Source: Pleurocapsa sp. PCC 7319
Lineage (GTDB): Bacteria; Cyanobacteriota; Cyanobacteriia; Cyanobacteriales; Xenococcaceae
Assembly: GCF_000332195.1 (NCBI RefSeq)
Contig: NZ_KB235922.1
Coordinates: forward strand, 5,863,322-5,927,321
Length of the DNA: 64,000 nucleotides
Reading direction: 5' to 3'
Shown: positions 1-64,000 of the stretch, piece by piece
Layout: each line of letters opens with the position of its first letter
Position numbering within the stretch: position 1 is the first letter of the stretch
Position numbers and translations under genes: made by a program
Notes under the pieces: model-generated
Seen by the model: only the letters and a program-made list of their open reading frames with translations
Told to the model about the DNA's origin: nothing
Databases searched by the model: none

Positions 1-564
1 ATTTTTCTCACGGTTTTTGTCGATCTGATTACGGCAGTAGCTGTGGGAGTATTCTTTGCTAACTTACTGACAGTTAAAAGTTTAAGCGATCTTCAAAGCA
101 CTCGAGTACAGGCGATTACCGATCCTGATGGAAATACAGATTTAACCATGGCTGAGAAACATATTCTCAAACAAGCCCAAGGAAAAATCCTTTTGTTTAA
201 TCTTAGTGGTCCAATGAGTTTTGGTGCTGCTAAAACCATTTCTCAGAGAATGGGTATCGTCAGTAAATTTGAGGTCTTAATCTTAGACTTAAGTGACGTA
301 CCTTTAATTGGGGTAACTGCTTCTCTAGCAATTGAAAACATGATTAAGGATGCTTGCGATCGCGATCGCAAAGTATTTCTAGTTGGTGCAACAGGCAGGG
401 TGAAAGAAAGGTTACAAAAAATGAAATTATTAAAGCTACTACCACCCGAAAATCGCTATAGTGAGCGAATTTTTGCTCTACAAGAAGCTGGAACTTATAT
501 TGAATCGGTGAACATGAAGATGCAAGATAACAAGAAACCAAGTAAAGAAAAATTCAAGACTTAA
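1..564 (+). CDS. SulP family anion transporter, C-terminal part with STAS domain (5' end outside window)
   Basis: The frame is open from base 1, so the gene begins upstream. The first residues (IFLTVFVDLITAVAVGVFFA) look like the last membrane helix of a SulP transporter. About 130 residues of STAS domain follow, with the typical ILLFNLSGPMSFG strand and the LILDLSDVPLIGVTASLAIE helix-strand segment. SulP proteins carry sulfate, bicarbonate or other anions across the inner membrane. In cyanobacteria this domain order fits sulfate permeases or BicA-like bicarbonate transporters, and the substrate cannot be told from this fragment. A lysine-rich tail (about 25 residues) ends the protein. The family call is firm, the substrate open. 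Confidence 0.85.
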   Translation: MFLTVFVDLITAVAVGVFFANLLTVKSLSDLQSTRVQAITDPDGNTDLTMAEKHILKQAQGKILLFNLSGPMSFGAAKTISQRMGIVSKFEVLILDLSDVPLIGVTASLAIENMIKDACDRDRKVFLVGATGRVKERLQKMKLLKLLPPENRYSERIFALQEAGTYIESVNMKMQDNKKPSKEKFKT

Positions 565-656
565 TTAATCGGCGTTGCTGAATCGAGATATGAAAGATGA
601 AGTAATGCAGCTTGATTGCAATTTAAAAAGCTATTAGCTATTAGCTGATAGCTAAT

Positions 657-1145
657 TTAGCTAGTTGGCGAGAAGCCCCACATCTCTATTACGACAGCAA
701 TGAGTGTGGGATGAATCGCCAGTAATAGACTAGCTATAGGAGAATCTTGATTTTCTATATATTTTCTCAGTGTTGAAATAGTAACTCCACCACATGACGC
801 GAGAAAGTAGCTACTATTCCAAACCACTTTCTTTTTATAGTATGTTTTCTCTAGTTCTGGTAAAAATTCTTGCCTCAGCTTACGACTAGAAATACTTTTA
901 AGGCTATTAACCAGTTTGCTTAATTGTATTTCTGGGTGGTATTGAAAAAGCAAGTGTGCGTGGTCACTCTCTGCGTTGAACTCAACGATTTTGCCGTCAA
1001 ATTTATCCAACAAAGATTCCCAGATTTCATGAAGCCTATCTATCATTGGCGCAGTCAAAACTTTACGTCTGTATTTGGTTGTTAAAACTAAATGAGCTTT
1101 TAAATCAGATACAGAACGCCCTCTTGATACAAAATCTTTCTTCAT
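657..1145 (-). CDS. tnpA: IS200/IS605 family Y1 HUH transposase TnpA
   Basis: A protein of 162 residues carrying the hallmarks of the family: AHLVLTTKYRRKVL near the N-terminus, the HUH metal-binding motif in ESDHAHLLFQY, and a C-terminal helix with the candidate nucleophile tyrosine in TLRKYIENQ. These enzymes cut and rejoin single-stranded DNA at hairpin-marked ends. It is transcribed away from tnpB, and its 3' end overlaps the left-end hairpin. The C-terminus after the catalytic helix (AIHPTLIAVVIEMWGFSPTS) is probably read from element-end sequence, so the frame may be slightly extended. It looks intact. Confidence 0.85.
   Translation of the reverse strand: MKKDFVSRGRSVSDLKAHLVLTTKYRRKVLTAPMIDRLHEIWESLLDKFDGKIVEFNAESDHAHLLFQYHPEIQLSKLVNSLKSISSRKLRQEFLPELEKTYYKKKVVWNSSYFLASCGGVTISTLRKYIENQDSPIASLLLAIHPTLIAVVIEMWGFSPTS
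677..710. repeat. Left-end hairpin of the IS605-type element
   Basis: CCCACA (677-682) pairs with TGTGGG (705-710), with further imperfect pairing inside. It follows the string GGCGAGAAGCCC, which recurs at the left end of the element near 30.44 kb and, reversed, at 25.26 kb. Confidence 0.6.
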
Positions 1146-1201
1146 GAATAGGTGGAGATAAATATGTTAATATCAGTGTATCAAAATAAACAACTCTAAT
1201 T

Positions 1202-2593
1202 TTGCTATACAACTACCAGTACCGACTAAGACCAACTACAGAACAAAAGCTTGTCCTTAATGACTGGCTTCGTATCTGTCGGTACTGGTACAACCGCCAA
1301 CTGAGAGAAAGGTTTGATTGGTGGTCGAAGAATCGTAGCTACACTGACCGATGCCCATTAATCTGTCATTTGCCACAGTTAAAAGAAAAACCTGAATATT
1401 ATGGGCAAAAAAAGCAGCTACCAATAATCAAAAAAGATTTGGTTTCTGTTGGCTGGAGTGGTGAATTGTTGGACTTCAATTCTGTTCCCTCACAGACTCT
1501 GCAAGAGGTGTGCAAACGGGTGAAACTAGCTTTCAGTCGTTTCGTATCGGGAGACAAAAACGGTAAGCGTTCGGGCAAACCAAGATTCAAAACAAGCGTA
1601 CGTTTCAGATCGATGGTTATGAGCGGGGTAAAGCTTCATTCTTGCTCTGTTGGTGGTAAATGGCTGCATATTAATTTGCCAAAAATAGGTATGGTCAAGG
1701 TGCGACATCATAGACAACTGGTTGATGGTGCAACATTAAAGCAAGCTCAGGTAATCAAGAAAGTCGATGGTTGGTACATCAACCTAAGATTACAAGACGA
1801 TTCTGTTCCTGATTTCCAGCCCGATATTACTCCTACTTGGGATAACTCATTGGGCATGGACGCTGTTCTTCATGAAAATGACTATTTGGCTACGAGCGAA
1901 GGCGTTAAATTACCTAGTCTTAAGTCATTTCGGAAATCTCAAGGCAAACTAGCCAAGATTCAGGCGCGTAAATCTACAAAAAAACGAGGTAGTAAATCTC
2001 GTCGTAAGCTGGCGAAGCGCGAAGCCAAGCTACATCAGCAAATAGCGAGAGCTAGAAAAGATCATGCCTACAATACTGCCCAGGCTCTCCTTAATACTGG
2101 CAAAAAAGTTTTCTTTCATGAACAACTCAATCTTGCTGGGTTGAGTCGGAGGAATAAAGTTAAAACTGATGAGACGGGTAAGTTTTTACCTAATGGACAG
2201 TCAGCTAAATCAGGACTAAATAAGTCTTGGGCTGATGCTGCCTTTGGTCAGTTTTTCAACATACTGAAGTTCAAAGCCGAGAAAGCTGGTGCTTTGGTAA
2301 TACCTGTTAATCCACAATACACATCTCAATTGCTGCCGTACAAAGATGAATTTGTTTTTACCGATTGCAGCATCAGAGAATATTGGGATGAAGAATATCA
2401 ACTTTTGGTAGACCGAGACATCTCGGCTGGAATAAATACCAAGAGGGTTGGACTGGATGTGTTTCCAACTTTAAAACGGCGTAAAGGGAATCCAGTAATA
2501 GTCGCATCTACTACTAATAGTACCTTGAAGCAAGTTCTCTCTGTCCTTCGGGATTTGGAGAAGCCTACATCTGTACCCGAAGGGTCAGTGTAG
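1202..2593 (+). CDS. tnpB: TnpB (RuvC-like RNA-guided endonuclease of IS605 family), zinc finger degenerate
   Basis: 463 residues from a TTG start. The N-terminal half is the OrfB helix-turn-helix/wedge region (YQYRLRPTTEQ...). RuvC-type acidic residues are visible: D220 in LGMDAVLHENDYLATSEG, E307 in VFFHEQLNLAGL and D406 in LLVDRDISAGIN. Normal TnpB proteins have a four-cysteine zinc finger between the last two; here that stretch (about 372-403) has a single cysteine. TnpB proteins cut DNA guided by an RNA from the element's right end and help retain the element. The TTG start is chosen because the conserved N-terminus begins right there. It differs strongly from the other two TnpB proteins in this window. 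Confidence 0.85.
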   Translation: MLYNYQYRLRPTTEQKLVLNDWLRICRYWYNRQLRERFDWWSKNRSYTDRCPLICHLPQLKEKPEYYGQKKQLPIIKKDLVSVGWSGELLDFNSVPSQTLQEVCKRVKLAFSRFVSGDKNGKRSGKPRFKTSVRFRSMVMSGVKLHSCSVGGKWLHINLPKIGMVKVRHHRQLVDGATLKQAQVIKKVDGWYINLRLQDDSVPDFQPDITPTWDNSLGMDAVLHENDYLATSEGVKLPSLKSFRKSQGKLAKIQARKSTKKRGSKSRRKLAKREAKLHQQIARARKDHAYNTAQALLNTGKKVFFHEQLNLAGLSRRNKVKTDETGKFLPNGQSAKSGLNKSWADAAFGQFFNILKFKAEKAGALVIPVNPQYTSQLLPYKDEFVFTDCSIREYWDEEYQLLVDRDISAGINTKRVGLDVFPTLKRRKGNPVIVASTTNSTLKQVLSVLRDLEKPTSVPEGSV

Positions 2594-2594
2594 G
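2564..2594. repeat. Right-end hairpin of the IS605-type element
   Basis: CCTACA (2564-2569) pairs with TGTAGG (2589-2594) around a GAAG loop and overlaps the tnpB stop codon. The same design, with changed bases, closes the element at 31850-31882. In this family the right end is also where the guide RNA scaffold normally lies. Confidence 0.65.
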
Positions 2595-2697
2595 TACATC
2601 ACATATAAATACTCTTGAGTATAATCAAGTTTTAAAGCTATAACTTGTACTAAGCTCTCAAAATCATAGCTATTTTTAGTCAGTAAAATGAGAACTA

Positions 2698-3351
2698 ATG
2701 AAATATGTAGACCTGCAACAAAGATTAAAACAATATCAAGTCGCAGGATTAGTCAAAGTTAAACTAAATTCTCCTAAATCGGTTTTAGAGTCAGAGTATC
2801 AGCGATGCTTGCAGTTAGGGCTTTCTCAAAGTGAATTAGAACAATTAGCCTCGATCAAAAACTTTGAATATGTAGAGTTTATTTCTGTTTTAGAAATTTA
2901 CACAGCTCCCAATCAATTTCCCTTAAAATTTATTAAAGCTAAAGCCTATAATTTAGGACAAGTTCAGAATCTTCAAGAACTAAAACTAGCCTTTCCAATT
3001 TTCAAAGATAAACAGTATGATTTTAGAACCAAAATTTCTTGGTCAAAATGTGCTTATTCTATAGACAATTTGACTAAAAATTCGCAAGATTTTGCCAAAT
3101 TCAAACAAGAAATCCAAGCATTTATTGTTTCTATTCAAGAACAGAAATATTATCAGTTGACAGGAGAAACAGCGGTACAAGAAGCTTATGATGATTTAGC
3201 TAACTATATCAGTTGGTGGAAAGGCGCACAGTGGGAATATACTTTAACTAGAGAACCTTCTACCTTAGATTTATTGAAAAGAGCTTGGTTAGAGCAATAT
3301 TTAAACCAACATAATTTAGGCACGTTACTTAAATATAGCCCAATTGATTAA
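2698..3351 (+). CDS. Uncharacterised protein
   Basis: 217 residues, no signal peptide and no membrane segment, lysine-, glutamine- and leucine-rich. I do not recognise the family. The first 75 residues are helical in character (DLQQRLKQYQVAGLVKVKLNS...); the rest is mixed and contains an aromatic stretch, YISWWKGAQWEYTL, near the C-terminus. It starts 105 bases after the IS605 element and is followed 34 bases later by two paralogous genes on the same strand, so the three may form one transcription unit. A cytosolic role is likely; function unknown. Confidence 0.6.
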   Translation: MKYVDLQQRLKQYQVAGLVKVKLNSPKSVLESEYQRCLQLGLSQSELEQLASIKNFEYVEFISVLEIYTAPNQFPLKFIKAKAYNLGQVQNLQELKLAFPIFKDKQYDFRTKISWSKCAYSIDNLTKNSQDFAKFKQEIQAFIVSIQEQKYYQLTGETAVQEAYDDLANYISWWKGAQWEYTLTREPSTLDLLKRAWLEQYLNQHNLGTLLKYSPID

Positions 3352-3385
3352 TTGCTAGTAACTTATAGACAGCTAATTAACAGTG

Positions 3386-4195
3386 ATGAGTATCATGAAT
3401 TCAACCGAAACTAGGGGAAGTTTGCAAGCAATCATTCAAACTTGGAAAGATCAAATTATTTGTTTTTCCCCTAAAGGAGATGGCTATAACGCCTACGTGG
3501 TTGATTCTAACAATAATAACTTAATTAATTATATTCATGCTAACTGTGATGAATTAAGACATCTAGCAACTAATTATGATTCTTTATTAGTTAAAATCAA
3601 GGCGCAATATAATGGTTATTTGAAAGAAGCGGTTCTGAATACAATTAAATACGAAACAACTCGACGTGCCTTTAAAAAACAGCATGAATGGATTCAAGAT
3701 AGCTATAAAATATCGATAAGTCAAAAACAGATTGATGCAGAGCAACAAACAAAGGAAATTCAACAACTTAAAGAAATAATTAGTGAGCAGAAACGGGAAA
3801 TAGCTACTATTAAACGCGAATGTCGAGGAAAATTGGCAATAATCAAGGCTGAAAATATCTTCCAACAAAAGAAAGCAGAAATCGAACAGAAAAATCAAGA
3901 AATAGCTAGACTAAATCAGCATTTACAGAACTGCGATCGCGAAATAAATATCCTTAAATCAGAATTAAAGAATGGTCTAAATGAACTAAAGCTAAAATAC
4001 AAATGGTTGATTACACAGTTTATTCAAGATCGAACTAAAAAACAGCAAGTAGATAATCATAATAAGAGCTTACAGAGTTGTCAAAATCTATTCAAAAAAG
4101 CACAAAAACAAATTATTCTATTGCAGTGTGAAAATAAACTTCTTCAACAAGAAAATGCCAATCTGCAAAGTAAAATGAAAATGCTTAGAGTTTGA
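3386..4195 (+). CDS. Uncharacterised coiled-coil protein, paralogue A
   Basis: 269 residues. Residues 1-110 form a domain shared with the downstream neighbour: SLQAIIQTWKDQII, YIHANCDELRHLATNYDSLL and KEAVLNTIKYETTRRAFK-QHEWI are nearly the same in both. The remaining 150 residues are a long charged coiled coil (QKKAEIEQKNQEIARLNQHL and similar heptads). No catalytic motif is visible. The ATG at 3386 is preferred over the GTG at 3383 because it aligns with the paralogue's MSI start. A structural or scaffold role would fit, but that is inference; I do not know the family. Confidence 0.65.
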   Translation: MSIMNSTETRGSLQAIIQTWKDQIICFSPKGDGYNAYVVDSNNNNLINYIHANCDELRHLATNYDSLLVKIKAQYNGYLKEAVLNTIKYETTRRAFKKQHEWIQDSYKISISQKQIDAEQQTKEIQQLKEIISEQKREIATIKRECRGKLAIIKAENIFQQKKAEIEQKNQEIARLNQHLQNCDREINILKSELKNGLNELKLKYKWLITQFIQDRTKKQQVDNHNKSLQSCQNLFKKAQKQIILLQCENKLLQQENANLQSKMKMLRV

Positions 4196-4426
4196 TTCAC
4201 TCGGTAATATCAGTACAATCCTCGTTGCATTAAATGTGATTTTTGTAGTTTTAAGTAATTACAGTGGCGTATTTCTGTTTTGCTTGTTAAAACTGTCGTG
4301 ACCTAGATGGCATTTTCACAACTAGCTTGATTATGAATAGTTGTTATTGCCATAGTCTGACTAATTGATAGATTTTTTATTAGTCTGAGCTTGATTGGAT
4401 CTATCTATATAACAATCTAAACGCAA

Positions 4427-5089
4427 ATGAGTATTATCACCCAACAGTTTACCTTACAGGAAGTTATTCAAAGTTGGAAAGATCGTATTGTCTGTCATCC
4501 TCCTCGTGGAGAAGGTGCAGAGGCTTATATTATTAATTCCAATACGGGCGATCGCGTGAAATATATTGAAGCTAATTGTGACAGTTTGAGACACAACGCG
4601 ACTAATTACGACAGATTATTAATGGAAATAAAAGCTAATCATACGGGAATTTATAAAGAGGCAGTGTTAAACACCATCAAGTATGAAGCTACCAGAAGGG
4701 CATTTAAAACTCAGCATGAGTGGATTCACAACAGCTATCAAGGATTAATTAATAATGTAAAAACCAATAATTTTGATCGGCAAATGTTGGTCAAGATTGA
4801 TAGTCTCAATAAAATGGTTGCCACCCGCGATCGCGAATTAAAAAAGCTTAAATCTGAATGCAAAGGTGGACTACAAGAACTTCAAACTGCATATAAAAAA
4901 TTACAGCGTCAATTGGTAAAAGAGAAAAAGCATCGCCAAAAACTAGGTAAAAGTAATAAAAGCTTAGGTGCCTATAAGGGTCATTTTAAAAAGGCACAAA
5001 AGAAAATTGCTTACTTGAAAACTGAAAATAAGGATTTGCAAAAGCAGGTGAATTTATTAGAATTTAAAGCTAAAAAAGCAAATTTTTAA
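4427..5089 (+). CDS. Uncharacterised coiled-coil protein, paralogue B
   Basis: 220 residues, a tandem paralogue of the preceding gene and separated from it by 231 bases of AT-rich DNA. The N-terminal 110 residues are strongly conserved between the two (TLQEVIQSWKDRIVC, YIEANCDSLRHNATNYD, KEAVLNTIKYEATRRAFK). The coiled-coil tail is shorter by about 45 residues, and only its last third (HFKKAQKKIAYLKTENKDLQ) matches the other copy. No enzyme motif or membrane span is seen. The conserved head with a variable coiled-coil tail suggests that the head binds something common while the tail sets length or partner. That is inference. Confidence 0.65.
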   Translation: MSIITQQFTLQEVIQSWKDRIVCHPPRGEGAEAYIINSNTGDRVKYIEANCDSLRHNATNYDRLLMEIKANHTGIYKEAVLNTIKYEATRRAFKTQHEWIHNSYQGLINNVKTNNFDRQMLVKIDSLNKMVATRDRELKKLKSECKGGLQELQTAYKKLQRQLVKEKKHRQKLGKSNKSLGAYKGHFKKAQKKIAYLKTENKDLQKQVNLLEFKAKKANF

Positions 5090-5135
5090 ATTAATTATCA
5101 CAAGTTGATCTTTAACTTAGAACTGATAGATTGAG

Positions 5136-6218
5136 TTAAATTACCTGCCGAAAATTTGATAATCTCGATCGTATTCGATCATATAATGTCTGAAGCCAAT
5201 AGGAAATAAACAGAATCAATGGTATTCCCAGAATCACAATAAAAGCAGCTTGAGGTAGAGATTTTTGATACCAGATCCATCTCAACATAGTCCAAATTGG
5301 TCTGTGAAATAAAAACGTGCAAAAAGAAGAATAGGCAACCAGGTTCATCAAAGTCAAAATTTTGTGGTTGCAAGATAAACGAGGAGCAATTTTAAACCCA
5401 ACTAAATATAGAGGAATACTAGTACCAATAATAGTGATTATTTCCCAAGGTAATATATTCCAACTCAAGGCGATAAAATTATAATATAAAATTGAATTTA
5501 AGACACTTACTGTTGCTATTAATAAAAGAACTTTGATTTTTGTTTTCTTAAAAAAATATTCAGTTTGAGCATAGAGCATACCCAGAGCAAAAAATAATAA
5601 ATATATTTCAAAGTCACCCCGAAAGATGGCTATTCCCCATCTTAAAACCAATAATCTTAGCCAATAAATAGAGATAATTGTTAGTGATAATACGAGACAA
5701 AAATCAAATATTCGTACTAATAATCTTCTAGTTGATAAAAAGAAAGCGTAACAACAAAAAAGAATACTAACAAACCAAATAGTAGTATAGTTTGGTTGAA
5801 AAAAATTGGGCAATAGTGCTTGCAAACACAAAATATGGATTAGAAAATTAGGTATAGAAGGAAAATTACTATTATTGCCAATTGGATAAACTACAAATGA
5901 GAAAATAATTACGGCGAATAAATATGGTAGATAAACTCTTGAAAATCTGTTAACCCAAAAATCCGAGGCTGGTACAGATAATTTCGATTTTACAAGTTTA
6001 AAGCCTGAAAGAAACAGAAATCCCCCTACTGAGAACTTTTGTAATGGTTTATTGATTTCAAAGTCACGAAGAGGATCAAGAAAATCATAAGTATAATTGC
6101 CATGATGCAATAGTAAAACTATAAACAGGAAGATTACAGTTAGTAATACTACTGGATTAATTTGGCTTGGAGATGAATTATAAGTTTTAGGTTTTAATTT
6201 AACTTGACGACTGTTCAT
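5136..6218 (-). CDS. Acyltransferase family 3-like integral membrane protein
   Basis: 360 residues with about ten hydrophobic helices. After a short cytoplasmic N-terminus comes a membrane segment (VVLLTVIFLFIVLLLHHG), then KFSVGGFLFLSGFKL, which resembles the FFVISGFL region of acyltransferase-3 proteins such as OafA and WecH, and then FWVNRFSRVYLPYLFAV, the typical R-x10-R-hxRhxP motif. Such enzymes acylate exported sugars or lipids. The usual N-terminal histidine of active members is not obvious in its standard context (a HHGNY is present), so activity is uncertain. It stands alone between unrelated genes. Confidence 0.7.
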   Translation of the reverse strand: MNSRQVKLKPKTYNSSPSQINPVVLLTVIFLFIVLLLHHGNYTYDFLDPLRDFEINKPLQKFSVGGFLFLSGFKLVKSKLSVPASDFWVNRFSRVYLPYLFAVIIFSFVVYPIGNNSNFPSIPNFLIHILCLQALLPNFFQPNYTTIWFVSILFCCYAFFLSTRRLLVRIFDFCLVLSLTIISIYWLRLLVLRWGIAIFRGDFEIYLLFFALGMLYAQTEYFFKKTKIKVLLLIATVSVLNSILYYNFIALSWNILPWEIITIIGTSIPLYLVGFKIAPRLSCNHKILTLMNLVAYSSFCTFLFHRPIWTMLRWIWYQKSLPQAAFIVILGIPLILFISYWLQTLYDRIRSRLSNFRQVI

Positions 6219-6434
6219 TCGAGTCAGTTATTTTTCCTATTTTAGTTTTAGAAATTTTAGTGAAAGCTTTAAAATTAATAGTATCTGTTTTACCAAGCTC
6301 AGGTTTCATAAAAATAGTTTTTGCTTCTAAGAAATAAACGTTACACTATGTTTAGATGTGAGGTTTATCTAGCTAACATAATTTTGGGCTATGCCCATAG
6401 GAATTGAGATGAAGTCCGACATATCTTGCCTATA

Positions 6435-6830
6435 ATGACCATATTAATCGCCACACATAACCGCGGTCAGAAACGACTGGGAGCTAATTCGAGAATATTA
6501 GCTTTGTATGACCAAGTTTATATTTACTCAAAAAAAACGACGACGATATTATCTTGGATACAACAACATCAACCCGATCTAGTTGTGCTGGATTTTGAGA
6601 TATCTCAAATCAAGAAAATGGAGTTGATTTCCGTCTTAAGACTAGATTGGCTCACACGCAATATTCCTATTATTATTATTACCAATTTGGCATCCCAACA
6701 AAAACTTGCCACTACCAATTTGGACTTTAATGCTTGCTTAGTTGAGCCTTATTCACTCCAAGAATTAGAAAGAGTTATTTGTTCCCTAGTGCCGATTCCT
6801 GATTGTGAATTGAGTGTTAGTGCATCTTAG
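6435..6830 (+). CDS. Degenerate response-regulator receiver domain protein
   Basis: 131 residues, a single CheY-like fold without an output domain. The phospho-acceptor aspartate is present (D53 in DLVVLDFE) and the switch threonine is likely in PIIIITNLA. The N-terminal acidic pair is missing (ILIATHN instead of DD) and the conserved K-P is E-P (ACLVEPYSLQEL). Receiver domains lacking these residues generally work as constitutive or ligand-sensing pseudo-receivers. The ATG at 6435 is preferred to the TTG at 6426. No kinase gene is next to it. Confidence 0.7.
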   Translation: MTILIATHNRGQKRLGANSRILALYDQVYIYSKKTTTILSWIQQHQPDLVVLDFEISQIKKMELISVLRLDWLTRNIPIIIITNLASQQKLATTNLDFNACLVEPYSLQELERVICSLVPIPDCELSVSAS

Positions 6831-6986
6831 GTAAGTAGATCCACTTTCTGTTCCTCAATGCCTAACCAATGGCATTGTTCTGTTAATCTTCACATAATTA
6901 AACAATGCCTCAGAGCGATCGAACCCTTGTGCAATGGTAAGCTAGCAGTTGCGCTTTAAAAAAAATATTACAAGGAATTAATACAA

Positions 6987-8048
6987 ATGAGCGAAGCAAA
7001 TGAAACGCCATTGTTGTTAAGAGCAGCCCGTGGCGAAATATTAGAACGCCCTCCTGTGTGGATGATGCGTCAGGCGGGTAGATATATGAAAGCATATCGA
7101 GATATTAGAGAAAAATATCCCAGTTTTCGTGAACGCTCCGAAATACCTGAAGTGGCGATCGAGATTTCATTACAGCCTTGGAAAGCTTTTCAACCTGATG
7201 GTGTAATTATGTTTTCTGACATTGTTACTCCTCTACCTGGTTTGGGCATCGAAATGGATATTGCTGAAGGAAAAGGACCGATCATTAGTTCTCCTATCCG
7301 CAGTCAGCAACAAGTGGATGCACTAAAAGCTTTAAATCCAGACGAGTCTTTACCCTTCATCAAAACTATTTTGCAAAGTTTACGTTCTGAAGTGGGCAAT
7401 AAATCGACTGTTTTGGGTTTTGTGGGTGCGCCTTGGACTTTAGCTGCTTATGCTGTGGAAGGAAAGGGTTCTAAAACTTACTCCAATATCAAAGGTATGG
7501 CATTTTCCGACCCAACTATTTTGCATCAGTTATTGAGTAAGCTGGCAGATGCGATCGCTACTTATATCTGCTATCAAATTGATTGCGGGGCACAGGCAGT
7601 GCAGATGTTTGACTCCTGGGCAGGACAATTATGTCCTCAAGATTACGAAGTTTTTGCTTTACCTTATCAGCAGCAGGTATTCCGCAAAGTTAAAGAAACT
7701 CATCCCGATACACCACTAATCTTGTTAGTTAGTGGTAGTGCTGGTCTGTTGGAGCGGATGACTCCTTCTGGGGCGGATATTGTCAATGTTGACTGGACAG
7801 TAGACATGGCAGAAGCTAGACAGAGACTAGGTAAAGATATGAAAGTGCAAGGAAATATTGATCCTGGTGTTTTATTTGGTTCTCATGATGTAATTCGCGA
7901 TCGCATTTTGGATACTATTCGTAAGGCAGGAAACCAAGGGCATATCCTCAACTTAGGACACGGTGTATTGGTTGGTACTCCTGAAGATAATGTTCGTTAT
8001 TTCTTTGAAACTGCTAAACAAGCAGACCAACTATTAGCTCACGCTTAA
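6987..8048 (+). CDS. hemE: Uroporphyrinogen decarboxylase
   Basis: 353 residues, the normal length. It converts uroporphyrinogen III to coproporphyrinogen III by removing four acetate carboxyls, a cytosolic step of haem and chlorophyll synthesis. Signature 1 is seen as [13 protein letters not shown] near residue 20 and signature 2 around [16 protein letters not shown] (about residue 150). The conserved aspartate region [16 protein letters not shown] and the C-terminal [15 protein letters not shown] are intact. The start has a usable AAGGAATT upstream. Downstream lie a MITE (8071-8181) and a terminator-like hairpin (8242-8285). Confidence 0.97.
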
Positions 8049-8070
8049 ATTAGCTACTAGCTATCGGCTA

Positions 8071-8181
8071 GGGTGAAGAAAAAAGGTGTGGGAGTTAAAT
8101 AATAGAGACGCTTTAAGTAACGAGTAAAAAGTAACGAGTAACGGCAATTACAATTTTTGCCACCGTAAATTTCGCTCACCC
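8071..8181. mobile_element. MITE-like element, GGGTGA family, copy 1
   Basis: 111 bases bounded by GGGTGAAGAAA and TTTCGCTCACCC, imperfect inverted repeats. Its flanks TATCGGCTA and TACTGGCTA look like a diverged 9-bp target duplication. The interior has AGTAACG heptamer repeats. The second copy (36278-36433) shares both ends, including GCCACCGTAAATTTCGCTCA. It has no coding capacity. Confidence 0.75.
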
Positions 8182-8241
8182 TACTGGCTATTAGCTGTTA
8201 GCTCTAGTTATCTGTAATAAACAATAGTTACTTTAATCAGA

Positions 8242-8285
8242 ACAAGCAAGGGAAAACTAGGAAATTTCTCTTGCTTGTCTTATTT
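8242..8285 (+). terminator. Rho-independent terminator-like hairpin
   Basis: ACAAGCAAG (8242-8250) pairs with CTTGCTTGT (8270-8278), followed by CTTATTTT. It probably ended the hemE transcript before the MITE moved in between. The rest of the 8049-8474 gap shows nothing else I can support, apart from an AT-rich leader before the next gene. Confidence 0.55.
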
Positions 8286-8474
8286 TCGGTATGACCAGTT
8301 ACAGCAAGAGTTAATCAAACTCCATTTTCGCAAATCTCCTCAACTTCCATCATTTCTCTCTCATAGCAGTGACAATTTTGACAACATTAAAAACATCTTG
8401 AAAAATAAGTTAAAATAACTGCTCTTAATGGTAGTATTTTTGAAGCCTTTTTTTGATTCAACTATACTACTATC

Positions 8475-11400
8475 GTGTCCAAATCTTTTTCTCCTTTATT
8501 TCAACTTTCTCTCTGTACTCTTGGCTGCCTCTACGCCACTAGTGATATATCTTTAGCTCAAGTTACTTCCGATGGCACAGTTAATACTCAAGTAAATCAA
8601 AATGGTAATGTAGCAGAAATTACAGGTGGAGAAACCAGGGGTGGCAATCTCTTCCATAGCTTTCAAAACTTTTCTGTACCGACAGGGAATGAAGCCTTTT
8701 TTAATAATGCGACTGATATCTCTAATATCTTTAGTCGGGTTACTGGCGGTAATGTATCTAATATTGATGGTTTAATTCGGGCTAATGGCAATTCTAGTTT
8801 GTTCTTGATTAATCCCGCAGGGATTATATTCGGAGAGAATGCCAGATTAGATATAGGAGGTTCATTTTATGGCAGTAGTGCCACTAGTGTTCTGTTTGAA
8901 GATGGGGAATTTAGTGCTGCCGATTTAGAAAATCCTCCTTTATTAACTATTAATGCTCCCATTGGTTTAGGTTTTCGGGATCAACCAGGAGAAATAATCA
9001 ATCGTTCCTTGACTCAAAATAGTGCAGAAGAATTAGTCGGTTTGGAAGTTGACCCTGGTAATCATCTAGCTTTGGTTGGCGGTAATATTAACTTTGAGAC
9101 GGGTTTTGCTATTGCTAGAGGAGGCAATATTGAATTAGGAGGATTATCTGAAGCAGGAACAGTTGGGATTAATCCTGATGGTAGTTTGAGTTTTCCTGAA
9201 GAAGTAACCAAAGCAGATATCAATTTGAGCAATTTATCCATTGTAGATGTTAGTGGAACAGGGGGTGGAAGTGTTAGCGTTAACGCTCGCAACTTGAATT
9301 TATCAGCAGGAGAATTTGGTAGTAGTTTCATTATCGCAGGAATTAGAGCTGAATCCACATCTGCCGAGGCACAAGCAGGAGATGTGACTATCGATGTTGC
9401 TGAAAATATAACCCTTGATGATAGTAGTATTACTAATCAAGTTGATATTGGTGGAGTCGGCAATTCAGGCAATATCACGATTAATACTAGTTCAATTGAA
9501 GTAATAAATGGGGGACTAGTTTTCACTGATACTTTTGGTCAAGGGAATGCAGGAAGCATTGATATTACCGCTACAGGAGACATAACTATTGATGGTGAAG
9601 ATTTAGGAGGTTCTCCTAGTGGTGCTACTAGTGTTGTTCGTCCAGATGCAGAAGGAGATGCAGGAGGTGTGAATATCGATACTGCTAATCTCACTCTAAC
9701 TAATGGGGGACTAGTTGATGCTAGTACTTTTGGTCAAGGGAATGCAGGAAGCGTCGATATTACCGCTACAGGAGACATAATTTTTGAGGGTGAAGGTTCA
9801 AATGGTTTTCCTAGTGGTGCTACTAGTGTTGTTGGTCCAGATGCTGTAGGGAATGCAGGAGGTGTGAATATCGATACTGCCAACCTAACTCTAACTAATG
9901 GGGGACTAGTTGATGCTAGTACTTTTGGTCAAGGGAATGCAGGAGGTGTGACTATCGATACTGCTAACCTAACTCTAACTAATGGGGGACTAGTTGATGC
10001 TAGTACTTTTGGTCAAGGGAATGCAGGAGGTGTGACTATCGATACTGCTAACCTAACTCTAACTAATGGGGGACAACTTGATGTTAATACTTTTGGTCAA
10101 GGGGATGCAGGAAGCATCGACATTACCGCTACAGGAGACATAATTTTTGAGGGTGAAGATTTAAAAGGTTCTCCTAGTGGTGCTAATAGTGTTGTTGGTT
10201 CAGATGCTGTAGGAGATGCAGGAGATGTGACTATCGATACTGCTAATCTAACTTTAACTAATGGGGGACTAGTTGATGCTAGTACTTTTGGTCAAGGGAA
10301 TGCAGGAAGCATCGACATTACCGCTACAGGAGACATAATTTTTGAGGGTGAACCTTCAAGAGGTTTTCCTAGTGGTGCTTTTAGTGTTGTTGGTACAGAT
10401 GCAGAAGGAAATGCAGGAGGTGTGACTATCGATACTGCTAATCTCACTCTAACGGCAGGGGGAAGGGTTAATGCTAGTACAGGAGGTCAAGGGAATGCAG
10501 GAAGCGTCGACATTACCGCTACAGGAGACATAATTTTTGAGGGTGAAACTTCAGAAGGTATTCCTAGTGGTGCTACTAGTACTGTTAATTTTGGTGCAGT
10601 AGGAGATGCAGGAGGTGTGACTATCGATACTGCTAATCTAACTCTAACTAATGGGGGAAGCGTTGATGTTAGTACAGGAAGTCAAGGGAATGCAGGAAGC
10701 GTCGACATTACCGCTACAGGAGACATAATTATTGAAGGTGAAACTTCAGAAGGTATTCCTAGTGGTGCTAATAGTGGTGTTGGTCCAGATGCAGTAGGAG
10801 ATGCAGGAGGTGTGACTATCGATACTGCTAATCTAATTCTAACTAATGGGGGAAGGGTTTTTACTAGTACTTTTGGTCAAGGTAATGCAGGAAATGTAAC
10901 CATCAATGCTACAGAATCTATCTTCATCAGCGGTGCAATTGAACGGTTTCGCAGTGGCATATCCGCTAATGCCCTAATTAACAATGGTAATAGCGGTAAT
11001 GTTAATGTGCTTACCGAGCAACTAACTATTGCTAGTGGTGGCACCATTGAAGTCAGTAATTTTGACAATATAGGAGAACGAACTCCAGGTACAGGACAAC
11101 CAGGAAGTATTTTGATTGAAGCTAAGAATCTTGACCTAGTAGATACAGCCAGAATTGAAGCTGCAACTCAATCACAAACAGGAGTAAATAGTAATATTGA
11201 TTTACAAATTGCAGAAGACATTACCCTGGGAGATAACAGTTTTATCTCTGCTCAAGCCTTTGGTAATGCTAATGGTGGCAACTTAGATATTGATGCTCGG
11301 TTTATTCTGGCTTTCCCTAGCAATGGTATTGGTAATGATTTGATTGCTACTGCAAATCGAGGAAGAGGTGGAAATATTAATCTCAATGTCGAACAAATCT

Positions 11401-11882
11401 TTGGACTGGCAATAGGAGACGGGATTGATGACGAGACTGGTGATTTCATCAATAATAATAGCAACGATATTGATGCTAGTTCTCAAGTTTTAGGCTTAGA
11501 TGGTACTGTCAATATCAATACTTCCAGGATTAATCCTGTGCAGCGAGCAATTGAACTACCACAAAACATAGTAGAACCTGAACAAACAACTGCTCAAGCT
11601 TGCCAAGCTAATCGTGAAGCAGCAGCTCAGAATGGTCTGGCTATTTCAGGTAAAGGTGGAATCGTTCCCGAACCAGGACTTCCTTTGAATTCTCTCAATG
11701 TCACAGTCAATGGAGAAGTGAACCCTACCGCTAATGTTCCCGAACCCATTGAAACAGCCCAAGGTAAAATTCAACCAGCTAGAGGAGTTAAAGTAACGGA
11801 GTCTGGAGAAGTAATCTTAACGGCATATCGAACTGATAATTCAGGGGAAAGACTTCCTGAAATCAAGCTCAACTGTGGTTAA
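8475..11882 (+). CDS. Filamentous haemagglutinin-type exoprotein (two-partner secretion, TpsA-like)
   Basis: 1135 residues from a GTG start that precedes a signal peptide ending near ISLAQ. Residues 30-170 are a TPS (haemagglutination activity) domain: the key strings FHSFQNFSVPTGNEAFF, GLIRANGNSSLFLINPAGI and IIFGENARLDIGGSF are all present. Residues 180-1010 should form a beta-helix; its middle (about 355-810) is built of near-identical repeats. The C-terminal 130 residues (ACQANREAAAQNGLAISGKGG, then PARGVKVTESGEVILTAYRT) are typical of cyanobacterial family members. The protein is expected to be exported through a TpsB barrel and to act at the cell surface in adhesion. No TpsB gene is in this window. 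The stop codon lies at the edge of a duplicated fragment matching the pqqE tail. Confidence 0.88.
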   Translation: MSKSFSPLFQLSLCTLGCLYATSDISLAQVTSDGTVNTQVNQNGNVAEITGGETRGGNLFHSFQNFSVPTGNEAFFNNATDISNIFSRVTGGNVSNIDGLIRANGNSSLFLINPAGIIFGENARLDIGGSFYGSSATSVLFEDGEFSAADLENPPLLTINAPIGLGFRDQPGEIINRSLTQNSAEELVGLEVDPGNHLALVGGNINFETGFAIARGGNIELGGLSEAGTVGINPDGSLSFPEEVTKADINLSNLSIVDVSGTGGGSVSVNARNLNLSAGEFGSSFIIAGIRAESTSAEAQAGDVTIDVAENITLDDSSITNQVDIGGVGNSGNITINTSSIEVINGGLVFTDTFGQGNAGSIDITATGDITIDGEDLGGSPSGATSVVRPDAEGDAGGVNIDTANLTLTNGGLVDASTFGQGNAGSVDITATGDIIFEGEGSNGFPSGATSVVGPDAVGNAGGVNIDTANLTLTNGGLVDASTFGQGNAGGVTIDTANLTLTNGGLVDASTFGQGNAGGVTIDTANLTLTNGGQLDVNTFGQGDAGSIDITATGDIIFEGEDLKGSPSGANSVVGSDAVGDAGDVTIDTANLTLTNGGLVDASTFGQGNAGSIDITATGDIIFEGEPSRGFPSGAFSVVGTDAEGNAGGVTIDTANLTLTAGGRVNASTGGQGNAGSVDITATGDIIFEGETSEGIPSGATSTVNFGAVGDAGGVTIDTANLTLTNGGSVDVSTGSQGNAGSVDITATGDIIIEGETSEGIPSGANSGVGPDAVGDAGGVTIDTANLILTNGGRVFTSTFGQGNAGNVTINATESIFISGAIERFRSGISANALINNGNSGNVNVLTEQLTIASGGTIEVSNFDNIGERTPGTGQPGSILIEAKNLDLVDTARIEAATQSQTGVNSNIDLQIAEDITLGDNSFISAQAFGNANGGNLDIDARFILAFPSNGIGNDLIATANRGRGGNINLNVEQIFGLAIGDGIDDETGDFINNNSNDIDASSQVLGLDGTVNINTSRINPVQRAIELPQNIVEPEQTTAQACQANREAAAQNGLAISGKGGIVPEPGLPLNSLNVTVNGEVNPTANVPEPIETAQGKIQPARGVKVTESGEVILTAYRTDNSGERLPEIKLNCG
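9537..10905 (+). repeat. Intragenic tandem repeats of the exoprotein
   Basis: A 28-residue unit (GNAGGVTIDTANLTLTNGG plus LVDASTFGQ) alternates with a 37-residue unit (starting GNAGSVDITATGDIIFEGE, then the variable PSGATSVVGPDA part), giving 65-residue composites repeated about seven times. Near 9.86-10.10 kb three 28-residue units occur in a row with nearly identical DNA. This suggests recent slippage or recombination and copy-number variation. Confidence 0.85.
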
Positions 11883-12097
11883 TTTTTGCTTGTTCGATCT
11901 CGAACGACGTGAGTTCGAAGTTCGGAATTCGGAGTTAGGAGTTATGTTTTTCTTAACGAAACAATCAGGACTTTAGAGATCTAAAAATTAGAAAGTTGGG
12001 AAATATTTAAGCTTTTTCCACCTCGTCGAACTCACGTCGAACGGTAAATAAAACTCTCAGATGCCAACTGCGATTGTTTTTTAGCCAGTGCGATCGC
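11878..12097 (-). pseudogene. Duplicated pqqE 3'-end fragment, split by a MITE
   Basis: Read on the minus strand, 12097 down to 12038 and then 11906 down to 11878 match pqqE 55217-55299 nearly base for base, e.g. the codons for ALAKKQSQLASESF. The match starts exactly at a HIP1 site (12090-12097) and is broken by the 131-bp MITE at 11907-12037. It supplies the last codons (TG and stop) of the ATPase gene that precedes it. Direction of copying is not certain. Confidence 0.75.
11907..12037. mobile_element. MITE-like element, ACGTGAGTTCGA family, copy 1
   Basis: 131 bases with perfect 12-bp ends ACGTGAGTTCGA / TCGAACTCACGT, flanked by CGAACG on both sides (11901-11906 and 12038-12043). Comparison with the uninterrupted pqqE tail shows the pre-insertion sequence and supports the 6-bp target duplication. 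The interior has ATTCGGAGTT-type short repeats and no gene. Copy 2 is at 57130-57281. Confidence 0.8.
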
Positions 12098-13442
12098 TTC
12101 GATGGAGTTCTAAGACTTCCTGAAAATAAAGACGATACAATTGACAACTAACTTGGGCAAAAAAACGATCTAACTCAATTAGTCCCAGACTTTCTAGTTT
12201 ATAGGCTACTAGCACATCTAACCTTATCGGTTCGCTACTATTAACCAGGTTATACATTGCGGATATTAACTGCGGTTCTTGTTGCAATAGGATTAAATAG
12301 CTTTGCAGGTGTTGGCGATAAATTCCTGTAGGTTTGGGTGCATCTGATAATAGCCGTTCGAAATCTATAACTTCGTGGCTGAGATAATATAAGGCAATGT
12401 TAACTAGATAAGGATGTCCCCCTACCAAAGACATTAATTGTTCGACTTCGTTACCTTGCCAATTTAGTTCGTATCTTTGTGCCAAATCTCTAACCTGTTG
12501 GAAATTAAATGGCGGTAACTTTAAGCATAAGCCTATGTTAAAAGGAGATTGATTGATATTGAGGGGAACGTAAATATCAGTTGAATATACGAGTACTAAA
12601 CGCAGCTTTTGCCAGGTTACACTGCGACGAGACTGTTCGTGAAACGAGCGCAACAGGGGTAAGAAATCTGCCGCCGTCTGAGGATGTTCAAAAATGCGAT
12701 TGACTTCATTAATAGTCAAAACCAAAGAGCGATCAGTATGCTTGAGAATATAGCTTTCAAAAAAAATTTTACAACTCATTTTACTGCCATAATCTTCGTC
12801 CCAGTAATAATCTAAATTAGGAGGAAGATTTAATTGCTGACAGACAGCAGCACAAAACCAATGAAGCAGACAATCTAGCGAATTAAAAACTGCTGATTCT
12901 GCATCTTTAAAATCTAAATAAGCAACTTGATCGCCCAAACTATTGGCTTGAGCAATTACCTGATTGAGTAAAGAACTCTTACCCATCTTTTGAGGTGCTT
13001 TAATTCGCAGCAAACAACCCTGTCGAGCAATTTCGTTGCGAGCTAGTTCTTCGCAGGGGGGACGTTTGATATATAGACGAGAATTAGACGATACTGGTGC
13101 GCTGGGAAAACTCAAATCACTGTGAGCATTCATGTTGTCTGGATCGTCACTATCTGTCTGTGGCGGAAGGTTACTTGGCAATACTAAATCTTTGTTTGGC
13201 TGGAATTGTTCGAGAACTATCGGTAGATTTTTTTTAGTGACCCGCTTTTGCAGTACGTTTGATAGTTGCCTCCACATACTCGAACCAATATCTCTCAGAT
13301 AGCCAATTACGTATCCCGTATTCTCCTCAATATCTTTATAAGATTGACCTTCCCAAGATAGAATTAAAACTCTTTGTTCTATCTGGGTAAGTTGTCTTTG
13401 TAACAACTGTTCTACAGTTTTTAAGACCTTTTCAGAATCCAT
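12081..13442 (-). CDS. AAA-like (AAA_35-type) P-loop ATPase with N-terminal HTH-like region
   Basis: 453 residues. Residues 1-75 look like a helical DNA-binding-type module seen at the front of many cyanobacterial NTPase signalling proteins (LLQRQLTQIEQRVL...SYKDIEENTGY). A linker follows, then the P-loop APQKMGKSSLL (K155) and a Walker B-like LVLTINEVNRIF, where the usual aspartate is asparagine (N245, E246). Relatives with this domain often carry WD40 or protease parts and act as STAND-type signal switches, but here there is none. The last residues (TG, stop) come from the fused pqqE-tail fragment; the broken copy at 55.7-56.1 kb ends in SDH instead. It lies 315 bases after gyrB on the same strand. 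Confidence 0.75.
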   Translation of the reverse strand: MDSEKVLKTVEQLLQRQLTQIEQRVLILSWEGQSYKDIEENTGYVIGYLRDIGSSMWRQLSNVLQKRVTKKNLPIVLEQFQPNKDLVLPSNLPPQTDSDDPDNMNAHSDLSFPSAPVSSNSRLYIKRPPCEELARNEIARQGCLLRIKAPQKMGKSSLLNQVIAQANSLGDQVAYLDFKDAESAVFNSLDCLLHWFCAAVCQQLNLPPNLDYYWDEDYGSKMSCKIFFESYILKHTDRSLVLTINEVNRIFEHPQTAADFLPLLRSFHEQSRRSVTWQKLRLVLVYSTDIYVPLNINQSPFNIGLCLKLPPFNFQQVRDLAQRYELNWQGNEVEQLMSLVGGHPYLVNIALYYLSHEVIDFERLLSDAPKPTGIYRQHLQSYLILLQQEPQLISAMYNLVNSSEPIRLDVLVAYKLESLGLIELDRFFAQVSCQLYRLYFQEVLELHRSDRTG

Positions 13443-13757
13443 CGAGCGATCGCCAAGTAGAAGAATAGATTGATGTTATTCAGCTTTATTCAGTCTCTCA
13501 CGATTTAGTAGCTTGAAAGCAAGTGATCGTTTAGATCTGACTTTCTGACTTTTCAATCAAGAGATCGATATGAGGGCGATCGCCAACGTGAACTTCTACA
13601 ATTTCTTGGGTTTTAACAATGATGATCTAACAATGTAGTGTCATTTTTATCTCGATCACGAGCCATAAGTAATAACGAATAAGATTTATCAACAAATAAA
13701 AATACGGTCAAGATGATACTAACCGTATAATGAATTAAATTATTGATTAACCAAGAA
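13443..13757 (-). other. Intergenic region between gyrB and the ATPase gene
   Basis: 315 bases without a gene. Reading on the minus strand, the part at about 13450-13620 (AACCCAAGAAATTGTAGAAG... to CTTCTACTTGG) recurs almost unchanged at 55532-55699, which marks this region as duplicated. A short frame resembling a protein end (EIVEVHVGD) can be read in both copies but has no start. No terminator is clear. Confidence 0.6.
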
Positions 13758-16700
13758 TTAAATATCGAGATCGTCTAGATTCAACTTAGGTGCATGAGTT
13801 TCAATAAACTCTCTTCTTGGTGCAACGCGATCGCCCATTAAAACTGTAAAAATGCGATCGGCTTCGGCAGCATCATCGATTTCTACCCGCTTCATGGCAC
13901 GGGTTTCAGGATTCATGGTCGTATCCCAAAGCTGCTGGGGCATCATCTCACCCAACCCTTTAAATCTTTGGATAGTGTAATTAGCGTTGGCGGGAAACTC
14001 ACTAATGCGCTGTTCCAACTCGCGATCGCTATAACAATATTGATGGTTGCGCCCCCGTTCTAGTTTATAAAGGGGAGGACAGGCGATATAGATATATCCC
14101 TGGTCGACTAATTCTCGCTGATAACGATAGAAGAAAGTAAGCAAAAGGGTTCTGATGTGTGCCCCATCTACATCAGCATCAGTATTATGGCAAGCTAAAC
14201 CACCAGTACCACAGACAAAGTTTTCATCGTCTTGCACAGAAAAATCATAGACATAATCACCAACCAAATCTATTTCTTCGTTAGAGATTACTTTTAATCC
14301 CATTAAGTCTTCACTAATAGCCACATAAGCTTGAGACTTACGGGTGGATCTTGTCAGATGTGCTTCTAACTTATCGGCATTAGGGTGATTTTGCCAGATT
14401 GGACGGCAGTAATCTAATTGTTTCTTACCACAGATAGCAATAGTGTAGTAATCACGGCGAGTTTGAATTGCTGCATTCTCTGCTGTTGAAGGTTGATGAT
14501 GGGTATGACTAGCAATTAAACCCAACTGACCAAATAAATACAATAAGCCATCTTTTAACTTACTGGAGTTAGTAGTAAAAGAAATATTTTGACCAACTGT
14601 TGTACCATCGCCAAGGAAATAACCTTTTAAAAAGGCTAATTGTAATTCTTCACCCAGACTTAAAACAATATCGGGGAGTTGTTTTTGATGAGCTAGCTTA
14701 GCTAATCCCCAAGCTCTCAATAGTCTAGCTGCTGCAACACTTTGGAAGTAGAGTTTAATTCCTTCGCTATCAGGATCTTGATAAAGACGAGGAGTTTCAT
14801 CAAAAACTTGTTCAATGGCTGCAATCAATTCAGGAATAAAAGGTTGGTCTTTTTGACCCAAATTCAAACTAACTTGATGCTTGCTTAAAGTTCCTTCTGC
14901 CACATACCAACCCAAGAAATACATCAAGTCGCGGTTAATCGGTAGATAGCGGTTAAATGCTTTATCGATATGAGCTTGGGGAACAATGTGTATTTCTTCT
15001 CCTAATTGATTTAATTCGTTAGGAGTAAAGAAACTAATAGGTTTATAAGCACTGACTTCGCGCCAACGTGCATTTTTACTATTGTCATCTTGAGTTAATA
15101 AATTATCGATCTTTGAAGGTAAAGTCTCATAGATAACATTGTCGTTACCGCCAATCGCATCAAGATAACCGAGAAAATCAGTTAAAGTAGGTCGATTGAT
15201 ACCCCTTTCCCAATGACTAATAGTGATCGGTTGCTTAACTCCACAGCTAGTAGCAACTGCTTTTTGCGAAATACCTGCTGTCTGACGCTGGCAAACTAAT
15301 TCCTGCCAGCCAGCTTGATCCAATTTAACCCTGGGTTCACTCCATTGTTCAGGCTGAGATACTTTTGCCAAAACTCTTTTTGCAGCTATTTTCCGAACAT
15401 CTTCTCCCTGTAAATAGAGAGAATTAGTTAATCCTGCTTCGTAGAAAATCTTGAGTAAATCAATCCGAGTCGGACTATTTTCGGGACGAGGTAAACGACG
15501 ACTGGCTACTAATAAATCCCCTTCTCGGATTTCGTTTCCTTTTTTTAGTTTTACTTCTCCATCCTCATAGACAAAAACACTGTGAGAAGAAGTCACTTTA
15601 ACCGAGCGATTGTATCTAGTAGTAATCTTATACATCGGCTCTTCGTGACCGTGACGGATGACTGCTTTCAGAGGACGAAAACGAGTTTCATTGGTACCAG
15701 GATCAAAACAAACCACCTGATATCTTTCAGTAGTGCGTTTTCCTTCCACACATTCATCGATAAATTTACCAATTTCTACAAACTCAGTCTGTCCTGTATA
15801 TTCGTCTAATACAAGAGTGGGTTCATCTCCCGCTACACTCATAATTACTATGCGGTGATAGCGTAGTTGAGAAGGATCAAATTCATCACCTTTGATGCCT
15901 AATCCCAAAGCAGTAATCATCGACTGAATCTCATTATTTTTATAGATTTTGGTGTCATCAGTCTTTTCAATGTTGATTATCTTACCTCTTAGGGGCAAAA
16001 TTGCCTGAAATTGCCTGTCCCTTCCTTGTTTGGCACTATTATGAACAAATACACCACTTGCTAGAGCAAAGTTATGAGTGTGAGGTACTTCTATATCGTA
16101 AACATCAGATTTTTCAGCTACTGATTCAATTTTTACAACGCGGTGATTGTAATTAGCTACTGTTTCACAAGCTTTATTTTTATCCCCATCAAAATATCGA
16201 TTGACAAAGGTATCAAACTTAAGCAACGATTTATCTTTAGTTGATAAACGGTATTGATAGTAACTCTCTAAATCTAAGTTTCCCTGTTCGATTTCAATCT
16301 GTTTTAAGGCAGCTAGTGTCTTACGGTAGTAAGTTTTATTTAAAGCTTGACGACGTTTATCCCTGAATTCAGGTGTCCACTGCTGCTTAGTTTTTTCCTT
16401 GCGCCACGCTAACAATTTTTCATCTTGCCATTGTTTTTTAGCAATTGATGAAAGTTCTTCTCTCGCATCGGGATTATTAGCAAAATAGTTATGAACTCTT
16501 TCAGCTTGGGCAATTCTATTACTTTCTTCTCCCCAATCTTCCCGTTGTGCCTTATTTAATCGTTCTTTATTTTGCTGGCGATATTCTTCGTTAGTTTCAT
16601 AAAATTCTCGCCATTTAGCAGTCATATAAGCCTTATACTCTTCATCCTGCCATTGTGCTTGAGCTTGTTCAGATAATATCTTGACTGTTTCAGGTTGTTT

Positions 16701-18653
16701 CATTCTTTGACTCATCATTGAACGAAACTTATCTGTTTGCTTAATTTGACGACATTTTTTGATCGCTTCAGGTCGATGCAATGTCTTACTGATATGTCGA
16801 CGGTGTAAAGCCAGATGTTCTTCTTTGGGAAGACGCTTTAGGTTTGTTGGATTGTTATTAAGTTTATTGAAATCAAGATGATGGCAATGTTCTCCATCCT
16901 CTTTGACATATATACCTTGCCAACGATTGTACCAATCGGCAAGTATATGAGTGAATAACCAAGAATCAGAGCGATTATCCCAAACCATTTCGTAACCGTC
17001 GACAGTAATGCCAGGTTCATTAATATTAGAAGTCTTACGATATAGTGGCATTAATGAATCATCTGGAGTTAAAAATGCTGCTGCTTTATAACTACCATCT
17101 CGCAACATAAAACGATGATCTGGTGTACAAGTGATACTTTCACCGTTATCTAAGGTTAATTTAATTACTTCGGCATTTTTCTTAGTAACTCTGGCATTGA
17201 TAATTTTTTCAATACCAATTTTGCCATCATGGCGAATTGTGTAACAGAAGTTTTGTTTACCTTCTTCTTGCTCAGTTACTAGTTCTTGAAAGCTTAAGGA
17301 ACGTCCATCAACCAGGGTAATCTCAGTCTCTCCCACAAAACAGCCACCGGCTGAATCGCCTTCAACTAGGAATATTTCTGACTCTTGAGGATCGCGAGAA
17401 CTACAATCTGCTAATTTCCCAGGTAGAGGAGAAGACTCTAATACTGATTTGCGGCGAACTAATTCTCTAGCATGACGAGCTGCTTCTGCTGCTTTAAAAG
17501 ACTGTACAGCCTTCTCGATAATGGCATCGCCGACATTAAGATTAAATTCCAAATAATCGTTTAGGACTTCCCCAACGAGAGAATCTACAATCCCTCTAAC
17601 TTCTGTATTACCCAATTTAGTTTTGGTTTGTCCTTCAAATTCTGGTTCGGGTACTTTTACAGAAATCACCCCTGTTAAGCCTTCTCGAACATTTTCCCCA
17701 CCAAGGTTTTTATCAGCATCTTTGAGTTTATTACGTTTACGAGCAAAGGTATTCATTGTCCTGGTGAGGACAGTTTTTAAACCTTCGAGGTGAGTACCGC
17801 CATCAATGGTACGGATATTGTTAGCAAAACCTAGTAAGTTATCACTATAAGAATCGATACACCACTGCAAGGCAACTTCTACAGTTACGCCATTTTTTTC
17901 TTTGCTGACATAGATAATGTCTTCATGTAGGGGGTCTTTTTCCAGTGTCATGTAACTGACGTATTCTTTGATGCCACCTTCATAACAAAAGACATCCTGA
18001 TGTATTTCTTCCCCACGATTATCGGTAAAAGTAATTTTAATTCCCGCATTGAGATAGGCTAATTCTTTTAACCTTTTCGCCAACACTTCGTACTCAAAGA
18101 CAGTAGTTTCGGTAAAGATTGTGTTATCTGGGAAAAAATGGACAGAAGTTCCTGTTTGCTTGGGATTGTTTTGGTTTGGCTTGACTTTTAACTCCCCCTG
18201 CGCTTTTCCTCTTTCATAACGTTGCAGATGAATTTTCTGCTCCCGCCAAACCGTGACTTCAACCCATTCTGAAAGTGCGTTAACTACTGATACACCAACC
18301 CCGTGTAAACCACCAGAAACTTTGTAACCGCTTCCTGCTCCACCAAATTTACCGCCAGCATGTAAGACAGTCATTACCGTTTCTAAAGCGGATTTTCCTG
18401 TTTTGGTATGAACCCCGACAGGTATACCTCTTCCGTCATCGGTAACAGTAATTGAACCATCGGCATTAATGTCAATTTCTATATGAGTGCAATAACCAGC
18501 CAGTGCTTCATCGATGGAATTATCCACCACTTCATATACTAGATGATGCAGTCCTTTTGGTCCCGTTGAACCAATGTACATCCCTGGGCGTTTGCGTACT
18601 GCCTCTAGACCCTCAAGAACCTGAATCTGATCTGCATCGTAAGTGCTAGTCAT
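13758..18653 (-). CDS. gyrB: DNA gyrase subunit B precursor with two inteins
   Basis: 1631 residues, against about 640 for ordinary GyrB. Removing two inteins (435 and 552 residues) leaves 644. The GHKL ATPase part is intact ([39 protein letters not shown]). The TOPRIM motif EGDSAG is split from SAKQGRDRQ by intein 1, and IM from [11 protein letters not shown] by intein 2. The C-terminus ends in the usual short DLDI tail. GyrB drives ATP-dependent negative supercoiling with GyrA. Activity requires both inteins to splice, since they break the metal-binding TOPRIM core. The gene's 3' 80 bases are duplicated at 55413-55492. Confidence 0.97.
14184..15839 (-). other. GyrB intein 2 with LAGLIDADG endonuclease and an inserted HTH
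   Basis: 552 residues placed between RIVIM and TDADVDG. It begins [14 protein letters not shown] (Ser1 type), has block B as [10 protein letters not shown], and ends [14 protein letters not shown] with +1 threonine. Two dodecapeptide-type motifs mark a DOD homing nuclease: [13 protein letters not shown] and [12 protein letters not shown], both with acidic residues intact. Between splicing block B and the nuclease lies an XRE-like helix-turn-helix ([20 protein letters not shown]), a DNA-binding insertion seen in some inteins. The nuclease looks potentially active. Confidence 0.93.
16038..17342 (-). other. GyrB intein 1 with HNH-type endonuclease
   Basis: 435 residues inserted after EGDSAGG. 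It starts with C438 ([13 protein letters not shown], block A), has block B as [17 protein letters not shown], and ends with [13 protein letters not shown], followed by serine as +1 residue. The middle has an HNH-like segment ([22 protein letters not shown]) and a long basic stretch of repeated short helices ([24 protein letters not shown]) resembling nuclease-associated DNA-binding modules. All splicing residues (C1, block B His, terminal His-Asn, +1 Ser) are present, so it should splice. Confidence 0.93.
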
Positions 18654-18672
18654 GTAGTCTCTCCGAAAAAAT

Positions 18673-18756
18673 GCCTTAAAGCTTTGGTTTTGTTGCGTTA
18701 TGAAAAAATACTCAAAAATTCTAACATAAAAGGGTTCTCGACCGCCTTAAAGCTTT
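18673..18756. repeat. 13-bp direct repeats upstream of gyrB
   Basis: GCCTTAAAGCTTT occurs at 18673-18685 and 18744-18756, in the gyrB 5' region. They could be a target duplication around a lost or short insertion, or a regulatory pair for gyrB. I see no way to decide. Confidence 0.4.
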
Positions 18757-18882
18757 CTGTAATGATTTTTGTGTGTAGGGTCAATCCCCTTTTTTAGACG
18801 GATGTTTTTGAGTGATTATTTTATCTAAGTTTAAAGCGATCGCCCTGATTGTCAAGTTGGATTGGTTGCTCAAACTAATAAT

Positions 18883-19560
18883 TTAAAATTTCTTTTGTTT
18901 TTTAAGCACTAAAGGAATTATCGTCAGTAAAGCTAAAAAAGTTAAAGCTAAAAATAATGAGAGGCGATCTCCTCCACTCATCGCCACCTTACCACTCACT
19001 CCGATCCATGTATAGGCAAAGCTACCAGGAATTACCCCAATAAAGGTAGCCAAAGTATAATCAAACCAGTTAATTGTGGTTAAACCAAATAAATAGTTAA
19101 CCAAATTGTAAGGAGAAATAGGAATAAAACGAGTTGCCAGGACGAATGTAAAAGGCTGATCTAAAACTGCTTGTTGAAATCTAATTAGTTGTTTGCTTTG
19201 GCTAAGTTTACGTTGAGCATAGTTTTGTAATAGGTAGCGGGCTGTCCAAAAACTGCACAATGCTCCCAAAGTTGCACTGATAATTGAAATTAGAGTACCG
19301 TGCCACAGACCAAATAGCCCACCTCCGGCAATGGTTAAGACTGTTCCGGGAACACCAACAACGGTCAAAACTGTATAAACAAAAATAAATAAGACTTCTA
19401 GATAATTTTCGTATTGTTGAAAATAGCTCTCTAAGTAAATAGGATCAAAGACTGCCTTCAAAGGACTATTAACACCAAGAAATAACAGGATTAAGAGAAT
19501 AATTACCAATCCTAAACATAAATTAATCGCACAGTTGTTTTTCTTAAATCTTCTTGGCAT
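18883..19560 (-). CDS. TVP38/TMEM64 (VTT domain) family membrane protein
   Basis: 225 residues with five to six hydrophobic segments. The VTT/SNARE-associated region is visible: VGVPGTVLTIAGGGLFG, then SFWTARYLLQNYAQ, and RFIPISPYNLVNYLFGLT with the conserved F-P-x-x-x-x-N pattern. The C-terminus is a basic KKQKKF. These inner-membrane proteins are related to DedA and are thought to move lipids or support membrane homeostasis. It is read toward the gyrB upstream region and shares no operon with its neighbours. Confidence 0.85.
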   Translation of the reverse strand: MPRRFKKNNCAINLCLGLVIILLILLFLGVNSPLKAVFDPIYLESYFQQYENYLEVLFIFVYTVLTVVGVPGTVLTIAGGGLFGLWHGTLISIISATLGALCSFWTARYLLQNYAQRKLSQSKQLIRFQQAVLDQPFTFVLATRFIPISPYNLVNYLFGLTTINWFDYTLATFIGVIPGSFAYTWIGVSGKVAMSGGDRLSLFLALTFLALLTIIPLVLKKQKKF

Positions 19561-19755
19561 TATTAAACATCACAACCCAGAATTGTCGATTATTGATTAA
19601 TGGTGAATGGAACTTGGCTAGAAATAGCTTCATCATTTTTGCTCTAATCAGCTTAAGCTTATAAGCTTGGAATTTACTTAGAACTTCCGCAATCAGAAAT
19701 TAATTTTGTAAAATTAACTGAATATCACTTTTTATAGCTGCTAATCATTTGTTTT

Positions 19756-20322
19756 ATGCGCGATCGCGTTTTGTCCTGGCTGGAGAAAAATGTTTCTAAT
19801 CATCGTCTACAACATATTCTGGGAGTAGAACAAACTTGTATTGACTTGGCTCGTCGTCACCAACTCAATGAACAGCAAGCAGCCCAGGCTGGTTTAATGC
19901 ATGATTTGGCAAAGTTTTTTTCTCCTCGTAAATTACTTAAAATAGCGAAAGCAGCTAAGCTCCCATTAGACGAGATCTGCATTAATCACCCCCATCTCAT
20001 TCATGCAGAAGTAGGGGCAGTGGTTGCTCAACAGGAATTTGGAGTTAAAGATCCCGAAATTCTCACGGCAATTGCTAATCATACTCTGGGATCGCCACAA
20101 ATGAACAAATTAAGCTGTGTGGTGTTTATTGCCGATGCTCTCGAACCAAACCGTGGAGACAATACAGAATTAGAAGCGATGCGCAATGTTGCTCAGAAAA
20201 ATCTTTACAAATGTGTACAACAAACCAGTGATTATTCTTTAAAATATTTAGTAAGTAATCAAAAAATCATTCATCCCCGCACTATTTTAACTAGGAATTG
20301 GGCTTTGACTCTAGCTCGATAA
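19756..20322 (+). CDS. yqeK: HD-domain hydrolase, YqeK family (bis(5'-nucleosyl)-tetraphosphatase, symmetrical)
   Basis: 188 residues. The HD metal-binding set is intact: RLQHILGVEQTC supplies the first histidine, AGLMHDLAKFF the HD pair, HPHLIHAEVGA the third position and ITAIANHTLGSP-like TAIANHTLGSP the next, with FIADALEPNR closing. YqeK proteins split Ap4A to ADP. It sits just upstream of rsfS, its usual partner in cyanobacteria and Firmicutes, with a gap of 99 bases, so co-transcription is likely. Confidence 0.92.
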   Translation: MRDRVLSWLEKNVSNHRLQHILGVEQTCIDLARRHQLNEQQAAQAGLMHDLAKFFSPRKLLKIAKAAKLPLDEICINHPHLIHAEVGAVVAQQEFGVKDPEILTAIANHTLGSPQMNKLSCVVFIADALEPNRGDNTELEAMRNVAQKNLYKCVQQTSDYSLKYLVSNQKIIHPRTILTRNWALTLAR

Positions 20323-20421
20323 AACACATGAATCTAAAGAATAATCAGCTGCCAATCAAATTTTTGCCAAACACGCATAAATTACTCAACGAGAATTAAA
20401 AAATCTTCGATTATATATTTA

Positions 20422-20838
20422 ATGAATAAATTATCATCAAAACAGACGATCACTTCTAAAAAAACATCTCATATTAAGTCAACAGTCAGCAGTAAAGAAT
20501 TAGCATGGGAGATAGCCGCTGCCGCCGAAGACAAAAAAGCTGAGGATATTGTACTGTTAAAAGTTACTGACATCTCTTATTTAGCCGATTATTTTGTAAT
20601 TATTACTGGATTCTCGCGAACTCAGCTACAAGCGATCGCCGAATCAATTGAAGAAAGGATTGATGAAAAGTATAATCTTCAGCCTGTAAGGGTTTCAGGT
20701 AAAAGAGAAGGAAACTGGGTGGTTCAAGATTTTGAAGACGTGATTGTCCATACCTTTCTTCCTGAAGAGAGAGAATACTATAATTTAGAAGCGTTTTGGG
20801 GACATGCCGAACGCATTGAATTTTCTCAGCACAGTTAG
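20422..20838 (+). CDS. rsfS: Ribosomal silencing factor RsfS
   Basis: 138 residues, slightly long because of a 25-residue lysine/serine-rich N-terminus. Core motifs [22 protein letters not shown] (as [14 protein letters not shown]), [10 protein letters not shown] and [20 protein letters not shown]-type segments are present. RsfS binds protein uL14 on the large ribosomal subunit and blocks subunit joining under nutrient limitation. It is followed 12 bases later by the CGLD27 gene, an arrangement typical of cyanobacteria. Confidence 0.95.
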
Positions 20839-20850
20839 GATTTTGCTGCC

Positions 20851-21354
20851 ATGAATAAATCTACCATTAATTTTTGTCCCGTTCCCAGAGAGCAACAACC
20901 AATCCACGAATATGAACAGCTTAAAGAATCGTGGTTATTTGACTGGGGAACTTTAGCCATAGGTAAATATAGCAAGAAAATTGCTTGGGTTTGTTTTTGG
21001 AGTCTGATTTTAGCTGCGCCACTAGCAATGTCGATCTTTTCTCCTGCACAAGAGCCCCTTAAGTTTTTTTTGTCTAGCTTGATTGGTGTTTGTTTACTAA
21101 CTGGATTGTTTTTATCGAGAATCTATCTGGGTTGGCAATATGTCAGGAATCGTCTCAAAAGAGATCGCATATTTTATGAAGAATCTGGCTGGTACGATGG
21201 ACAAACCTGGCTCAAACCCACCACAATGTTAAATCGCGATCGGTTGGTAGTCAGTTATGAAATAGAGCCAATATTAATTAGGTTACGTAAAACTTTTGGT
21301 CTACTGGCGATAATTACCGGACTAAGTAGTTTAATTTGGCTGATTTTCGGTTAA
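20851..21354 (+). CDS. CGLD27 family membrane protein
   Basis: 167 residues with two hydrophobic hairpin regions (about 45-95) and one near the C-terminus. The string CPVPREQQPIHEYEQLKESWLF at the start (CPVPREQQP, then YEQLKESWLF) and the later RDRIFYEESGWYDGQTW, LKPTTMLNRDRLV are the hallmarks of this green-lineage-conserved family, found in cyanobacteria and plastids. Plant homologues have been linked to thylakoid and iron-related phenotypes; the biochemical role is not settled. Likely co-transcribed with rsfS (12-base gap) and the asparaginase (36-base gap). Confidence 0.88.
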   Translation: MNKSTINFCPVPREQQPIHEYEQLKESWLFDWGTLAIGKYSKKIAWVCFWSLILAAPLAMSIFSPAQEPLKFFLSSLIGVCLLTGLFLSRIYLGWQYVRNRLKRDRIFYEESGWYDGQTWLKPTTMLNRDRLVVSYEIEPILIRLRKTFGLLAIITGLSSLIWLIFG

Positions 21355-21390
21355 ACTCGTCATTACTATTTTTTGTAAATTCAATATCGC

Positions 21391-22344
21391 ATGACCAGGG
21401 GAAAACGAACTCAAGCACCAGCGTTAGAAGTCCATCTCCTCCGAGAAGGCATTGTAGAATCAGTCCATCAAGTAGAAGCAACAGTTTGCGATCATCGGGG
21501 ACGGGTTTTGCTCGTAGCCGGCAGCTCTCAAACATCAGCTTTTATTCGCTCGGCTTTAAAGCCATTTCAGGCATTAGCAGTAACTACCACCGGAACGCTG
21601 CAAAAATATGACTTGAGCGATCGCGACTTGGCGATTATCTGTAGCTCCCATCGAGGGACAATTGAGCAAGCAAGACAGGCATTTAACGTGCTTTGGAGGG
21701 CAGATGTCGATCCTAGTGCTTTACAATGTCCTATTCCAGAAGGAAAAAAGAACCGTTTAGAGCACAATTGTTCCGGTAAACACGCGGGGGCATTAGCAGT
21801 CTGCCAAAATCGTAACTGGCCGCTTAATACTTATATGCATCGTTCTAATCCAGTACAAAAGCTGATCTTGAGTCAAATATCTGAACTACTGGAAATGCCT
21901 GGAGATGAGTTGATTGGTGCTCATGATGATTGTGGAATGCCTACCTACTTGATGCAACTGCAACAGATGGCTCATCTCTATGCACAGTTAGCAGCAGGAA
22001 GTAGCTTAGATCTTGAGCGTATTGCCCGGGCTATGACCTACTATCCTCGTATGATTGCTGGAGAGGGTGCTTTTGATACCGAACTGATGCGTTTAACGGA
22101 AGGAGAGCTAGTTAGTAAATCTGGTGCCGAAGGTATTCAATGTTTTGGTCGTATTGGCGAAGGAATGGGGCTAGCGATTAAAGTAAAAGATGGAGCTAAA
22201 CGAGCAAAGTATGCAGTAGCAATTCACTTGTTAAAGCAAATGGGTTGGATTAGCCCCGCGATCGCCGAAAATTTGGCAGATAAATTTGTCCAGTTAACTG
22301 ATTTTAAACGCCTAGAAACTATTGGCGAAATGTCGATTTTATAA
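21391..22344 (+). CDS. Asparaginase (Asparaginase_II family)
   Basis: 317 residues, full length for this family, which differs from classical AnsA/AnsB. Recognisable parts are SAFIRSALKPFQALAV, IICSSHRGTIEQARQAFNVL-type (CSSHRGT), EHNCSGKHAGALAVC, DDCGMPTYLM and YPRMIAGEGAFDTELM. The S-G-K-H string is the conserved core. It should hydrolyse asparagine to aspartate and ammonia in the cytosol. It is the last gene of the yqeK-rsfS-CGLD27 run; the following 412 bases hold a repeat copy and no gene. Confidence 0.92.
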   Translation: MTRGKRTQAPALEVHLLREGIVESVHQVEATVCDHRGRVLLVAGSSQTSAFIRSALKPFQALAVTTTGTLQKYDLSDRDLAIICSSHRGTIEQARQAFNVLWRADVDPSALQCPIPEGKKNRLEHNCSGKHAGALAVCQNRNWPLNTYMHRSNPVQKLILSQISELLEMPGDELIGAHDDCGMPTYLMQLQQMAHLYAQLAAGSSLDLERIARAMTYYPRMIAGEGAFDTELMRLTEGELVSKSGAEGIQCFGRIGEGMGLAIKVKDGAKRAKYAVAIHLLKQMGWISPAIAENLADKFVQLTDFKRLETIGEMSIL

Positions 22345-22520
22345 GATACGTTTGACTATATGTGCCTAAAGGAGTGAAAAGTTTTGTACTAAAGCTTTCA
22401 GCTATAAGCTATAAGCTGCATAATTTCCCCTTACTGCAAGAATTTAAGCAATACACTTTATGTAAATCAAACTCGCCATTTCAAGTAAAAATTAGCTATC
22501 AAAGTAGATATATTGACTGA

Positions 22521-22620
22521 ACTTTAGTTACGAAGGGGCTTGGGGAAGCCGTCACTTCCCCAACAGGGGGTCTGGGGGAAAGTTCCCCCAGAGATAAATC
22601 TAGTTTTGAAGGATAAATTA
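22521..22620 (+). repeat. Inverted repeat element flanking nucA, left copy
   Basis: About 100 bases containing GGGGCTTGGGGAAGCC, CAGGGGGTCTGGGGGAAA and GAAGGATAAATTA. Its reverse complement recurs at 23629-23735, so the nuclease gene lies between two opposed copies about 1 kb apart. The string is GC-rich against an AT-rich background and can fold on itself. The rest of the 22345-22757 gap shows only a GCTATAA heptamer pair near 22400. Confidence 0.65.
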
Positions 22621-22757
22621 CCAACAAAATAGTTCAGAATTAAGCATTATTAATCCACATCAAGCACAAGGAATAGGCAACGGGCAACAAAAAATGTCCT
22701 GATATTTTCTCATAGTGCTGTATCTAGTCAGAGGTAAAAAAGTGATTGTCATAATTC

Positions 22758-23564
22758 ATGAAAATTGACTCCAAATTAGTTATTCCTAAATTTTGGCTAG
22801 TGACCGCTTTGATTTTAATTTTTTTGTTAAGCGGTTGCTCTACTCAAGTTTCGGAAAATATTCATCTAAAATTTGGCAATCCCAGTCAAGCCAATACTAG
22901 TAATCAGCGTAACTACTTAATTGAAAAACCTCAGTATGCTCTTGCCTATAATTGCTCCAAAGGAACACCTAACTGGGTAAGTTGGCAACTAAATAGGAAT
23001 TGGTTAGGTAAAGTAGAACGTTCCAATGATTTTCGTCCCGATGCCAGCTTGCCCGAAAATTGCTATGCAGTCAGACCAAACGACTACCGTGGTAGTGGCT
23101 ATGATCGGGGACATCTAGTTCCTAGTGGCGATCGCACTCGCCGTAAATCAGATAATAGCGCCACTTTTTTGATGAGCAACATGATTCCCCAGTCCCCCGC
23201 GAACAATCGGGAAGTATGGCGAGAATTAGAAGAATATAGCCGAGATTTAGTTGACCAGGGTAAAGAACTATATATTGTGGCGGGAGGAAGCGGTACAGCC
23301 GAAAAGATTGCCAACAGCAAAATAATTGTTCCCAAATACACTTGGAAAGTTATTTTAGTTTTAGAACGAACCAGTGAAGAGATCGACGAAAATACCCAAA
23401 CCATTGCTGTTTGGATACCTAACTCGGAAAAAGTGAATAATACAGACTGGCGAGACTATATTGTATCTGTAGACGAAGTAGAAAAGAAAACAGGTTACAA
23501 CTTTTTTGCAGTTTTACCAAAAGGAATACAGAAAAGAATAGAAAAAGCCAATTACAGAAATTAA
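22758..23564 (+). CDS. nucA: Sugar-nonspecific DNA/RNA endonuclease, NucA-like, lipoprotein or secreted
   Basis: 268 residues. The signal peptide ends in a lipobox-like LLSGC (C27), so it may be lipid-anchored rather than free. The catalytic motif of the family is intact: YDRGHLVPSGDRT (DRGH histidine as general base), with TFLMSNMIPQSPANNREVW supplying the metal-binding asparagine. NucA of Anabaena (274 residues) degrades single- and double-stranded DNA and RNA outside the cytosol. The gene faces that of its inhibitor NuiA, 309 bases away, and is flanked by inverted repeats. Confidence 0.93.
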   Translation: MKIDSKLVIPKFWLVTALILIFLLSGCSTQVSENIHLKFGNPSQANTSNQRNYLIEKPQYALAYNCSKGTPNWVSWQLNRNWLGKVERSNDFRPDASLPENCYAVRPNDYRGSGYDRGHLVPSGDRTRRKSDNSATFLMSNMIPQSPANNREVWRELEEYSRDLVDQGKELYIVAGGSGTAEKIANSKIIVPKYTWKVILVLERTSEEIDENTQTIAVWIPNSEKVNNTDWRDYIVSVDEVEKKTGYNFFAVLPKGIQKRIEKANYRN

Positions 23565-23628
23565 ATCAAAAGTAATTATTTACGCTTGGTGTGAATTAAA
23601 AAAGCTTGATACGATTGTTTTTATAGAT

Positions 23629-23735
23629 AATTTATCCTTAAAACCACATTTGTTCCTGGGGGATTAACCCCCCAGACCCCCCATTGGGGAGGAAATAGCC
23701 TCCCCAACCCCCTGCTATAAAAGGAATTTAGCTAC
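23629..23735 (-). repeat. Inverted repeat element flanking nucA, right copy
   Basis: Reverse-complement relative of 22521-22620. Shared strings include GGGGGTTGGGGAGG, GGGGGGTCTGGGGGG and AAGGATAAATTA. It falls in the 309-base space between the convergent nucA and nuiA genes and could also work as a bidirectional terminator because of its strong stems. Confidence 0.65.
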
Positions 23736-23873
23736 GATATCTGTCTTCGTAATCGTCTTTTGTTCCCAATTTTTAATTGGCAATTGGTTATTTTAATTAA
23801 ATTCCTGAATATCTTTGACAATCAAGTTTTTCAATAACTTAATGTAGTGAACTTAATTCACACTAGACGTTAT

Positions 23874-24317
23874 TTATGTTTCAATGATTTTGGTAAACAA
23901 TCCAGCGATCGCCTGATGTACTGTTTTACCTAAAATATAGACATCAATTTCGACTGCTCCTAGCCGATAAACCTGAATATTGTGCAAATTATTGGTTAAT
24001 AAATTCACTAAAAACTGATAGCGTTTTACTTCTGCTGCTTCCTCTTCATTATGCCACTCTTGTTCTCTCGTAACAGAGTTAAAAAAAGATGTAAAATCTT
24101 TGATTGCAACTTTTGTATCAGGATTATAGCCATAGTGCTGCAATAAATTTTCCTGACTAAGATCATCCCAATTATGCAAATAGACAACTTGCAATGGATA
24201 TTCCGATTCACTCATCCAAAGTAAATCTTGAACAGCTATTTTTAATTCTTTAATGAATTGATTATCAGGGACTGAATCTAATGAATCATTGCAGTCAGTA
24301 ATCTTATTATCTTCCAT
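23874..24317 (-). CDS. nuiA: Nuclease A inhibitor NuiA-like protein
   Basis: 147 residues from the ATG at 24317; a longer frame to 24476 would overlap the ureE-like gene, and its extra 53 residues look non-coding. The family pattern is clear: LLWMSESEYPLQVVYLHNWD, the SFFNSVTREQEWHNEEEA centre and VYRLGAVEIDVYILGKT near the end, closely like Anabaena NuiA. NuiA binds NucA tightly in the active site and protects the cytosol from nuclease that has not been exported. It is convergent with nucA, so the pair is linked but not in one operon. Confidence 0.9.
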   Translation of the reverse strand: MEDNKITDCNDSLDSVPDNQFIKELKIAVQDLLWMSESEYPLQVVYLHNWDDLSQENLLQHYGYNPDTKVAIKDFTSFFNSVTREQEWHNEEEAAEVKRYQFLVNLLTNNLHNIQVYRLGAVEIDVYILGKTVHQAIAGLFTKIIET

Positions 24318-24363
24318 ACATTTATACTTATGACCAGACTCAGAAAAATCTTTTTTCCCAAGA

Positions 24364-24864
24364 TTAATGACTATGAGCAGAAAAGTCCAGGTGTTTGTTG
24401 GGCGATCGCATTTCATAGTTAATTTCCAAACCAGCAATATGCAAATCTTTAATAGTTTTCTCAATAATTTTGGCATCTGTAACTAACTGCACATATATTT
24501 TGTTATCCTGCACCACAATTGGATAGTGTTGATTACCTAAAATATGACCGAGATGAACTAATTTTACTGGAACATTAACCGCTACTGATTCTGAAAAACT
24601 TAGCACCATTAACTCTCGCTCTTGAAGATGAACCCGTATCAAATCTCCTGATTCTGTCTGAAAAAGATCTCCAGATTGTAAAGCGCGATCGCGACTTTTA
24701 ATAATTCCGATAGCAACGCCAGTGTCAGTATGAGTGTGAATTCTTCCTTTCTGGCGATCGCTTACTGTTAAAAAAACTTCCAGACAAGTTTCTTTTTGAA
24801 CTAATTCAAATAAATCAGAATTGTGATTAATATTCCCTAGATATATTTGAGCTACTTCTGTCAT
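24364..24864 (-). CDS. ureE: Urease accessory protein UreE
   Basis: 166 residues. The N-terminal domain has the UreE signature TVSDRQKGRIHTHTDTGVAI and ALQSGDLFQTESGDLIRV; the C-terminal domain has LGHILGNQHYPIVVQDNKIYV, with the metal-binding histidine, and IKDLHIAGLEINYEM. A short histidine tail (FSAHSH) ends it. UreE is a nickel carrier for urease maturation. No other urease gene is in the window, which is usual for scattered cyanobacterial urease genes. It lies 46 bases upstream of nuiA on the same strand. Confidence 0.85.
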   Translation of the reverse strand: MTEVAQIYLGNINHNSDLFELVQKETCLEVFLTVSDRQKGRIHTHTDTGVAIGIIKSRDRALQSGDLFQTESGDLIRVHLQERELMVLSFSESVAVNVPVKLVHLGHILGNQHYPIVVQDNKIYVQLVTDAKIIEKTIKDLHIAGLEINYEMRSPNKHLDFSAHSH

Positions 24865-24922
24865 ATTGGGGGAGTTATCAATTAGAAAAAAAGTTCTTTT
24901 TTCGCTATTTTAACGACTTACT

Positions 24923-25222
24923 TTATCCCTTTACTGCGTTCATTTTCCTAATCTCCGGGGGACAGGCAAGCCAAGTCTTGTATTTTTCAAAAATAGCCTT
25001 AGTGTAAGGCTTTTCATAGTGAGTATTCAAAGCTTCTTGTGTAATCCATTCCTCAAAAAGATAAAAACAGGATCGATCCAAGGCTTGATAAAGTGAAAAG
25101 TTTTGACAGCCAGCTTCTGCACGAGTCCGCTCAATGATACTTTCAACGGCAGAAAGGGCATCTTCAAAATGCTCCGACTTGGGAGTGATGCAAGCAAACA
25201 CGAATAAAGACTGTTGTGACAT
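24923..25222 (-). CDS. Antibiotic biosynthesis monooxygenase (ABM/YgiN-like) domain protein
   Basis: 99 residues, one ferredoxin-like ABM domain. Typical features are ALSAVESIIERTRAEAGCQNF and FYLFEEWITQEALNTHYEKP, matching the YgiN pattern (EAGCLxYxL, then ExWxdxealxxH). Members oxidise quinol-like substrates without cofactors or act as small dimeric sensors. The substrate is unknown here. Its start lies right beside an IS-end-like palindrome (25229-25275), which probably changed the promoter. Confidence 0.85.
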   Translation of the reverse strand: MSQQSLFVFACITPKSEHFEDALSAVESIIERTRAEAGCQNFSLYQALDRSCFYLFEEWITQEALNTHYEKPYTKAIFEKYKTWLACPPEIRKMNAVKG

Positions 25223-25228
25223 GTGGCT

Positions 25229-25275
25229 TCTCCTACACTGACACGCTTCGCAATACAGACGTGGGACTTCTCGCC
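25229..25275. repeat. Solo IS200/IS605-type end palindrome
   Basis: CCTACACTGACACGCTTCGC and ATACAGACGTGGG form an imperfect stem, then CTTCTCGCCGTTAA. The reverse complement is close to the left-end hairpins at 677 and 30442 (GGCGAGAAGTCCCACGTCTG versus GGCGGGAAGCCCCACGTCTG). There is no transposase gene here, so this is a solo end or a palindrome-associated miniature element. Confidence 0.6.
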
Positions 25276-25391
25276 GTTAAGCTAAATTTTTTGAGATTAA
25301 CTCAGCTTTAGTAATCCTAATTCTCTTGTTTTTCTTAATTCTCATCTCAGCTCGTCTACATAGTTGAACCAGTATCAAAACACTGGGAATT

Positions 25392-26873
25392 TTAATAAAG
25401 TTCTGCATTATTAAACTGCTTCATTTTCTGAGCATTAGCAGCCTCTCCACAACTGCGAGGGGTCGGAAAAATCTTTCCGGGATTAGCTAATCCCTTTTGG
25501 TTGAGAGCTGTGCGAATATACTGCATGGTTTCTAGATCGACTTCATTAAACATATAGGGCATATAGCAATTCTTATCAGCACCTATTCCATGTTCCCCAG
25601 ATAGACTTCCTCCAGCGTCTACACATAGTTTGAGTATTTCGCCACCAATTTCTTCTACTGTCTCAAATGCTCCAGGGACAGAATTATCATAAAGAATCAA
25701 TGGGTGTAAGTTGCCGTCTCCAGCATGAAAGACATTAGCAATTTTATAGCCATAGCGATCGCTTAACGCATTAATTTCTTGCAATACTTCCGCTAGCTTA
25801 GTACGGGGGATTACTCCATCCTGTACAAAGTAGTCGGGACTAATGTGTCCAGCAGCAGCAAAAGCAGCTTTCCTGCCTTTCCAGAGTTTCAGGCGGGTAT
25901 CAATATCATTCGCAGTAGTAATACCAGTGGCATTGTTCTGCCGACAGATTGTTTCAACTCTTTGTTTGTAGGCTTTAACCTCTACTTTTAAGCCATCTAA
26001 TTCTACTAGTAGTACTGCTCCAGCATGGCGATCGTAACAACCCGTAGCAACAATATCTTCTACCGCATTAATACTAAGATTATCCATGATTTCCATGCCA
26101 GCAGGAATAATACCCGCGCTGATAATATCCGCTACGGTTGCCCCTGAGTCTTCGATAGTTGGGAAATTGGCTAACACAACACATACAGATTCTGGGCGTT
26201 TCAGGATGCGGAGAGTTACTTCGGTAGCAATGCCTAGAGTCCCTTCAGAACCTACAAATAAACCTGTTAAGTCATATCCAGGCATTTCGGCAACTATGCC
26301 GCCAATATCAATGATTGAGCCGTCAGTCGTAACTAATTTCAACCCTAGAACATGATTAGTCGTTACCCCATATTTGAGACAATGTACGCCCCCAGAATTT
26401 TCTGCCACATTACCGCCAATTGAACAGATAATTTGACTTGAAGGATCGGGAGCATAATAAAAACCGGCACCGCTAACTGCCTGAGTAACCCAATTATTGA
26501 TTACTCCTGGCTGAACGGTAATACAATGATTATCTAAATCCTGATCTAGAATTCGATTCATTCTGGCTGTGACAATCAACACGCAGTCTTCGATGGGTAA
26601 TGCCCCTCCAGATAAACCTGTGCCTGCGCCTCTAGCAACCCAAGGCAAATTCTGATCGTGACAAATTTTAACTGTGGCAGCGACTTCTTCTGTAGTTTTA
26701 GGTAGAACAACTAAAGCTGGACGTTGCCGATAACTAGCTAAACCATCACATTCATAGGTCAATAATTCTTCCTTGCGGCGTACGACTCCATCTTTGCCAA
26801 CTATGGTCTCTAGCTGTTTAATAATTGGCTGCCATTTATCATTAGTGGATTGAAAAAGCTTGCTTAATACCAT
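25392..26873 (-). CDS. glcD: Glycolate oxidase subunit GlcD (FAD-linked oxidase)
   Basis: 493 residues, standard length. The FAD-binding PCMH domain shows PWVARGAGTGLSGGALP and PDPSSQIICSIGGNVAENSG; the C-terminal domain shows FHAGDGNLHPLILYD and SLSGEHGIGADK. It oxidises glycolate (and lactate in relatives) to glyoxylate, the first step of the photorespiratory pathway in cyanobacteria that use the GlcDEF-type dehydrogenase. glcE and glcF are not next to it. It is followed 38 bases... on the same strand by nothing co-functional: upstream lies hisZ. Confidence 0.93.
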   Translation of the reverse strand: MVLSKLFQSTNDKWQPIIKQLETIVGKDGVVRRKEELLTYECDGLASYRQRPALVVLPKTTEEVAATVKICHDQNLPWVARGAGTGLSGGALPIEDCVLIVTARMNRILDQDLDNHCITVQPGVINNWVTQAVSGAGFYYAPDPSSQIICSIGGNVAENSGGVHCLKYGVTTNHVLGLKLVTTDGSIIDIGGIVAEMPGYDLTGLFVGSEGTLGIATEVTLRILKRPESVCVVLANFPTIEDSGATVADIISAGIIPAGMEIMDNLSINAVEDIVATGCYDRHAGAVLLVELDGLKVEVKAYKQRVETICRQNNATGITTANDIDTRLKLWKGRKAAFAAAGHISPDYFVQDGVIPRTKLAEVLQEINALSDRYGYKIANVFHAGDGNLHPLILYDNSVPGAFETVEEIGGEILKLCVDAGGSLSGEHGIGADKNCYMPYMFNEVDLETMQYIRTALNQKGLANPGKIFPTPRSCGEAANAQKMKQFNNAELY

Positions 26874-26911
26874 CGCCTTTCATTTTTTAATTGTTCACCC
26901 CTATTAATAAT

Positions 26912-28129
26912 TTAGTTTAGAAGTTCGACTTTGGGAGTACCGTCTTCCAGTATCCAAATTAATTGTTGAATACGACAAGTTTGAGCATACTGTTTAATTG
27001 CCGCTTCCGAGCGATCGCCCAAATCAATTTCAATCCTGGCAGAATTATCCTTATTTCTTAACTGACGAGCATATTTAAGAGCGATCGCTTCTACTTCTAT
27101 GGTGGTAGGAATTACTAAACAATCGCTGCTAGGAGCTTGTTTGGGTAGTTGTTCAGTTGATAACAAGCAAGAATGTAAATCATCAATGTAAAGGGAAAAG
27201 CCAATTCCTGGTGAAGCTTTCCCATGAGGATCGTATAGCCCTAATAAGCGATCGTAACGTCCACCTTCTGCCAAAATATAGGACTGATGATCCTGGAAGC
27301 TGACAGCTTTGAAAACAATACCTGTATAGTAATCAAAAGTTTGCAATAGACTCAAATCTAAAGTTATGGGTAAGGCTCGGTCGCAGCTATTATTAAGCAG
27401 TTCAATTAGAGACTTTAAGTTATCAACTATTGCTTTTGCCTCATCATCTAAACTTAAGGTCAAAATTTTATTCAAAATTTCTTCTGGCTTACCCCTTAAA
27501 TCAAATAAAAATAAAGCTTGGGCTTTTAAATCTGCGTCTAATTCCAGATTATTTAAGGTAATATGGTCAAGATTAGCAATACAGTTACGTACCTGTTGAC
27601 GAATCGATTCTGGAAACGCTGCCAAAAGCGATCGCGTTAATCCTGCTTCTCCTAATAATATTGACCAATCTGGTATGCCCAAATCATGTAAACAATCTAC
27701 TAGCAGTAGAATTACTTCCGCATCGGCTAAAACACCACCTGCAAATAACAATTCGACTCCAGCCTGATAAAATTCTAGCTGACGACCATGATGACTTTGG
27801 GGGGGATTACGAAACACGTTAGCGCGATAGCAAAGGCGTTGAGGGTAAGTATTGCCAGCCATCCGTGTTACCGCTGCACGAGCAATGGAAGCAGTTAATT
27901 CCGGACGTAACCCTAAAGAGTTTTCTTCGTTATTGCGTAACTGAATAACTTTATCGGGTTGAACTGCCCCACCTGCTGTTAGAGTATCTAGCCATTCTAA
28001 AGTGGAAGTGACAATCCGCTGGTAGCCCCATTGCTGGAAAATATCTTGCAGGCGATCGTTAATCCAACGTTTTTGTTCTACCTCTAAGGGTAATAAATCT
28101 CTAGCTCCAGCAGGGGGTTGATAAATCAT
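26912..28129 (-). CDS. hisZ: ATP phosphoribosyltransferase regulatory subunit HisZ
   Basis: 405 residues, a class II aminoacyl-tRNA synthetase-like fold without tRNA charging. Motif 1/2-like parts are PPAGARDLLPLEVEQKRWI at the start, LRPELTASIARAAVTRM and RLCYRANVFRNPPQSHHGRQ; motif 3 is reduced to LAEGGRYDRLLGLYD. HisZ joins the short HisG to form the regulated first enzyme of histidine synthesis. It lies 38 bases upstream of glcD on the same strand. A FYQAG string confirms HisZ rather than HisS. Confidence 0.9.
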   Translation of the reverse strand: MIYQPPAGARDLLPLEVEQKRWINDRLQDIFQQWGYQRIVTSTLEWLDTLTAGGAVQPDKVIQLRNNEENSLGLRPELTASIARAAVTRMAGNTYPQRLCYRANVFRNPPQSHHGRQLEFYQAGVELLFAGGVLADAEVILLLVDCLHDLGIPDWSILLGEAGLTRSLLAAFPESIRQQVRNCIANLDHITLNNLELDADLKAQALFLFDLRGKPEEILNKILTLSLDDEAKAIVDNLKSLIELLNNSCDRALPITLDLSLLQTFDYYTGIVFKAVSFQDHQSYILAEGGRYDRLLGLYDPHGKASPGIGFSLYIDDLHSCLLSTEQLPKQAPSSDCLVIPTTIEVEAIALKYARQLRNKDNSARIEIDLGDRSEAAIKQYAQTCRIQQLIWILEDGTPKVELLN

Positions 28130-28189
28130 TTCAAGTTAAGTACAGATTTGCTTGCGATATTGTTACTACTAATATCTACAAGTGCCATC

Positions 28190-29200
28190 TTACTTTTTTT
28201 TCGACCCAAAAATACCACTAAAGAAACCACTGTTGCCAGATTTACTAGCAGACTTTTGAGTAGAATTAGGACTGGATGTTTTTGATTTTTTAACCATTTT
28301 GGTGAGTTTGTCCAGTTCTTTTTTACTTTCAATGACGATGGGATTGTGAGGATCGGCTTTACTGGCTTTGCCAATATGAACTTTTGCCATGGTTAACTGC
28401 TTGATACGGATATAAGCTTGTCCCATCACAGCATGAGCAATACCATTGTTAGGATCGATTCTAAGAGCATCTCGTAATTCTGTGATCGCCTGATCGTATT
28501 CTCCTCTAGATATATACTGTTGAGCGCGACCTACAAAAGCAGCAACTCTGGATTCAGTGCTGGGTTCCTCTACTTTGACTTGAGTCTCAGATGATGAAGC
28601 GGGAGGTGAAGGTTGAGCCTTAGTGACCTTGCTTTGAGCCTTAGGAGCCTTGCTTTGAGCTGTAGTTGGATTGGGTGTAGCTGATGGGGTGGAAGATACG
28701 GATTTACTTCTGCTAATTCCCTGTTCGCACTTAAGCATCAAATACACTAAATTTAACTCACTGATTATGCCAATATTATGTGTCGCTTCTTCTAGAGCAT
28801 TGTACTGTTCGGAGGTAATTTTCTTTAATAACTTAGGATAAACTAATTCGGCACTACCTCCAGCTTTCAGTAGCTCTTGAGCAGATTCAGTTTCTAGTTT
28901 GATTTTTGATTTGTTTTCAGCTAATCGATTGCCTAATTGAGTTAAAACTAATTGATGTTCAGCAAAGCTGTTTTTTTTAGATAGCTGCTCATAAGCAGGA
29001 TTAACTAGCTTAGATAAAATTTGACCTGCCGTTTTCATTTTGTCTTGATCTGCTCGACATTTATCTGGATGTAGTTTTTGAGCTATTTTTAAATATCGCA
29101 AACGAATTTGTTTCGGTTCAGCATCTAAAGACACTCCTAGAATTGCATGATGATCGGTAATATTAAGCTTGAAAAGTCCGTGTTTAATCGCGAAAGACAT
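28190..29200 (-). CDS. J-domain and TPR protein
   Basis: 336 residues from the ATG at 29200; the frame continues to 29218, but relatives begin at MSFAIKHGLF. Residues 15-75 form a J-domain with the HPD triad (AQKLHPDKC), so it should stimulate a DnaK-type Hsp70. A low-complexity Ser/Pro/Lys linker (about 165-210) follows, then two TPR units (AQQYISRGEYDQAITELRDA and AHAVMGQAYIRIKQLTMAKV). The tail is basic and glycine/serine-rich (SGNSGFFSGIFGSKKK). No client is apparent from the neighbours. Confidence 0.85.
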   Translation of the reverse strand: MSFAIKHGLFKLNITDHHAILGVSLDAEPKQIRLRYLKIAQKLHPDKCRADQDKMKTAGQILSKLVNPAYEQLSKKNSFAEHQLVLTQLGNRLAENKSKIKLETESAQELLKAGGSAELVYPKLLKKITSEQYNALEEATHNIGIISELNLVYLMLKCEQGISRSKSVSSTPSATPNPTTAQSKAPKAQSKVTKAQPSPPASSSETQVKVEEPSTESRVAAFVGRAQQYISRGEYDQAITELRDALRIDPNNGIAHAVMGQAYIRIKQLTMAKVHIGKASKADPHNPIVIESKKELDKLTKMVKKSKTSSPNSTQKSASKSGNSGFFSGIFGSKKK

Positions 29201-29520
29201 AAGAGATAAAGATATCAATAATCAGCAGAAAAATATGTTTTTGTCAGGGAAATGTCGTCTAAGATAGTAGCTGTATTGTTATAGTTCCCCTAATTCTGAT
29301 TGAACTAACAAGTAATTAAATAATTTCTGATTATCAAAGTTATCTCCAAGAAATCTGCTAAAGATATTCTCACCACCGTCGCTGGAATGATCGCGAACGC
29401 TCTCGAACAGTTACATTAAAAACTACAGGTTTCAAACTAAATGCGGTTTAGTATGATTAATACCTGATTGACTGACAAAACTTTTAAGCAACATTATTAG
29501 GAATAAGTAAGAACTTTAAA

Positions 29521-29582
29521 CTCCGAACTCCGTTGCGTAGCTTCTCGCGTAGCGAGTACTCCGAACTCCGAACTCCGAACTC
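29521..29582 (+). repeat. Dispersed repeat with CTCCGAA heptamers and a GCGTAG hairpin, copy 1
   Basis: Contains CTCCGAACT units on both sides of GTTGCGTAGCTTCTCGCG, TAGCGAGTA. The reverse complement is at 47551-47609. The frame of the downstream gene stays open through the repeat, but its true start is after it. The remaining part of the 29201-29520 gap shows no gene. Confidence 0.75.
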
Positions 29583-29586
29583 ACTG

Positions 29587-30390
29587 ATGCTAATCGATCC
29601 TTTTGTTGTTATTGCTCAAATTATTAACTTTCTGATTCTGGTTGCTTTGCTGAAGCGTTTTTTATATAAACCCATCACTCAAGCGATGGAAGCGCGATCG
29701 CAGAGAATCGAACGTCAGCTAGCAACAGCAGCAGCGAAAGAGAAAGATGCTGAGGCGGAAAAAGAATTATATCGACAAAAACAACAGAAACTAGAAGCCC
29801 AAAAGCAAGTTTGGTTAGAAGAAGCTAAACAAGAAGTAGATCGAGAACAAGAAAGACTCAGACAGCAAGCAAAAACTGAAGTAAATCTGGCTCAATTGCA
29901 ATGGTATGAAAGCTTTAAACAAGACAGACACAAATTTACCCGCGAACTGCGCGATCGCCTTAGTCAGCAGGTTGCTTTAACGGCTCGCAAAGCTTTATTG
30001 GATTTAGCTAACGCTAATTTAGAAGCACAAATTATTGAAACATTTATCGCCCGCCTCCATAACCTAGATGATTCTCAACTAAAAGCGATTCGTGACGCAC
30101 CCATTCCTAATCCTGATCATGTAATTATCATCCGCAGTTCTTTTGTGATTGATGACGCTAAAAAAGCTCGTCTAATTTCAGCTATTAAAGAACAAATTGC
30201 TACTAATGCTGAGGTACAGTTTGCCACAGTCGAAGATTTAATCTGTGGCATTGAACTGTGCGATTGCGCTCCGCGCAGTGGCGAAGCCAATCGCGGTTCT
30301 AAAATTTCTTGGAATTTGGAACATTACTTAACTGAGCTGGAGACTACTACAGCAAAAGTTCTGGCAGAAAATAATAATCAAGCAGCATAA
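29587..30390 (+). CDS. atpF: F0F1 ATP synthase b-subunit-like protein of the alternative (N-ATPase) type, orphan
   Basis: 267 residues. A single membrane helix near the N-terminus (VVIAQIINFLILVALLKRF) and LYKPITQAMEARSQRI start a typical b subunit; the stalk helix covers about 30-150, and a delta-like C-terminal domain has LSQQVALTARKALLDLAN and TVEDLICGIELC...ISWNLEHYL. This long b form belongs to the alternative N-ATPase operon, where atpA and atpG should follow. Here the next gene is a TnpB element. A palindrome of 35 bases is inserted in frame near residue 225. The ATG at 29587 follows the repeat and fits the family start MLIDPFV. Confidence 0.82.
   Translation: MLIDPFVVIAQIINFLILVALLKRFLYKPITQAMEARSQRIERQLATAAAKEKDAEAEKELYRQKQQKLEAQKQVWLEEAKQEVDREQERLRQQAKTEVNLAQLQWYESFKQDRHKFTRELRDRLSQQVALTARKALLDLANANLEAQIIETFIARLHNLDDSQLKAIRDAPIPNPDHVIIIRSSFVIDDAKKARLISAIKEQIATNAEVQFATVEDLICGIELCDCAPRSGEANRGSKISWNLEHYLTELETTTAKVLAENNNQAA
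30260..30294. repeat. Palindromic insertion inside the b-subunit gene
   Basis: GCGATTG (30260-30266) pairs with CAATCGC (30288-30294); between them lie GCGCTCCGCGC and GTGGCGAAGC. It adds about a dozen residues (CDCAPRSGEANRG) to a conserved strand-loop that reads GIEL-...-G-x-K-I-x-W in relatives, without breaking the frame. Confidence 0.7.
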
Positions 30391-30429
30391 CTAGTCTATT
30401 TAAGTAGTAATGGCGATCGCTAAATTAGC

Positions 30430-31890
30430 TTTGTCGGCGGGAAGCCCCACGTCTGTAATGCGATAGCGTGTCAGCGTGCGACGGGGCTTATAAAGGGCGC
30501 AATGCGATTACGCCCACAGCCCCTCATGAGAGTCGACCCAGGGTTTTTGATTGTGACAAATTTTATCGCGTGTCATATCTTGTGCTAAAATACCCGAATG
30601 TTGACTATGAATTACACCTATCGAATTGAACCAACTGTCAAACAACAAGCGATGATGCTTGGTTGGCTGGAGACGTGCAGAAGACTGTATAACAGATGCT
30701 TGCGCGACCTCAAAGATTGGCTGCACGCTCGAAAATGTAGTTTGTACTCTTGCTCAATTAATCGGGAATATATAATGTCTCCCGATATTCCTTTTCCTAG
30801 CTATCTGGAACAGAAGCGACAACTTACTCAGTGGAAAAAGACTAATCCTTGGTACAAACAAGTTCATTCTCAAGTAACTCAGGATGTAGTTAAGCGAATG
30901 CATAACACCTGGGAAGCTTTTAAGAATAGAGGTTTTGGCTTTCCTCGCTTTAAGAAATTTGGGAGATACCAGTCTTTCTTGTTTCCTCAGTTTAAAGAAA
31001 ATCCCATCAACAATGGGATGGTAAAACTGCCTAAGATTGGCGAGATTAAAATCAATCAGCATCGACCAATACCTGACTCCTTTAACGTTAAAGGAGTCAG
31101 GATTGTAGCTAGAGCAAGAGGAACTATCTGGTATGCAGTAGTCACAATTCAATGTGATGTCAAAGTACCCGCTCCATTGCCTTTTGGTCGTGGGATTGGA
31201 ATTGATATTGGACTGAAATCTTTTTTGGTAACTAGCGACAACTTCCGTGTTGAACCTGCTAGATTTTTTCGAGACTGGCAAAGTGGGCTGAAAGTGCTGC
31301 AACGCCAAGCCTCTCGTAAAAAGAAGCGGTCTAAAAACTGGGAAAAAGCACAGCTTAAAGTAGCTAGATATCATCATAAAATTGCTAATTCTCGTAAGAA
31401 TTTTCACTTTCAAACTAGCCATCAACTCTGTGATCAAGCAGATATGATTTTTGCTGAGGATATCGATTTTCGGCTCTCTGCTAAAGGCTTTGTGGGAAAA
31501 CATATGCTCGACGGAGGGTTTGGTCAATTCAGACAATTGCTGTCTTGGGTATGCTGGAAACGAGGAAAATACTTTCAGGAAGTTGACCATAAATACACTA
31601 GTCAAATTTGTCCTGAATGCAATGCTCATACAGGTAAAAAAGAACTCAATCAGCGTGAGCATATTTGTTCTGAATGTGGCTACCAAACTACTAGGGATCA
31701 TGCTAGTGGAAGAGTGATTTTACAACGAGGATTGTCTAAAGTACGGCTGGACGAGTCGGAACGGAAACTGCCTGGTAATGGCGTACTGTCGGGGGTCAAG
31801 TGCCTAGATAAGTGCCGATCCAGGAACTTCAACTTGCGAAAGTTGGAAGCCTACGCCTGTACTGCGAAGCAGTCAGCGTAGGAGGATGTC
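30430..31890 (+). mobile_element. tnpB-only IS200/IS605 element (IS1341 type), second element
   Basis: A TnpB gene bounded by a left palindrome (AAGCCCC 30442-30448 with GGGGCTT 30483-30489) and a right hairpin (CCTACGC 31850-31856 with GCGTAGG 31876-31882). No tnpA is present, so mobility would need a transposase supplied in trans. It lies just after the b-subunit gene, where N-ATPase operons usually continue. Confidence 0.75.
30598..31881 (+). CDS. tnpB: TnpB, IS1341-type
   Basis: 427 residues. It has the OrfB start (NYTYRIEPTVKQQAMMLGWL), RuvC acidic residues D203 (GIGIDIGLKSFLVTSD), E287 (IFAEDIDF) and D367 (QTTRDHASGRVIL), and an intact four-cysteine zinc finger (C338, C341, C357, C360: ICPECNAHTGKK and ICSECGYQ). 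The residues after D367 (HASGR) replace the usual NAA pattern. The 3' end runs into the right-end hairpin, which adds YACTAKQSA. It is an RNA-guided nuclease candidate. A long frame on the opposite strand is an artefact of this gene. Confidence 0.9.
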   Translation: MLTMNYTYRIEPTVKQQAMMLGWLETCRRLYNRCLRDLKDWLHARKCSLYSCSINREYIMSPDIPFPSYLEQKRQLTQWKKTNPWYKQVHSQVTQDVVKRMHNTWEAFKNRGFGFPRFKKFGRYQSFLFPQFKENPINNGMVKLPKIGEIKINQHRPIPDSFNVKGVRIVARARGTIWYAVVTIQCDVKVPAPLPFGRGIGIDIGLKSFLVTSDNFRVEPARFFRDWQSGLKVLQRQASRKKKRSKNWEKAQLKVARYHHKIANSRKNFHFQTSHQLCDQADMIFAEDIDFRLSAKGFVGKHMLDGGFGQFRQLLSWVCWKRGKYFQEVDHKYTSQICPECNAHTGKKELNQREHICSECGYQTTRDHASGRVILQRGLSKVRLDESERKLPGNGVLSGVKCLDKCRSRNFNLRKLEAYACTAKQSA

Positions 31891-32034
31891 ACTAATCGTA
31901 CCCAGTCATAAGTGCTTAAGCAAAATAAACAATAGACTTTTGTTTAGCAACAAGTCTAATAAAGAATTATTAAAAATCGCCTAAAACGCTAGTTTTTATC
32001 TGACTAATTAATAGTGAAGATATGGAGCAAGATC

Positions 32035-33219
32035 ATGTTAAAGGATACAAAATATGTAATTCTTCGCAGCCAAGAAATTTTGGTACCGACAACAGACAAT
32101 CTAGGTGTCAGAAGAGGGGCTAATACTTTTGCACTAGATCCTGAGCAAATGCAAATCGAAGCAACTGAACTCAGTCTCTCCGAACGCAACGATCTACGTC
32201 GTGACCCCAGAACTATGGCGATCGCACCAGCTTTTCCCTTGAAACTGATCGCACCAGTAGAATCGCAGGATGTAGCCACTCCTGCTGCTGATTCAACCTG
32301 GGGTATAGAAGCCGTTGGCGCAACCAGTTCTCCCTTTGATGGTAGCGATATTACAGTTGCAGTTCTGGATACAGGAATTGATCCATCTCATTCTGCTTTT
32401 GCAGGAGTTAATCTGGTTCAAAAGAACTTTACTACTGAGTCAGATAATGACTTGGATGGTCATGGGACTCATTGCGCTGGAACAATCTTTGGCAAAGATG
32501 TTGAGAATACTCGTATCGGAGTTGCCCGAAATGTCAGACGAGCTTTGATTGGCAAAGTCCTTGGTGCAGGAGGAAATTCATCACTTACTATTGCTAAAGC
32601 AATTCAATGGGCAGTTAATGAAGGAGCTCACGTAATCTCCATGTCTCTGGGTATTGATTTTCCAGGATATGTTAGATCCTTGACAGATATTCAAGGATTA
32701 GCGATTGAACCAGCAACCTCGATCGCTTTAGAAGGTTATCGTGCCAATATCAATCTTTTCACCGAACTCTCTCGCTTTGTCCAAGCACAAGGTTTATTTG
32801 GACAGGGAACAATTATCGTTGCCGCATCAGGAAATGAAAGTAACCGTCCTAGTTACGAAGTCTCTGTAGCTCCCCCTGCTGCTGGCACTGGGGTGATTGC
32901 AGTCGGAGCTTTACAAGAAGGTTCTAGTGGCTTTTCTGTCGCCAGCTTTTCTAACGACCAAGTAAATATCTCTGCACCAGGAGTAAATGTAATATCAGCC
33001 AAAGTAGGTGGAGGATTGAGGAGCTTGAGTGGAACAAGCATGGCAACTCCTCATGTTGCTGGAGTGGCTGCTTTATGGGGGCAACGTCAGTTAAGTACGA
33101 CGGGTCGAGTGAACCATCAAGTATTAATGGCTCAATTGATTGCTAGCGGAACACTTGATCCTCTCGCTCCTGGTTATGAAATAGATAATGTTGGCACAGG
33201 AATGGTACAAGCTCCTTAG
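32035..33219 (+). CDS. Subtilisin-family (S8) serine protease
   Basis: 394 residues from ATG 32035, with GGAG eight bases upstream. The catalytic triad is clear: Asp in TVAVLDTGIDPSHSAF, His in DLDGHGTHCAGTIFG, Ser in LRSLSGTSMATPHVAG. Residues 1-85 resemble an inhibitor-like propeptide region without an obvious signal peptide. A non-catalytic insertion (about 215-265, FPGYVRSLTDIQGLAIEP...) is present. It may be a peptide-processing or general protease. It is distant from the cyanobactin genes and shares no operon with them. Confidence 0.9.
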   Translation: MLKDTKYVILRSQEILVPTTDNLGVRRGANTFALDPEQMQIEATELSLSERNDLRRDPRTMAIAPAFPLKLIAPVESQDVATPAADSTWGIEAVGATSSPFDGSDITVAVLDTGIDPSHSAFAGVNLVQKNFTTESDNDLDGHGTHCAGTIFGKDVENTRIGVARNVRRALIGKVLGAGGNSSLTIAKAIQWAVNEGAHVISMSLGIDFPGYVRSLTDIQGLAIEPATSIALEGYRANINLFTELSRFVQAQGLFGQGTIIVAASGNESNRPSYEVSVAPPAAGTGVIAVGALQEGSSGFSVASFSNDQVNISAPGVNVISAKVGGGLRSLSGTSMATPHVAGVAALWGQRQLSTTGRVNHQVLMAQLIASGTLDPLAPGYEIDNVGTGMVQAP

Positions 33220-33372
33220 AGTTAAGTTAACCAGTTTCTGTTGATAGGCGACATAGCTTTAGCTCTTATTACTTCGTCAATGATGAGTTGTGTCGCCGAA
33301 ATAATTAAAGCTTATTTTAAATAGAGAATATATACTTACATATAACTAAACAATAAAATAAAAAAATTTATA

Positions 33373-34086
33373 ATGCCTCAAACTGCTTTAAATTTGGTTG
33401 CGGTCGGAATTTTTACAATGACCATGTCAACTCTGCTAGGACCAATATTTAACATCTCTCCTTTTGTCCCTGCTGCTGCCACCTTTGGAATTCTGAGTTT
33501 AGCTACTGTTGATACTCTAAGTTGGAATAGTCGAGGAGTTTCTTTACTCTTAGACCTGTTTGCATCAGCTGAACAACGTCAAAGAATTATTCAGCACGAA
33601 GCAGGACATTTTTTAACTGCTTATTTTTTGGGTATTCCCATCACTGGATATACCTTATCTGCCTGGGAAGTTATCAAACAAGGACAGCTAGGTAGAGGTG
33701 GAGTTAGTTTTGATACTGAAGCTTTGACCATCCAACCCTTCGATCCCCAACAAATGCGTTTAACTTTAGACCGCTTTTGTACTGTTTGGATGGCGGGAAT
33801 TGCTGCCGAAAAACTCGCTTATGGTGACACTCAAGGAGGTCAGGAAGATCGATCGCAGTTAAAACAAGCATTGATGATGGCAGGCTTACCTGAAGCCGCT
33901 TATCCTCTAAAAGAACGTTGGGCGCAGTTGCAAGCAACTAATTTATTAACTAGACACCAACAATCTTATACAGCTTTGATCGAAGCTATGAAACAGAATG
34001 CTTCTGTAGAAGAATGTTGTGCAGTAATACAAAAAAACTGCGATGCTGACAGTGAACTTTTAACTGTCAACCAAGCCGCTAGTTAA
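33373..34086 (+). CDS. FtsH-like (M41-type) zinc peptidase domain protein without AAA domain
   Basis: 237 residues. Two hydrophobic segments at the N-terminus (about 5-55) precede the zinc site HEAGH in RIIQHEAGHFLTAYFLGIP, as in FtsH proteases. The later WMAGIAAEKLAYGDTQGGQEDR matches the third-ligand region of M41 peptidases. There is no ATPase domain, so this is a stand-alone FtsH-like protein as found in cyanobacteria and plastids. It should be in the thylakoid or plasma membrane. It follows the subtilase by 153 bases, maybe in one transcript. Confidence 0.82.
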   Translation: MPQTALNLVAVGIFTMTMSTLLGPIFNISPFVPAAATFGILSLATVDTLSWNSRGVSLLLDLFASAEQRQRIIQHEAGHFLTAYFLGIPITGYTLSAWEVIKQGQLGRGGVSFDTEALTIQPFDPQQMRLTLDRFCTVWMAGIAAEKLAYGDTQGGQEDRSQLKQALMMAGLPEAAYPLKERWAQLQATNLLTRHQQSYTALIEAMKQNASVEECCAVIQKNCDADSELLTVNQAAS

Positions 34087-34095
34087 TACCAGACT

Positions 34096-34896
34096 TTATT
34101 TAGGCTGTTGAAATTGGTAAATATCTTGAATTACCTGTACCCAACCGTCAGCAACTGATTGTAAAATGCGATCGCCTTTTTCTTTAGTGGCAACAGTAGC
34201 ATCTCCCATAACCCCGCTTTTGCTTAATTCTTTGGTGAGCCAAGCAAATGGTAACTTACCCTCCATATCTAATAGACTATCTTCTGGTAAACCTTGAGGA
34301 TATTCTTTCACTGCTCGATCCATGTGTACCTGATCGGGCAAGAGGGAAAGCATAATACTGGTCTCCGCATCTCCTGCATGAATGCCATATTCTAATTCTT
34401 GGGAAGTGAGCAGATCGCCTGCAATATGGGGCACTCGCCAAGTAAATAAAGGAAATACAGCAAAGTCTTGAAATTGTTGGTGAATATCTCTAGCAGCTAT
34501 TTCCATAATTTGTGGTTGCCCACCATGGGAATTCATCAACACTAGCTTACGAAAACCTGAACGATAAATACTGACTGCCATTTCTGTAATTACAGCTAGT
34601 AGAGTTGTGGCATTAAGGGTAATGGTGCCAGGAAAACCCCAATGTTCATTAGATTTGCCGTAATAAAGGCAGGGCAAAGCATAAGCAGGAATATTGGACT
34701 CCAATTTTTCTAAAGCTTTACCTAATACTCCTAAACTGATAGCAGAATCGACAGCAATAGGTAAATGAGGACCATGTTGTTCGATCGCCCCAATCGGTTG
34801 AATAATAACCACATCTTTTTTATTGGGCATTTGCTCTATTTCGGTCCAGGTTAGATAGGGAAAATAGCGTTGAGGTGGAATAAAGCCGTGCATCAT
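34096..34896 (-). CDS. Creatininase family amidohydrolase
   Basis: 266 residues. The metal-binding signatures are visible: IQPIGAIEQHGPHLPIAVD, the LMNSHGGQPQI motif and IHAGDAETSIML. Members hydrolyse creatinine, formamide intermediates or, in the MftE branch, RiPP leader remnants. No RiPP gene is near (mycofactocin genes absent), so a general amidase role is more likely. It is convergent with the FtsH-like gene, with nine bases between stops. Confidence 0.87.
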   Translation of the reverse strand: MMHGFIPPQRYFPYLTWTEIEQMPNKKDVVIIQPIGAIEQHGPHLPIAVDSAISLGVLGKALEKLESNIPAYALPCLYYGKSNEHWGFPGTITLNATTLLAVITEMAVSIYRSGFRKLVLMNSHGGQPQIMEIAARDIHQQFQDFAVFPLFTWRVPHIAGDLLTSQELEYGIHAGDAETSIMLSLLPDQVHMDRAVKEYPQGLPEDSLLDMEGKLPFAWLTKELSKSGVMGDATVATKEKGDRILQSVADGWVQVIQDIYQFQQPK

Positions 34897-35024
34897 AAAA
34901 TATCACCATTAATCTTAAATTGATGGTCTAATCAACTGTTTTAGTAACGTAACAAGAATTGATGACAAACGCTATAATTGCTTAAATCATCTACTGTACA
35001 ACTATCAACTAAAGAGAACTTTTT

Positions 35025-35291
35025 ATGATTAATTATTTACTACGTCTTTTAGCTGCTTCTACTAGCTTTGTGGTTTTATTATTAGTTGCCAATACGGCTA
35101 TTGCTGCTCCTCAAATAGATAGCGCTCTGACTCAAACTATTAATCAACCAGAATTGCGGCAATTTAGTTTAAACGTTATTAGCCCTACTTTACAATTAAT
35201 CAATCAGCCCCACAATCTTTTAAATGAGCATTTAGGTTGTTCTTGTGCTGATTGTATTCAAGCAATAGGGCAAACAAGCAACACAATTTAA
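35025..35291 (+). CDS. Small exported protein, uncharacterised
   Basis: 88 residues with a clear signal peptide (LLRLLAASTSFVVLLLVANTAIA, cut after TAIAAP). The mature part of about 60 residues is rich in Asn/Gln/Ser and ends with a CSCADC motif, which could bind metal or form disulfides. It has AAAGAGAA upstream of the ATG and a strong terminator downstream, so it appears to be a monocistronic expressed gene. I do not know the family. Confidence 0.7.
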   Translation: MINYLLRLLAASTSFVVLLLVANTAIAAPQIDSALTQTINQPELRQFSLNVISPTLQLINQPHNLLNEHLGCSCADCIQAIGQTSNTI

Positions 35292-35318
35292 ATTTAATTT
35301 TTAAACAATTGTTTTTAA

Positions 35319-35361
35319 AAAACTGAATTCAAGCGATGGTTGCTTTGAATTCAGTTTTTTT
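35319..35361 (+). terminator. Rho-independent terminator
   Basis: AAACTGAATTCAAGC and GCTTTGAATTCAGTTT form a long stem followed by TTTTT. It ends the small exported-protein gene. Beyond it, up to 35664, I see only a degenerate short frame and AT-rich leader DNA. Confidence 0.85.
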
Positions 35362-35664
35362 GTAGGAAGTATCAAAATTCCGACTTCAGAACTCTGAATA
35401 ACCCTCACCAGCCAATCACATAACGACTATTTTGTTTCAGGACTACCTTAATGCTATATGCGATCGCCATTGAAATAGTCACCATGGCACAAATAGCAAT
35501 TAATTGAATTTTAAATTAAATAAAAAACAAATAATTTTTAAACAGATATAGAATCGTCAAACTTTAAAAAAACTATACAATTGTAATAGATAAGTCGTGT
35601 AAAAAAAACAAGAGCAAACAATAGTTACTCAAAAAGCTATTGAAGTCTCTATTCGGGAAGTATC

Positions 35665-36225
35665 ATGATGAAAGTTTCTTTGTCTACTCAAATTTTAGTT
35701 AGCGTTGGTGTTACTCTAGGTGCGATCGCTACTCTAAGTCAGCCTAGTTACGCTCAAGGGCGGTTTTTCTGTAATGAGGAGCAACTAGTGACCAATGTTC
35801 GGACAGAAAGAGGAGAAGTTCCTATAATTCGCTGGTTTGATCGTTCTTTTCCTCCTCCTTGGACTCCCATTGAACGATGCAATCAAGTATCTGCTAGATT
35901 TGAACAATTTAATAGCAATGGGACTTTGAAATATATTAAAGCCTCAGAAATAAACAATCATCCTGTATTGTGTGTCGCTGGTTATAAGGGAGGAGGCTGT
36001 TTGCCCAATGGATTGTTGGTAACTTTTAAACCTGGCACCGATCCGAACCTTACTCTAACCAGACTGCTAGATCGTCGTGCTTGGGTATCTGGTAAACCAA
36101 TTAATCTTAGTGGTGGCAATAGCGATTACGCTCCGCGTACCAGCAAAGCTGATCGCCAATTGATTTTTGAAGTCAATGGTGAAACATATTTTGATATGGA
36201 AAGCTGGTTGAAGCAAGAAGAATAA
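35665..36225 (+). CDS. COP23 domain protein, secreted
   Basis: 186 residues. The signal peptide (ILVSVGVTLGAIATLSQPSYA) is followed by the COP23 pattern: RFFCNEEQLVTNVRTERGEV, PIIRWFDRSFPPPWTP, RCNQVSARFEQFNSNGTL and the cysteine-bearing VLCVAGYKGGGCLPNGLLVTF. COP23 was described as a circadian-oscillating, membrane-associated protein of cyanobacteria; its function is unknown. Four cysteines in the mature part suggest two disulfides. The next gene downstream on this strand is more than 1.2 kb away. Confidence 0.88.
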   Translation: MMKVSLSTQILVSVGVTLGAIATLSQPSYAQGRFFCNEEQLVTNVRTERGEVPIIRWFDRSFPPPWTPIERCNQVSARFEQFNSNGTLKYIKASEINNHPVLCVAGYKGGGCLPNGLLVTFKPGTDPNLTLTRLLDRRAWVSGKPINLSGGNSDYAPRTSKADRQLIFEVNGETYFDMESWLKQEE

Positions 36226-36277
36226 TTGCGATCAAGATTATCGCCATAGTGCCTTCAACGGTAGTTAGTCTTTCTCC

Positions 36278-36433
36278 GGGTGAACGAAAAAAGGCGTGGG
36301 AATTAAACAATCTTAGTCGCTTTGAGTAAAGAGTAAAGAGTAACGAATAACGGCACAAAGCTATTTGTTACTTGTTACTTGTTACTTAAACAACGCGAAA
36401 ATAAAGTTTTGCCACCGTAAATTTCGCTCACCC
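36278..36433. mobile_element. MITE-like element, GGGTGA family, copy 2
   Basis: 156 bases between GGGTGAACGAAA and TTTCGCTCACCC, with a perfect 10-bp target duplication GTCTTTCTCC (36268-36277 and 36434-36443). The interior has AGTAAAG-type heptamers on the left and TTACTTG heptamers (TTACTTGTTACTTGTTACTT) on the right. It matches copy 1 (8071-8181) at both ends, but the repeats in the middle differ in number. Confidence 0.88.
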
Positions 36434-36486
36434 GTCTTTCTCCTGTGGAAGTATTTGAGAGCAAGACGAGAAGCTTATGCTGATAA

Positions 36487-36616
36487 TAAGTAGATCCACT
36501 TTATTAAACATGGAATGGTTAAGATCGGGGTTGGGTGATAGGGGTTAGGGATTAGGGAGAATCATCTTCAATTTTTTTACTGTTCTATTAGACGTTTTAT
36601 TAGGTGGAGCTACTTA
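36487..36616. mobile_element. MITE-like element, TAAGTAG family, copy 1
   Basis: 130 bases with ends TAAGTAGATCCACTT and AGGTGGAGCTACTTA, inverted with two mismatches. The interior contains GGGTTAGGGATTAGGG-like repeats. A single such end (AAGTAGATCCACTTT) is also at 6834-6848. The TA termini suggest an IS630/Tc1-like target choice. Confidence 0.7.
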
Positions 36617-36687
36617 CTGTTGCTTAATAGTTTAGTGAATATAAAGGTTGTAATATCATTTCAGTTTTTAGATAAGACAGATTATTT

Positions 36688-36715
36688 GTAAGGGCGAACC
36701 GCTGTTCGCCCTTAC
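36688..36715. terminator. Perfect palindrome, possible terminator of the GNAT gene
   Basis: GTAAGGGCGAAC and GTTCGCCCTTAC pair perfectly around a CGCT loop, about 30 bases past the GNAT stop codon (minus strand). There is no U-run, so it may be a dispersed palindrome rather than a terminator. It is the last item in the 36226-36744 gap, which otherwise holds the two MITE-like elements. Confidence 0.45.
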
Positions 36716-36744
36716 GCAATATCACTAAAATTTTCTATTGCGCG

Positions 36745-37251
36745 TTAATATTTAGACGGAGAAGGTGTCAATTTTAGTCCTAGAATTACTAAGCTCCTGG
36801 TGTTATTATCAAGTTCGGCAATATCTGGCAGATAACCCCACTGACTAAAGCCATAACGGGAAAATAGATTGAGACTAGGTTGATTGTGACCAAATACAAA
36901 AGCTAATAGGGTATTTAATTGTAATTGTGGGCTTTGGGCGATCGCTTGTTCTAAAAGTCTACTGCCAATACCTCGACGATGATATGGTGATTGGACATAA
37001 ATACTAATTTCAGCAGTATGCTGATAAGCAGGGCGACCATAAAAGTTCTGAAAACTCAACCATCCTAGAATTTCATTTTCTTCAATAGCAACCCATAAGG
37101 GACGATTACTACAACGATTTCGGTACCAATCTAAGCGACTAGCAACTGTGACTGGCTCAGTATCGGCAGTAGCTTGACGACTGGGAATACTTTGATTGTA
37201 AATATTGACAATTGCTGGTAAGTCTTGGGTTACAGCATTACGAATGTACAT
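36745..37251 (-). CDS. GNAT family N-acetyltransferase (phosphinothricin acetyltransferase-like)
   Basis: 168 residues, one GNAT domain. The acetyl-CoA-binding motif A is SPYHRRGIGSRLLEQAI, preceded by a beta-4 strand HTAEISIYVQ; the N-terminus YIRNAVTQDLPAIVNIYNQS resembles PAT/bar-like enzymes that acetylate amino-acid analogues. The true substrate is unknown. A MITE (37251-37377) starts at the very base of the start codon, so promoter and leader come from the mobile element. Confidence 0.85.
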   Translation of the reverse strand: MYIRNAVTQDLPAIVNIYNQSIPSRQATADTEPVTVASRLDWYRNRCSNRPLWVAIEENEILGWLSFQNFYGRPAYQHTAEISIYVQSPYHRRGIGSRLLEQAIAQSPQLQLNTLLAFVFGHNQPSLNLFSRYGFSQWGYLPDIAELDNNTRSLVILGLKLTPSPSKY

Positions 37252-37377
37252 AAGTAGGTGGGTGTAATTAAATATAAAATGCCTACGGTAAGGGAATAGG
37301 GAATAGGGAATAGGGAATAGGGAATAGGGAAATAGCTTAATAGTCTGGTTTTATAAATTATTCTGCCTACCTACTTA
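37251..37377. mobile_element. MITE-like element, TAAGTAG family, copy 2, with GGGAATA array
   Basis: 127 bases between TAAGTAGGTGGG and CCTACCTACTTA, imperfect inverted repeats. It holds about five GGGAATA heptamers (37288-37330), a classical cyanobacterial short tandem repeat. It abuts the GNAT start codon on one side; the GHL10 gene starts 100 bases beyond the other end. Confidence 0.75.
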
Positions 37378-37476
37378 AAAGCGTATTTCTGATAAAACTA
37401 AATTTAGTTTGACATTCAGAGAAGGTTGAAAAATAAACAGTTATAATCCCTATATCTTTGATATGTTAACGTCTTC

Positions 37477-38793
37477 ATGAAAGAACGCATCGCCAAGTCA
37501 TTTGATATTTATGCCAATAAATTGGTGCAATTTAGTCAAGCTAATGGTCGTCAATTTTGGTTGATTTTTCTGTTTCTTTTGGCGTGTACTCTTGTATGTA
37601 TTACGCCTTTTTCTGGTCTTTCCCAGCAATTACCAGCAGAGAACGAAACTTTAACTTTAACTAGAAGTTGTCCAGCAGATAATGTAAAAGATCTCAGGGA
37701 GCTACGAGGAGTCTGGCTAACCAATGTAGATAGCGACGTTCTGTTTGATCGTAAACGAACCACAGAGGCGATCGCTCTGTTGGCAGAATCCAAATTTAAT
37801 ACTCTCTATCCTACAGTCTGGAATTGGGGTTATACTCTGTATCCTTCTAAAGTTTCTGAGGATGTTACGGGTTTAGCTCTCGATCCCCATGAAGGATTAA
37901 AGAACCGAGATATTTTAGATGAAATTGTCACGGCTGGACATCAACAGGGAATGAGTGTAATTCCCTGGTTTGAGTTTGGCTTTATGGCTCCTGCCGATTC
38001 AGAATTAGCTCAACGTCATCCTCAATGGCTAACTAAACGAGCAGATGATAGCACTATTTGGTGGGAAGGGAATGTACACCAAAGGGTATGGTTAAATCCT
38101 CTTAGACCCGATGTGCAGCAATTCATGACCGATTTAATTGTGGAAATTGTCAGTAACTATGACATCGATGGTATTCAGTTAGATGATCACTTTGGTTATC
38201 CCTCGGAATTTGGCTATGACGAATACACAGTCAAGCTCTATCAACAGGAACATCAAGGTAAATTACCGCCCCAAGATCCGAAAGATCCCGATTGGGTTCG
38301 CTGGCGCGCTGATAAAATTACTGTTTATGTCGAAAATTTATTTCAGGAGATTAAGAGCCATAACCCTCAAGCAATTGTTTCCGTATCACCCAACCCACAG
38401 GATTTTTCACTTAATTCGTTTTTGCTGGATTGGTATCAGTGGGAGAGGAAAGGTTTAATTGAGGAATTAATTGTCCAGGTTTATCGCGATCGCCAGGATA
38501 GCTTTATTAAGGAACTAGAACAACCGGCGATTTTAGCAGCTAAAGAACATATTCCGGTCGGGATTGGAGTTTTATCGGGCTTAAAAGGTCGCCCAATTCT
38601 CTGGCATAAAATTTATCAGCAAGTAAAAATAGCCCGCGAGCGTAACTTTGCGGGAATATCCTTTTTCTTTTACGAGAGTCTCTGGAATCTAGCAACCGAA
38701 TCTCCTCAGAGAAGACAAGCTGCCTTGAAAAATTTATTTCACCATCAAGCTCAACGACCTAATCTGTCGGACTGCGAATTCTCATCCCAGTGA
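37477..38793 (+). CDS. Glycosyl hydrolase-like 10 (GHL10/DUF187) family protein
   Basis: 438 residues. A membrane anchor or signal (FWLIFLFLLACTLVCITPF, about 27-45) precedes a (beta/alpha)8 barrel. Family strings are ELRGVWLTNVDSDVLFD, FNTLYPTVWNWGYTLYPS, VIPWFEFGFMAP, HPQWLTK and the acidic site YDIDGIQLDDHFGYP. GHL10 proteins act on envelope polysaccharides and are related to YngK. It is probably periplasmic. It is followed by the CNB-methyltransferase gene after 72 bases. Confidence 0.9.
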   Translation: MKERIAKSFDIYANKLVQFSQANGRQFWLIFLFLLACTLVCITPFSGLSQQLPAENETLTLTRSCPADNVKDLRELRGVWLTNVDSDVLFDRKRTTEAIALLAESKFNTLYPTVWNWGYTLYPSKVSEDVTGLALDPHEGLKNRDILDEIVTAGHQQGMSVIPWFEFGFMAPADSELAQRHPQWLTKRADDSTIWWEGNVHQRVWLNPLRPDVQQFMTDLIVEIVSNYDIDGIQLDDHFGYPSEFGYDEYTVKLYQQEHQGKLPPQDPKDPDWVRWRADKITVYVENLFQEIKSHNPQAIVSVSPNPQDFSLNSFLLDWYQWERKGLIEELIVQVYRDRQDSFIKELEQPAILAAKEHIPVGIGVLSGLKGRPILWHKIYQQVKIARERNFAGISFFFYESLWNLATESPQRRQAALKNLFHHQAQRPNLSDCEFSSQ

Positions 38794-38865
38794 ATAATCA
38801 ATGATAACCAGTAGTCACAATTTGGGAATTATTACATGAGGTGCAGCATGGAGAACCTGAACTAA

Positions 38866-40329
38866 ATGGACAGTAAACTAAAATTTCTCACTTCTGATGA
38901 CTACAATATTTTGCTAGAAAAAGCTCAGGTTGCGACCTACAAACAACACGAAGTCATTCTTAAGGAAGGGCGTTTATCCCAATCAATTTATCTAGTCAGA
39001 AAAGGACTAGTTAGGGTTGAAAGGGCAGCTTCGGGTAGAGGAGTAGCAATCTCCTTTCTAGAGCCAGGAGAAGTTTTTGGTGAAATGTCTTTTTTGGAAG
39101 GCGTTCCTACTAGTGCAGCGGCAATTGCCCAGGAAGATGTGGAAATTTGTATTCTAGACAAGCAAAATATTTATTCGTTGCTAACCTCTGTACCAGGTTT
39201 ATCGGATCGATTTTATCAATCTCTGGCTCATAATTTATCTAGTCGTTTACGGGAAACTTCTTCTTTAGTTGCTCATTTAATGCGCCGGGTGAGTGTTTCG
39301 CCTGAATTCGAAACCCAGCGCACTGGACATGTGGGACAAAATACTATTCCCCCAGAACTGATAGGAGAAACAGAGCTGTTTAAAAAGAACCTTTGCAGTG
39401 TTGAGGAAGATATTCGCGGTAAACAACTAAGTGAAACAGCAGCTCAGGAAAAAATCAATAAAATCTGCAATATGCTAATTAGCTCTTTTCGAGAGCAAAT
39501 AATTCAAGAACCAAAAATTCAAAAGGCGATCGGAACCTACATCTTCCGAGAGACTTTTCCTTTTTTTATGCTCAGTAGCTTTTTTGACCGAGCCTTTCGT
39601 AAACCGGGAGGCTATGTCAGTGATTGTTATATTACTGAGTTACTATCCCAGAATGAGCCGGAAGGAGATGGATATCTGGGGATTTATTTAGATCGTTGGA
39701 TTCGTTCTTTACCTACCTGTATTGCTCTCAAAAATCGTGGCGGCATCATCACCGCTACTATTAAGGAACTAGGAGAAAATTGGGTTGTTGATACTCCGAT
39801 GCCTGTAACTAGTGTAGCTAGTGGTTCAGCCTCAGAAATTTTAGACTTGTATTTTCTGAGTTCGCCTCCCAACGTTCATGTTACTTGTATTGATTTTAAT
39901 CATCAGGATTTATCTGACGCTGCTAATATGGCCCATAAATGGGGTTTTCAGGATAATTTGACTTTTATTCAGGATAATCTTTTTCTATTAGCTGAGGGTT
40001 ATAGTCATATTGATATTCCTCCCCAACAAATGGTTTATAGCGTTAGTGTGGCAAATTATCTGCGCGATCGCGAGTTAATTCGCCTTCTGGACTGGATCTA
40101 TGACCGTCTTTTACCTAACGGGACAATTATTTTAGGCAACTTTTACGCGGCCAATCCCGATCGCGTATTACTAGAGCATATTTTAGAGTGGCACTTGATT
40201 TATCGTACAACCGAAGAACTAAGAAAATTATTTTCTCATTCCAAATTCCGTTCTTTTCCCATAGAAATACAGTCAGATGAATATGGCGCTGAGTTATTTG
40301 CTGTCTGTACTAAAATTTGGCAAGATTAA
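38866..40329 (+). CDS. Cyclic-nucleotide-binding domain fused to a methyltransferase-like domain
   Basis: 487 residues. Residues 10-130 are a CRP-type cNMP-binding domain (LKEGRLSQSIYLVRKGLVRV, PGEVFGEMSFLEGVPTSAAA), without the DNA-binding HTH expected of CRP. The C-terminal half (about 300-480) looks like a class I SAM methyltransferase: the glycine-rich loop is PVTSVASGSASEIL, the acidic strand-2 end VTCIDFNHQDLSDA, and a later LLPNGTIILGNFY. This suggests methylation controlled by cAMP or cGMP. The middle is helical. The target is unknown. Confidence 0.8.
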   Translation: MDSKLKFLTSDDYNILLEKAQVATYKQHEVILKEGRLSQSIYLVRKGLVRVERAASGRGVAISFLEPGEVFGEMSFLEGVPTSAAAIAQEDVEICILDKQNIYSLLTSVPGLSDRFYQSLAHNLSSRLRETSSLVAHLMRRVSVSPEFETQRTGHVGQNTIPPELIGETELFKKNLCSVEEDIRGKQLSETAAQEKINKICNMLISSFREQIIQEPKIQKAIGTYIFRETFPFFMLSSFFDRAFRKPGGYVSDCYITELLSQNEPEGDGYLGIYLDRWIRSLPTCIALKNRGGIITATIKELGENWVVDTPMPVTSVASGSASEILDLYFLSSPPNVHVTCIDFNHQDLSDAANMAHKWGFQDNLTFIQDNLFLLAEGYSHIDIPPQQMVYSVSVANYLRDRELIRLLDWIYDRLLPNGTIILGNFYAANPDRVLLEHILEWHLIYRTTEELRKLFSHSKFRSFPIEIQSDEYGAELFAVCTKIWQD

Positions 40330-40372
40330 CTAGCTCAGAAATGACTGCACGCAACTAACTTAAAAATAAGTT

Positions 40373-42058
40373 TTAATAATTAGCAGAAGTTTCAATACTA
40401 CGCCATTCTAGCTGTAGATATTGTACGAGCATAGACATTAACTCCGCTTGATCGATGGGCTTTTGTAAAAACGCATCACATCCAGACTCCTTACTTTTAG
40501 CTGCAACCACATCAAAACCACTGGCAGAAATAGCAATAATAGGTAATTCGACAAATTCAGGCATTTTCCGCAGATCTTTTACCATACTAAAGCCGGTTTT
40601 TCCTCCCATAAATAAATCAGTCAGAATTATATCGGGATGATTTTGAGAAGCCACTTCAATACCTTCGTTACCATTTTCCGCAAGTAATACTTTAAATCCC
40701 ATCGGTTCCAAAATATCAACTAAAAGTAAACGATTTTCCTCGGTATCATCTACCACTAGAATTTTGGGTTTTTGACTGAGCTGATTAATGATTTCAGTAA
40801 TATCGTTATGTTTGAATTCTCTCAAAACATCTGTCACCAAGAAAGTGCTATCAAACCAAAATATTGAACCTTTATTAGATTGAGAACCAATTTCTAATTC
40901 TCCACCCATCAAGCTAACTATCTCTTGGCTAATAGTTAAATTGACATCGACAAATTCCTGTTCCTGCTGAGGTCGTTTTTTCGTAGCTCCTCGATTGACA
41001 ATTTCAAAACGAATTATTTTCTGGGGCAAAAGATCGGATGACTGAGGTTCAATAGTTTTAATGATGCTGACTATTAAGGTGACTGTGCCTTCCGTAATTG
41101 AGGTGGTTCCCGTAGTAATTAGATTGACTAATACTTGCTGTAATCGCTCAGCATCGGCTTTGATGTTAGAAGGTAATTGTCCATTTATCTCGTAGCTAAA
41201 AGTAATACCATCATAATTTTTAACTATATTTTGTGCTGTTGCTTTTATTTTTTGTAAAAACCCAGAAAAATGTAAGTTGTGCGGTTTTAGTTTCAGAGTT
41301 TTTGTTTCTAGTTGGGATAAGTGCAAATAATTGTCCAACAAAGATAATAAATTAGTTCCTGTTTCCTCAACAATTTTCAAGCCATCAACTTGATTTGATT
41401 TAGCGTCTTGCCAACTCAATTCATTGATTTGAGTTATATTGCTTTGTAGGTTTTGGGCTTGCTCTAAAATTTGATTTAAAGGAGTGCGTAACTGTTGACT
41501 AATATTTCCTAAGATGTTCTCTTTAGTTTTGTTAGTATCTTCAACTTTTTGTAAGGCTTTCTGAGACTTGCTAAGTTCGCCAGCTATTTCCTCAAGTCTC
41601 ATTTCTAACTGTTCATTAATTCCTTGTTTATCCTGTACAGATGCTTGAAAACGCTGAATGAGTTGATTTAAAGATTTAGCCAATGAGCTTATTTCTTTTA
41701 CTCCTTCAACATCTATTTCTGGTTCTGAATTTTCTAAGGCGATCGCTTGACTCGCTTGTTCTAATTGGGAAATTGATTGACTAATACGACCAGAAATATA
41801 AATACTTGAACCTACTCCTACTCCCAAAATGCTGAGATACATTAACATCATTAATTGAGGGCTAACACCAGTAGATTTAGCCTGATTATTTTCAGCTTGC
41901 TGAGACATTTCGATAGAAGAATTATTAGATTGGCTATTACTTATAGATAAATAGCCAAAACTGACAGCAATTACTAATAATTGAACTACGAATGGCAAGA
42001 TAAGTACAGTACGTAAAGGCAATTTGAAAATATTATTTAGAGGCGAGTTGCTATTCAT
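40373..42058 (-). CDS. Histidine-kinase-like membrane protein with receiver domain; kinase core degenerate
   Basis: 561 residues. Two membrane segments (about 15-38 and 68-90), a HAMP-like region with RISQSISQLEQASQAIA, a coiled coil, a DHp domain, an ATPase-like domain and a C-terminal receiver. In the H-box the phospho-accepting histidine is glutamine (NISQQLRTPLNQ, Q188), and the G1 box is not recognisable (FEIVNRGATKKR). The receiver seems sound: ILVVDDTEENR, D481 in ILTDLFM and K533 in FLQKPID. It should therefore be a pseudokinase that responds to another kinase. It is divergent from the Ser/Thr kinase gene; the 310-base space between them must hold both promoters. Confidence 0.87.
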   Translation of the reverse strand: MNSNSPLNNIFKLPLRTVLILPFVVQLLVIAVSFGYLSISNSQSNNSSIEMSQQAENNQAKSTGVSPQLMMLMYLSILGVGVGSSIYISGRISQSISQLEQASQAIALENSEPEIDVEGVKEISSLAKSLNQLIQRFQASVQDKQGINEQLEMRLEEIAGELSKSQKALQKVEDTNKTKENILGNISQQLRTPLNQILEQAQNLQSNITQINELSWQDAKSNQVDGLKIVEETGTNLLSLLDNYLHLSQLETKTLKLKPHNLHFSGFLQKIKATAQNIVKNYDGITFSYEINGQLPSNIKADAERLQQVLVNLITTGTTSITEGTVTLIVSIIKTIEPQSSDLLPQKIIRFEIVNRGATKKRPQQEQEFVDVNLTISQEIVSLMGGELEIGSQSNKGSIFWFDSTFLVTDVLREFKHNDITEIINQLSQKPKILVVDDTEENRLLLVDILEPMGFKVLLAENGNEGIEVASQNHPDIILTDLFMGGKTGFSMVKDLRKMPEFVELPIIAISASGFDVVAAKSKESGCDAFLQKPIDQAELMSMLVQYLQLEWRSIETSANY

Positions 42059-42368
42059 AGAATTCTGTAATAATCAAATTGATAATGAGTGCTAAACCAA
42101 TATATAAACCCAGGCCAAAACAGAAGAAGAAGTTTTAGCTAATCAACGATACTGGTGAATAGATCTTAAAAACATCTATGTTAGTTAGAGTTCCCTAAAC
42201 AAATAAAAATCTATAAGTCAAAGTAAAAGAATATTTTGAGCTTCAGAAAAAATACGTATCTTGAATTATTTGATTGAAAATAAATCGTATAAATACTGAA
42301 TCATAGTTAGGCTTGAATATTATCTCGCCGTTTATAATTAAAGCCTAATTATTCGATTAATTAATAGC

Positions 42369-44216
42369 ATGATTAGTCAGTGTCTTAACCCAAATTGTCT
42401 TCATGTAAATCTGGAAAACACAGAGTTATGTGAAAAATGCAATTCTCAGTTAGTTCTTGTAGATCGCTATCGTGCTATTAGTCTTCTTGGTCAAGGTGGT
42501 TTTGGCAGAACATTTTTAGCAATTGATGAACTAAAACCATCTAAACCCCGTTGTGTAGTTAAACAGTTTTTACCTGAAGTTAAAGGCAAAAAAGCCCTCA
42601 AAAAAGCTGCTGAATTATTTGAACGGGAAGCAATGCGTTTAGAAGAATTAGGTAAACACAAACAAATTCCTGAACTACTAGCATTTTTTAATCAAGAAGA
42701 TCGCCAATATTTAATTCAAGAATTTATTGATGGGAATGATCTAGCCAAAGAACTGGCAATTAGTGGAGTCTTTAATCAACAGCAAATAAAAGAATTATTA
42801 GAGGATTTATTAGGAGTTCTTAAATTTGTTCATGAGAACAACGTTATCCACCGAGATATTAAGCCCGAAAACATTATCAGGCGAAAAAAAGATGGAAAAC
42901 TAGTCTTGGTGGATTTTGGTGCTGCCAAAGAAGCAGTTGGTGCTGACACATCAGTAGTTGGCACCATAATTGGTTCAGTCGCTTATATTGCTCCAGAACA
43001 GGCTGTCGGAAAAGCCAAATTTGCCAGCGATCTTTATAGCCTTGGTGCAACCTGTCTTCATTTATTGACCAATGTTGAACCAACAGAACTGTTTGATACT
43101 AATGAAGGTGAATGGATGTGGCGTAATTATCTTCAAAATAATGAAATTGATTATGAATTAAGTCATGTTCTGGATAAATTGGTCGAAGGAGCAACTAAAC
43201 GTCGTTTTCAATCTGTAGAAGAGGTCTTACAAAGTCTATCAGCAGAAAATACTTCAGCTTTACAGACTTCCAGTCCCAAAACCGTAAAAAGCAATTACAA
43301 ACATCAAAAATCTCACCCGAAAAAGCGACAGAAAATTAACCAAAATGGTCACAAATTAAAATTAAAAGTAGTTGAATATGACTTTGTGACTATTTCTGAC
43401 GATCCCTGCCTGATTGTAGGTAAAAAATTTAGCTTACCAACTCGTCGCCATTCAGGGAAAGCGAAGTACATAACTCTTGATTTGGGCAATGATGTAACTT
43501 TAGATTTAATTGGTATCCCTGGAGGTAAGTTTTTGATGGGTTCTCCAGAAAGTGAATCAGAACGAGAACCAGAAGAAGCTCCTCAACATCTTGTATCTAT
43601 TCGCCCTTTTCTACTCAGTAAATACCCCATAACTCAAGCTCAATGGCAGGCAATTATGGGCGAAAATCCAGCTCGTTTCGTAAATAAAGATTTGCCGATC
43701 GCCCAGAGCAAAAAACCTGTAGAGAGAGTTTCTTGGTTTGACTGTTGCTTGTTTTGTGACCAACTCTCGGCTCTAATAGGTAGAGAATTTAGATTGCCAA
43801 CAGAAGCAGAGTGGGAATATGCCTGTCGGGGAAAAACCCAAACACCCTTTCACTTTGGCTCAACAATTAGCACCGAACTAGCTAACTATAACGGTGAAGA
43901 TGCTTATGGCTCAGGTTTTGTGGGAGAAAATCGCCATCAAACTACTGATGTTGATAGTTTTTCTGCTAATAAATTTGGTTTATATGACCTTCATGGCAAT
44001 GTGGCAGAATGGTGTGCTGATACTTGGCACGATAACTATCAAAACGCTCCTAGCGATGGCAGTGCTTGGACAAGCAATAACCCCAAAGATGATCGTGTGT
44101 TAAGAGGAGGTTCCTGGTTACATTTTCCTGGAAGTTGCCGTTCTGCTCAACGCTTTCAATCTTCTCCTAAAAATAAATCGGATGCTTTTGGCTTCCGTAT
44201 TGCTTCCAGCGTCTAA
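42369..44216 (+). CDS. Ser/Thr protein kinase fused to a formylglycine-generating-enzyme-like domain, with zinc ribbon
   Basis: 615 residues. Residues 1-26 carry two CxxxxC/CxxC pairs (QCLNPNCLHV, ELCEKCNSQL), a small zinc ribbon. Residues 32-300 are a eukaryotic-type kinase: GQGGFGRTFLA, VVKQFL lysine, NVIHRDIKPENII and LVLVDFGAAKEAVG. After a basic linker comes an FGE-sulfatase domain (about 375-615): IPGGKFLMGSPESE, RLPTEAEWEYACRGK, GLYDLHGNVAEWCAD, RVLRGGSW and AFGFRI. Cyanobacteria often couple such kinases to C-type-lectin/FGE folds; the latter is probably a ligand-binding module. Confidence 0.92.
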   Translation: MISQCLNPNCLHVNLENTELCEKCNSQLVLVDRYRAISLLGQGGFGRTFLAIDELKPSKPRCVVKQFLPEVKGKKALKKAAELFEREAMRLEELGKHKQIPELLAFFNQEDRQYLIQEFIDGNDLAKELAISGVFNQQQIKELLEDLLGVLKFVHENNVIHRDIKPENIIRRKKDGKLVLVDFGAAKEAVGADTSVVGTIIGSVAYIAPEQAVGKAKFASDLYSLGATCLHLLTNVEPTELFDTNEGEWMWRNYLQNNEIDYELSHVLDKLVEGATKRRFQSVEEVLQSLSAENTSALQTSSPKTVKSNYKHQKSHPKKRQKINQNGHKLKLKVVEYDFVTISDDPCLIVGKKFSLPTRRHSGKAKYITLDLGNDVTLDLIGIPGGKFLMGSPESESEREPEEAPQHLVSIRPFLLSKYPITQAQWQAIMGENPARFVNKDLPIAQSKKPVERVSWFDCCLFCDQLSALIGREFRLPTEAEWEYACRGKTQTPFHFGSTISTELANYNGEDAYGSGFVGENRHQTTDVDSFSANKFGLYDLHGNVAEWCADTWHDNYQNAPSDGSAWTSNNPKDDRVLRGGSWLHFPGSCRSAQRFQSSPKNKSDAFGFRIASSV

Positions 44217-44255
44217 AGTAGTTCCAATATCTACCAGATATATTTAAGTAATAAT

Positions 44256-45581
44256 TTAAGTAATAAATTTCGTTATCAACGAAAAACAGACAAAGCTGTT
44301 AGCTACCAACATCAAAGCAACGATTATGGCTGATTTGGCTTCTGTAATGTTTAACAATTGACTATATCCAGTGTATAAAGTTAGCACTGTATAAGAAAAA
44401 CCCCAAAGTATTATAGGAATAATCAAAGAGAAAGCGGTAAAGGAGATAAATCCGACTAAGATCGAAGTAAGAGCAAGGGGAACAATCGCAGTTCCTGCAA
44501 TAAAAACATCGATAGAGAAATGACCTCGACGGTGTAATAAGTAGCGCATCATGCTTCCTGATACTACAAAACTGACAAACGGAATCATACCAATCAAAAA
44601 TATCTGCCACACACCTAGTTCTATGGGGATGCCAGTCATAAAATAAGTACATACAAAACATAGAGCAGAAAATAAACCATATGTAGTTCCTACTTGATTC
44701 GCTTGCCGACTAGTCAACCTTGAAAAAGCAGGTAACAAACCTCCTCCAGGATTAAAGAAAGAGAGACTCATAGTTACCAAAGAATTTTGAATTAGACTAT
44801 CCATCCATCCGAAAATATTTTTATTTTTGGTTATTTCATTAATAACTTTTAGGCTACGACGGTAGGCTTCATAATTTTTACGAGTACGGAATAATTCTGC
44901 TGCTTGATTTAAATCTTGGATGGCAGAGTCAGCAACTTGCAGATCTTTATAAGCTATGCCTCGATAATAATATGCTTGAGGATAATGATTGTCTTGTGCG
45001 ATCGCCAGACTATAAGACTCAATCGCTGGTTCAGTATAACCTAAACTATAGCGGGCTCTTCCCTGATAGTAATGAGCCTTGGCAACTTTAGAATCTATGC
45101 TAAATATTTGGTAGCAATCGTCTAAAACTCCCTGATTGTTTCCAAGCTTATAGCGCATTTCACATCTTTTAAGATAAGCATCGATAAATTTGGGGTCAAG
45201 TCGGATTGCTTGGGTATAGTCCTCAATAGCTCTTTGATAATCTTTTGTTTGAGTCCGCAGAGTTCCTCGATTATAAAACTCTTGAGCCGTTTGCGGATGG
45301 GTCATTTTTCGCCTTGGTTGAGAAGGAGTTGTCCGTTTTTTGGCTGTTTTTTCTCTGCCGTTAACAGGAATACGACGATCATAACGACGGCGCTTGGTCG
45401 TGTCTGATAAAATATCGTATGCTTGAGAGATTTGTTTGAATTTTTCTGCCGAAACAGGATCGTTTGGATTTAAGTCAGGATGATATTGACGAGCCAGACG
45501 ACGAAAAGCTAATTTGATTTCTTTGATAGTCGCTTTCTGGGATACCCCTAAAGTTGAATAATAATTCTCCGCCCTTGCCAT
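44256..45581 (-). CDS. J-domain, TPR and membrane-domain protein
   Basis: 441 residues. J-domain at residues 5-70 ([32 protein letters not shown] with HPD), a basic linker, three to four TPR units (about 98-250, e.g. [40 protein letters not shown]), then about four hydrophobic helices (300-440) resembling a Yip1-type membrane part. It may recruit Hsp70 to a membrane. Convergent with the kinase gene. A 626-base gap precedes it (45582-46207), with no gene; only GTTAGCTTTCAGCTATTAGC-like repeats near 45.61 kb and long divergent leaders. Confidence 0.85.
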
Positions 45582-46207
45582 TGATTTTCAGTTTTTTTTT
45601 TATCTTTAACAGCTGTTAGCTTTCAGCTATTAGCTTCGCTCTTTTACCATCATAGATTTTGGTTTATTGTACTATGCTTGGTGACAGCATTAAAACAAAC
45701 CTAATCTTTTTACTTATGAGTTTTTAAGTTATTGATCTTAAAATTTAAGAAAGTGAATTTTCTTTTCATCATCATAGTTTACGACATTGATTCTAGAAAA
45801 GCGTCAAATGACGTTATTAACAATCAATAGTTCTACACCAACTAGATTAGATTTGTCTGCTCATGGCTATTAGTTGGAATAATCTAGTATCTCTCAACTT
45901 GTGACAATTAAAATATCAACACTCACTGAGCTGGAATTTCAGACCGAAAATGTTAAATTACCTGTATATTGCCAGCATATTCTGGGTGAAAATACATATT
46001 AAACTCAAAAAATAGATGTATACTGCCTAGCATTCGACCTCAACGAAGCTTTTAGCCCTATGGCACGAAAGAATAGCTGAGGCATACTGTTGCAACTTTG
46101 TACGCTTGAAGCCATTGCTTGCTCCTGACTACTAACTATTAGTACTTCTGAATCCTGATGGGATTTATTTATATCGGCTAGACATCTTATTATTTCGTAC
46201 TGTTTAT
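45582..46207. other. Long divergent intergenic region
   Basis: 626 bases between divergent genes. Apart from a short inverted GTTAGCTTTCAGCTATTAGC-type repeat at about 45610, I see no frame with coding character, RNA gene or hairpin with a U-run. It probably contains promoters for both neighbours. Confidence 0.5.
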
Positions 46208-47545
46208 ATGCAAACCTTTTTTATTGTCTGGATTGGGCAAGTTATTTCTTTACTGGGTTCAAAACTCACGGAATTCGCTCTAGGATTTTGGATTCTAGAA
46301 CAAACATATCAGGGTACAGGCAGAATTACCCAGTTTGCCCTGACCATTTTGTTCATGTACCTACCCAAAGTAATCATTTCTCCTTTGGCAGGGGTTTTGG
46401 TCGACCGTTGGAATCGTCGCTCTGCCATGATCATGAGCGACCTGGGTACAGGAATAGTTACTTTAGTAATTCTTTCCTTAGTTGTAACTGACAATTTGGC
46501 AGTTTGGCATATTTACCTTGCTCTGACTATTTCTTCTAGTCTCAACGCTTTTCAGCAGCCAGCTTATATTGCCGCGATCGCCCAGTTAGTGCCACGGAAT
46601 AATTTAAGTCGTGCCAATGGTATGGTTCAAGCTTCCTTTGCGATCGCCAAAATTGCCGCTCCGGCGATCGCTGGTTTGCTGATGAAGTTCTTGGGCTTAG
46701 AAACAATTTTATTGATTGATATAGCTACCTTTGCGATCGCTATTATTAGTTTAGTTAGTGTCAAAATTCCTAAAATCAAGCGATTTACTAAGCCCAAAAA
46801 ACGAATTGTCAATCAAGTAATTACCGATGCCATTGCTGGCTGGAATTACATTGTCCTTCGACCAGGTCTAGCTCGTTTAGTTAGCTTTATCGCTATTAGC
46901 TACTTTACTATGGGAATGCTAGAGGTTGTTTTGTGGCCTTTATTATATCAACCCGACTCTACTGAACAATTGGGATTTGTTTTGTCTGTTGGGGGCTGTG
47001 GAATGCTCCTGGGTAGTGTCTTAATGAGTATTTGGTCGGGTCCGAAAAACCGTGTCCGGGCAATCATTGGCTTTGTCGGTCTTCAAGGAGTAATTATTGT
47101 GCTTGGTGGCATGAAAATTTCGCCTTTTGTTCTGGCAATAGGTATATTTGGTTATTTATTTTCTCAGCCAATCATTGTTAGCTGTAACCAGGCAATTTGG
47201 CAAAGTAAAGTTCCCAGTCGTTTACAAGGGAGAGTATTTGCTCTACAACAAACTCTAGAACGTTCCCTTGCTATTTGTGCCTATTTGTTTGCTGGTCCTT
47301 TAGTAGATAATGTTTTAAATCCTTTAATGGCTGAAGGAAGCGCATTGGCTCACATCATTGGCAAATTTGTCAACACAGGTATGGGTCAAGGAGTCACTTT
47401 GCTGTTAGTCTTACTAGGAATTATCAATTTAATGGTGGTAGCGATCGCCTATCGAGAACCGCGTCTGCGCCATTTAGAAACCGAGCTACCTGACCGCAAT
47501 CAATTTAACCAAACTAACAATCATACTAAGACTACTATTGCTTAA
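46208..47545 (+). CDS. MFS transporter (MFS_3/EntS-like exporter)
   Basis: 445 residues with about twelve membrane helices. N-terminal half: FFIVWIGQVISLLGSKLTEFA, SPLAGVLVDRWNRRSAMIMS, the typical loop 2-3 motif of the major facilitator family in exporters of siderophores and peptides. A SRLQGRVFALQQTLERS motif sits after helix 10. The substrate is unknown; the next genes do not help. The start is ATG 46208, without a strong ribosome binding site. Helices 1-2 look complete. Confidence 0.88.
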   Translation: MQTFFIVWIGQVISLLGSKLTEFALGFWILEQTYQGTGRITQFALTILFMYLPKVIISPLAGVLVDRWNRRSAMIMSDLGTGIVTLVILSLVVTDNLAVWHIYLALTISSSLNAFQQPAYIAAIAQLVPRNNLSRANGMVQASFAIAKIAAPAIAGLLMKFLGLETILLIDIATFAIAIISLVSVKIPKIKRFTKPKKRIVNQVITDAIAGWNYIVLRPGLARLVSFIAISYFTMGMLEVVLWPLLYQPDSTEQLGFVLSVGGCGMLLGSVLMSIWSGPKNRVRAIIGFVGLQGVIIVLGGMKISPFVLAIGIFGYLFSQPIIVSCNQAIWQSKVPSRLQGRVFALQQTLERSLAICAYLFAGPLVDNVLNPLMAEGSALAHIIGKFVNTGMGQGVTLLLVLLGIINLMVVAIAYREPRLRHLETELPDRNQFNQTNNHTKTTIA

Positions 47546-47550
47546 AGTTA

Positions 47551-47609
47551 GTTCGGAGTACTCGCTACGCGAGAAGCTACGCAACGGAATTCGGAGTTCG
47601 GAGTTCGGA
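47551..47609 (-). repeat. Dispersed repeat with CTCCGAA heptamers and a GCGTAG hairpin, copy 2
   Basis: Reverse complement of 29521-29582, with the same GTACTCGCTACGCGAGAAGC core (here on the plus strand) and GGAGTTC units around it. It starts five bases after the MFS stop codon and can fold into a stem, so it might also end transcription. Confidence 0.75.
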
Positions 47610-47639
47610 ATAAAATGAAAAATACCTCAAGCCTAAAAG

Positions 47640-47731
47640 TATAGCAATACGGACTTACATTAGGACACTTATTACTTATTACTTACGAGCAATCAAATAA
47701 ACTTGTCCTAATACAACTTTATACGGCTATA
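47640..47731. mobile_element. MITE-like element, TATAGC family, copy 1
   Basis: 92 bases. Left end TATAGCAATACGGACTTACA then TTAGGACA; right end is TGTCCTAATACAACTTTATA then CGGCTATA, an imperfect inverted repeat of 28 bases. The centre has TTATTAC heptamers. Relatives lie at 48835-48964 and 61038-61151. Confidence 0.7.
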
Positions 47732-47762
47732 TCTATCCATCTCCCTATAGGTCTAAATTGAC

Positions 47763-48728
47763 TTACACTCCTGACGCTCTCATCAATTCTTCGACAGTAG
47801 AGCAATAATTTTTTAATCCAAAGCTAGCAGGGGTAACAGGATTAGTATAGGTAAAATGTCGGTAATCAAGTGAAAACCTACTCCATGAATCCATTTGAAT
47901 GCGAAAAATTTTGATCAAAATATTTGTCAACCATATATATAGAGGAAAGCGAAAATAAACCTTTTTACCAAAATATGAGGATATTTCGGCGATCGCCTGA
48001 TCCACGGTAATTTCTGGATTACCCAAGACTAAACAATCTACTCCTTGATCGGGTTCTTCTGGCTGAGGAGAATAATCAGGATGATCTACCAGATAACTAA
48101 TCACGCCAGCGATATCTTGGGCATGAATATAGTGAAAGCTGCCGTCAACCTTAAACCAGCGAATGAGATTAATCCATTTAGTTACGTCGGTAATCCCCGC
48201 ACTCAAATGAGAATAAGGTTTATCTTTATCACCACCAAAGACTAAAGTCGGGAACACAGTAATAATCTTATCGGCGATCGCTTGTTTGGGTAACTGAGAG
48301 AAACATTGATACTTGGTGCGAATATAATCATGACCAAATTGAATGGCAGGCAACAGTAATTGATTATTACGGTCTAAAATACTAGCGGTGGAAAAATAAA
48401 TTATGCGCTCACAAATTTTGGGATTGAGAAGATTAATCAGAGCCAGGGTTTTCACCACATTGATATCGTAGGTTTCTCCTTTTCCTCCCCATGCCGTGGC
48501 TGCTAAAATCGCCACATTAATTTCTTTGAGCAATAAGTCACTATATTCTTCAATGCGGGACATATCTCCCTTCAAGATATGAATTCCTGGACGAGCTTGA
48601 TAATTAAATTGGAGTTTATCAGGATTTCTTACTAGCAAATATAGTTCGTGGTTAGTGTTTTGAATCAGTGCCTCTGTCATGTAGTGACCAATACAACCAC
48701 TCGCGCCAGTAATGAAAATCCGTTTCAT
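47763..48728 (-). CDS. NAD-dependent epimerase/dehydratase family protein (extended SDR)
   Basis: 321 residues. The Rossmann start is FITGASGCIGHYMTEAL; the YxxxK pair is YIRTK (about residue 137-141), preceded by a serine-rich IYFSTASILD strand. The C-terminal substrate-binding part is typical of extended SDRs acting on sugar nucleotides or isoprenoids. A function cannot be assigned from context. It is flanked on both sides by TATAGC-family MITEs. Confidence 0.87.
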   Translation of the reverse strand: MKRIFITGASGCIGHYMTEALIQNTNHELYLLVRNPDKLQFNYQARPGIHILKGDMSRIEEYSDLLLKEINVAILAATAWGGKGETYDINVVKTLALINLLNPKICERIIYFSTASILDRNNQLLLPAIQFGHDYIRTKYQCFSQLPKQAIADKIITVFPTLVFGGDKDKPYSHLSAGITDVTKWINLIRWFKVDGSFHYIHAQDIAGVISYLVDHPDYSPQPEEPDQGVDCLVLGNPEITVDQAIAEISSYFGKKVYFRFPLYIWLTNILIKIFRIQMDSWSRFSLDYRHFTYTNPVTPASFGLKNYCSTVEELMRASGV

Positions 48729-48834
48729 AAATATTAAAAACCTTTGCTAAACAATGTCTATAGATAGCTTTATTTATTTCAAACTAAGAGTAACTTTACT
48801 TTGTCAGTTTGGCAAAAAACTAATACTGACTACA

Positions 48835-48964
48835 TATAGCGGTTCTCATAGTTATGAGGTACACTCTAAAATCCTGATTTTGGCTAATGGCTAATGGCTA
48901 ATGGCTAATGGCTAATTGTCCATTGTTAATTAAGATGTACCTCACAAGTCCGCGAATTGCTATA
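48835..48964. mobile_element. MITE-like element, TATAGC family, copy 2, with TGGCTAA array
   Basis: 130 bases. Left end TATAGCGGTTCTCATAGTTA then TGAGGTACA; right end TGTACCTCACAAGTCCGCGA then ATTGCTATA. The centre carries about five TGGCTAA heptamers (48881-48915). It ends 33 bases before the antitoxin-like gene. Confidence 0.75.
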
Positions 48965-48996
48965 TACGTGATGAAAAGCACTAAAGACTAAAGGAA

Positions 48997-49179
48997 TTGG
49001 CAAAAGTGAGGGGAATGAGCTTGAATAAGTTGATAGACGAACTGGGTACGATCGCTCTAGCAGAATTTGATGCAGAAACTAAGTTCAAGGCAATGGCAGC
49101 AAGAGGAAGTAGAGGACGAGGTTTAAAATTACTGGATGAACTAGAGCAACTTTCGAGTGAGGGAAAGAGAACAGATTGA
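48997..49179 (+). CDS. Small ribbon-helix-helix/HicB-like antitoxin-type protein
   Basis: 60 residues from TTG 48997 (MAKVRGMSLNKLIDELG); the next ATG is 49015. The SLNKLIDEL string and following AEFDAETKFKAMAARGS resemble short cyanobacterial RHH-type antitoxins placed before a toxin gene. No toxin follows: 14 bases after the stop the right end of a tnpB element begins, so a partner may have been displaced. The TTG in place of ATG and the MITE just upstream suggest the gene may be decaying. Confidence 0.5.
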   Translation: MAKVRGMSLNKLIDELGTIALAEFDAETKFKAMAARGSRGRGLKLLDELEQLSSEGKRTD

Positions 49180-49192
49180 GGTAATTGACATA

Positions 49193-50520
49193 CTCTCGCC
49201 GTTAAAATCAAAGATTTTTAACGGGAGATTCTAACACCTCACGATGCTAGTTTTCTGCTTCGTCCCCCGCCAACTAGAACATCATGACTGATGCTCCCCG
49301 TCGCTTTGAGTCCACAGACATTTTCCAATACCGTCTGCCCGACGGCTGTTACTCCACGATTTCTGATTTCCTGACTAGCTGCTATATCCCTTGTGGTGTG
49401 GTAATTGCACTCATTACAGTGGTGAATTCTAACATCTAAAGGTTTCTTACCCGTATGTGCGCCACAGTTGGGACAAGTTTGACTTGTTCCGTCTTTGTTT
49501 ACCTTGGCAAAATAAGTGTCTGTTTTCCAACATACCCATTCAAGGATATTTACAAACTGACCAAAACCAGCGTCGGCTGAATGTTTCGAGAGTATCCCTT
49601 TTTGCCAACTGACAAAGTTGATCTCCTCGACAAATATCATGCCAGAGTCTTGCACTAGTTGGTGGCTTAATTTAAAGTGCCAATCTTTTCGAGTGTCAGA
49701 TATACGCTGATGCAGTCTGGCTATTTTCTGGTTTAACCTGTGTCGATTATTCGATCCTTTCTGTTTGTTTTTCAGTCTACGGGACAGCAATTTAAGCTTG
49801 TATTGTAGAGTCTTAAGAAACCGAGGTCGTTTAATTTCTTGGCCGTCACTAGTAGCTACAAACTTGTCGTAGCCCAAGTCTAATCCTCTAGGATGACCAT
49901 GAGGAAATGGATTGGGGACATCAATATTTAGCTGTAGTGACAGCATCACAAAGTAACCAGATGCCTTTCTGACTATTCTTGCTTGCTTAGGAACAAAGCC
50001 ATCAGGAATTGGACGAGACATTCTCCACCTAATCTCTTTGAGTCCAGGTAGTTTAATTGAGTCAACAGATATCGGCTTTTTGTTTAATTGAGGGAAAACA
50101 AACGACCGTAATCGGTATTTATTTTTAAACCTTGGAAATCCGAAGCCTCTAGCTTTCATGTCATCCCATGCTCTATCCAATGTTCTCAGTGTTTGCTGTA
50201 AAACCTGAGCATTAGCAGATTTAAGAAAGTTATTATTTTTCTTGGCTTCTGTTAACTGTTTCGCCTGTACGTGGTAATTAGGAAATGGCTCATCAACCGA
50301 CATGATCAATTCACGTTCAATTGAGCAAGCGTTAATTGCCGACTTACGAGACTTACACCAGTCTTTGCGATTCAAGAGTGCAAAGTTCCAGACAGAGCGA
50401 CATACATCAAGCGTGTTCTCAATGTACGAAATTTGCTCGGCAGTTGGTTCTAGCTTGTACTCGTAAGTTAATGTCAGCATAGTTGTATTTTAGCCTACAC
50501 AGAGCAGTTATTTGTGTAGA
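49193..50520 (-). mobile_element. tnpB-only IS200/IS605 element (IS1341 type), third element
   Basis: A TnpB gene (minus strand) with a right-end hairpin CTCGCCGTTAAAATC / ATTTTTAACGGGAG at 49195-49227. The left boundary is not clear, probably near 50500. No tnpA is seen. It sits between the antitoxin-like gene and the PQQ locus. Confidence 0.7.
49239..50480 (-). CDS. tnpB: TnpB, IS1341-type
   Basis: 413 residues. RuvC site D201 in PRGLDLGYDKFVATSDG, glutamate in IFVEEINFVSWQ, aspartate in HTTRDIAASQEIRNRG. The zinc finger has all four cysteines (TCPNCGAHTGKK and HCNECNYH). The N-terminal part (YEYKLEPTAEQISYIENTL and RGFGFPRFK) is like that of the TnpB at 30.6 kb, and clearly different from the one at 1.2 kb. 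It appears full length and intact. Confidence 0.9.
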   Translation of the reverse strand: MLTLTYEYKLEPTAEQISYIENTLDVCRSVWNFALLNRKDWCKSRKSAINACSIERELIMSVDEPFPNYHVQAKQLTEAKKNNNFLKSANAQVLQQTLRTLDRAWDDMKARGFGFPRFKNKYRLRSFVFPQLNKKPISVDSIKLPGLKEIRWRMSRPIPDGFVPKQARIVRKASGYFVMLSLQLNIDVPNPFPHGHPRGLDLGYDKFVATSDGQEIKRPRFLKTLQYKLKLLSRRLKNKQKGSNNRHRLNQKIARLHQRISDTRKDWHFKLSHQLVQDSGMIFVEEINFVSWQKGILSKHSADAGFGQFVNILEWVCWKTDTYFAKVNKDGTSQTCPNCGAHTGKKPLDVRIHHCNECNYHTTRDIAASQEIRNRGVTAVGQTVLENVCGLKATGSISHDVLVGGGRSRKLAS

Positions 50521-50535
50521 AAATTCAAAGTAAGG

Positions 50536-50784
50536 CTAAAATATATTTGTGTCGCTGGCAAAAATTCTAAGGGCGTAATTCGTGGGTTCCCCGCGAATGT
50601 TGACCGCCCGCATCATCTCGCCGCTAAGCCTGTCGGCTTTAACGGGAGTCCTCTTTTTGCATCTAAGATAGACTATGGACGATGTTAACATCTTCTTGTC
50701 ACAAGTTTCTGTCATGCTCAATGATAGTTGGTCAACATAATTTATTTTGCTAACAAGACTTAAAACGTCTTGTTTACTTATCAA
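50536..50784 (-). pseudogene. IS-derived remnant between tnpB and the sugar dehydrogenase gene
   Basis: An 82-residue frame ending RCKKRTPVKADRLSGEMMRA and further residues looks like translated IS-end DNA rather than a real protein. Inside it, CTCGCCGCTAAGCC (50617-50630) and GGCTTTAACGGGAG (50635-50648) form a hairpin of the same design as the right end at 49195-49227. This suggests a second, decayed element end just upstream of the PQQ locus. Confidence 0.45.
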
Positions 50785-50810
50785 AGCGCGATCGCGTTAA
50801 AGCAACAGGA

Positions 50811-52022
50811 ATGAAAATTAATTGTCAGGTGAAAAAATTATTAGGAGCTAGTCTCCTTGTGGTTTTGGCAGGTTGTTCCGTTGCCGAAAATTCCACTTCG
50901 GCTCAAAGTACGGCTAACTCATCGCCAAATAGTCCTCTTATCTCCGATAACGAGGTTGCCGTCGCTGAAGGTTTTAGTACCAGAACCGTTTTACAAGGGC
51001 TAGAACGTCCTTGGGGGATGGCATGGTTGCCCGACGGTTCGATTTTGATTACCGAACGTCCAGGAAAACTGCGGATTGTTAGAAACGGCAAGTTAGATTT
51101 AGAGCCGATACCAGGTGTTCCAGAAGTTTTTGCCGTCAATCAAGGAGGCTTAATGGATATTTCCCTCCATCCCGATTTCGAGCAAAATCGCTTGGTTTAC
51201 TTTACTTATTCTCAAGGTACGAATCAGGCAAACCATACTCGTGTTGCTAGAGCGACTTTTGATGGAACTAGCTTACAAAACTGGTCAGATATTTTTGAAG
51301 TTACTCCAACTAAGTCAGATGGTCAACATTTTGGCTCTCGCATTGTCTGGTTGCCCGATAGTACTATGCTGGTAGCGTTTGGCGACGGTGGTAATCCTCC
51401 AATTCGATTTAACGGTGAATATATACGCAATCAAGCTCAAAATCTCGGTTCTCATCTTGGCTCAGTAGTACGAATTAACGATGATGGCTCGATTCCCCAA
51501 GACAATCCTTTTGTTAACGACAGTAATGCTGATCCCGCTATCTGGAGTTACGGACACCGCAATATCCAAGGAATGACCATCGAGCCGACTACAAATCGCG
51601 TTTGGTCGCACGAACACGGTTCGAGAGGTGGTGACGAGTTAAATTTAATGGAAGTTGGTCAAAACTATGGTTGGCCTAAAGTAAGCTATAGCGATGAATA
51701 TACTGGTGGTAGAGTAGCAGAAATTAGCTCTCGTCCCGATGTCCCCGAACCAAAAGTAGTCTGGACACCATCGATCGCCCCTTCAGGACTAGCATTTTAC
51801 AGCAGCGATCGCTTTTCTGGATGGCAGGGAGATCTCTTTGTAGGAGGTCTGGTTTCTCGCGATGTTCGTCGCATCGATCTCGACGGGGAGGGTAATGTTT
51901 TAGGTGAGGAATCAATTCCTATAGGTCAACGAGTACGCGATGTCAGGCAGAGTCCCGACGGCGGACTTTATGTTCTAACGGACGAGCAAAATGGAAGTTT
52001 GATAAGTATTGAACCTGAATAG
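50811..52022 (+). CDS. PQQ-dependent sugar (aldose) dehydrogenase, lipoprotein
   Basis: 403 residues. A lipobox (LLVVLAGC, C22) predicts a lipid-anchored periplasmic enzyme. The beta-propeller of the soluble glucose/sorbosone dehydrogenase type is clear: LERPWGMAWLPDGSILITER, GGLMDISLHPDFEQNRLVYF, FGSRIVWLPDSTMLVAFGDG, IWSYGHRNIQGMTI and PSIAPSGLAFYSSDRFSGW. Such enzymes oxidise aldoses with PQQ and pass electrons to the respiratory chain. Placing it 70 bases before pqqA makes the cofactor link nearly certain. The two are probably one transcript. Confidence 0.92.
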   Translation: MKINCQVKKLLGASLLVVLAGCSVAENSTSAQSTANSSPNSPLISDNEVAVAEGFSTRTVLQGLERPWGMAWLPDGSILITERPGKLRIVRNGKLDLEPIPGVPEVFAVNQGGLMDISLHPDFEQNRLVYFTYSQGTNQANHTRVARATFDGTSLQNWSDIFEVTPTKSDGQHFGSRIVWLPDSTMLVAFGDGGNPPIRFNGEYIRNQAQNLGSHLGSVVRINDDGSIPQDNPFVNDSNADPAIWSYGHRNIQGMTIEPTTNRVWSHEHGSRGGDELNLMEVGQNYGWPKVSYSDEYTGGRVAEISSRPDVPEPKVVWTPSIAPSGLAFYSSDRFSGWQGDLFVGGLVSRDVRRIDLDGEGNVLGEESIPIGQRVRDVRQSPDGGLYVLTDEQNGSLISIEPE

Positions 52023-52092
52023 ATTTGTCATCCCAAGAGCATCTTCCAGACCAGTAAGTATAGTAAATAAACAAACAGTTAGGAGTAACGTA

Positions 52093-52281
52093 ATGGAAAG
52101 AGCAAAAGACTATTCAAGTTCTAGTAAAAAAGAAAGCGATACTGCCAATAACAACAAAGTCAAAAACACGACGGATACTGTTTCTAGTAAGGGAAAACCA
52201 ACCGCAGTTTGGCAATCACCAGAGTTTGAAGAGTTCGATCTTGGCATGGAAGTAACAGCCTACATTCAACACTGGGACTAA
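52093..52281 (+). CDS. pqqA: PQQ precursor peptide PqqA, with long N-terminal extension
   Basis: 62 residues from ATG 52093, with AGGAG at 52081-52085. The C-terminus WQSPEFEEFDLGMEVTAYIQ carries the diagnostic E-x-x-x-Y pair (E53 and Y57) that PqqE cross-links and that supplies all PQQ carbons. Usual PqqA proteins have 22-30 residues; here about 37 extra polar residues (Ser, Lys, Asn-rich) precede the conserved part. The stop overlaps the pqqB start (TAATG), so translation is coupled. Confidence 0.9.
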   Translation: MERAKDYSSSSKKESDTANNNKVKNTTDTVSSKGKPTAVWQSPEFEEFDLGMEVTAYIQHWD

Positions 52282-53189
52282 TGCTGATACGTATATTAGG
52301 TTCGGCAGCAGGAGGCGGATTTCCTCAATGGAACTGTAATTGTGCGGGTTGTCAGGCTGCTCGTAGTGACAAAGGGGTAAACCCCCGCACTCAATCATCC
52401 TTGGCTGTTCGTGGTTCTTCAGGGGACTGGTTTTTGGTCAACGCCTCTCCCGATGTGCGCCAACAGTTAGAGCGACTTCGAGACGGAGAATCTACTTCGG
52501 TTCGTTTTAGTCCCATTGCGGGGGTACTGCTAAGCGATGCCGAGATCGACCATTCCGCAGGATTGACTATCCTACGAGAAGCTACCGAACCACTGCAAAT
52601 TTACGGCACAAACGCTGTGAAACAAGCATTGACAGAAGGCTTTTCTTTGCTGAGAGTGCTTGAGAATTACTGTGGGGTTGAATGGTCTGTTATCGAACCG
52701 GGTACGGTTGTAAATTTGGGCAGTAAGGAAAAATCTAGTCTTACAGTAGAAGCTTTTGCTGTGACGGGTACACCTCCCAAATACATAAGTTCGATTTCAA
52801 CTGAAGAAAATTGGGTCGTCGGATTTACTTTTCGCGATCGCGTCAGTGACAAAGTTGTTACCTATACTCCAGCATTGGCTGAGTTCACACCCGAAATCAT
52901 CAAGCGGTTTGAAGCGAGCGACTGTATCTTGGTAGACGGTACGTTTTGGCAAGATGACGAATTAACTAAACTCGGAACTTCGACCCGTACAGCTTTGGCA
53001 ATGGGACATTTACCTCTAGCGGGAGATAACGGTAGTTTGGCTCGTTTGGCTCAGGTAGCCTGTCCGCGCAAAATATTTGTCCACATCAATAACACTAACC
53101 CAATTCTGATTCCTAATTCTCCAGAACGTCAAATGGTGGAAGCTGTTGGTGTAGAGGTGGGTAACGACGGATTGACAATTGAACTGTAA
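52281..53189 (+). CDS. pqqB: PQQ biosynthesis protein PqqB
   Basis: 302 residues, metallo-beta-lactamase fold. The start LIRILGSAAGGGFPQWNCNC with CNCAGCQAAR and the SDAEIDHSAGLTILRE metal-site region are diagnostic of PqqB. It hydroxylates the tyrosine in the cross-linked Glu-Tyr intermediate. Start overlaps the pqqA stop; the pqqC start follows 14 bases after the stop. Confidence 0.96.
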   Translation: MLIRILGSAAGGGFPQWNCNCAGCQAARSDKGVNPRTQSSLAVRGSSGDWFLVNASPDVRQQLERLRDGESTSVRFSPIAGVLLSDAEIDHSAGLTILREATEPLQIYGTNAVKQALTEGFSLLRVLENYCGVEWSVIEPGTVVNLGSKEKSSLTVEAFAVTGTPPKYISSISTEENWVVGFTFRDRVSDKVVTYTPALAEFTPEIIKRFEASDCILVDGTFWQDDELTKLGTSTRTALAMGHLPLAGDNGSLARLAQVACPRKIFVHINNTNPILIPNSPERQMVEAVGVEVGNDGLTIEL

Positions 53190-53203
53190 AAATCAAAAAT
53201 ATC

Positions 53204-53926
53204 ATGCAAACAATCCCCAAACAGTCCGAATCATTGTGGACAAAAGAGGAATTCCAAGCCCAACTTTACGCCCAAAAATCTCGGTATCACGATCTGCATC
53301 CCTTTCATCGTCGGATGAATGAGGGTTTACTGACTCCAACAGAAGTAAAACTGTGGGCAGCAAATCGTTATTACTATCAAAAAAGTATTCCTCTTAAAGA
53401 TGCTGCTATATTATCCAACTGCCCCGAAAGAACCATCAGGCGGGAATGGATTGGGCGCATTATCGACCACGACGGACGCAAAGATACAGAGGGTGGGATT
53501 GAAGCTTGGCTGAGATTGGGAGAAGCCGTAGGGCTATCTCGTACCGAATTAGTAGAAGAGCGATACGTTTTACCTGGGGTACGCTATGCGGTTGATGCCT
53601 ATATTAATTTCTGTCGTACTCAACCGTATCTGATCGCGATCGCTTCTTCTCTTACAGAATTATTTGGTCCAGGCGCAATTAAAACTAGACTGGCAGCCTT
53701 AGAACAATATTACCCTTGGATCGATACTGCGGGTTTAGAATATTTTCGCGTCAGGCTACAACAAGCACCCCGCGATGCCAATTATGCTCTAAATCTAGTT
53801 CTAGATCGCTGTCAAACTTGTTCCAGTCAAGAACGAGCAGTTGAAGCCTTGATTTTCAAATGCGATTTACTTTGGAGTCAGTTAGATGCGATCGAGCGAG
53901 GGGAAACACGTCCGATGTATGACTAG
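53204..53926 (+). CDS. pqqC: Pyrroloquinoline-quinone synthase PqqC
   Basis: 240 residues, haem-oxygenase-like helical fold. Marks are KSRYHDLHPFHRRMNEGLLT, AANRYYYQKSIPLKDAAILS, RIIDHDGR, RLGEAVGLSR and the C-terminal CDLLWSQLDAIERG. It does the last, cofactorless eight-electron oxidation and ring closure to PQQ. The pqqD start lies inside its last codons (8-base overlap). Length and all key regions are standard. Confidence 0.96.
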   Translation: MQTIPKQSESLWTKEEFQAQLYAQKSRYHDLHPFHRRMNEGLLTPTEVKLWAANRYYYQKSIPLKDAAILSNCPERTIRREWIGRIIDHDGRKDTEGGIEAWLRLGEAVGLSRTELVEERYVLPGVRYAVDAYINFCRTQPYLIAIASSLTELFGPGAIKTRLAALEQYYPWIDTAGLEYFRVRLQQAPRDANYALNLVLDRCQTCSSQERAVEALIFKCDLLWSQLDAIERGETRPMYD

Positions 53927-54206
53927 TAAAAAAGATAGGGTTTATGTGTTAGACAATCTTGGTTTAGCCAATGGTGTGCGTTTACACTACTGCCAAGTCA
54001 GACAACAACACTGGCTGCTATTTCCCGAAGGTGCGATCGCGCTAAATCCAACTGCTACAGCAGTGCTTTCTAGTTGCAATGGCGATCGTTCTTTTGAGGC
54101 GATCGCGGAAATTCTTAAAAGCCAATTTTGCCAGGTAAATATCAGCCAAGTCCAAGATTTTTTGCAACAGATGATGAGACGTGGATTATTAATTTCTCAG
54201 TCATGA
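53919..54206 (+). CDS. pqqD: PqqA-binding protein PqqD (RRE)
   Basis: 95 residues from ATG 53919, overlapping the end of pqqC. It has the winged-helix RiPP recognition fold: HYCQVRQQHWLLFPEGAIAL, LNPTATAVLSSCNGDRSFEA and FLQQMMRRGLL. PqqD presents PqqA to PqqE. Its stop overlaps the pqqE start (ATGA). Longer starts (to 53886) would only extend into pqqC. Confidence 0.93.
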   Translation: MTSKKDRVYVLDNLGLANGVRLHYCQVRQQHWLLFPEGAIALNPTATAVLSSCNGDRSFEAIAEILKSQFCQVNISQVQDFLQQMMRRGLLISQS

Positions 54207-55324
54207 CAATAACCATCGAGCCACCTTTAACCTTAGTAGCGGAACTTACCTATCGCTGCCCTCTGCGTTGTCCTTACTGTTCCAATCCTACAGATTACGC
54301 CAGCAGTAACTACCAACAAGAATTAGTCACCGAACACTGGCTTGATACCATTCAACAGGCTGCTAATCTGGGAATTTTGCAGCTTGGTTTTACTGGGGGC
54401 GAACCTCTTTTGAGGCAAGATTTAGAACTGATGGTGGCAGCAGCAGCAACAACGGGAATATATACCAGCTTGATTACAGCAGGTACGCTATTAACCGAAT
54501 CAAGGGCAGCTAAACTACGAGACTGCGGATTAGACCACATCCAAATCAGCATTCAAGACAGCCAAGCCGACAAATCTAACTATATTGCGGGAACTGCTTG
54601 TTTTGAGTCTAAGCTAGCTGCGATACGCTTGGTTAAACAATTGGGATTTCCACTGACGATTAATGTTGTCTTACATCGTCATAACTTAGATCGAATCGCA
54701 GAGATTTTAGACTTGTGCCAAACTTTAGCAGCAGATCGTGTTGAATTGGCTAATACTCAATATTATGGTTGGGCTTTACACAATCGAGATGCTTTATTGC
54801 CCACCCTAGAACAGTTGGAACGAGCCAAACAAGCAGTAGCCGCTCGACAGCAACAATTTCCGATGGGTATCGTCTACGTCCTACCCGATTACTACGAACA
54901 GTATCCCAAACCCTGCATGGGAGGATGGGGAAACCGCACGATGGTAATCGCTCCCAATGGCGATGTTTTACCCTGTCAAGCAGCTACTTCAATTTCCGAA
55001 CTAACCTTTGATAATGTTCGAGATCGTTCTTTGAATTGGATTTGGTACGAATCAACAGCATTCAATCGCTTTCGCGGTACTGATTGGATGGAAGAACCCT
55101 GTCGAAGCTGTCCCAGCAAAACACTTGACTTTGGTGGTTGTCGCTGTCAGGCTTTTATGCTTACAGGATCGGCAACGGCTACCGATCCTGTCTGTCATCT
55201 CGCACCAGATAATCAGGCGATCGCACTGGCTAAAAAACAATCGCAGTTGGCATCTGAGAGTTTTATTTATCGTTCAAGATCGAGCAAGCAAAAATTAACA
55301 ACCAATTACAGATCGGGTCAGTAA
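54203..55324 (+). CDS. pqqE: PqqA peptide cyclase PqqE (radical SAM, SPASM)
   Basis: 373 residues. The radical SAM cluster motif is C19-x3-C23-x2-C26 (ELTYRCPLRCPYCSNP), followed by GFTGGEPLLRQDLEL. The SPASM part has KPCMGGWGNRTMVIAPNGDV, PCRSCPSKTLDFGG and CRCQAF...PVCHLAP. It forms the Glu-Tyr carbon-carbon bond in PqqA. The C-terminal 33 residues (after DNQAIA) are encoded by DNA that is duplicated at 11878-12097, so the original tail is uncertain. ATG 54203 is chosen because of the ATGA overlap with pqqD. Confidence 0.96.
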   Translation: MTITIEPPLTLVAELTYRCPLRCPYCSNPTDYASSNYQQELVTEHWLDTIQQAANLGILQLGFTGGEPLLRQDLELMVAAAATTGIYTSLITAGTLLTESRAAKLRDCGLDHIQISIQDSQADKSNYIAGTACFESKLAAIRLVKQLGFPLTINVVLHRHNLDRIAEILDLCQTLAADRVELANTQYYGWALHNRDALLPTLEQLERAKQAVAARQQQFPMGIVYVLPDYYEQYPKPCMGGWGNRTMVIAPNGDVLPCQAATSISELTFDNVRDRSLNWIWYESTAFNRFRGTDWMEEPCRSCPSKTLDFGGCRCQAFMLTGSATATDPVCHLAPDNQAIALAKKQSQLASESFIYRSRSSKQKLTTNYRSGQ

Positions 55325-55412
55325 CCAGGGCAAACGCATCTTAAGATGAATCAGTTTAAACCAAACATGGCATAATACCAATTTCAGTAGATCAAAAAAT
55401 CATTTTCTAACA

Positions 55413-55492
55413 GGCGATCGCGTTGCACCAAGAAGAGAGTTTATTGAAACTCATGCACCTAAGTTGAATCTAGACGATCTCGATATTTAATT
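55413..55492 (+). pseudogene. Duplicated gyrB 3' end
   Basis: 80 bases match gyrB 13756-13835 (opposite strand), coding [18 protein letters not shown] and the DLDI end with stop. Homology starts right at GGCGATCGCG, a HIP1 site, and the upstream bases differ. There are no visible changes in the coding part, so the copy is young or maintained. Confidence 0.85.
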
Positions 55493-55529
55493 CTTGTCGG
55501 TTAAAGTATCAAGTGAAATGTTAGATAAT

Positions 55530-55699
55530 CATTGTTAAAACCCAAGAAATTGTAGAAGTTCACGTTGGCGATCACCCTCATATCGATCTCTTTATTGAAA
55601 AGTCAGAAAGTCAGACCTAAACGATCACTTGCTTTCAAGCTACTAAATCGTGAGAGACTGAATAAAGCTGGATAACATCAATCTATTCTTCTACTTGGC
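55530..55699 (+). repeat. Duplicated gyrB-ATPase intergenic segment
   Basis: Matches the minus strand of about 13450-13620 with a few substitutions, e.g. GGCGATCACC for GGCGATCGCC. About 100 bases next to the gyrB tail are replaced by unrelated sequence (55493-55529). It ends at TTGGC, where the ATPase fragment joins. Confidence 0.8.
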
Positions 55700-56143
55700 T
55701 TATGCTTAAAGTTACCGCCATTTAATTTCCAACAGGTTAGAGATTTGGCACAAAGATACGAACTAAATTGGCAAGGTAACGAAGTCGAACAATTAATGTC
55801 TTTGGTAGGGGGACATCCTTATCTAGTTAACATTGCCTTATATTATCTCAGCCACGAAGTTATAGATTTCGAACGGCTATTATCAGATGCACCCAAACCT
55901 ACAGGAATTTATCGCCAACACCTGCAAAGCTATTTAATCCTATTGCAACAAGAACCGCAGTTAATATCCGCAATGTATAACCTGGTTAATAGTAGCGAAC
56001 CGATAAGGTTAGATGTGCTAGTAGCCTATAAACTAGAAAGTCTGGGACTAATTGAGTTAGATCGTTTTTTTGCCTAAGTTAGTTGTCAATTGTATCGTCT
56101 TTATTTTCAGGAAGTCTTAGAACTCTATCGAAGCGATCACTAA
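55697..56143 (+). pseudogene. Truncated copy of the AAA-like ATPase gene
   Basis: Covers residues 304 to the end of the ATPase encoded at 12081-13442; the P-loop half is deleted, and the join uses a GGC microhomology (55697-55699). The protein frame is nearly identical until a C-to-T change makes TAA at 56075-56077 (DRFFAQ becomes DRFFA-stop). Beyond it the match goes on to SDH-stop. Not functional. Confidence 0.9.
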
Positions 56144-57921
56144 ATGCTTCTAAGAAAAACTCAATCGTAACTAACCTCACTTCGGGTTAAGAGAATTAAC
56201 TGGTTAGGATAGCTATTAGCTATTAGCTTTTCAGGTATTTTTTAGAAAGTTTCACAGTAAAATTTAGCGAGAAAATAATGTTTTTCTATTAATAAAATGT
56301 ATTTGGCAATTATTTATTATATTTATTTATAATTGCCAAACAAGTTACAAATATAATTTGACAAATATTTTAATTAAAAATTTGCCTTTGCGATCAATTA
56401 CCAAGACAAAAACATAATGTAATAAAGCCTGTTAAATAAGCTAACAATCTGACTTTTTATTTGTCGAAAATAAAAATTAATAAATGTAAAAAACAGCTTT
56501 AAATAAGTGAAATAGCTATAAATTAAATTTAGCCCGATAAAAATAAGCAAACAAATAGCGTATCGTTTGACATTAATACAGAGGCGGATAAAACCCCTGG
56601 AAAAATCAATACTTAATTTTGTTCATTACTTTAGAAAAGGTATGAGTTAGACTACTTTTTGTCAAAAAGCTGATTGACAAAACCTTAGGTACTATTTGTT
56701 GGTACTGTACCCAAAAAAACACACTAAAACTATTAGCGATTACTACTGCAATATACAAATTAAGTTATCTGGGGATAGCTATGTTTTCCATACCCAACAA
56801 TATTTTTTCTTTCTTTAAACCTAAACTCAATATGAAAAATTCCTCCGTAAATAACCAGAACGATAGAACAACTAACCGTCTTGCAAGGATGTTTGAGCGA
56901 TCGCCAAACTCTCTCGGATATGTTTGAATCCTTTGCTGGCAAACTAAGAGACGAATTGGATAATGCCCCTTGTGTTCAACCCAGTCGTTTTACACCGATG
57001 ACAGCAACCTTGGTGCAAAATCAAATTGCACCTTCTGATAGCAGCGTCACTACAAGATCGAATAGTGCGCTTTAAACCATAGCAATTGCTAGATAAATTG
57101 ATCGGTAGCGAGAGCCAAAATACAGATAAACGTGAGTTCGACGAAGAAATATTAGACAAGTTAGGACTGGGTTAAAGGGTAAAGGTTAACGGGAAAAGGT
57201 TGTTCTATCGTTCCCTTAACCCTTACCCCTTTACCTTTTTCCTATATTTATACGTCTTCTTACAACTCATCGAACTCACGTTGAAAACGTCGTTTCAGTA
57301 ATCAAGTACAATTACTCAGTTGCATAACTGGGATGCTCCCCTTGTAGTCTTTATTAGATTTCGTATTTTTTTTAATGAATTATTGCTTTTTTTCTATTCC
57401 TTTATTTTATAAAAAATTGACAAAAACCTTAAGATAAACAAACACATTTTGGATCAACGATCTTTCTTACTTTTATATATAGTGTTGAATAAATAGCAAT
57501 ATATAAAGTCGTAAAATCATGAATTATTAATTGTAGAAAAAAATAGATCGATTCTGTAATAAAATAATCCTTAGCTACAAATAAAAAGGTTAAACAACTA
57601 GTAGTAATTGATATGAATTCGACAGTATTTTAAGATTAAAAAGTCAGATATATTATACTGACCAATTAAAAATACAAATTGAAGCGAGATAGTGAAATGC
57701 AGTATACAAAGTCATTAACTAGCGGGTTCGCCAAACATTACATCCTTAATCTGTAATATTAAAAAAATAATTAAATAGTCTGTAGGCTCGCGCAATAGTG
57801 AGTGTCGTGTAAGTATCAATTATATTTTTTTGATTGACATTATTATTTAACAAAAAAAAGAAATATAGATCAAATATATCTAGAAAATAACTTTATCAAT
57901 TAAAAGTATAAAATAATTCAA
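56144..57921. other. Gene-poor AT-rich region upstream of the cyanobactin cluster
   Basis: About 1.8 kb. Two short overlapping frames (56781-56927 and 56881-57075, the latter containing MFESFAGKLRDELDNAPCVQ) could be a frameshifted small gene, but I do not recognise it. A GCTATTA repeat (56211-56226) and a MITE (57130-57281) are present. The last 600 bases before patA are AT-rich and without a clear ribosome binding site or terminator; they probably contain the promoter of the patA operon. Confidence 0.5.
57130..57281. mobile_element. MITE-like element, ACGTGAGTTCGA family, copy 2
   Basis: 152 bases between ACGTGAGTTCGACGA and TCATCGAACTCACGT. The interior carries GGGTTAAAGGGTAAAGG and its inverted match, which can fold into a hairpin. 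No convincing target duplication. Copy 1 is at 11907-12037, the other side of the duplicated segment. Confidence 0.78.
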
Positions 57922-59934
57922 ATGTTCGATCTTACTAAGCTACCTGGTATTCAACAATTATGGTCAAAAACTAAAGGTGACCCCAAGATTTGCGTAGCAA
58001 TTTTAGATGGTTTAGTTGACCAAACTCATCCCTGTTTTGAGGGAGCTAATTTGGCTCGATTGCCTACTCTGGTTGAAGGGGAAGCTAGTCTTGATGGCAC
58101 TATGTCTACCCATGGAACTCATGTGACTAGCATTATCTTTGGTCAGCCTAATTCTGCGCTTCCTGGGATTGCCCCTAAATGTAAAGGATCGATCGTTCCT
58201 GTATTTTCCGACCGACAACGTAGCCTGTCTCAACTCGATTTAGCTCGTGCGATCGAACAAGCAGTTAGTGCTGGCGCAGACATTATTAATATTAGTGGGG
58301 GACAACTAACTGATGACGGCGAAGCCGAAGATTGGCTCAAGCGTGCAGTGCGTCTGTGCCAGGAAAATAATGTCTTAATTGTGGCAGCAGCGGGCAATGA
58401 TGGCTGTGAGTGTTTGCACGTTCCAGCAGCACTCCCAGCAGTCTTAGCAGTAGGGGCAATGGATGGTTTAGGACAACCTCTAGAAATTAGCAACTGGGGG
58501 AAAACCTACCAAAGTCAGGGCATTCTTGCCCCAGGTGAAAATATATTAGGGGCAAAGCCAGGAGGGGGGACGGTAAGGCTAAGTGGCACTAGCTTTGCTA
58601 CGCCGATTGTTACTGGGGTTGCTGCTTTATTACTAAGTTTGCAACATCAATACGGAGAAATCGATCCACAGCAGGTACGCACTGCCTTGTTAAAGACTGC
58701 TCTACCTTGCGATTTTAGCTTGAAAAACGACCATCAGCGTTGTTTAGTAGGAAAGCTGGATATTTTTAGTGCGCTTAAATATTTAACAGGAGAAATTATG
58801 ACGAAAGAATTACAAACCATTGAAGCTTCGGGTTGCGGTTGCGGTGGCAACGATAACACCAGTACTGAAGTTTTAGCTAATACAGCAGTTTCCAACGAGT
58901 TAGAAACCGAGTCAAAACAAACTGTTGTCTCCAATAGCGAAGATCGAGAAGTCAAATCAAGCGAATTAGTTACTGCTTCTGCTGCTGAAACTATGTATAC
59001 CTCTAATACATCTGCCGATCGAACAACTTCTATGCCTACTCAATCTGCTAACTTTGTTAACGCCAGTCAAGCACCCAGCAATATATCCGAAGTAAATTTA
59101 GTGTATGCCCTTGGTACACTGGGATACGATTTTGGCTCTGAAGCTAGACGAGACTCTTTTAAACAATTTATGTCGGGTGTGGCAATCGAACCTGGCATTT
59201 TAGTGCCAGCTAACCCCTATGATGCTCGTCAGATGGTGGATTACTTAGGAGAGAATCTTTCCGAAGCCAAGTCTTTGATTTGGACTTTGAATATGGAATT
59301 GACTCCTATTTATGCGATCGAGCCTGTAGGTACTTTTGCTCGTGATGTCTATGAAGTTTTTCAAGAATTTTTGTCGGGACAGGTACAGGCTGAAGACAAC
59401 GACGAGTATATCGAGCGAGTCAGTATTCCTGGACGCATCACGGGAAGGACAGTAAGGCTGTTTTCAGGACAGATTGTGCCAGTAATCGAACCTGAAAGTC
59501 CTCGCGGAATGTATGGCTGGAAGGTTAACACCTTAGTTGGTTCGGCTCTTGAAGCAGTAAGAACTCAAGAAGGAGATGTTGATGAACAGCAAATGCGAAG
59601 ATCTCTTGGTAGTTTCCTCAACCGCGTTTACTATGACTTGCGGAATTTAGGTCAAACTTCTCAAGACCGCGCACTCAATTTTGCTGCTACCAATGCTTTT
59701 CAGGCTGCTTCTACTTTCTCAGAGGCAGTGGCAACGGGAATGGAGTTAGATAGCATTAACGTCCAAAAGAGTCCTTTCTGTCGTCTGGATAGCGATTGTT
59801 GGGACGTACAGTTAAAATTCTTCGACCCAGAAAATAGTCGCAGAGCTAAAAAAGTATTCCGCTTTACTATCGATGTGAGTGACCTAGTGCCAGTTACTTT
59901 GGGCGAAGTTCGCTCTTGGTCTACTCCTTATTAA
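57922..59934 (+). CDS. patA: Cyanobactin N-terminal protease PatA ([14 protein letters not shown], with PatA/PatG C-terminal domain)
   Basis: 670 residues. The subtilisin domain (1-290) has D29 in VAILDGLVDQTHP, H64 in STHGTHVTSIIFG and S224 in LSGTSFATP, with an oxyanion Asn in IVAAAGNDG. A low-complexity linker with a Cys-rich GCGCGGND (about 302-310) leads to a domain (about 395-670: LVYALGTLGYDFGSEARRDS, GRITGRTVRLFSGQIVP) seen in PatA and PatG. PatA cuts precursor peptides at the N-terminal side of each core cassette. It is the first gene of the cluster. No signal peptide, so it acts in the cytosol. Confidence 0.93.
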   Translation: MFDLTKLPGIQQLWSKTKGDPKICVAILDGLVDQTHPCFEGANLARLPTLVEGEASLDGTMSTHGTHVTSIIFGQPNSALPGIAPKCKGSIVPVFSDRQRSLSQLDLARAIEQAVSAGADIINISGGQLTDDGEAEDWLKRAVRLCQENNVLIVAAAGNDGCECLHVPAALPAVLAVGAMDGLGQPLEISNWGKTYQSQGILAPGENILGAKPGGGTVRLSGTSFATPIVTGVAALLLSLQHQYGEIDPQQVRTALLKTALPCDFSLKNDHQRCLVGKLDIFSALKYLTGEIMTKELQTIEASGCGCGGNDNTSTEVLANTAVSNELETESKQTVVSNSEDREVKSSELVTASAAETMYTSNTSADRTTSMPTQSANFVNASQAPSNISEVNLVYALGTLGYDFGSEARRDSFKQFMSGVAIEPGILVPANPYDARQMVDYLGENLSEAKSLIWTLNMELTPIYAIEPVGTFARDVYEVFQEFLSGQVQAEDNDEYIERVSIPGRITGRTVRLFSGQIVPVIEPESPRGMYGWKVNTLVGSALEAVRTQEGDVDEQQMRRSLGSFLNRVYYDLRNLGQTSQDRALNFAATNAFQAASTFSEAVATGMELDSINVQKSPFCRLDSDCWDVQLKFFDPENSRRAKKVFRFTIDVSDLVPVTLGEVRSWSTPY

Positions 59935-59984
59935 TTCTCGATCGCGCTTTGTTGGAAATCAAATAGCTAAACGCCTTCAAAATC

Positions 59985-60182
59985 ATGAGATTACCAAAAC
60001 TTGCAGTTCCAGTAAAAAGACCCGATCTTATTTTCCCCCATCGATCGGTAGATATTGTTCATGGTCGAGGTGAAGACCTCCTACATATTCGGATGGACTT
60101 GATGCATGGGGCTAACTATAACGATCCACCCCAATTTCGCTATCCCAGTTATCAGCAGGTTATGACTTCTATTTGGGGTTAA
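59985..60182 (+). CDS. patB: Cyanobactin cluster protein PatB
   Basis: 65 residues, conserved small protein in patellamide-type clusters between patA and patC. Visible strings are MRLPKLAVPVKRPDLIFPHR and RGEDLLHIRMDLMHGANYND. There is no known activity, and reports on related clusters find it is not needed for product formation in E. coli. It follows patA by 50 bases. Assignment rests on position, length and the PPQFRYPSYQ-type end. Confidence 0.8.
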   Translation: MRLPKLAVPVKRPDLIFPHRSVDIVHGRGEDLLHIRMDLMHGANYNDPPQFRYPSYQQVMTSIWG

Positions 60183-60249
60183 GACTGTTGTGACTGTTGA
60201 CCCTTAATTCAATAGCATCAATAGCAACCCTAAATGAAATGAGAAATTC

Positions 60250-60270
60250 CTACTACCCACTACCCACTAC
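60250..60270 (+). repeat. CTACCCA heptamer array upstream of patC
   Basis: Three units of CTACCCA lie between patB and patC, in the 117-base gap. It belongs with the heptamer repeats seen inside the MITE-like elements of this window, but no inverted ends are visible here. Confidence 0.6.
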
Positions 60271-60299
60271 CTAAAAACTAATTAGGAGAATAAATAACT

Positions 60300-60542
60300 A
60301 TGCCAGAAGAAGTAACCCCAACCCGTCGGAAAACTCGTGGGAAGAAAACCACGGCAAAAGCTAAATCAGAACCAACTCAACCAGAAGAAAAAGCTTCAGT
60401 GCCACCAAAAATACAGGAGCGCAAGAAACCTAAAATTTTGGCGACTGGACTAGAAGATTACGGCAAGTGGAAAGCCATGTTTAAAGACCACCAGCGTCAA
60501 GAAAATGAGCCTCCCTTCCGTCGGGGACGCATTTGGTCGTAG
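60300..60542 (+). CDS. patC: Cyanobactin cluster protein PatC
   Basis: 80 residues, with AGGAG at 60284-60288. The N-terminal half is a basic, Pro/Lys/Thr-rich disordered stretch (RRKTRGKKTTAKAKSEP). The C-terminal 35 residues (ILATGLEDYGKWKAM, then KDHQRQENEPPFRRGRIW) are nearly identical to the end of the next protein. PatC-type proteins have no known function. The tail is basic-acidic mixed and aromatic, and may be a docking segment; that is inference. Confidence 0.75.
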   Translation: MPEEVTPTRRKTRGKKTTAKAKSEPTQPEEKASVPPKIQERKKPKILATGLEDYGKWKAMFKDHQRQENEPPFRRGRIWS

Positions 60543-60571
60543 CATCATATCTAATTTTGCAGAGAATAAAT

Positions 60572-61036
60572 ATGTCTAACTTTCGTATTTTTGGTCGTAT
60601 CGTCGATCGCGGTTCTGGTTCGGGGATTCCTAATCTCCGTGTTGAAGTTTGGGATAAAGATGTCAAACACGATGATTTATGCGGAACTGCGGTAACTAAT
60701 GCTCAAGGCAATTACGAGATCGTATTCGACGAATCTGCTTTTAAAGATTCGCCAAAGGATACTCTACCCGATGTTTATCTGCAAATTTTCCAGGGAAATA
60801 AGCAGGTTGAGAGTACCAAAGACGCTGTACGTAAAAATGTTCCTTCAGGCGATACGGAAATCAATTTTGAGTTAGGCATTGCTGCTAATTCTGCTTCTAA
60901 GATAATGCGATCGCGTCCCAAACCAACCATACTGGCGACTGGACTAGAGGACTATGGCAAGTGGAAAGCCATGTATAAAGACCATCAGCGCCAAGAAAAT
61001 GAGCCACCCTTCCGTCGGGGTCGCATTTGGGCATAG
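60572..61036 (+). CDS. Transthyretin-like beta-sandwich domain protein with PatC-type C-terminal tail
   Basis: 154 residues from ATG 60572. Residues 1-115 look like a carboxypeptidase-regulatory/transthyretin-like fold: FRIFGRIVDRGSGSGIPNLR, VEVWDKD, LCGTAVTNAQGNYEIVFDES and DVYLQIFQGNKQVEST. Such folds bind peptides, sugars or partners. Residues 120-154 repeat the PatC tail (60929-61033 against 60435-60539), with 12 base changes in 105 but only two amino-acid changes. I do not know this protein from the classical patellamide cluster. It is inside the operon, before patD. Confidence 0.8.
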   Translation: MSNFRIFGRIVDRGSGSGIPNLRVEVWDKDVKHDDLCGTAVTNAQGNYEIVFDESAFKDSPKDTLPDVYLQIFQGNKQVESTKDAVRKNVPSGDTEINFELGIAANSASKIMRSRPKPTILATGLEDYGKWKAMYKDHQRQENEPPFRRGRIWA

Positions 61037-61037
61037 C

Positions 61038-61151
61038 TATAGCTGTACAAAGTTACGTTAGGACAGATTAGTTATCTGCTCGAAAGTAGCAAGTAGCAAG
61101 TAGCAAGTAAGAATTTTAAAGGATGTCCTAACGCTGATACATGATGCTATG
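61038..61151. mobile_element. MITE-like element, TATAGC family, copy 3, between patC-like gene and patD
   Basis: 114 bases. Left end TATAGCTGTACAAAGTTACG then TTAGGACA; right end TGTCCTAACGCTGATACATG then ATGCTATG. The centre has AGTAGCA heptamers (three). It covers the ATG at 61141, which shows that the longer patD start is not original. Confidence 0.8.
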
Positions 61152-61164
61152 GAGTAAAAGTGTT

Positions 61165-63444
61165 ATGAAACTGACTACCATTCCTCAAATCAAGCCTCAC
61201 TACCAGATTGAGGTTGTCGAACCAAAACAGGTATACCTGTTGAGCGAACAATCTACCCATGTGCTGACTGGACAACTTTATTGTCAAATTTTGCCTCTGT
61301 TAACTGGAGAACATAGTCTAGAGCAGATCGTGCAAAAGTTAGAGGGGCAGGTTTTACCAGAACATATCGACCACGTCCTCGATCGCCTGGAGAATAAAGG
61401 CTATCTAACTGAAGGGTCAACAAATTTGTCTCCTCAAACAGCAGGATTTTGGAGTGCTTTGGGGATAGCACCGTCTCAGGCAGTCCGATGTATGCGATCG
61501 GCGCGAGTAGTCCTGAAGGCTCTAGGGCAGGTGGATACAGAGCCGTTAGCTGCTGCCTTGGCTGCGGTAGGAATTCAGACTCAAAGCAATAACGATCGCT
61601 CCTCAGAGTCACCAACATTAACGGTGGTGCTAACCGATGACTATCTGCGACAGGAGTTAGCCGAAATTAACCAACAAGCTTGTCAAACTAGACAACCCTG
61701 GTTATTGGTGAAGCCCGTAGGCAGAATACTTTGGCTGGGACCAATTTTTGAAGCGGGAACGGGCTGTTGGGATTGTTTGGCGCATCGACTGCGAGGCAAT
61801 CGGGAGCTTGAGACTATGATTTTGCGACAAAAGCAGCAGGATAAAATATCTGGCTGTTTGCCGATGACCCCAGTAATGTTGCCTTCAACCCTTCAGACGG
61901 GGTTGCAGTTAGCAACGACGGAGGTAGCAAAGTGGTTAATTAAACAAGAGCTAGAAGAGAAGACTCTATCGACCTTAGAAGGTAATATTCTTACTTTCGA
62001 TTGTATCTCTCTAGAGCTTAAAACCCACGCCCTGCCCTATCGTCCTCAATGCCCTACCTGTGGCAATCCGAAACTACTGCACCAACGGGGCTTTGAACCG
62101 ATTCAACTTCGTTCTCGCCTCAAGCAATTTACTAGTGATGGCGGTCATCGGGCTGTAACCCCCAGCCAAACCGTAGAGAAGCATCGACATTTAATTAGCC
62201 CAATTTCGGGAGTTGTAACCGAGTTGGTGCGAATTTCTGACCCTAGCAATCCGTTGGTGCATACCTATCGAGCCAGTCATAGCTTTGGTAATGCTACTTC
62301 CCTAAAGGGTTTGCGTCATGCTCTACGCTATAAAAGTTCTGGTAAAGGAAAAAGCGATCGCCAGTCCCAAGCCAGTGGTTTTTGCGAGGCAGTAGAACGC
62401 TATTCTGGTATCTATCAGGGAGATGAGCCTCGGATTCGGGCAACCCTAGCCGAGTTAGAGGGAGCAATACATCCCGAACAATGTTTGCTGTTTAGCGATC
62501 GCCAGTACGCCAACCGCGAGATTTTAAATCAACAAAAGACCGTCGCTCACGACTGGATACCCCAACGGTTCGATCCGACTCAGGCGATCGACTGGACACC
62601 AGTATGGTCGCTGACAGAACAGGTTCACAAGTACTTACCTACCGCTTTTTGTTATTATGCCTATCCCTTACCTAAAGACCATCGTTTCTGCAAAGCCGAC
62701 TCTAACGGTAATGCTGCTGGCAATACTTTAGAAGAAGCAATTTTACAAGGATTTCTGGAACTGGTAGAACGGGATAGCGTAGGTTTATGGTGGTACAACC
62801 GTCTACAGCGACCCCAGGTAAATTTGGCTAGCTTTGACGAGCCATACTTTTTACAACTACAAGAATTTTATCGGCAAAACAACCGCGAACTTTGGGTATT
62901 AGATGTAACTGCCGATTTAGGGATTCCTGCCGTTACTGCCTTGTCTCGCCGTACCGATGGCAACACAGAGCGAATTATTGCTGGGTTTGGTTGCCACCTC
63001 GATCCTAAAATTGCTATTTTACGAGCCTTGACTGAAGTAAACCAACTCGGTCTAGAGTTAGACAAAATTCCCGCAGAGGAACTAGGGGCAGAATTCAAAC
63101 AGTGGATGCTGAGCGTAACTCTAGAGAATCAGCTCTATCTCGCTCCCGATACCACCGTTCCAGTGAAGACTGCTCAGGATTATCCTCAAAGCTGGAGCAA
63201 TGATATTTATACAGATGTCATGACCTGTATCGAAATTGCTCGGCAAGCGGGGTTAGAAACCCTGGTGCTAGATCAGACGCGACCCGATATTGGTTTGAAC
63301 GTAGTCAAGGTAATCATTCCAGGAATGCGCCACTTTTGGTCGCGGTTTGGTGCAGGGCGACTGTATGACATACCCGTAAAGCTGGGCTGGCGGGATACAC
63401 CATTACCAGAAGCACAAATGAATTCAATTCCGATGCCTTTTTAA
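61165..63444 (+). CDS. patD: Cyanobactin heterocyclase PatD/TruD-like (YcaO)
   Basis: 759 residues. The E1-like/RRE front domain starts QIKPHYQIEVVEPKQVYLL and binds the precursor leader; zinc cysteines are in CWDCLAHR and QCPTCGNPK. The YcaO domain (about 300-759) has DGGHRAVTPSQTVEKHRHLI (DGGHRAVTP), SGFCEAVERYSGIYQGDEPR and GNTLEEAILQGFLELVERD ATP-binding parts, and ends with PMPF, as in TruD. It makes thiazolines from core cysteines with ATP. ATG 61165 has GGAG ten bases upstream (61151-61154) and fits the family start; the ATG at 61141 lies in a MITE end. Confidence 0.95.
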   Translation: MKLTTIPQIKPHYQIEVVEPKQVYLLSEQSTHVLTGQLYCQILPLLTGEHSLEQIVQKLEGQVLPEHIDHVLDRLENKGYLTEGSTNLSPQTAGFWSALGIAPSQAVRCMRSARVVLKALGQVDTEPLAAALAAVGIQTQSNNDRSSESPTLTVVLTDDYLRQELAEINQQACQTRQPWLLVKPVGRILWLGPIFEAGTGCWDCLAHRLRGNRELETMILRQKQQDKISGCLPMTPVMLPSTLQTGLQLATTEVAKWLIKQELEEKTLSTLEGNILTFDCISLELKTHALPYRPQCPTCGNPKLLHQRGFEPIQLRSRLKQFTSDGGHRAVTPSQTVEKHRHLISPISGVVTELVRISDPSNPLVHTYRASHSFGNATSLKGLRHALRYKSSGKGKSDRQSQASGFCEAVERYSGIYQGDEPRIRATLAELEGAIHPEQCLLFSDRQYANREILNQQKTVAHDWIPQRFDPTQAIDWTPVWSLTEQVHKYLPTAFCYYAYPLPKDHRFCKADSNGNAAGNTLEEAILQGFLELVERDSVGLWWYNRLQRPQVNLASFDEPYFLQLQEFYRQNNRELWVLDVTADLGIPAVTALSRRTDGNTERIIAGFGCHLDPKIAILRALTEVNQLGLELDKIPAEELGAEFKQWMLSVTLENQLYLAPDTTVPVKTAQDYPQSWSNDIYTDVMTCIEIARQAGLETLVLDQTRPDIGLNVVKVIIPGMRHFWSRFGAGRLYDIPVKLGWRDTPLPEAQMNSIPMPF

Positions 63445-63578
63445 CGAACGGTTTTTGCAGCCACTTTATATACGCTTCAAATAATGCTGCTGACAAGCTT
63501 CTTCCCAAATAAGAAGGAGAGGTTAGACCCACCTATAAGCGGTCAGATTAAACTAACACTCTCTTTGGAGAAAATTTT

Positions 63579-63776
63579 ATGGATAAGAAAAACATCATCC
63601 CCCAACAGGCACAGCCCGTACAACGATCTACTCAGGGAACTAAAGCCGACTTACTCGCTGAATTAACTGAAGAAAACCTCGGCACTGTAGCTGGAGCAAC
63701 TGCTTCTATGGTGACAGATAAAGTCTCAATGGCTTGCTATTGTGCTTGTTCCTATGACGGTGATGAAGCGGAATAG
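63579..63776 (+). CDS. patE: Cyanobactin precursor peptide PatE, copy 1
   Basis: 65 residues, GGAG at 63567-63570. The leader DKKNIIPQQAQPVQR and the heterocyclase recognition segment LAELTEENLG (26-35) match PatE/TruE. A possible N-terminal cleavage signal is GATAS (39-43); the C-terminal recognition sequence SYDG (58-61) is clear. The single core ends at C57: MACYCAC (51-57) is a seven-residue core with three cysteines; a longer core MVTDKVSMACYCAC (44-57) fits if GATAS is the cut site. Expected product: an N-to-C macrocycle with up to three thiazol(in)e rings. Confidence 0.93.
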   Translation: MDKKNIIPQQAQPVQRSTQGTKADLLAELTEENLGTVAGATASMVTDKVSMACYCACSYDGDEAE

Positions 63777-63802
63777 CTGTTAGTGCTACGTTTCATGAAA
63801 TC

Positions 63803-63845
63803 AGAGAAAGCCCCAATTTTAACTGTTAAAAGACGGGGTATCTCT
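63803..63845 (+). terminator. Hairpin between precursor genes
   Basis: AGAGAAAGCCCC and GGGGTATCTCT pair imperfectly; there is no U-run. It could be an attenuator or a stability element that raises the amount of precursor mRNA. The remaining bases up to 63980 show no gene. Confidence 0.4.
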
Positions 63846-63980
63846 GGCAAATAATGTAGAACTTAAAGCTCGATTATATACGGTAGCCAAGTTGTTTGGG
63901 TAACATCCATTCGCTTAGAGCAAACCCGATGTTAGTCAAATATCTGGCTTCCGCGATCGGCTCAAACAAAGGAAAAACTC

Positions 63981-64000
63981 ATGGATAAGAAAAACATCAT
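63981..64000 (+). CDS. patE: Second cyanobactin precursor gene, first 20 bases only
   Basis: The last 20 bases of the window are identical to the first 20 bases of patE copy 1 (coding MDKKNI), with an AAAGGAAAAA ribosome binding site upstream (63968-63977). The gene is cut by the window edge, so its core is unknown. Tandem precursor genes are common in cyanobactin clusters. Confidence 0.85.

Follow-up and report, generated by a model that had tools for sequence, protein, structure and literature searches.

A PatC tail recurring on unrelated proteins of cyanobactin gene clusters as a candidate portable docking tag

Encapsulin cargo peptides and BMC encapsulation peptides are peptide docking tags. 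In the parts of the cyanobactin papers that could be searched, no comparable role is ascribed to PatC, which appears there as a short or hypothetical protein without an assigned function. According to the same partly accessible sources, nearly every cluster has a conserved PatB and PatC; the two are unexplained, and both are non-essential for synthesis (PMC4259220, PMC4663559). SphC of the sph cluster bears the family name TIGR04447, and the accessible text describes this cluster as having no heterocyclase gene (PMC6162287). The structure of the PatG DUF was reported as a new fold that bound neither unmodified nor heterocyclised PatE, and the available sections leave its role open (PMC4259220).

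The window analyzed here is a stretch of 64,000 nucleotides from Pleurocapsa sp. PCC 7319 (GCF_000332195.1, NZ_KB235922.1), and all positions refer to it. It contains a cyanobactin gene cluster in the order PatA, PatB, PatC, transthyretin-like protein, PatD and PatE (Table 1). The cluster continues just past the window with two more copies of PatE and with PatG, so that the locus (L031) has three PatE in all and PatG. The start of the transthyretin-like protein is best read as the ATG at 60572. The N-terminal part of PatC is likely disordered, with low pLDDT in the model outside the tail.

Table 1. Features of the cyanobactin gene cluster in the window.
Feature	Position	Strand	Basis
Cyanobactin protease of the PatA type (subtilase followed by PatG_D and PatG_C, together the DUF)	57922..59934	+	TIGR03895 940 bits; Pfam Peptidase_S8
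PatA DUF parts: PatG_D aa 394-507, PatG_C aa 554-666	within 57922..59934	+	Pfam
PatG_D part of the PatA DUF, putative tail receptor	59101..59442	+	Covariation; YDAR loop aa 433-436
ASGCGCG motif in PatA linker	58825..58845	+	C305 and C307 mark tail-bearing clusters
PatB, 65 aa	59985..60182	+	TIGR04220 122 bits, cut-off 55
PatC, 80 aa; Lys/Pro-rich N-terminal part, then tail	60300..60542	+	TIGR04447 50.3 bits, aa 49-80
First 35-residue tail copy (PatC domain)	60435..60539	+	TIGR04447; pairwise comparison
Transthyretin-like domain and PatC tail, 154 aa	60572..61036	+	Pfam TTR-52; AlphaFold; Foldseek
Second 35-residue tail copy	60929..61033	+	TIGR04447 48.9 bits, aa 123-154
PatD-type YcaO cyclodehydratase	61141..63444	+	Pfam YcaO 1.1e-103
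PatE precursor	63579..63776	+	TIGR03678 and DUF5837

The C-termini of PatC and of the transthyretin-like protein are identical at 33 of 35 residues (ILATGLEDYG...RGRIW[S/A]), with F/Y at position 16 and S/A at position 35 as the only differences, and 12 of the 105 bases differ (93 agree), exactly as the original prediction had stated. The likeness runs about three residues further upstream (KPxILA), where it fades. Nine of the 11 changed codons are silent. For the last 32 codons, dN is 0.027 and dS 0.60 (NG86; dS is rough for such a short stretch), so the protein sequence was held while silent sites drifted. The window tail is kept by purifying selection, which bears out the earlier view that it is under strong selection and not freshly copied.

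The same prediction had taken the tail to be undescribed and its two carriers to be unrelated. In fact, NCBIfam TIGR04447 (PatC_TenC_TruC; a 34-position model, typed as a domain), the family of PatC, TenC, TruC and SphC, matches both tails end to end. The family is the signature of PatC itself, so that the transthyretin-like protein is the one that bears a PatC tail, and only the N-terminal parts of the two proteins are unrelated. Chance similarity is excluded because both tails match independently (scores in Table 1; cut-off 30 bits). Both are also encoded in a cyanobactin cluster, and the source genome (7.39 Mb in 10 contigs) has TIGR04447 matches at E <= 10 in two places, both of them in this cluster and above the cut-off. 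The accessible papers further use the name PatC for a short protein with no other domain, a usage outside the model, which fits PatC but not the 154-residue transthyretin-like protein.

For the transthyretin-like part, the Pfam TTR-52 match (E = 6.2e-5) scores 24.0 bits, just under the cut-off of 24.9. AlphaFold predicts a beta-sandwich, with pLDDT mostly above 90 for the first 100 residues, and Foldseek matches include TTR-52, HIUase and transthyretins, the best being Cyanothece 9R-lipoxygenase (PDB 5ek8). By prediction, the N-terminal part of the window protein has a fold in common with TTR-52, HIUase and the Cyanothece lipoxygenase. A similar domain occurs in 38 of 388 genomes of the order at E <= 1e-6, mostly in long open frames. 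The window protein has it as a small module with the PatC tail at its end; elsewhere, in the loci examined, the domain mostly stands at the head of long proteins. Among 30 loci examined, it is joined to the tail only in the window and in one other genome (G360), which has the same gene order PatB-PatC-TTR and a stop codon between domain and tail.

The G360 locus bears on the question whether the shared tail is a passive outcome of duplication or conversion between neighbouring genes, with no common partner. Over 32 compared positions, the two window tails have 30 residues in common, whereas each shares fewer with its counterpart in G360 (21 for PatC and 18 for the transthyretin-like protein, the G360 version of which is a relic), a pattern that local duplication or conversion would produce. 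However, the low dN against the higher dS points to selection on both copies, fusions of the tail to several folds recur, and the G360 copy lost core residues once it was cut off by the stop codon (RRGRIW to RRASIW). We therefore consider a purely passive origin highly improbable.

The spread of the tail was assessed in two ways. One degenerate pattern, TGL[ES]DY[GS][FRK]W, was run against a single genome per species (84,980 species) and gave 43 stretches, of which 42 were confirmed, all 42 in records titled as cyanobacterial; as the pattern overlooks tails such as TGLQDY, these loci are only a part of the total. The TIGR04447 profile matched 28 of 386 genomes in a draw from the phylum (26 above cut-off) and 82 of 388 in a draw from the order (81 above cut-off), while 14 control genomes gave no match at the same E-values. 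Within the genus of the source, the order draw has the tail in 2 of 13 genomes, the source genome and one other (G562). The two draws together contain 84 genomes with a match. All matched places were fetched, yielding 102 tail ORFs, of which 93 are full length (80 genomes, 76 distinct tail strings) and nine are fragments or weak. Two or three full-length tails occur in 12 of the 80 genomes. Among multi-tail cases, the second tail of G360 is the relic already discussed, G547 has two separate PatC loci, and G493 has three LamG-tail genes in a row.

Conservation is concentrated in a near-invariant core (alignment A2), with T in 68/69, G in 70/70, L in 66/70, D in 67/70, Y in 68/71 and W in 69/69 in the first part, and F in 68/71, R in 74/75, R in 73/74, G in 70/71, R in 69/72, I in 69/72 and W in 67/71 in the second. 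The tail ends exactly at the stop codon in 86 of the 93 full-length cases, and is followed by 1-10 further residues in the remaining seven.

Linkage to cyanobactin genes is close. In the fetched flanks (about 10 kb, shorter at contig ends), PatA or PatB accompanies 87 of the 93 full-length tails (PatA 81, PatB 82). PatD was found for 30 (some flanks are cut by contig ends) and PatE for 25 (a single, insensitive query). Six tails have neither PatA nor PatB at the cut-offs, four of them no more than about 2.1 kb from where a contig ends (G097, which has a short PatA piece, G581, which has PatD and PatE, G501 and G521). The other two, G563 and the jacalin fusion of G619, are full-length tails with no PatA or PatB in the fetched DNA, where they are true exceptions, and they count against a docking role. 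The original prediction had proposed to check whether the tail ends other domains and always lies near YcaO or PatA genes. Its occurrence behind other domains was found, and so was proximity to PatA or PatB, though the YcaO protein PatD is far less regular; a tail widespread away from RiPP genes, which would have spoken against a docking tag, was not what the flanks revealed.

The carriers themselves are diverse. In 66 of 93 cases the tail ends a short protein, and in 27 of 93 it stands behind another domain in a protein of at least 150 residues. These 27 comprise 15 LamG/ConA-lectin proteins (with one to four domain copies), eight of a CBM-like family, two VWA-like, one jacalin lectin and the transthyretin-like protein of the window, so that the usage of PatC for a short protein without other domain fails for all of them. 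Two of the labels are weak: 'CBM-like' rests on Pfam E-values of 0.003-0.011, below cut-off, in three of the eight proteins or their identical named copies, with no CBM match in the other five, although every one of the eight matches the others (phmmer E <= 3.4e-45, within this set of eight), and 'VWA-like' on E of about 0.002 (L049) and an NCBIfam E of 0.0004 (L192). A Nostoc locus of the named collection (L072) has an additional CVNH-LamG-tail protein. Judged by these domain assignments, most carrier modules belong to sugar-binding families. In contrast to PatC as described in the accessible parts of the papers, the domain is thus found at the C-terminus of long proteins as well, of lectin-like, CBM-like, VWA-like or transthyretin-like kind. 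Within the searchable literature, which leaves many subscription papers outside, no PatC-lectin fusion was found described (including the accessible text of PMC4663559, PMC6162287, PMC4259220, PMC5460452 and PMC3610870), nor the modularity of the PatC tail or a use of it as a portable tag on lectin-like modules.

In some genomes, two tail versions appear to have coexisted for a long time. A Crocosphaera locus repeats the window layout, with a short PatC followed by a domain-PatC protein and nearly identical tails (dN 0.027, dS 0.17). Desmonostoc and Nostoc linckia each have a PatC and a LamG version, for which dS between orthologues is 0.3 and 1.0, and between paralogues 1.75 or saturated; there, and likewise in two Oscillatoria genomes, each tail version resembles its counterpart across species more than the version next to it. 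Both versions were thus kept for long, and those of Desmonostoc and Nostoc linckia look like two old lineages.

Selection on the tail, its C-terminal recurrence on unrelated folds and its linkage to cyanobactin genes are what a docking tag predicts, and the carriers are indeed unrelated proteins tied to one machinery. To this extent the docking idea of the original prediction stands, and PatA, which it had named as a possible partner, is plausible. PatD, which it had also named, is unlikely as a general partner, given its presence in fewer than a third of the flanks and a sph cluster that, in the text available, has SphC without a heterocyclase (PMC6162287).

To weigh PatA and its parts as partners, we compared tail distances in the 50 genomes with PatA, PatB and tail. 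Correlations were 0.72 with PatG_D, 0.70 with whole PatA, 0.67 with PatB, 0.64 with PatG_C and 0.58 with the protease domain. The partial correlation of the tail with PatG_D given the protease was 0.54, that with the protease given PatG_D 0.17, and that with PatG_C given the protease 0.39. For PatD, used as a control from the same clusters (n=19), the values were 0.18 for PatG_D given the protease and 0.67 for the protease given PatG_D. The correlation of tail and PatG_D also ranked above every one of 60 draws of PatA columns matched for variability, and did so in all four of the overlapping genome sets. This covariation favours the PatA DUF as the receptor. It could nevertheless stem from linkage, since patB and patC adjoin the 3' end of patA, and it is not specific for the tail, as PatB tracks both parts (0.56 for PatG_D given the protease, 0.45 for the protease given PatG_D, n=50) and so does PatG (0.56 and 0.39, n=29).

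Individual PatA positions also separate tail-bearing clusters from tail-less relatives. The YDAR loop is present in at least 51 of 53 tail-bearing PatA and mostly deleted or changed in eight tail-less relatives. The ASGCGCG linker motif is likewise shared by tail-bearing PatA and mostly lacking in these relatives; its C305 and C307 are found in all 53 tail-bearing PatA, versus 0/8 and 1/8 of the relatives (kinship ignored). The eight relatives are PatA-family proteins, PatA or PatG orthologues, from seven of the 10 tail-less genomes and from G312, which has a relic tail; left out by hand were L249 (G042) and L251 (G237), taken for PatG-type, and L257 (G300), an incomplete copy. The conserved positions lost in the tail-less proteins are, however, not concentrated in PatG_D (7/63 in PatG_D, 9/136 in the protease, 7/29 in the linker and 9/87 in PatG_C).

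PatB is the other candidate receptor, in which case PatB and PatC would form an accessory module acting after biosynthesis, in regulation, retention or immunity. TIGR04220 (PatB) was found in 24 of 386 genomes, strictly nested in the tail genomes (24/24), and PatB lies within 600 bp of 77 of the 93 tails. PatA-family matches above cut-off occur in 34 of the 386 genomes, of which 23 have both PatB and tail, one only a relic tail and 10 neither (Fisher p 8e-8 for the association of PatB and tail, kinship ignored). In the four tail genomes without PatB, the tail copies are truncated, isolated or weak. However, operon adjacency alone could give such co-inheritance, the covariation of tail and PatB is modest after control for PatA (0.25, n=50), and an AlphaFold model of PatB and PatC as one read-through chain (pTM 0.25) gave no sign of a packed pair. 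We regard PatB as the receptor as rather unlikely. The 10 of 34 genomes with PatA-family proteins but no tail argue in turn against docking to PatA, and remote PatB-like proteins (TIGR04220 E 0.002-0.004, below cut-off) in two tail-less loci against the docking model in general.

In two AlphaFold runs, of this PatB-PatC chain and of the transthyretin-like protein, the tail is predicted as one short helix, LEDYGKWKAM[F/Y], with an additional K in the longer chain (residues 125-135 in the transthyretin-like protein), followed by an RRGRIW end without regular structure. The pLDDT of the tail block reaches 86 in the PatB-PatC chain and 76 in the transthyretin-like protein. A search of solved structures with the tail profile gave no matches at E up to 5; the PatB profile gave four, the best only at E 0.73, which were disregarded. 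The PatC tail is like encapsulin and BMC tags in being a short C-terminal peptide, partly helical by prediction, behind a flexible linker on unrelated cargo, and unlike them in its longer conserved core, its FRRGRIW at the C-terminus and its tie to PatA/PatB loci.

The C-terminal position and the lectin-like carriers would also fit a signal for export or surface targeting, by which a non-Sec route carries such modules, perhaps with bound cyanobactin, to the sheath or to target cells. The carriers are mostly lectin- or CBM-like, often of extracellular kinds, the tail lies within 10 residues of the ORF end in 93 of 93 full-length cases, and inspection of the N-terminal 40 residues by eye reveals no evident signal peptide in the 27 long proteins. 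But the 66 short carriers have nothing obvious to display, and the transthyretin-like domain elsewhere in cyanobacteria heads seemingly intracellular enzymes (by eye; one plasmid match is annotated as carotenoid oxygenase). We consider an export signal unlikely.

A tail that binds the precursor or the finished peptide, as chaperone or store, and not an enzyme appears very unlikely to us, even though PatC is reported as dispensable for the chemistry in the accessible text. The tail motif GLED slightly resembles the recognition sequence GLEAS, but TGL[EQS]DY is mostly retained by the tail, whereas the region around the cleavage site differs between precursors. By eye and in few examples, the window PatE lacks GLEAS, and a cluster with GLEAS (L039) has TGLQDY; the tail as a mimic of the GLEAS sequence is not favoured, for want of a fit in these examples.

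Our preferred reading, to which we give about an even chance on sequence evidence, is that the tail is a portable C-terminal docking tag for interchangeable modules, with the PatA DUF (PatG_D) as the most likely receptor. A short TGLxDYxxW...FRRGRIW peptide, partly helical by prediction, would plug into a common receptor of the cyanobactin machinery and bring its carrier to the cyanobactin complex, the carrier being either a flexible linker (plain PatC) or a putative ligand-binding module (LamG, jacalin, CVNH, CBM-like, VWA-like or transthyretin-like). PatB may be part of the same unit or an alternative receptor. In the window, plain PatC and transthyretin-PatC would be expected to compete for the receptor or to share it. 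Since PatB and PatC are reported as non-essential in the available parts of PMC4259220 and PMC4663559, the tag is not needed for core chemistry; conserved all the same, the two proteins probably have a role in placement, release or regulation.

Several other features of these loci were observed. In alignments A4 (34 rows) and A5 (11 rows), PatB and the PatE precursors begin with one motif, P-x4-P-V-x-R, which has identical spacing in both and is near-invariant in the precursors; the motif occurs nine times in 400,248 residues of long ORFs and 236 times in short ORFs of these loci, PatB and precursors included. Possibly, the factor that reads the start of the leader also reads PatB; alternatively, PatB may have arisen from a precursor. 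Homology between PatB and the PatC tail was rejected, as the window PatB ends in SIWG but other aligned PatB C-termini do not.

Five PatA-family loci without PatB or full tail (L247, L250, L252, L256 and L258) have small precursor-like ORFs with the leader motif, some with a GVEAS or MEAS spacer, and hydrophobic or Cys-rich ends, possibly another precursor class; L250 and L252 also contain the remote PatB-like ORFs. L247 (G030), which has neither PatB nor PatC tail by profile, encodes a transthyretin-like protein (L247:9860-10483) about 3 kb from PatA, with a leader-like motif (GMKLPPQAKPVKR) and a Cys-containing end at the C-terminus, where the window protein has the PatC tail.

Remnants of 18 codons of a second tail lie several hundred bases from PatC or PatB in L034, L040, L156 and L214, which suggests the former presence of another tail gene in these clusters. 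In L216 (G557), a 53-codon relic ORF (L216:5171-5329) matches PatA (E 6.5e-8) and also the tail in its second part, as though the two had been fused by a deletion. Just past PatG, outside the window, L031:11804-14122 encodes a 773-residue PhoD-like phosphatase; inspection by eye shows a likeness between its first part and the N-terminal domain of the CVNH-LamG-PatC protein from Nostoc (L072). The window also contains a full PQQ cassette (50811-55324; PqqA, B, C, D and E each above the NCBIfam cut-off), adjoining a gene like that of a glucose/sorbosone-type PQQ dehydrogenase (below cut-off), in a cyanobacterial host.

PatB, PatC and the DUF of PatA and PatG are, in the literature accessible to us, unexplained conserved parts of the cyanobactin pathway. 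With PatC as a candidate portable tag on sugar-binding-like modules that is nested with PatB and co-varies with the DUF, the description 'non-essential, unknown' becomes a testable binding hypothesis. Tentatively, and as a possibility somewhat on the unlikely side, the PatA (perhaps also the PatG) DUF may be the socket and the PatC tail the plug, with lectin-like modules anchoring the protease complex or the product to glycans, and the transthyretin-like protein of the window as one such module. If the binding hypothesis is true, it would tie the making of cyanobactins to the recognition of glycans or to placement in the cell, and would provide a short peptide with which proteins could be brought to RiPP enzymes.
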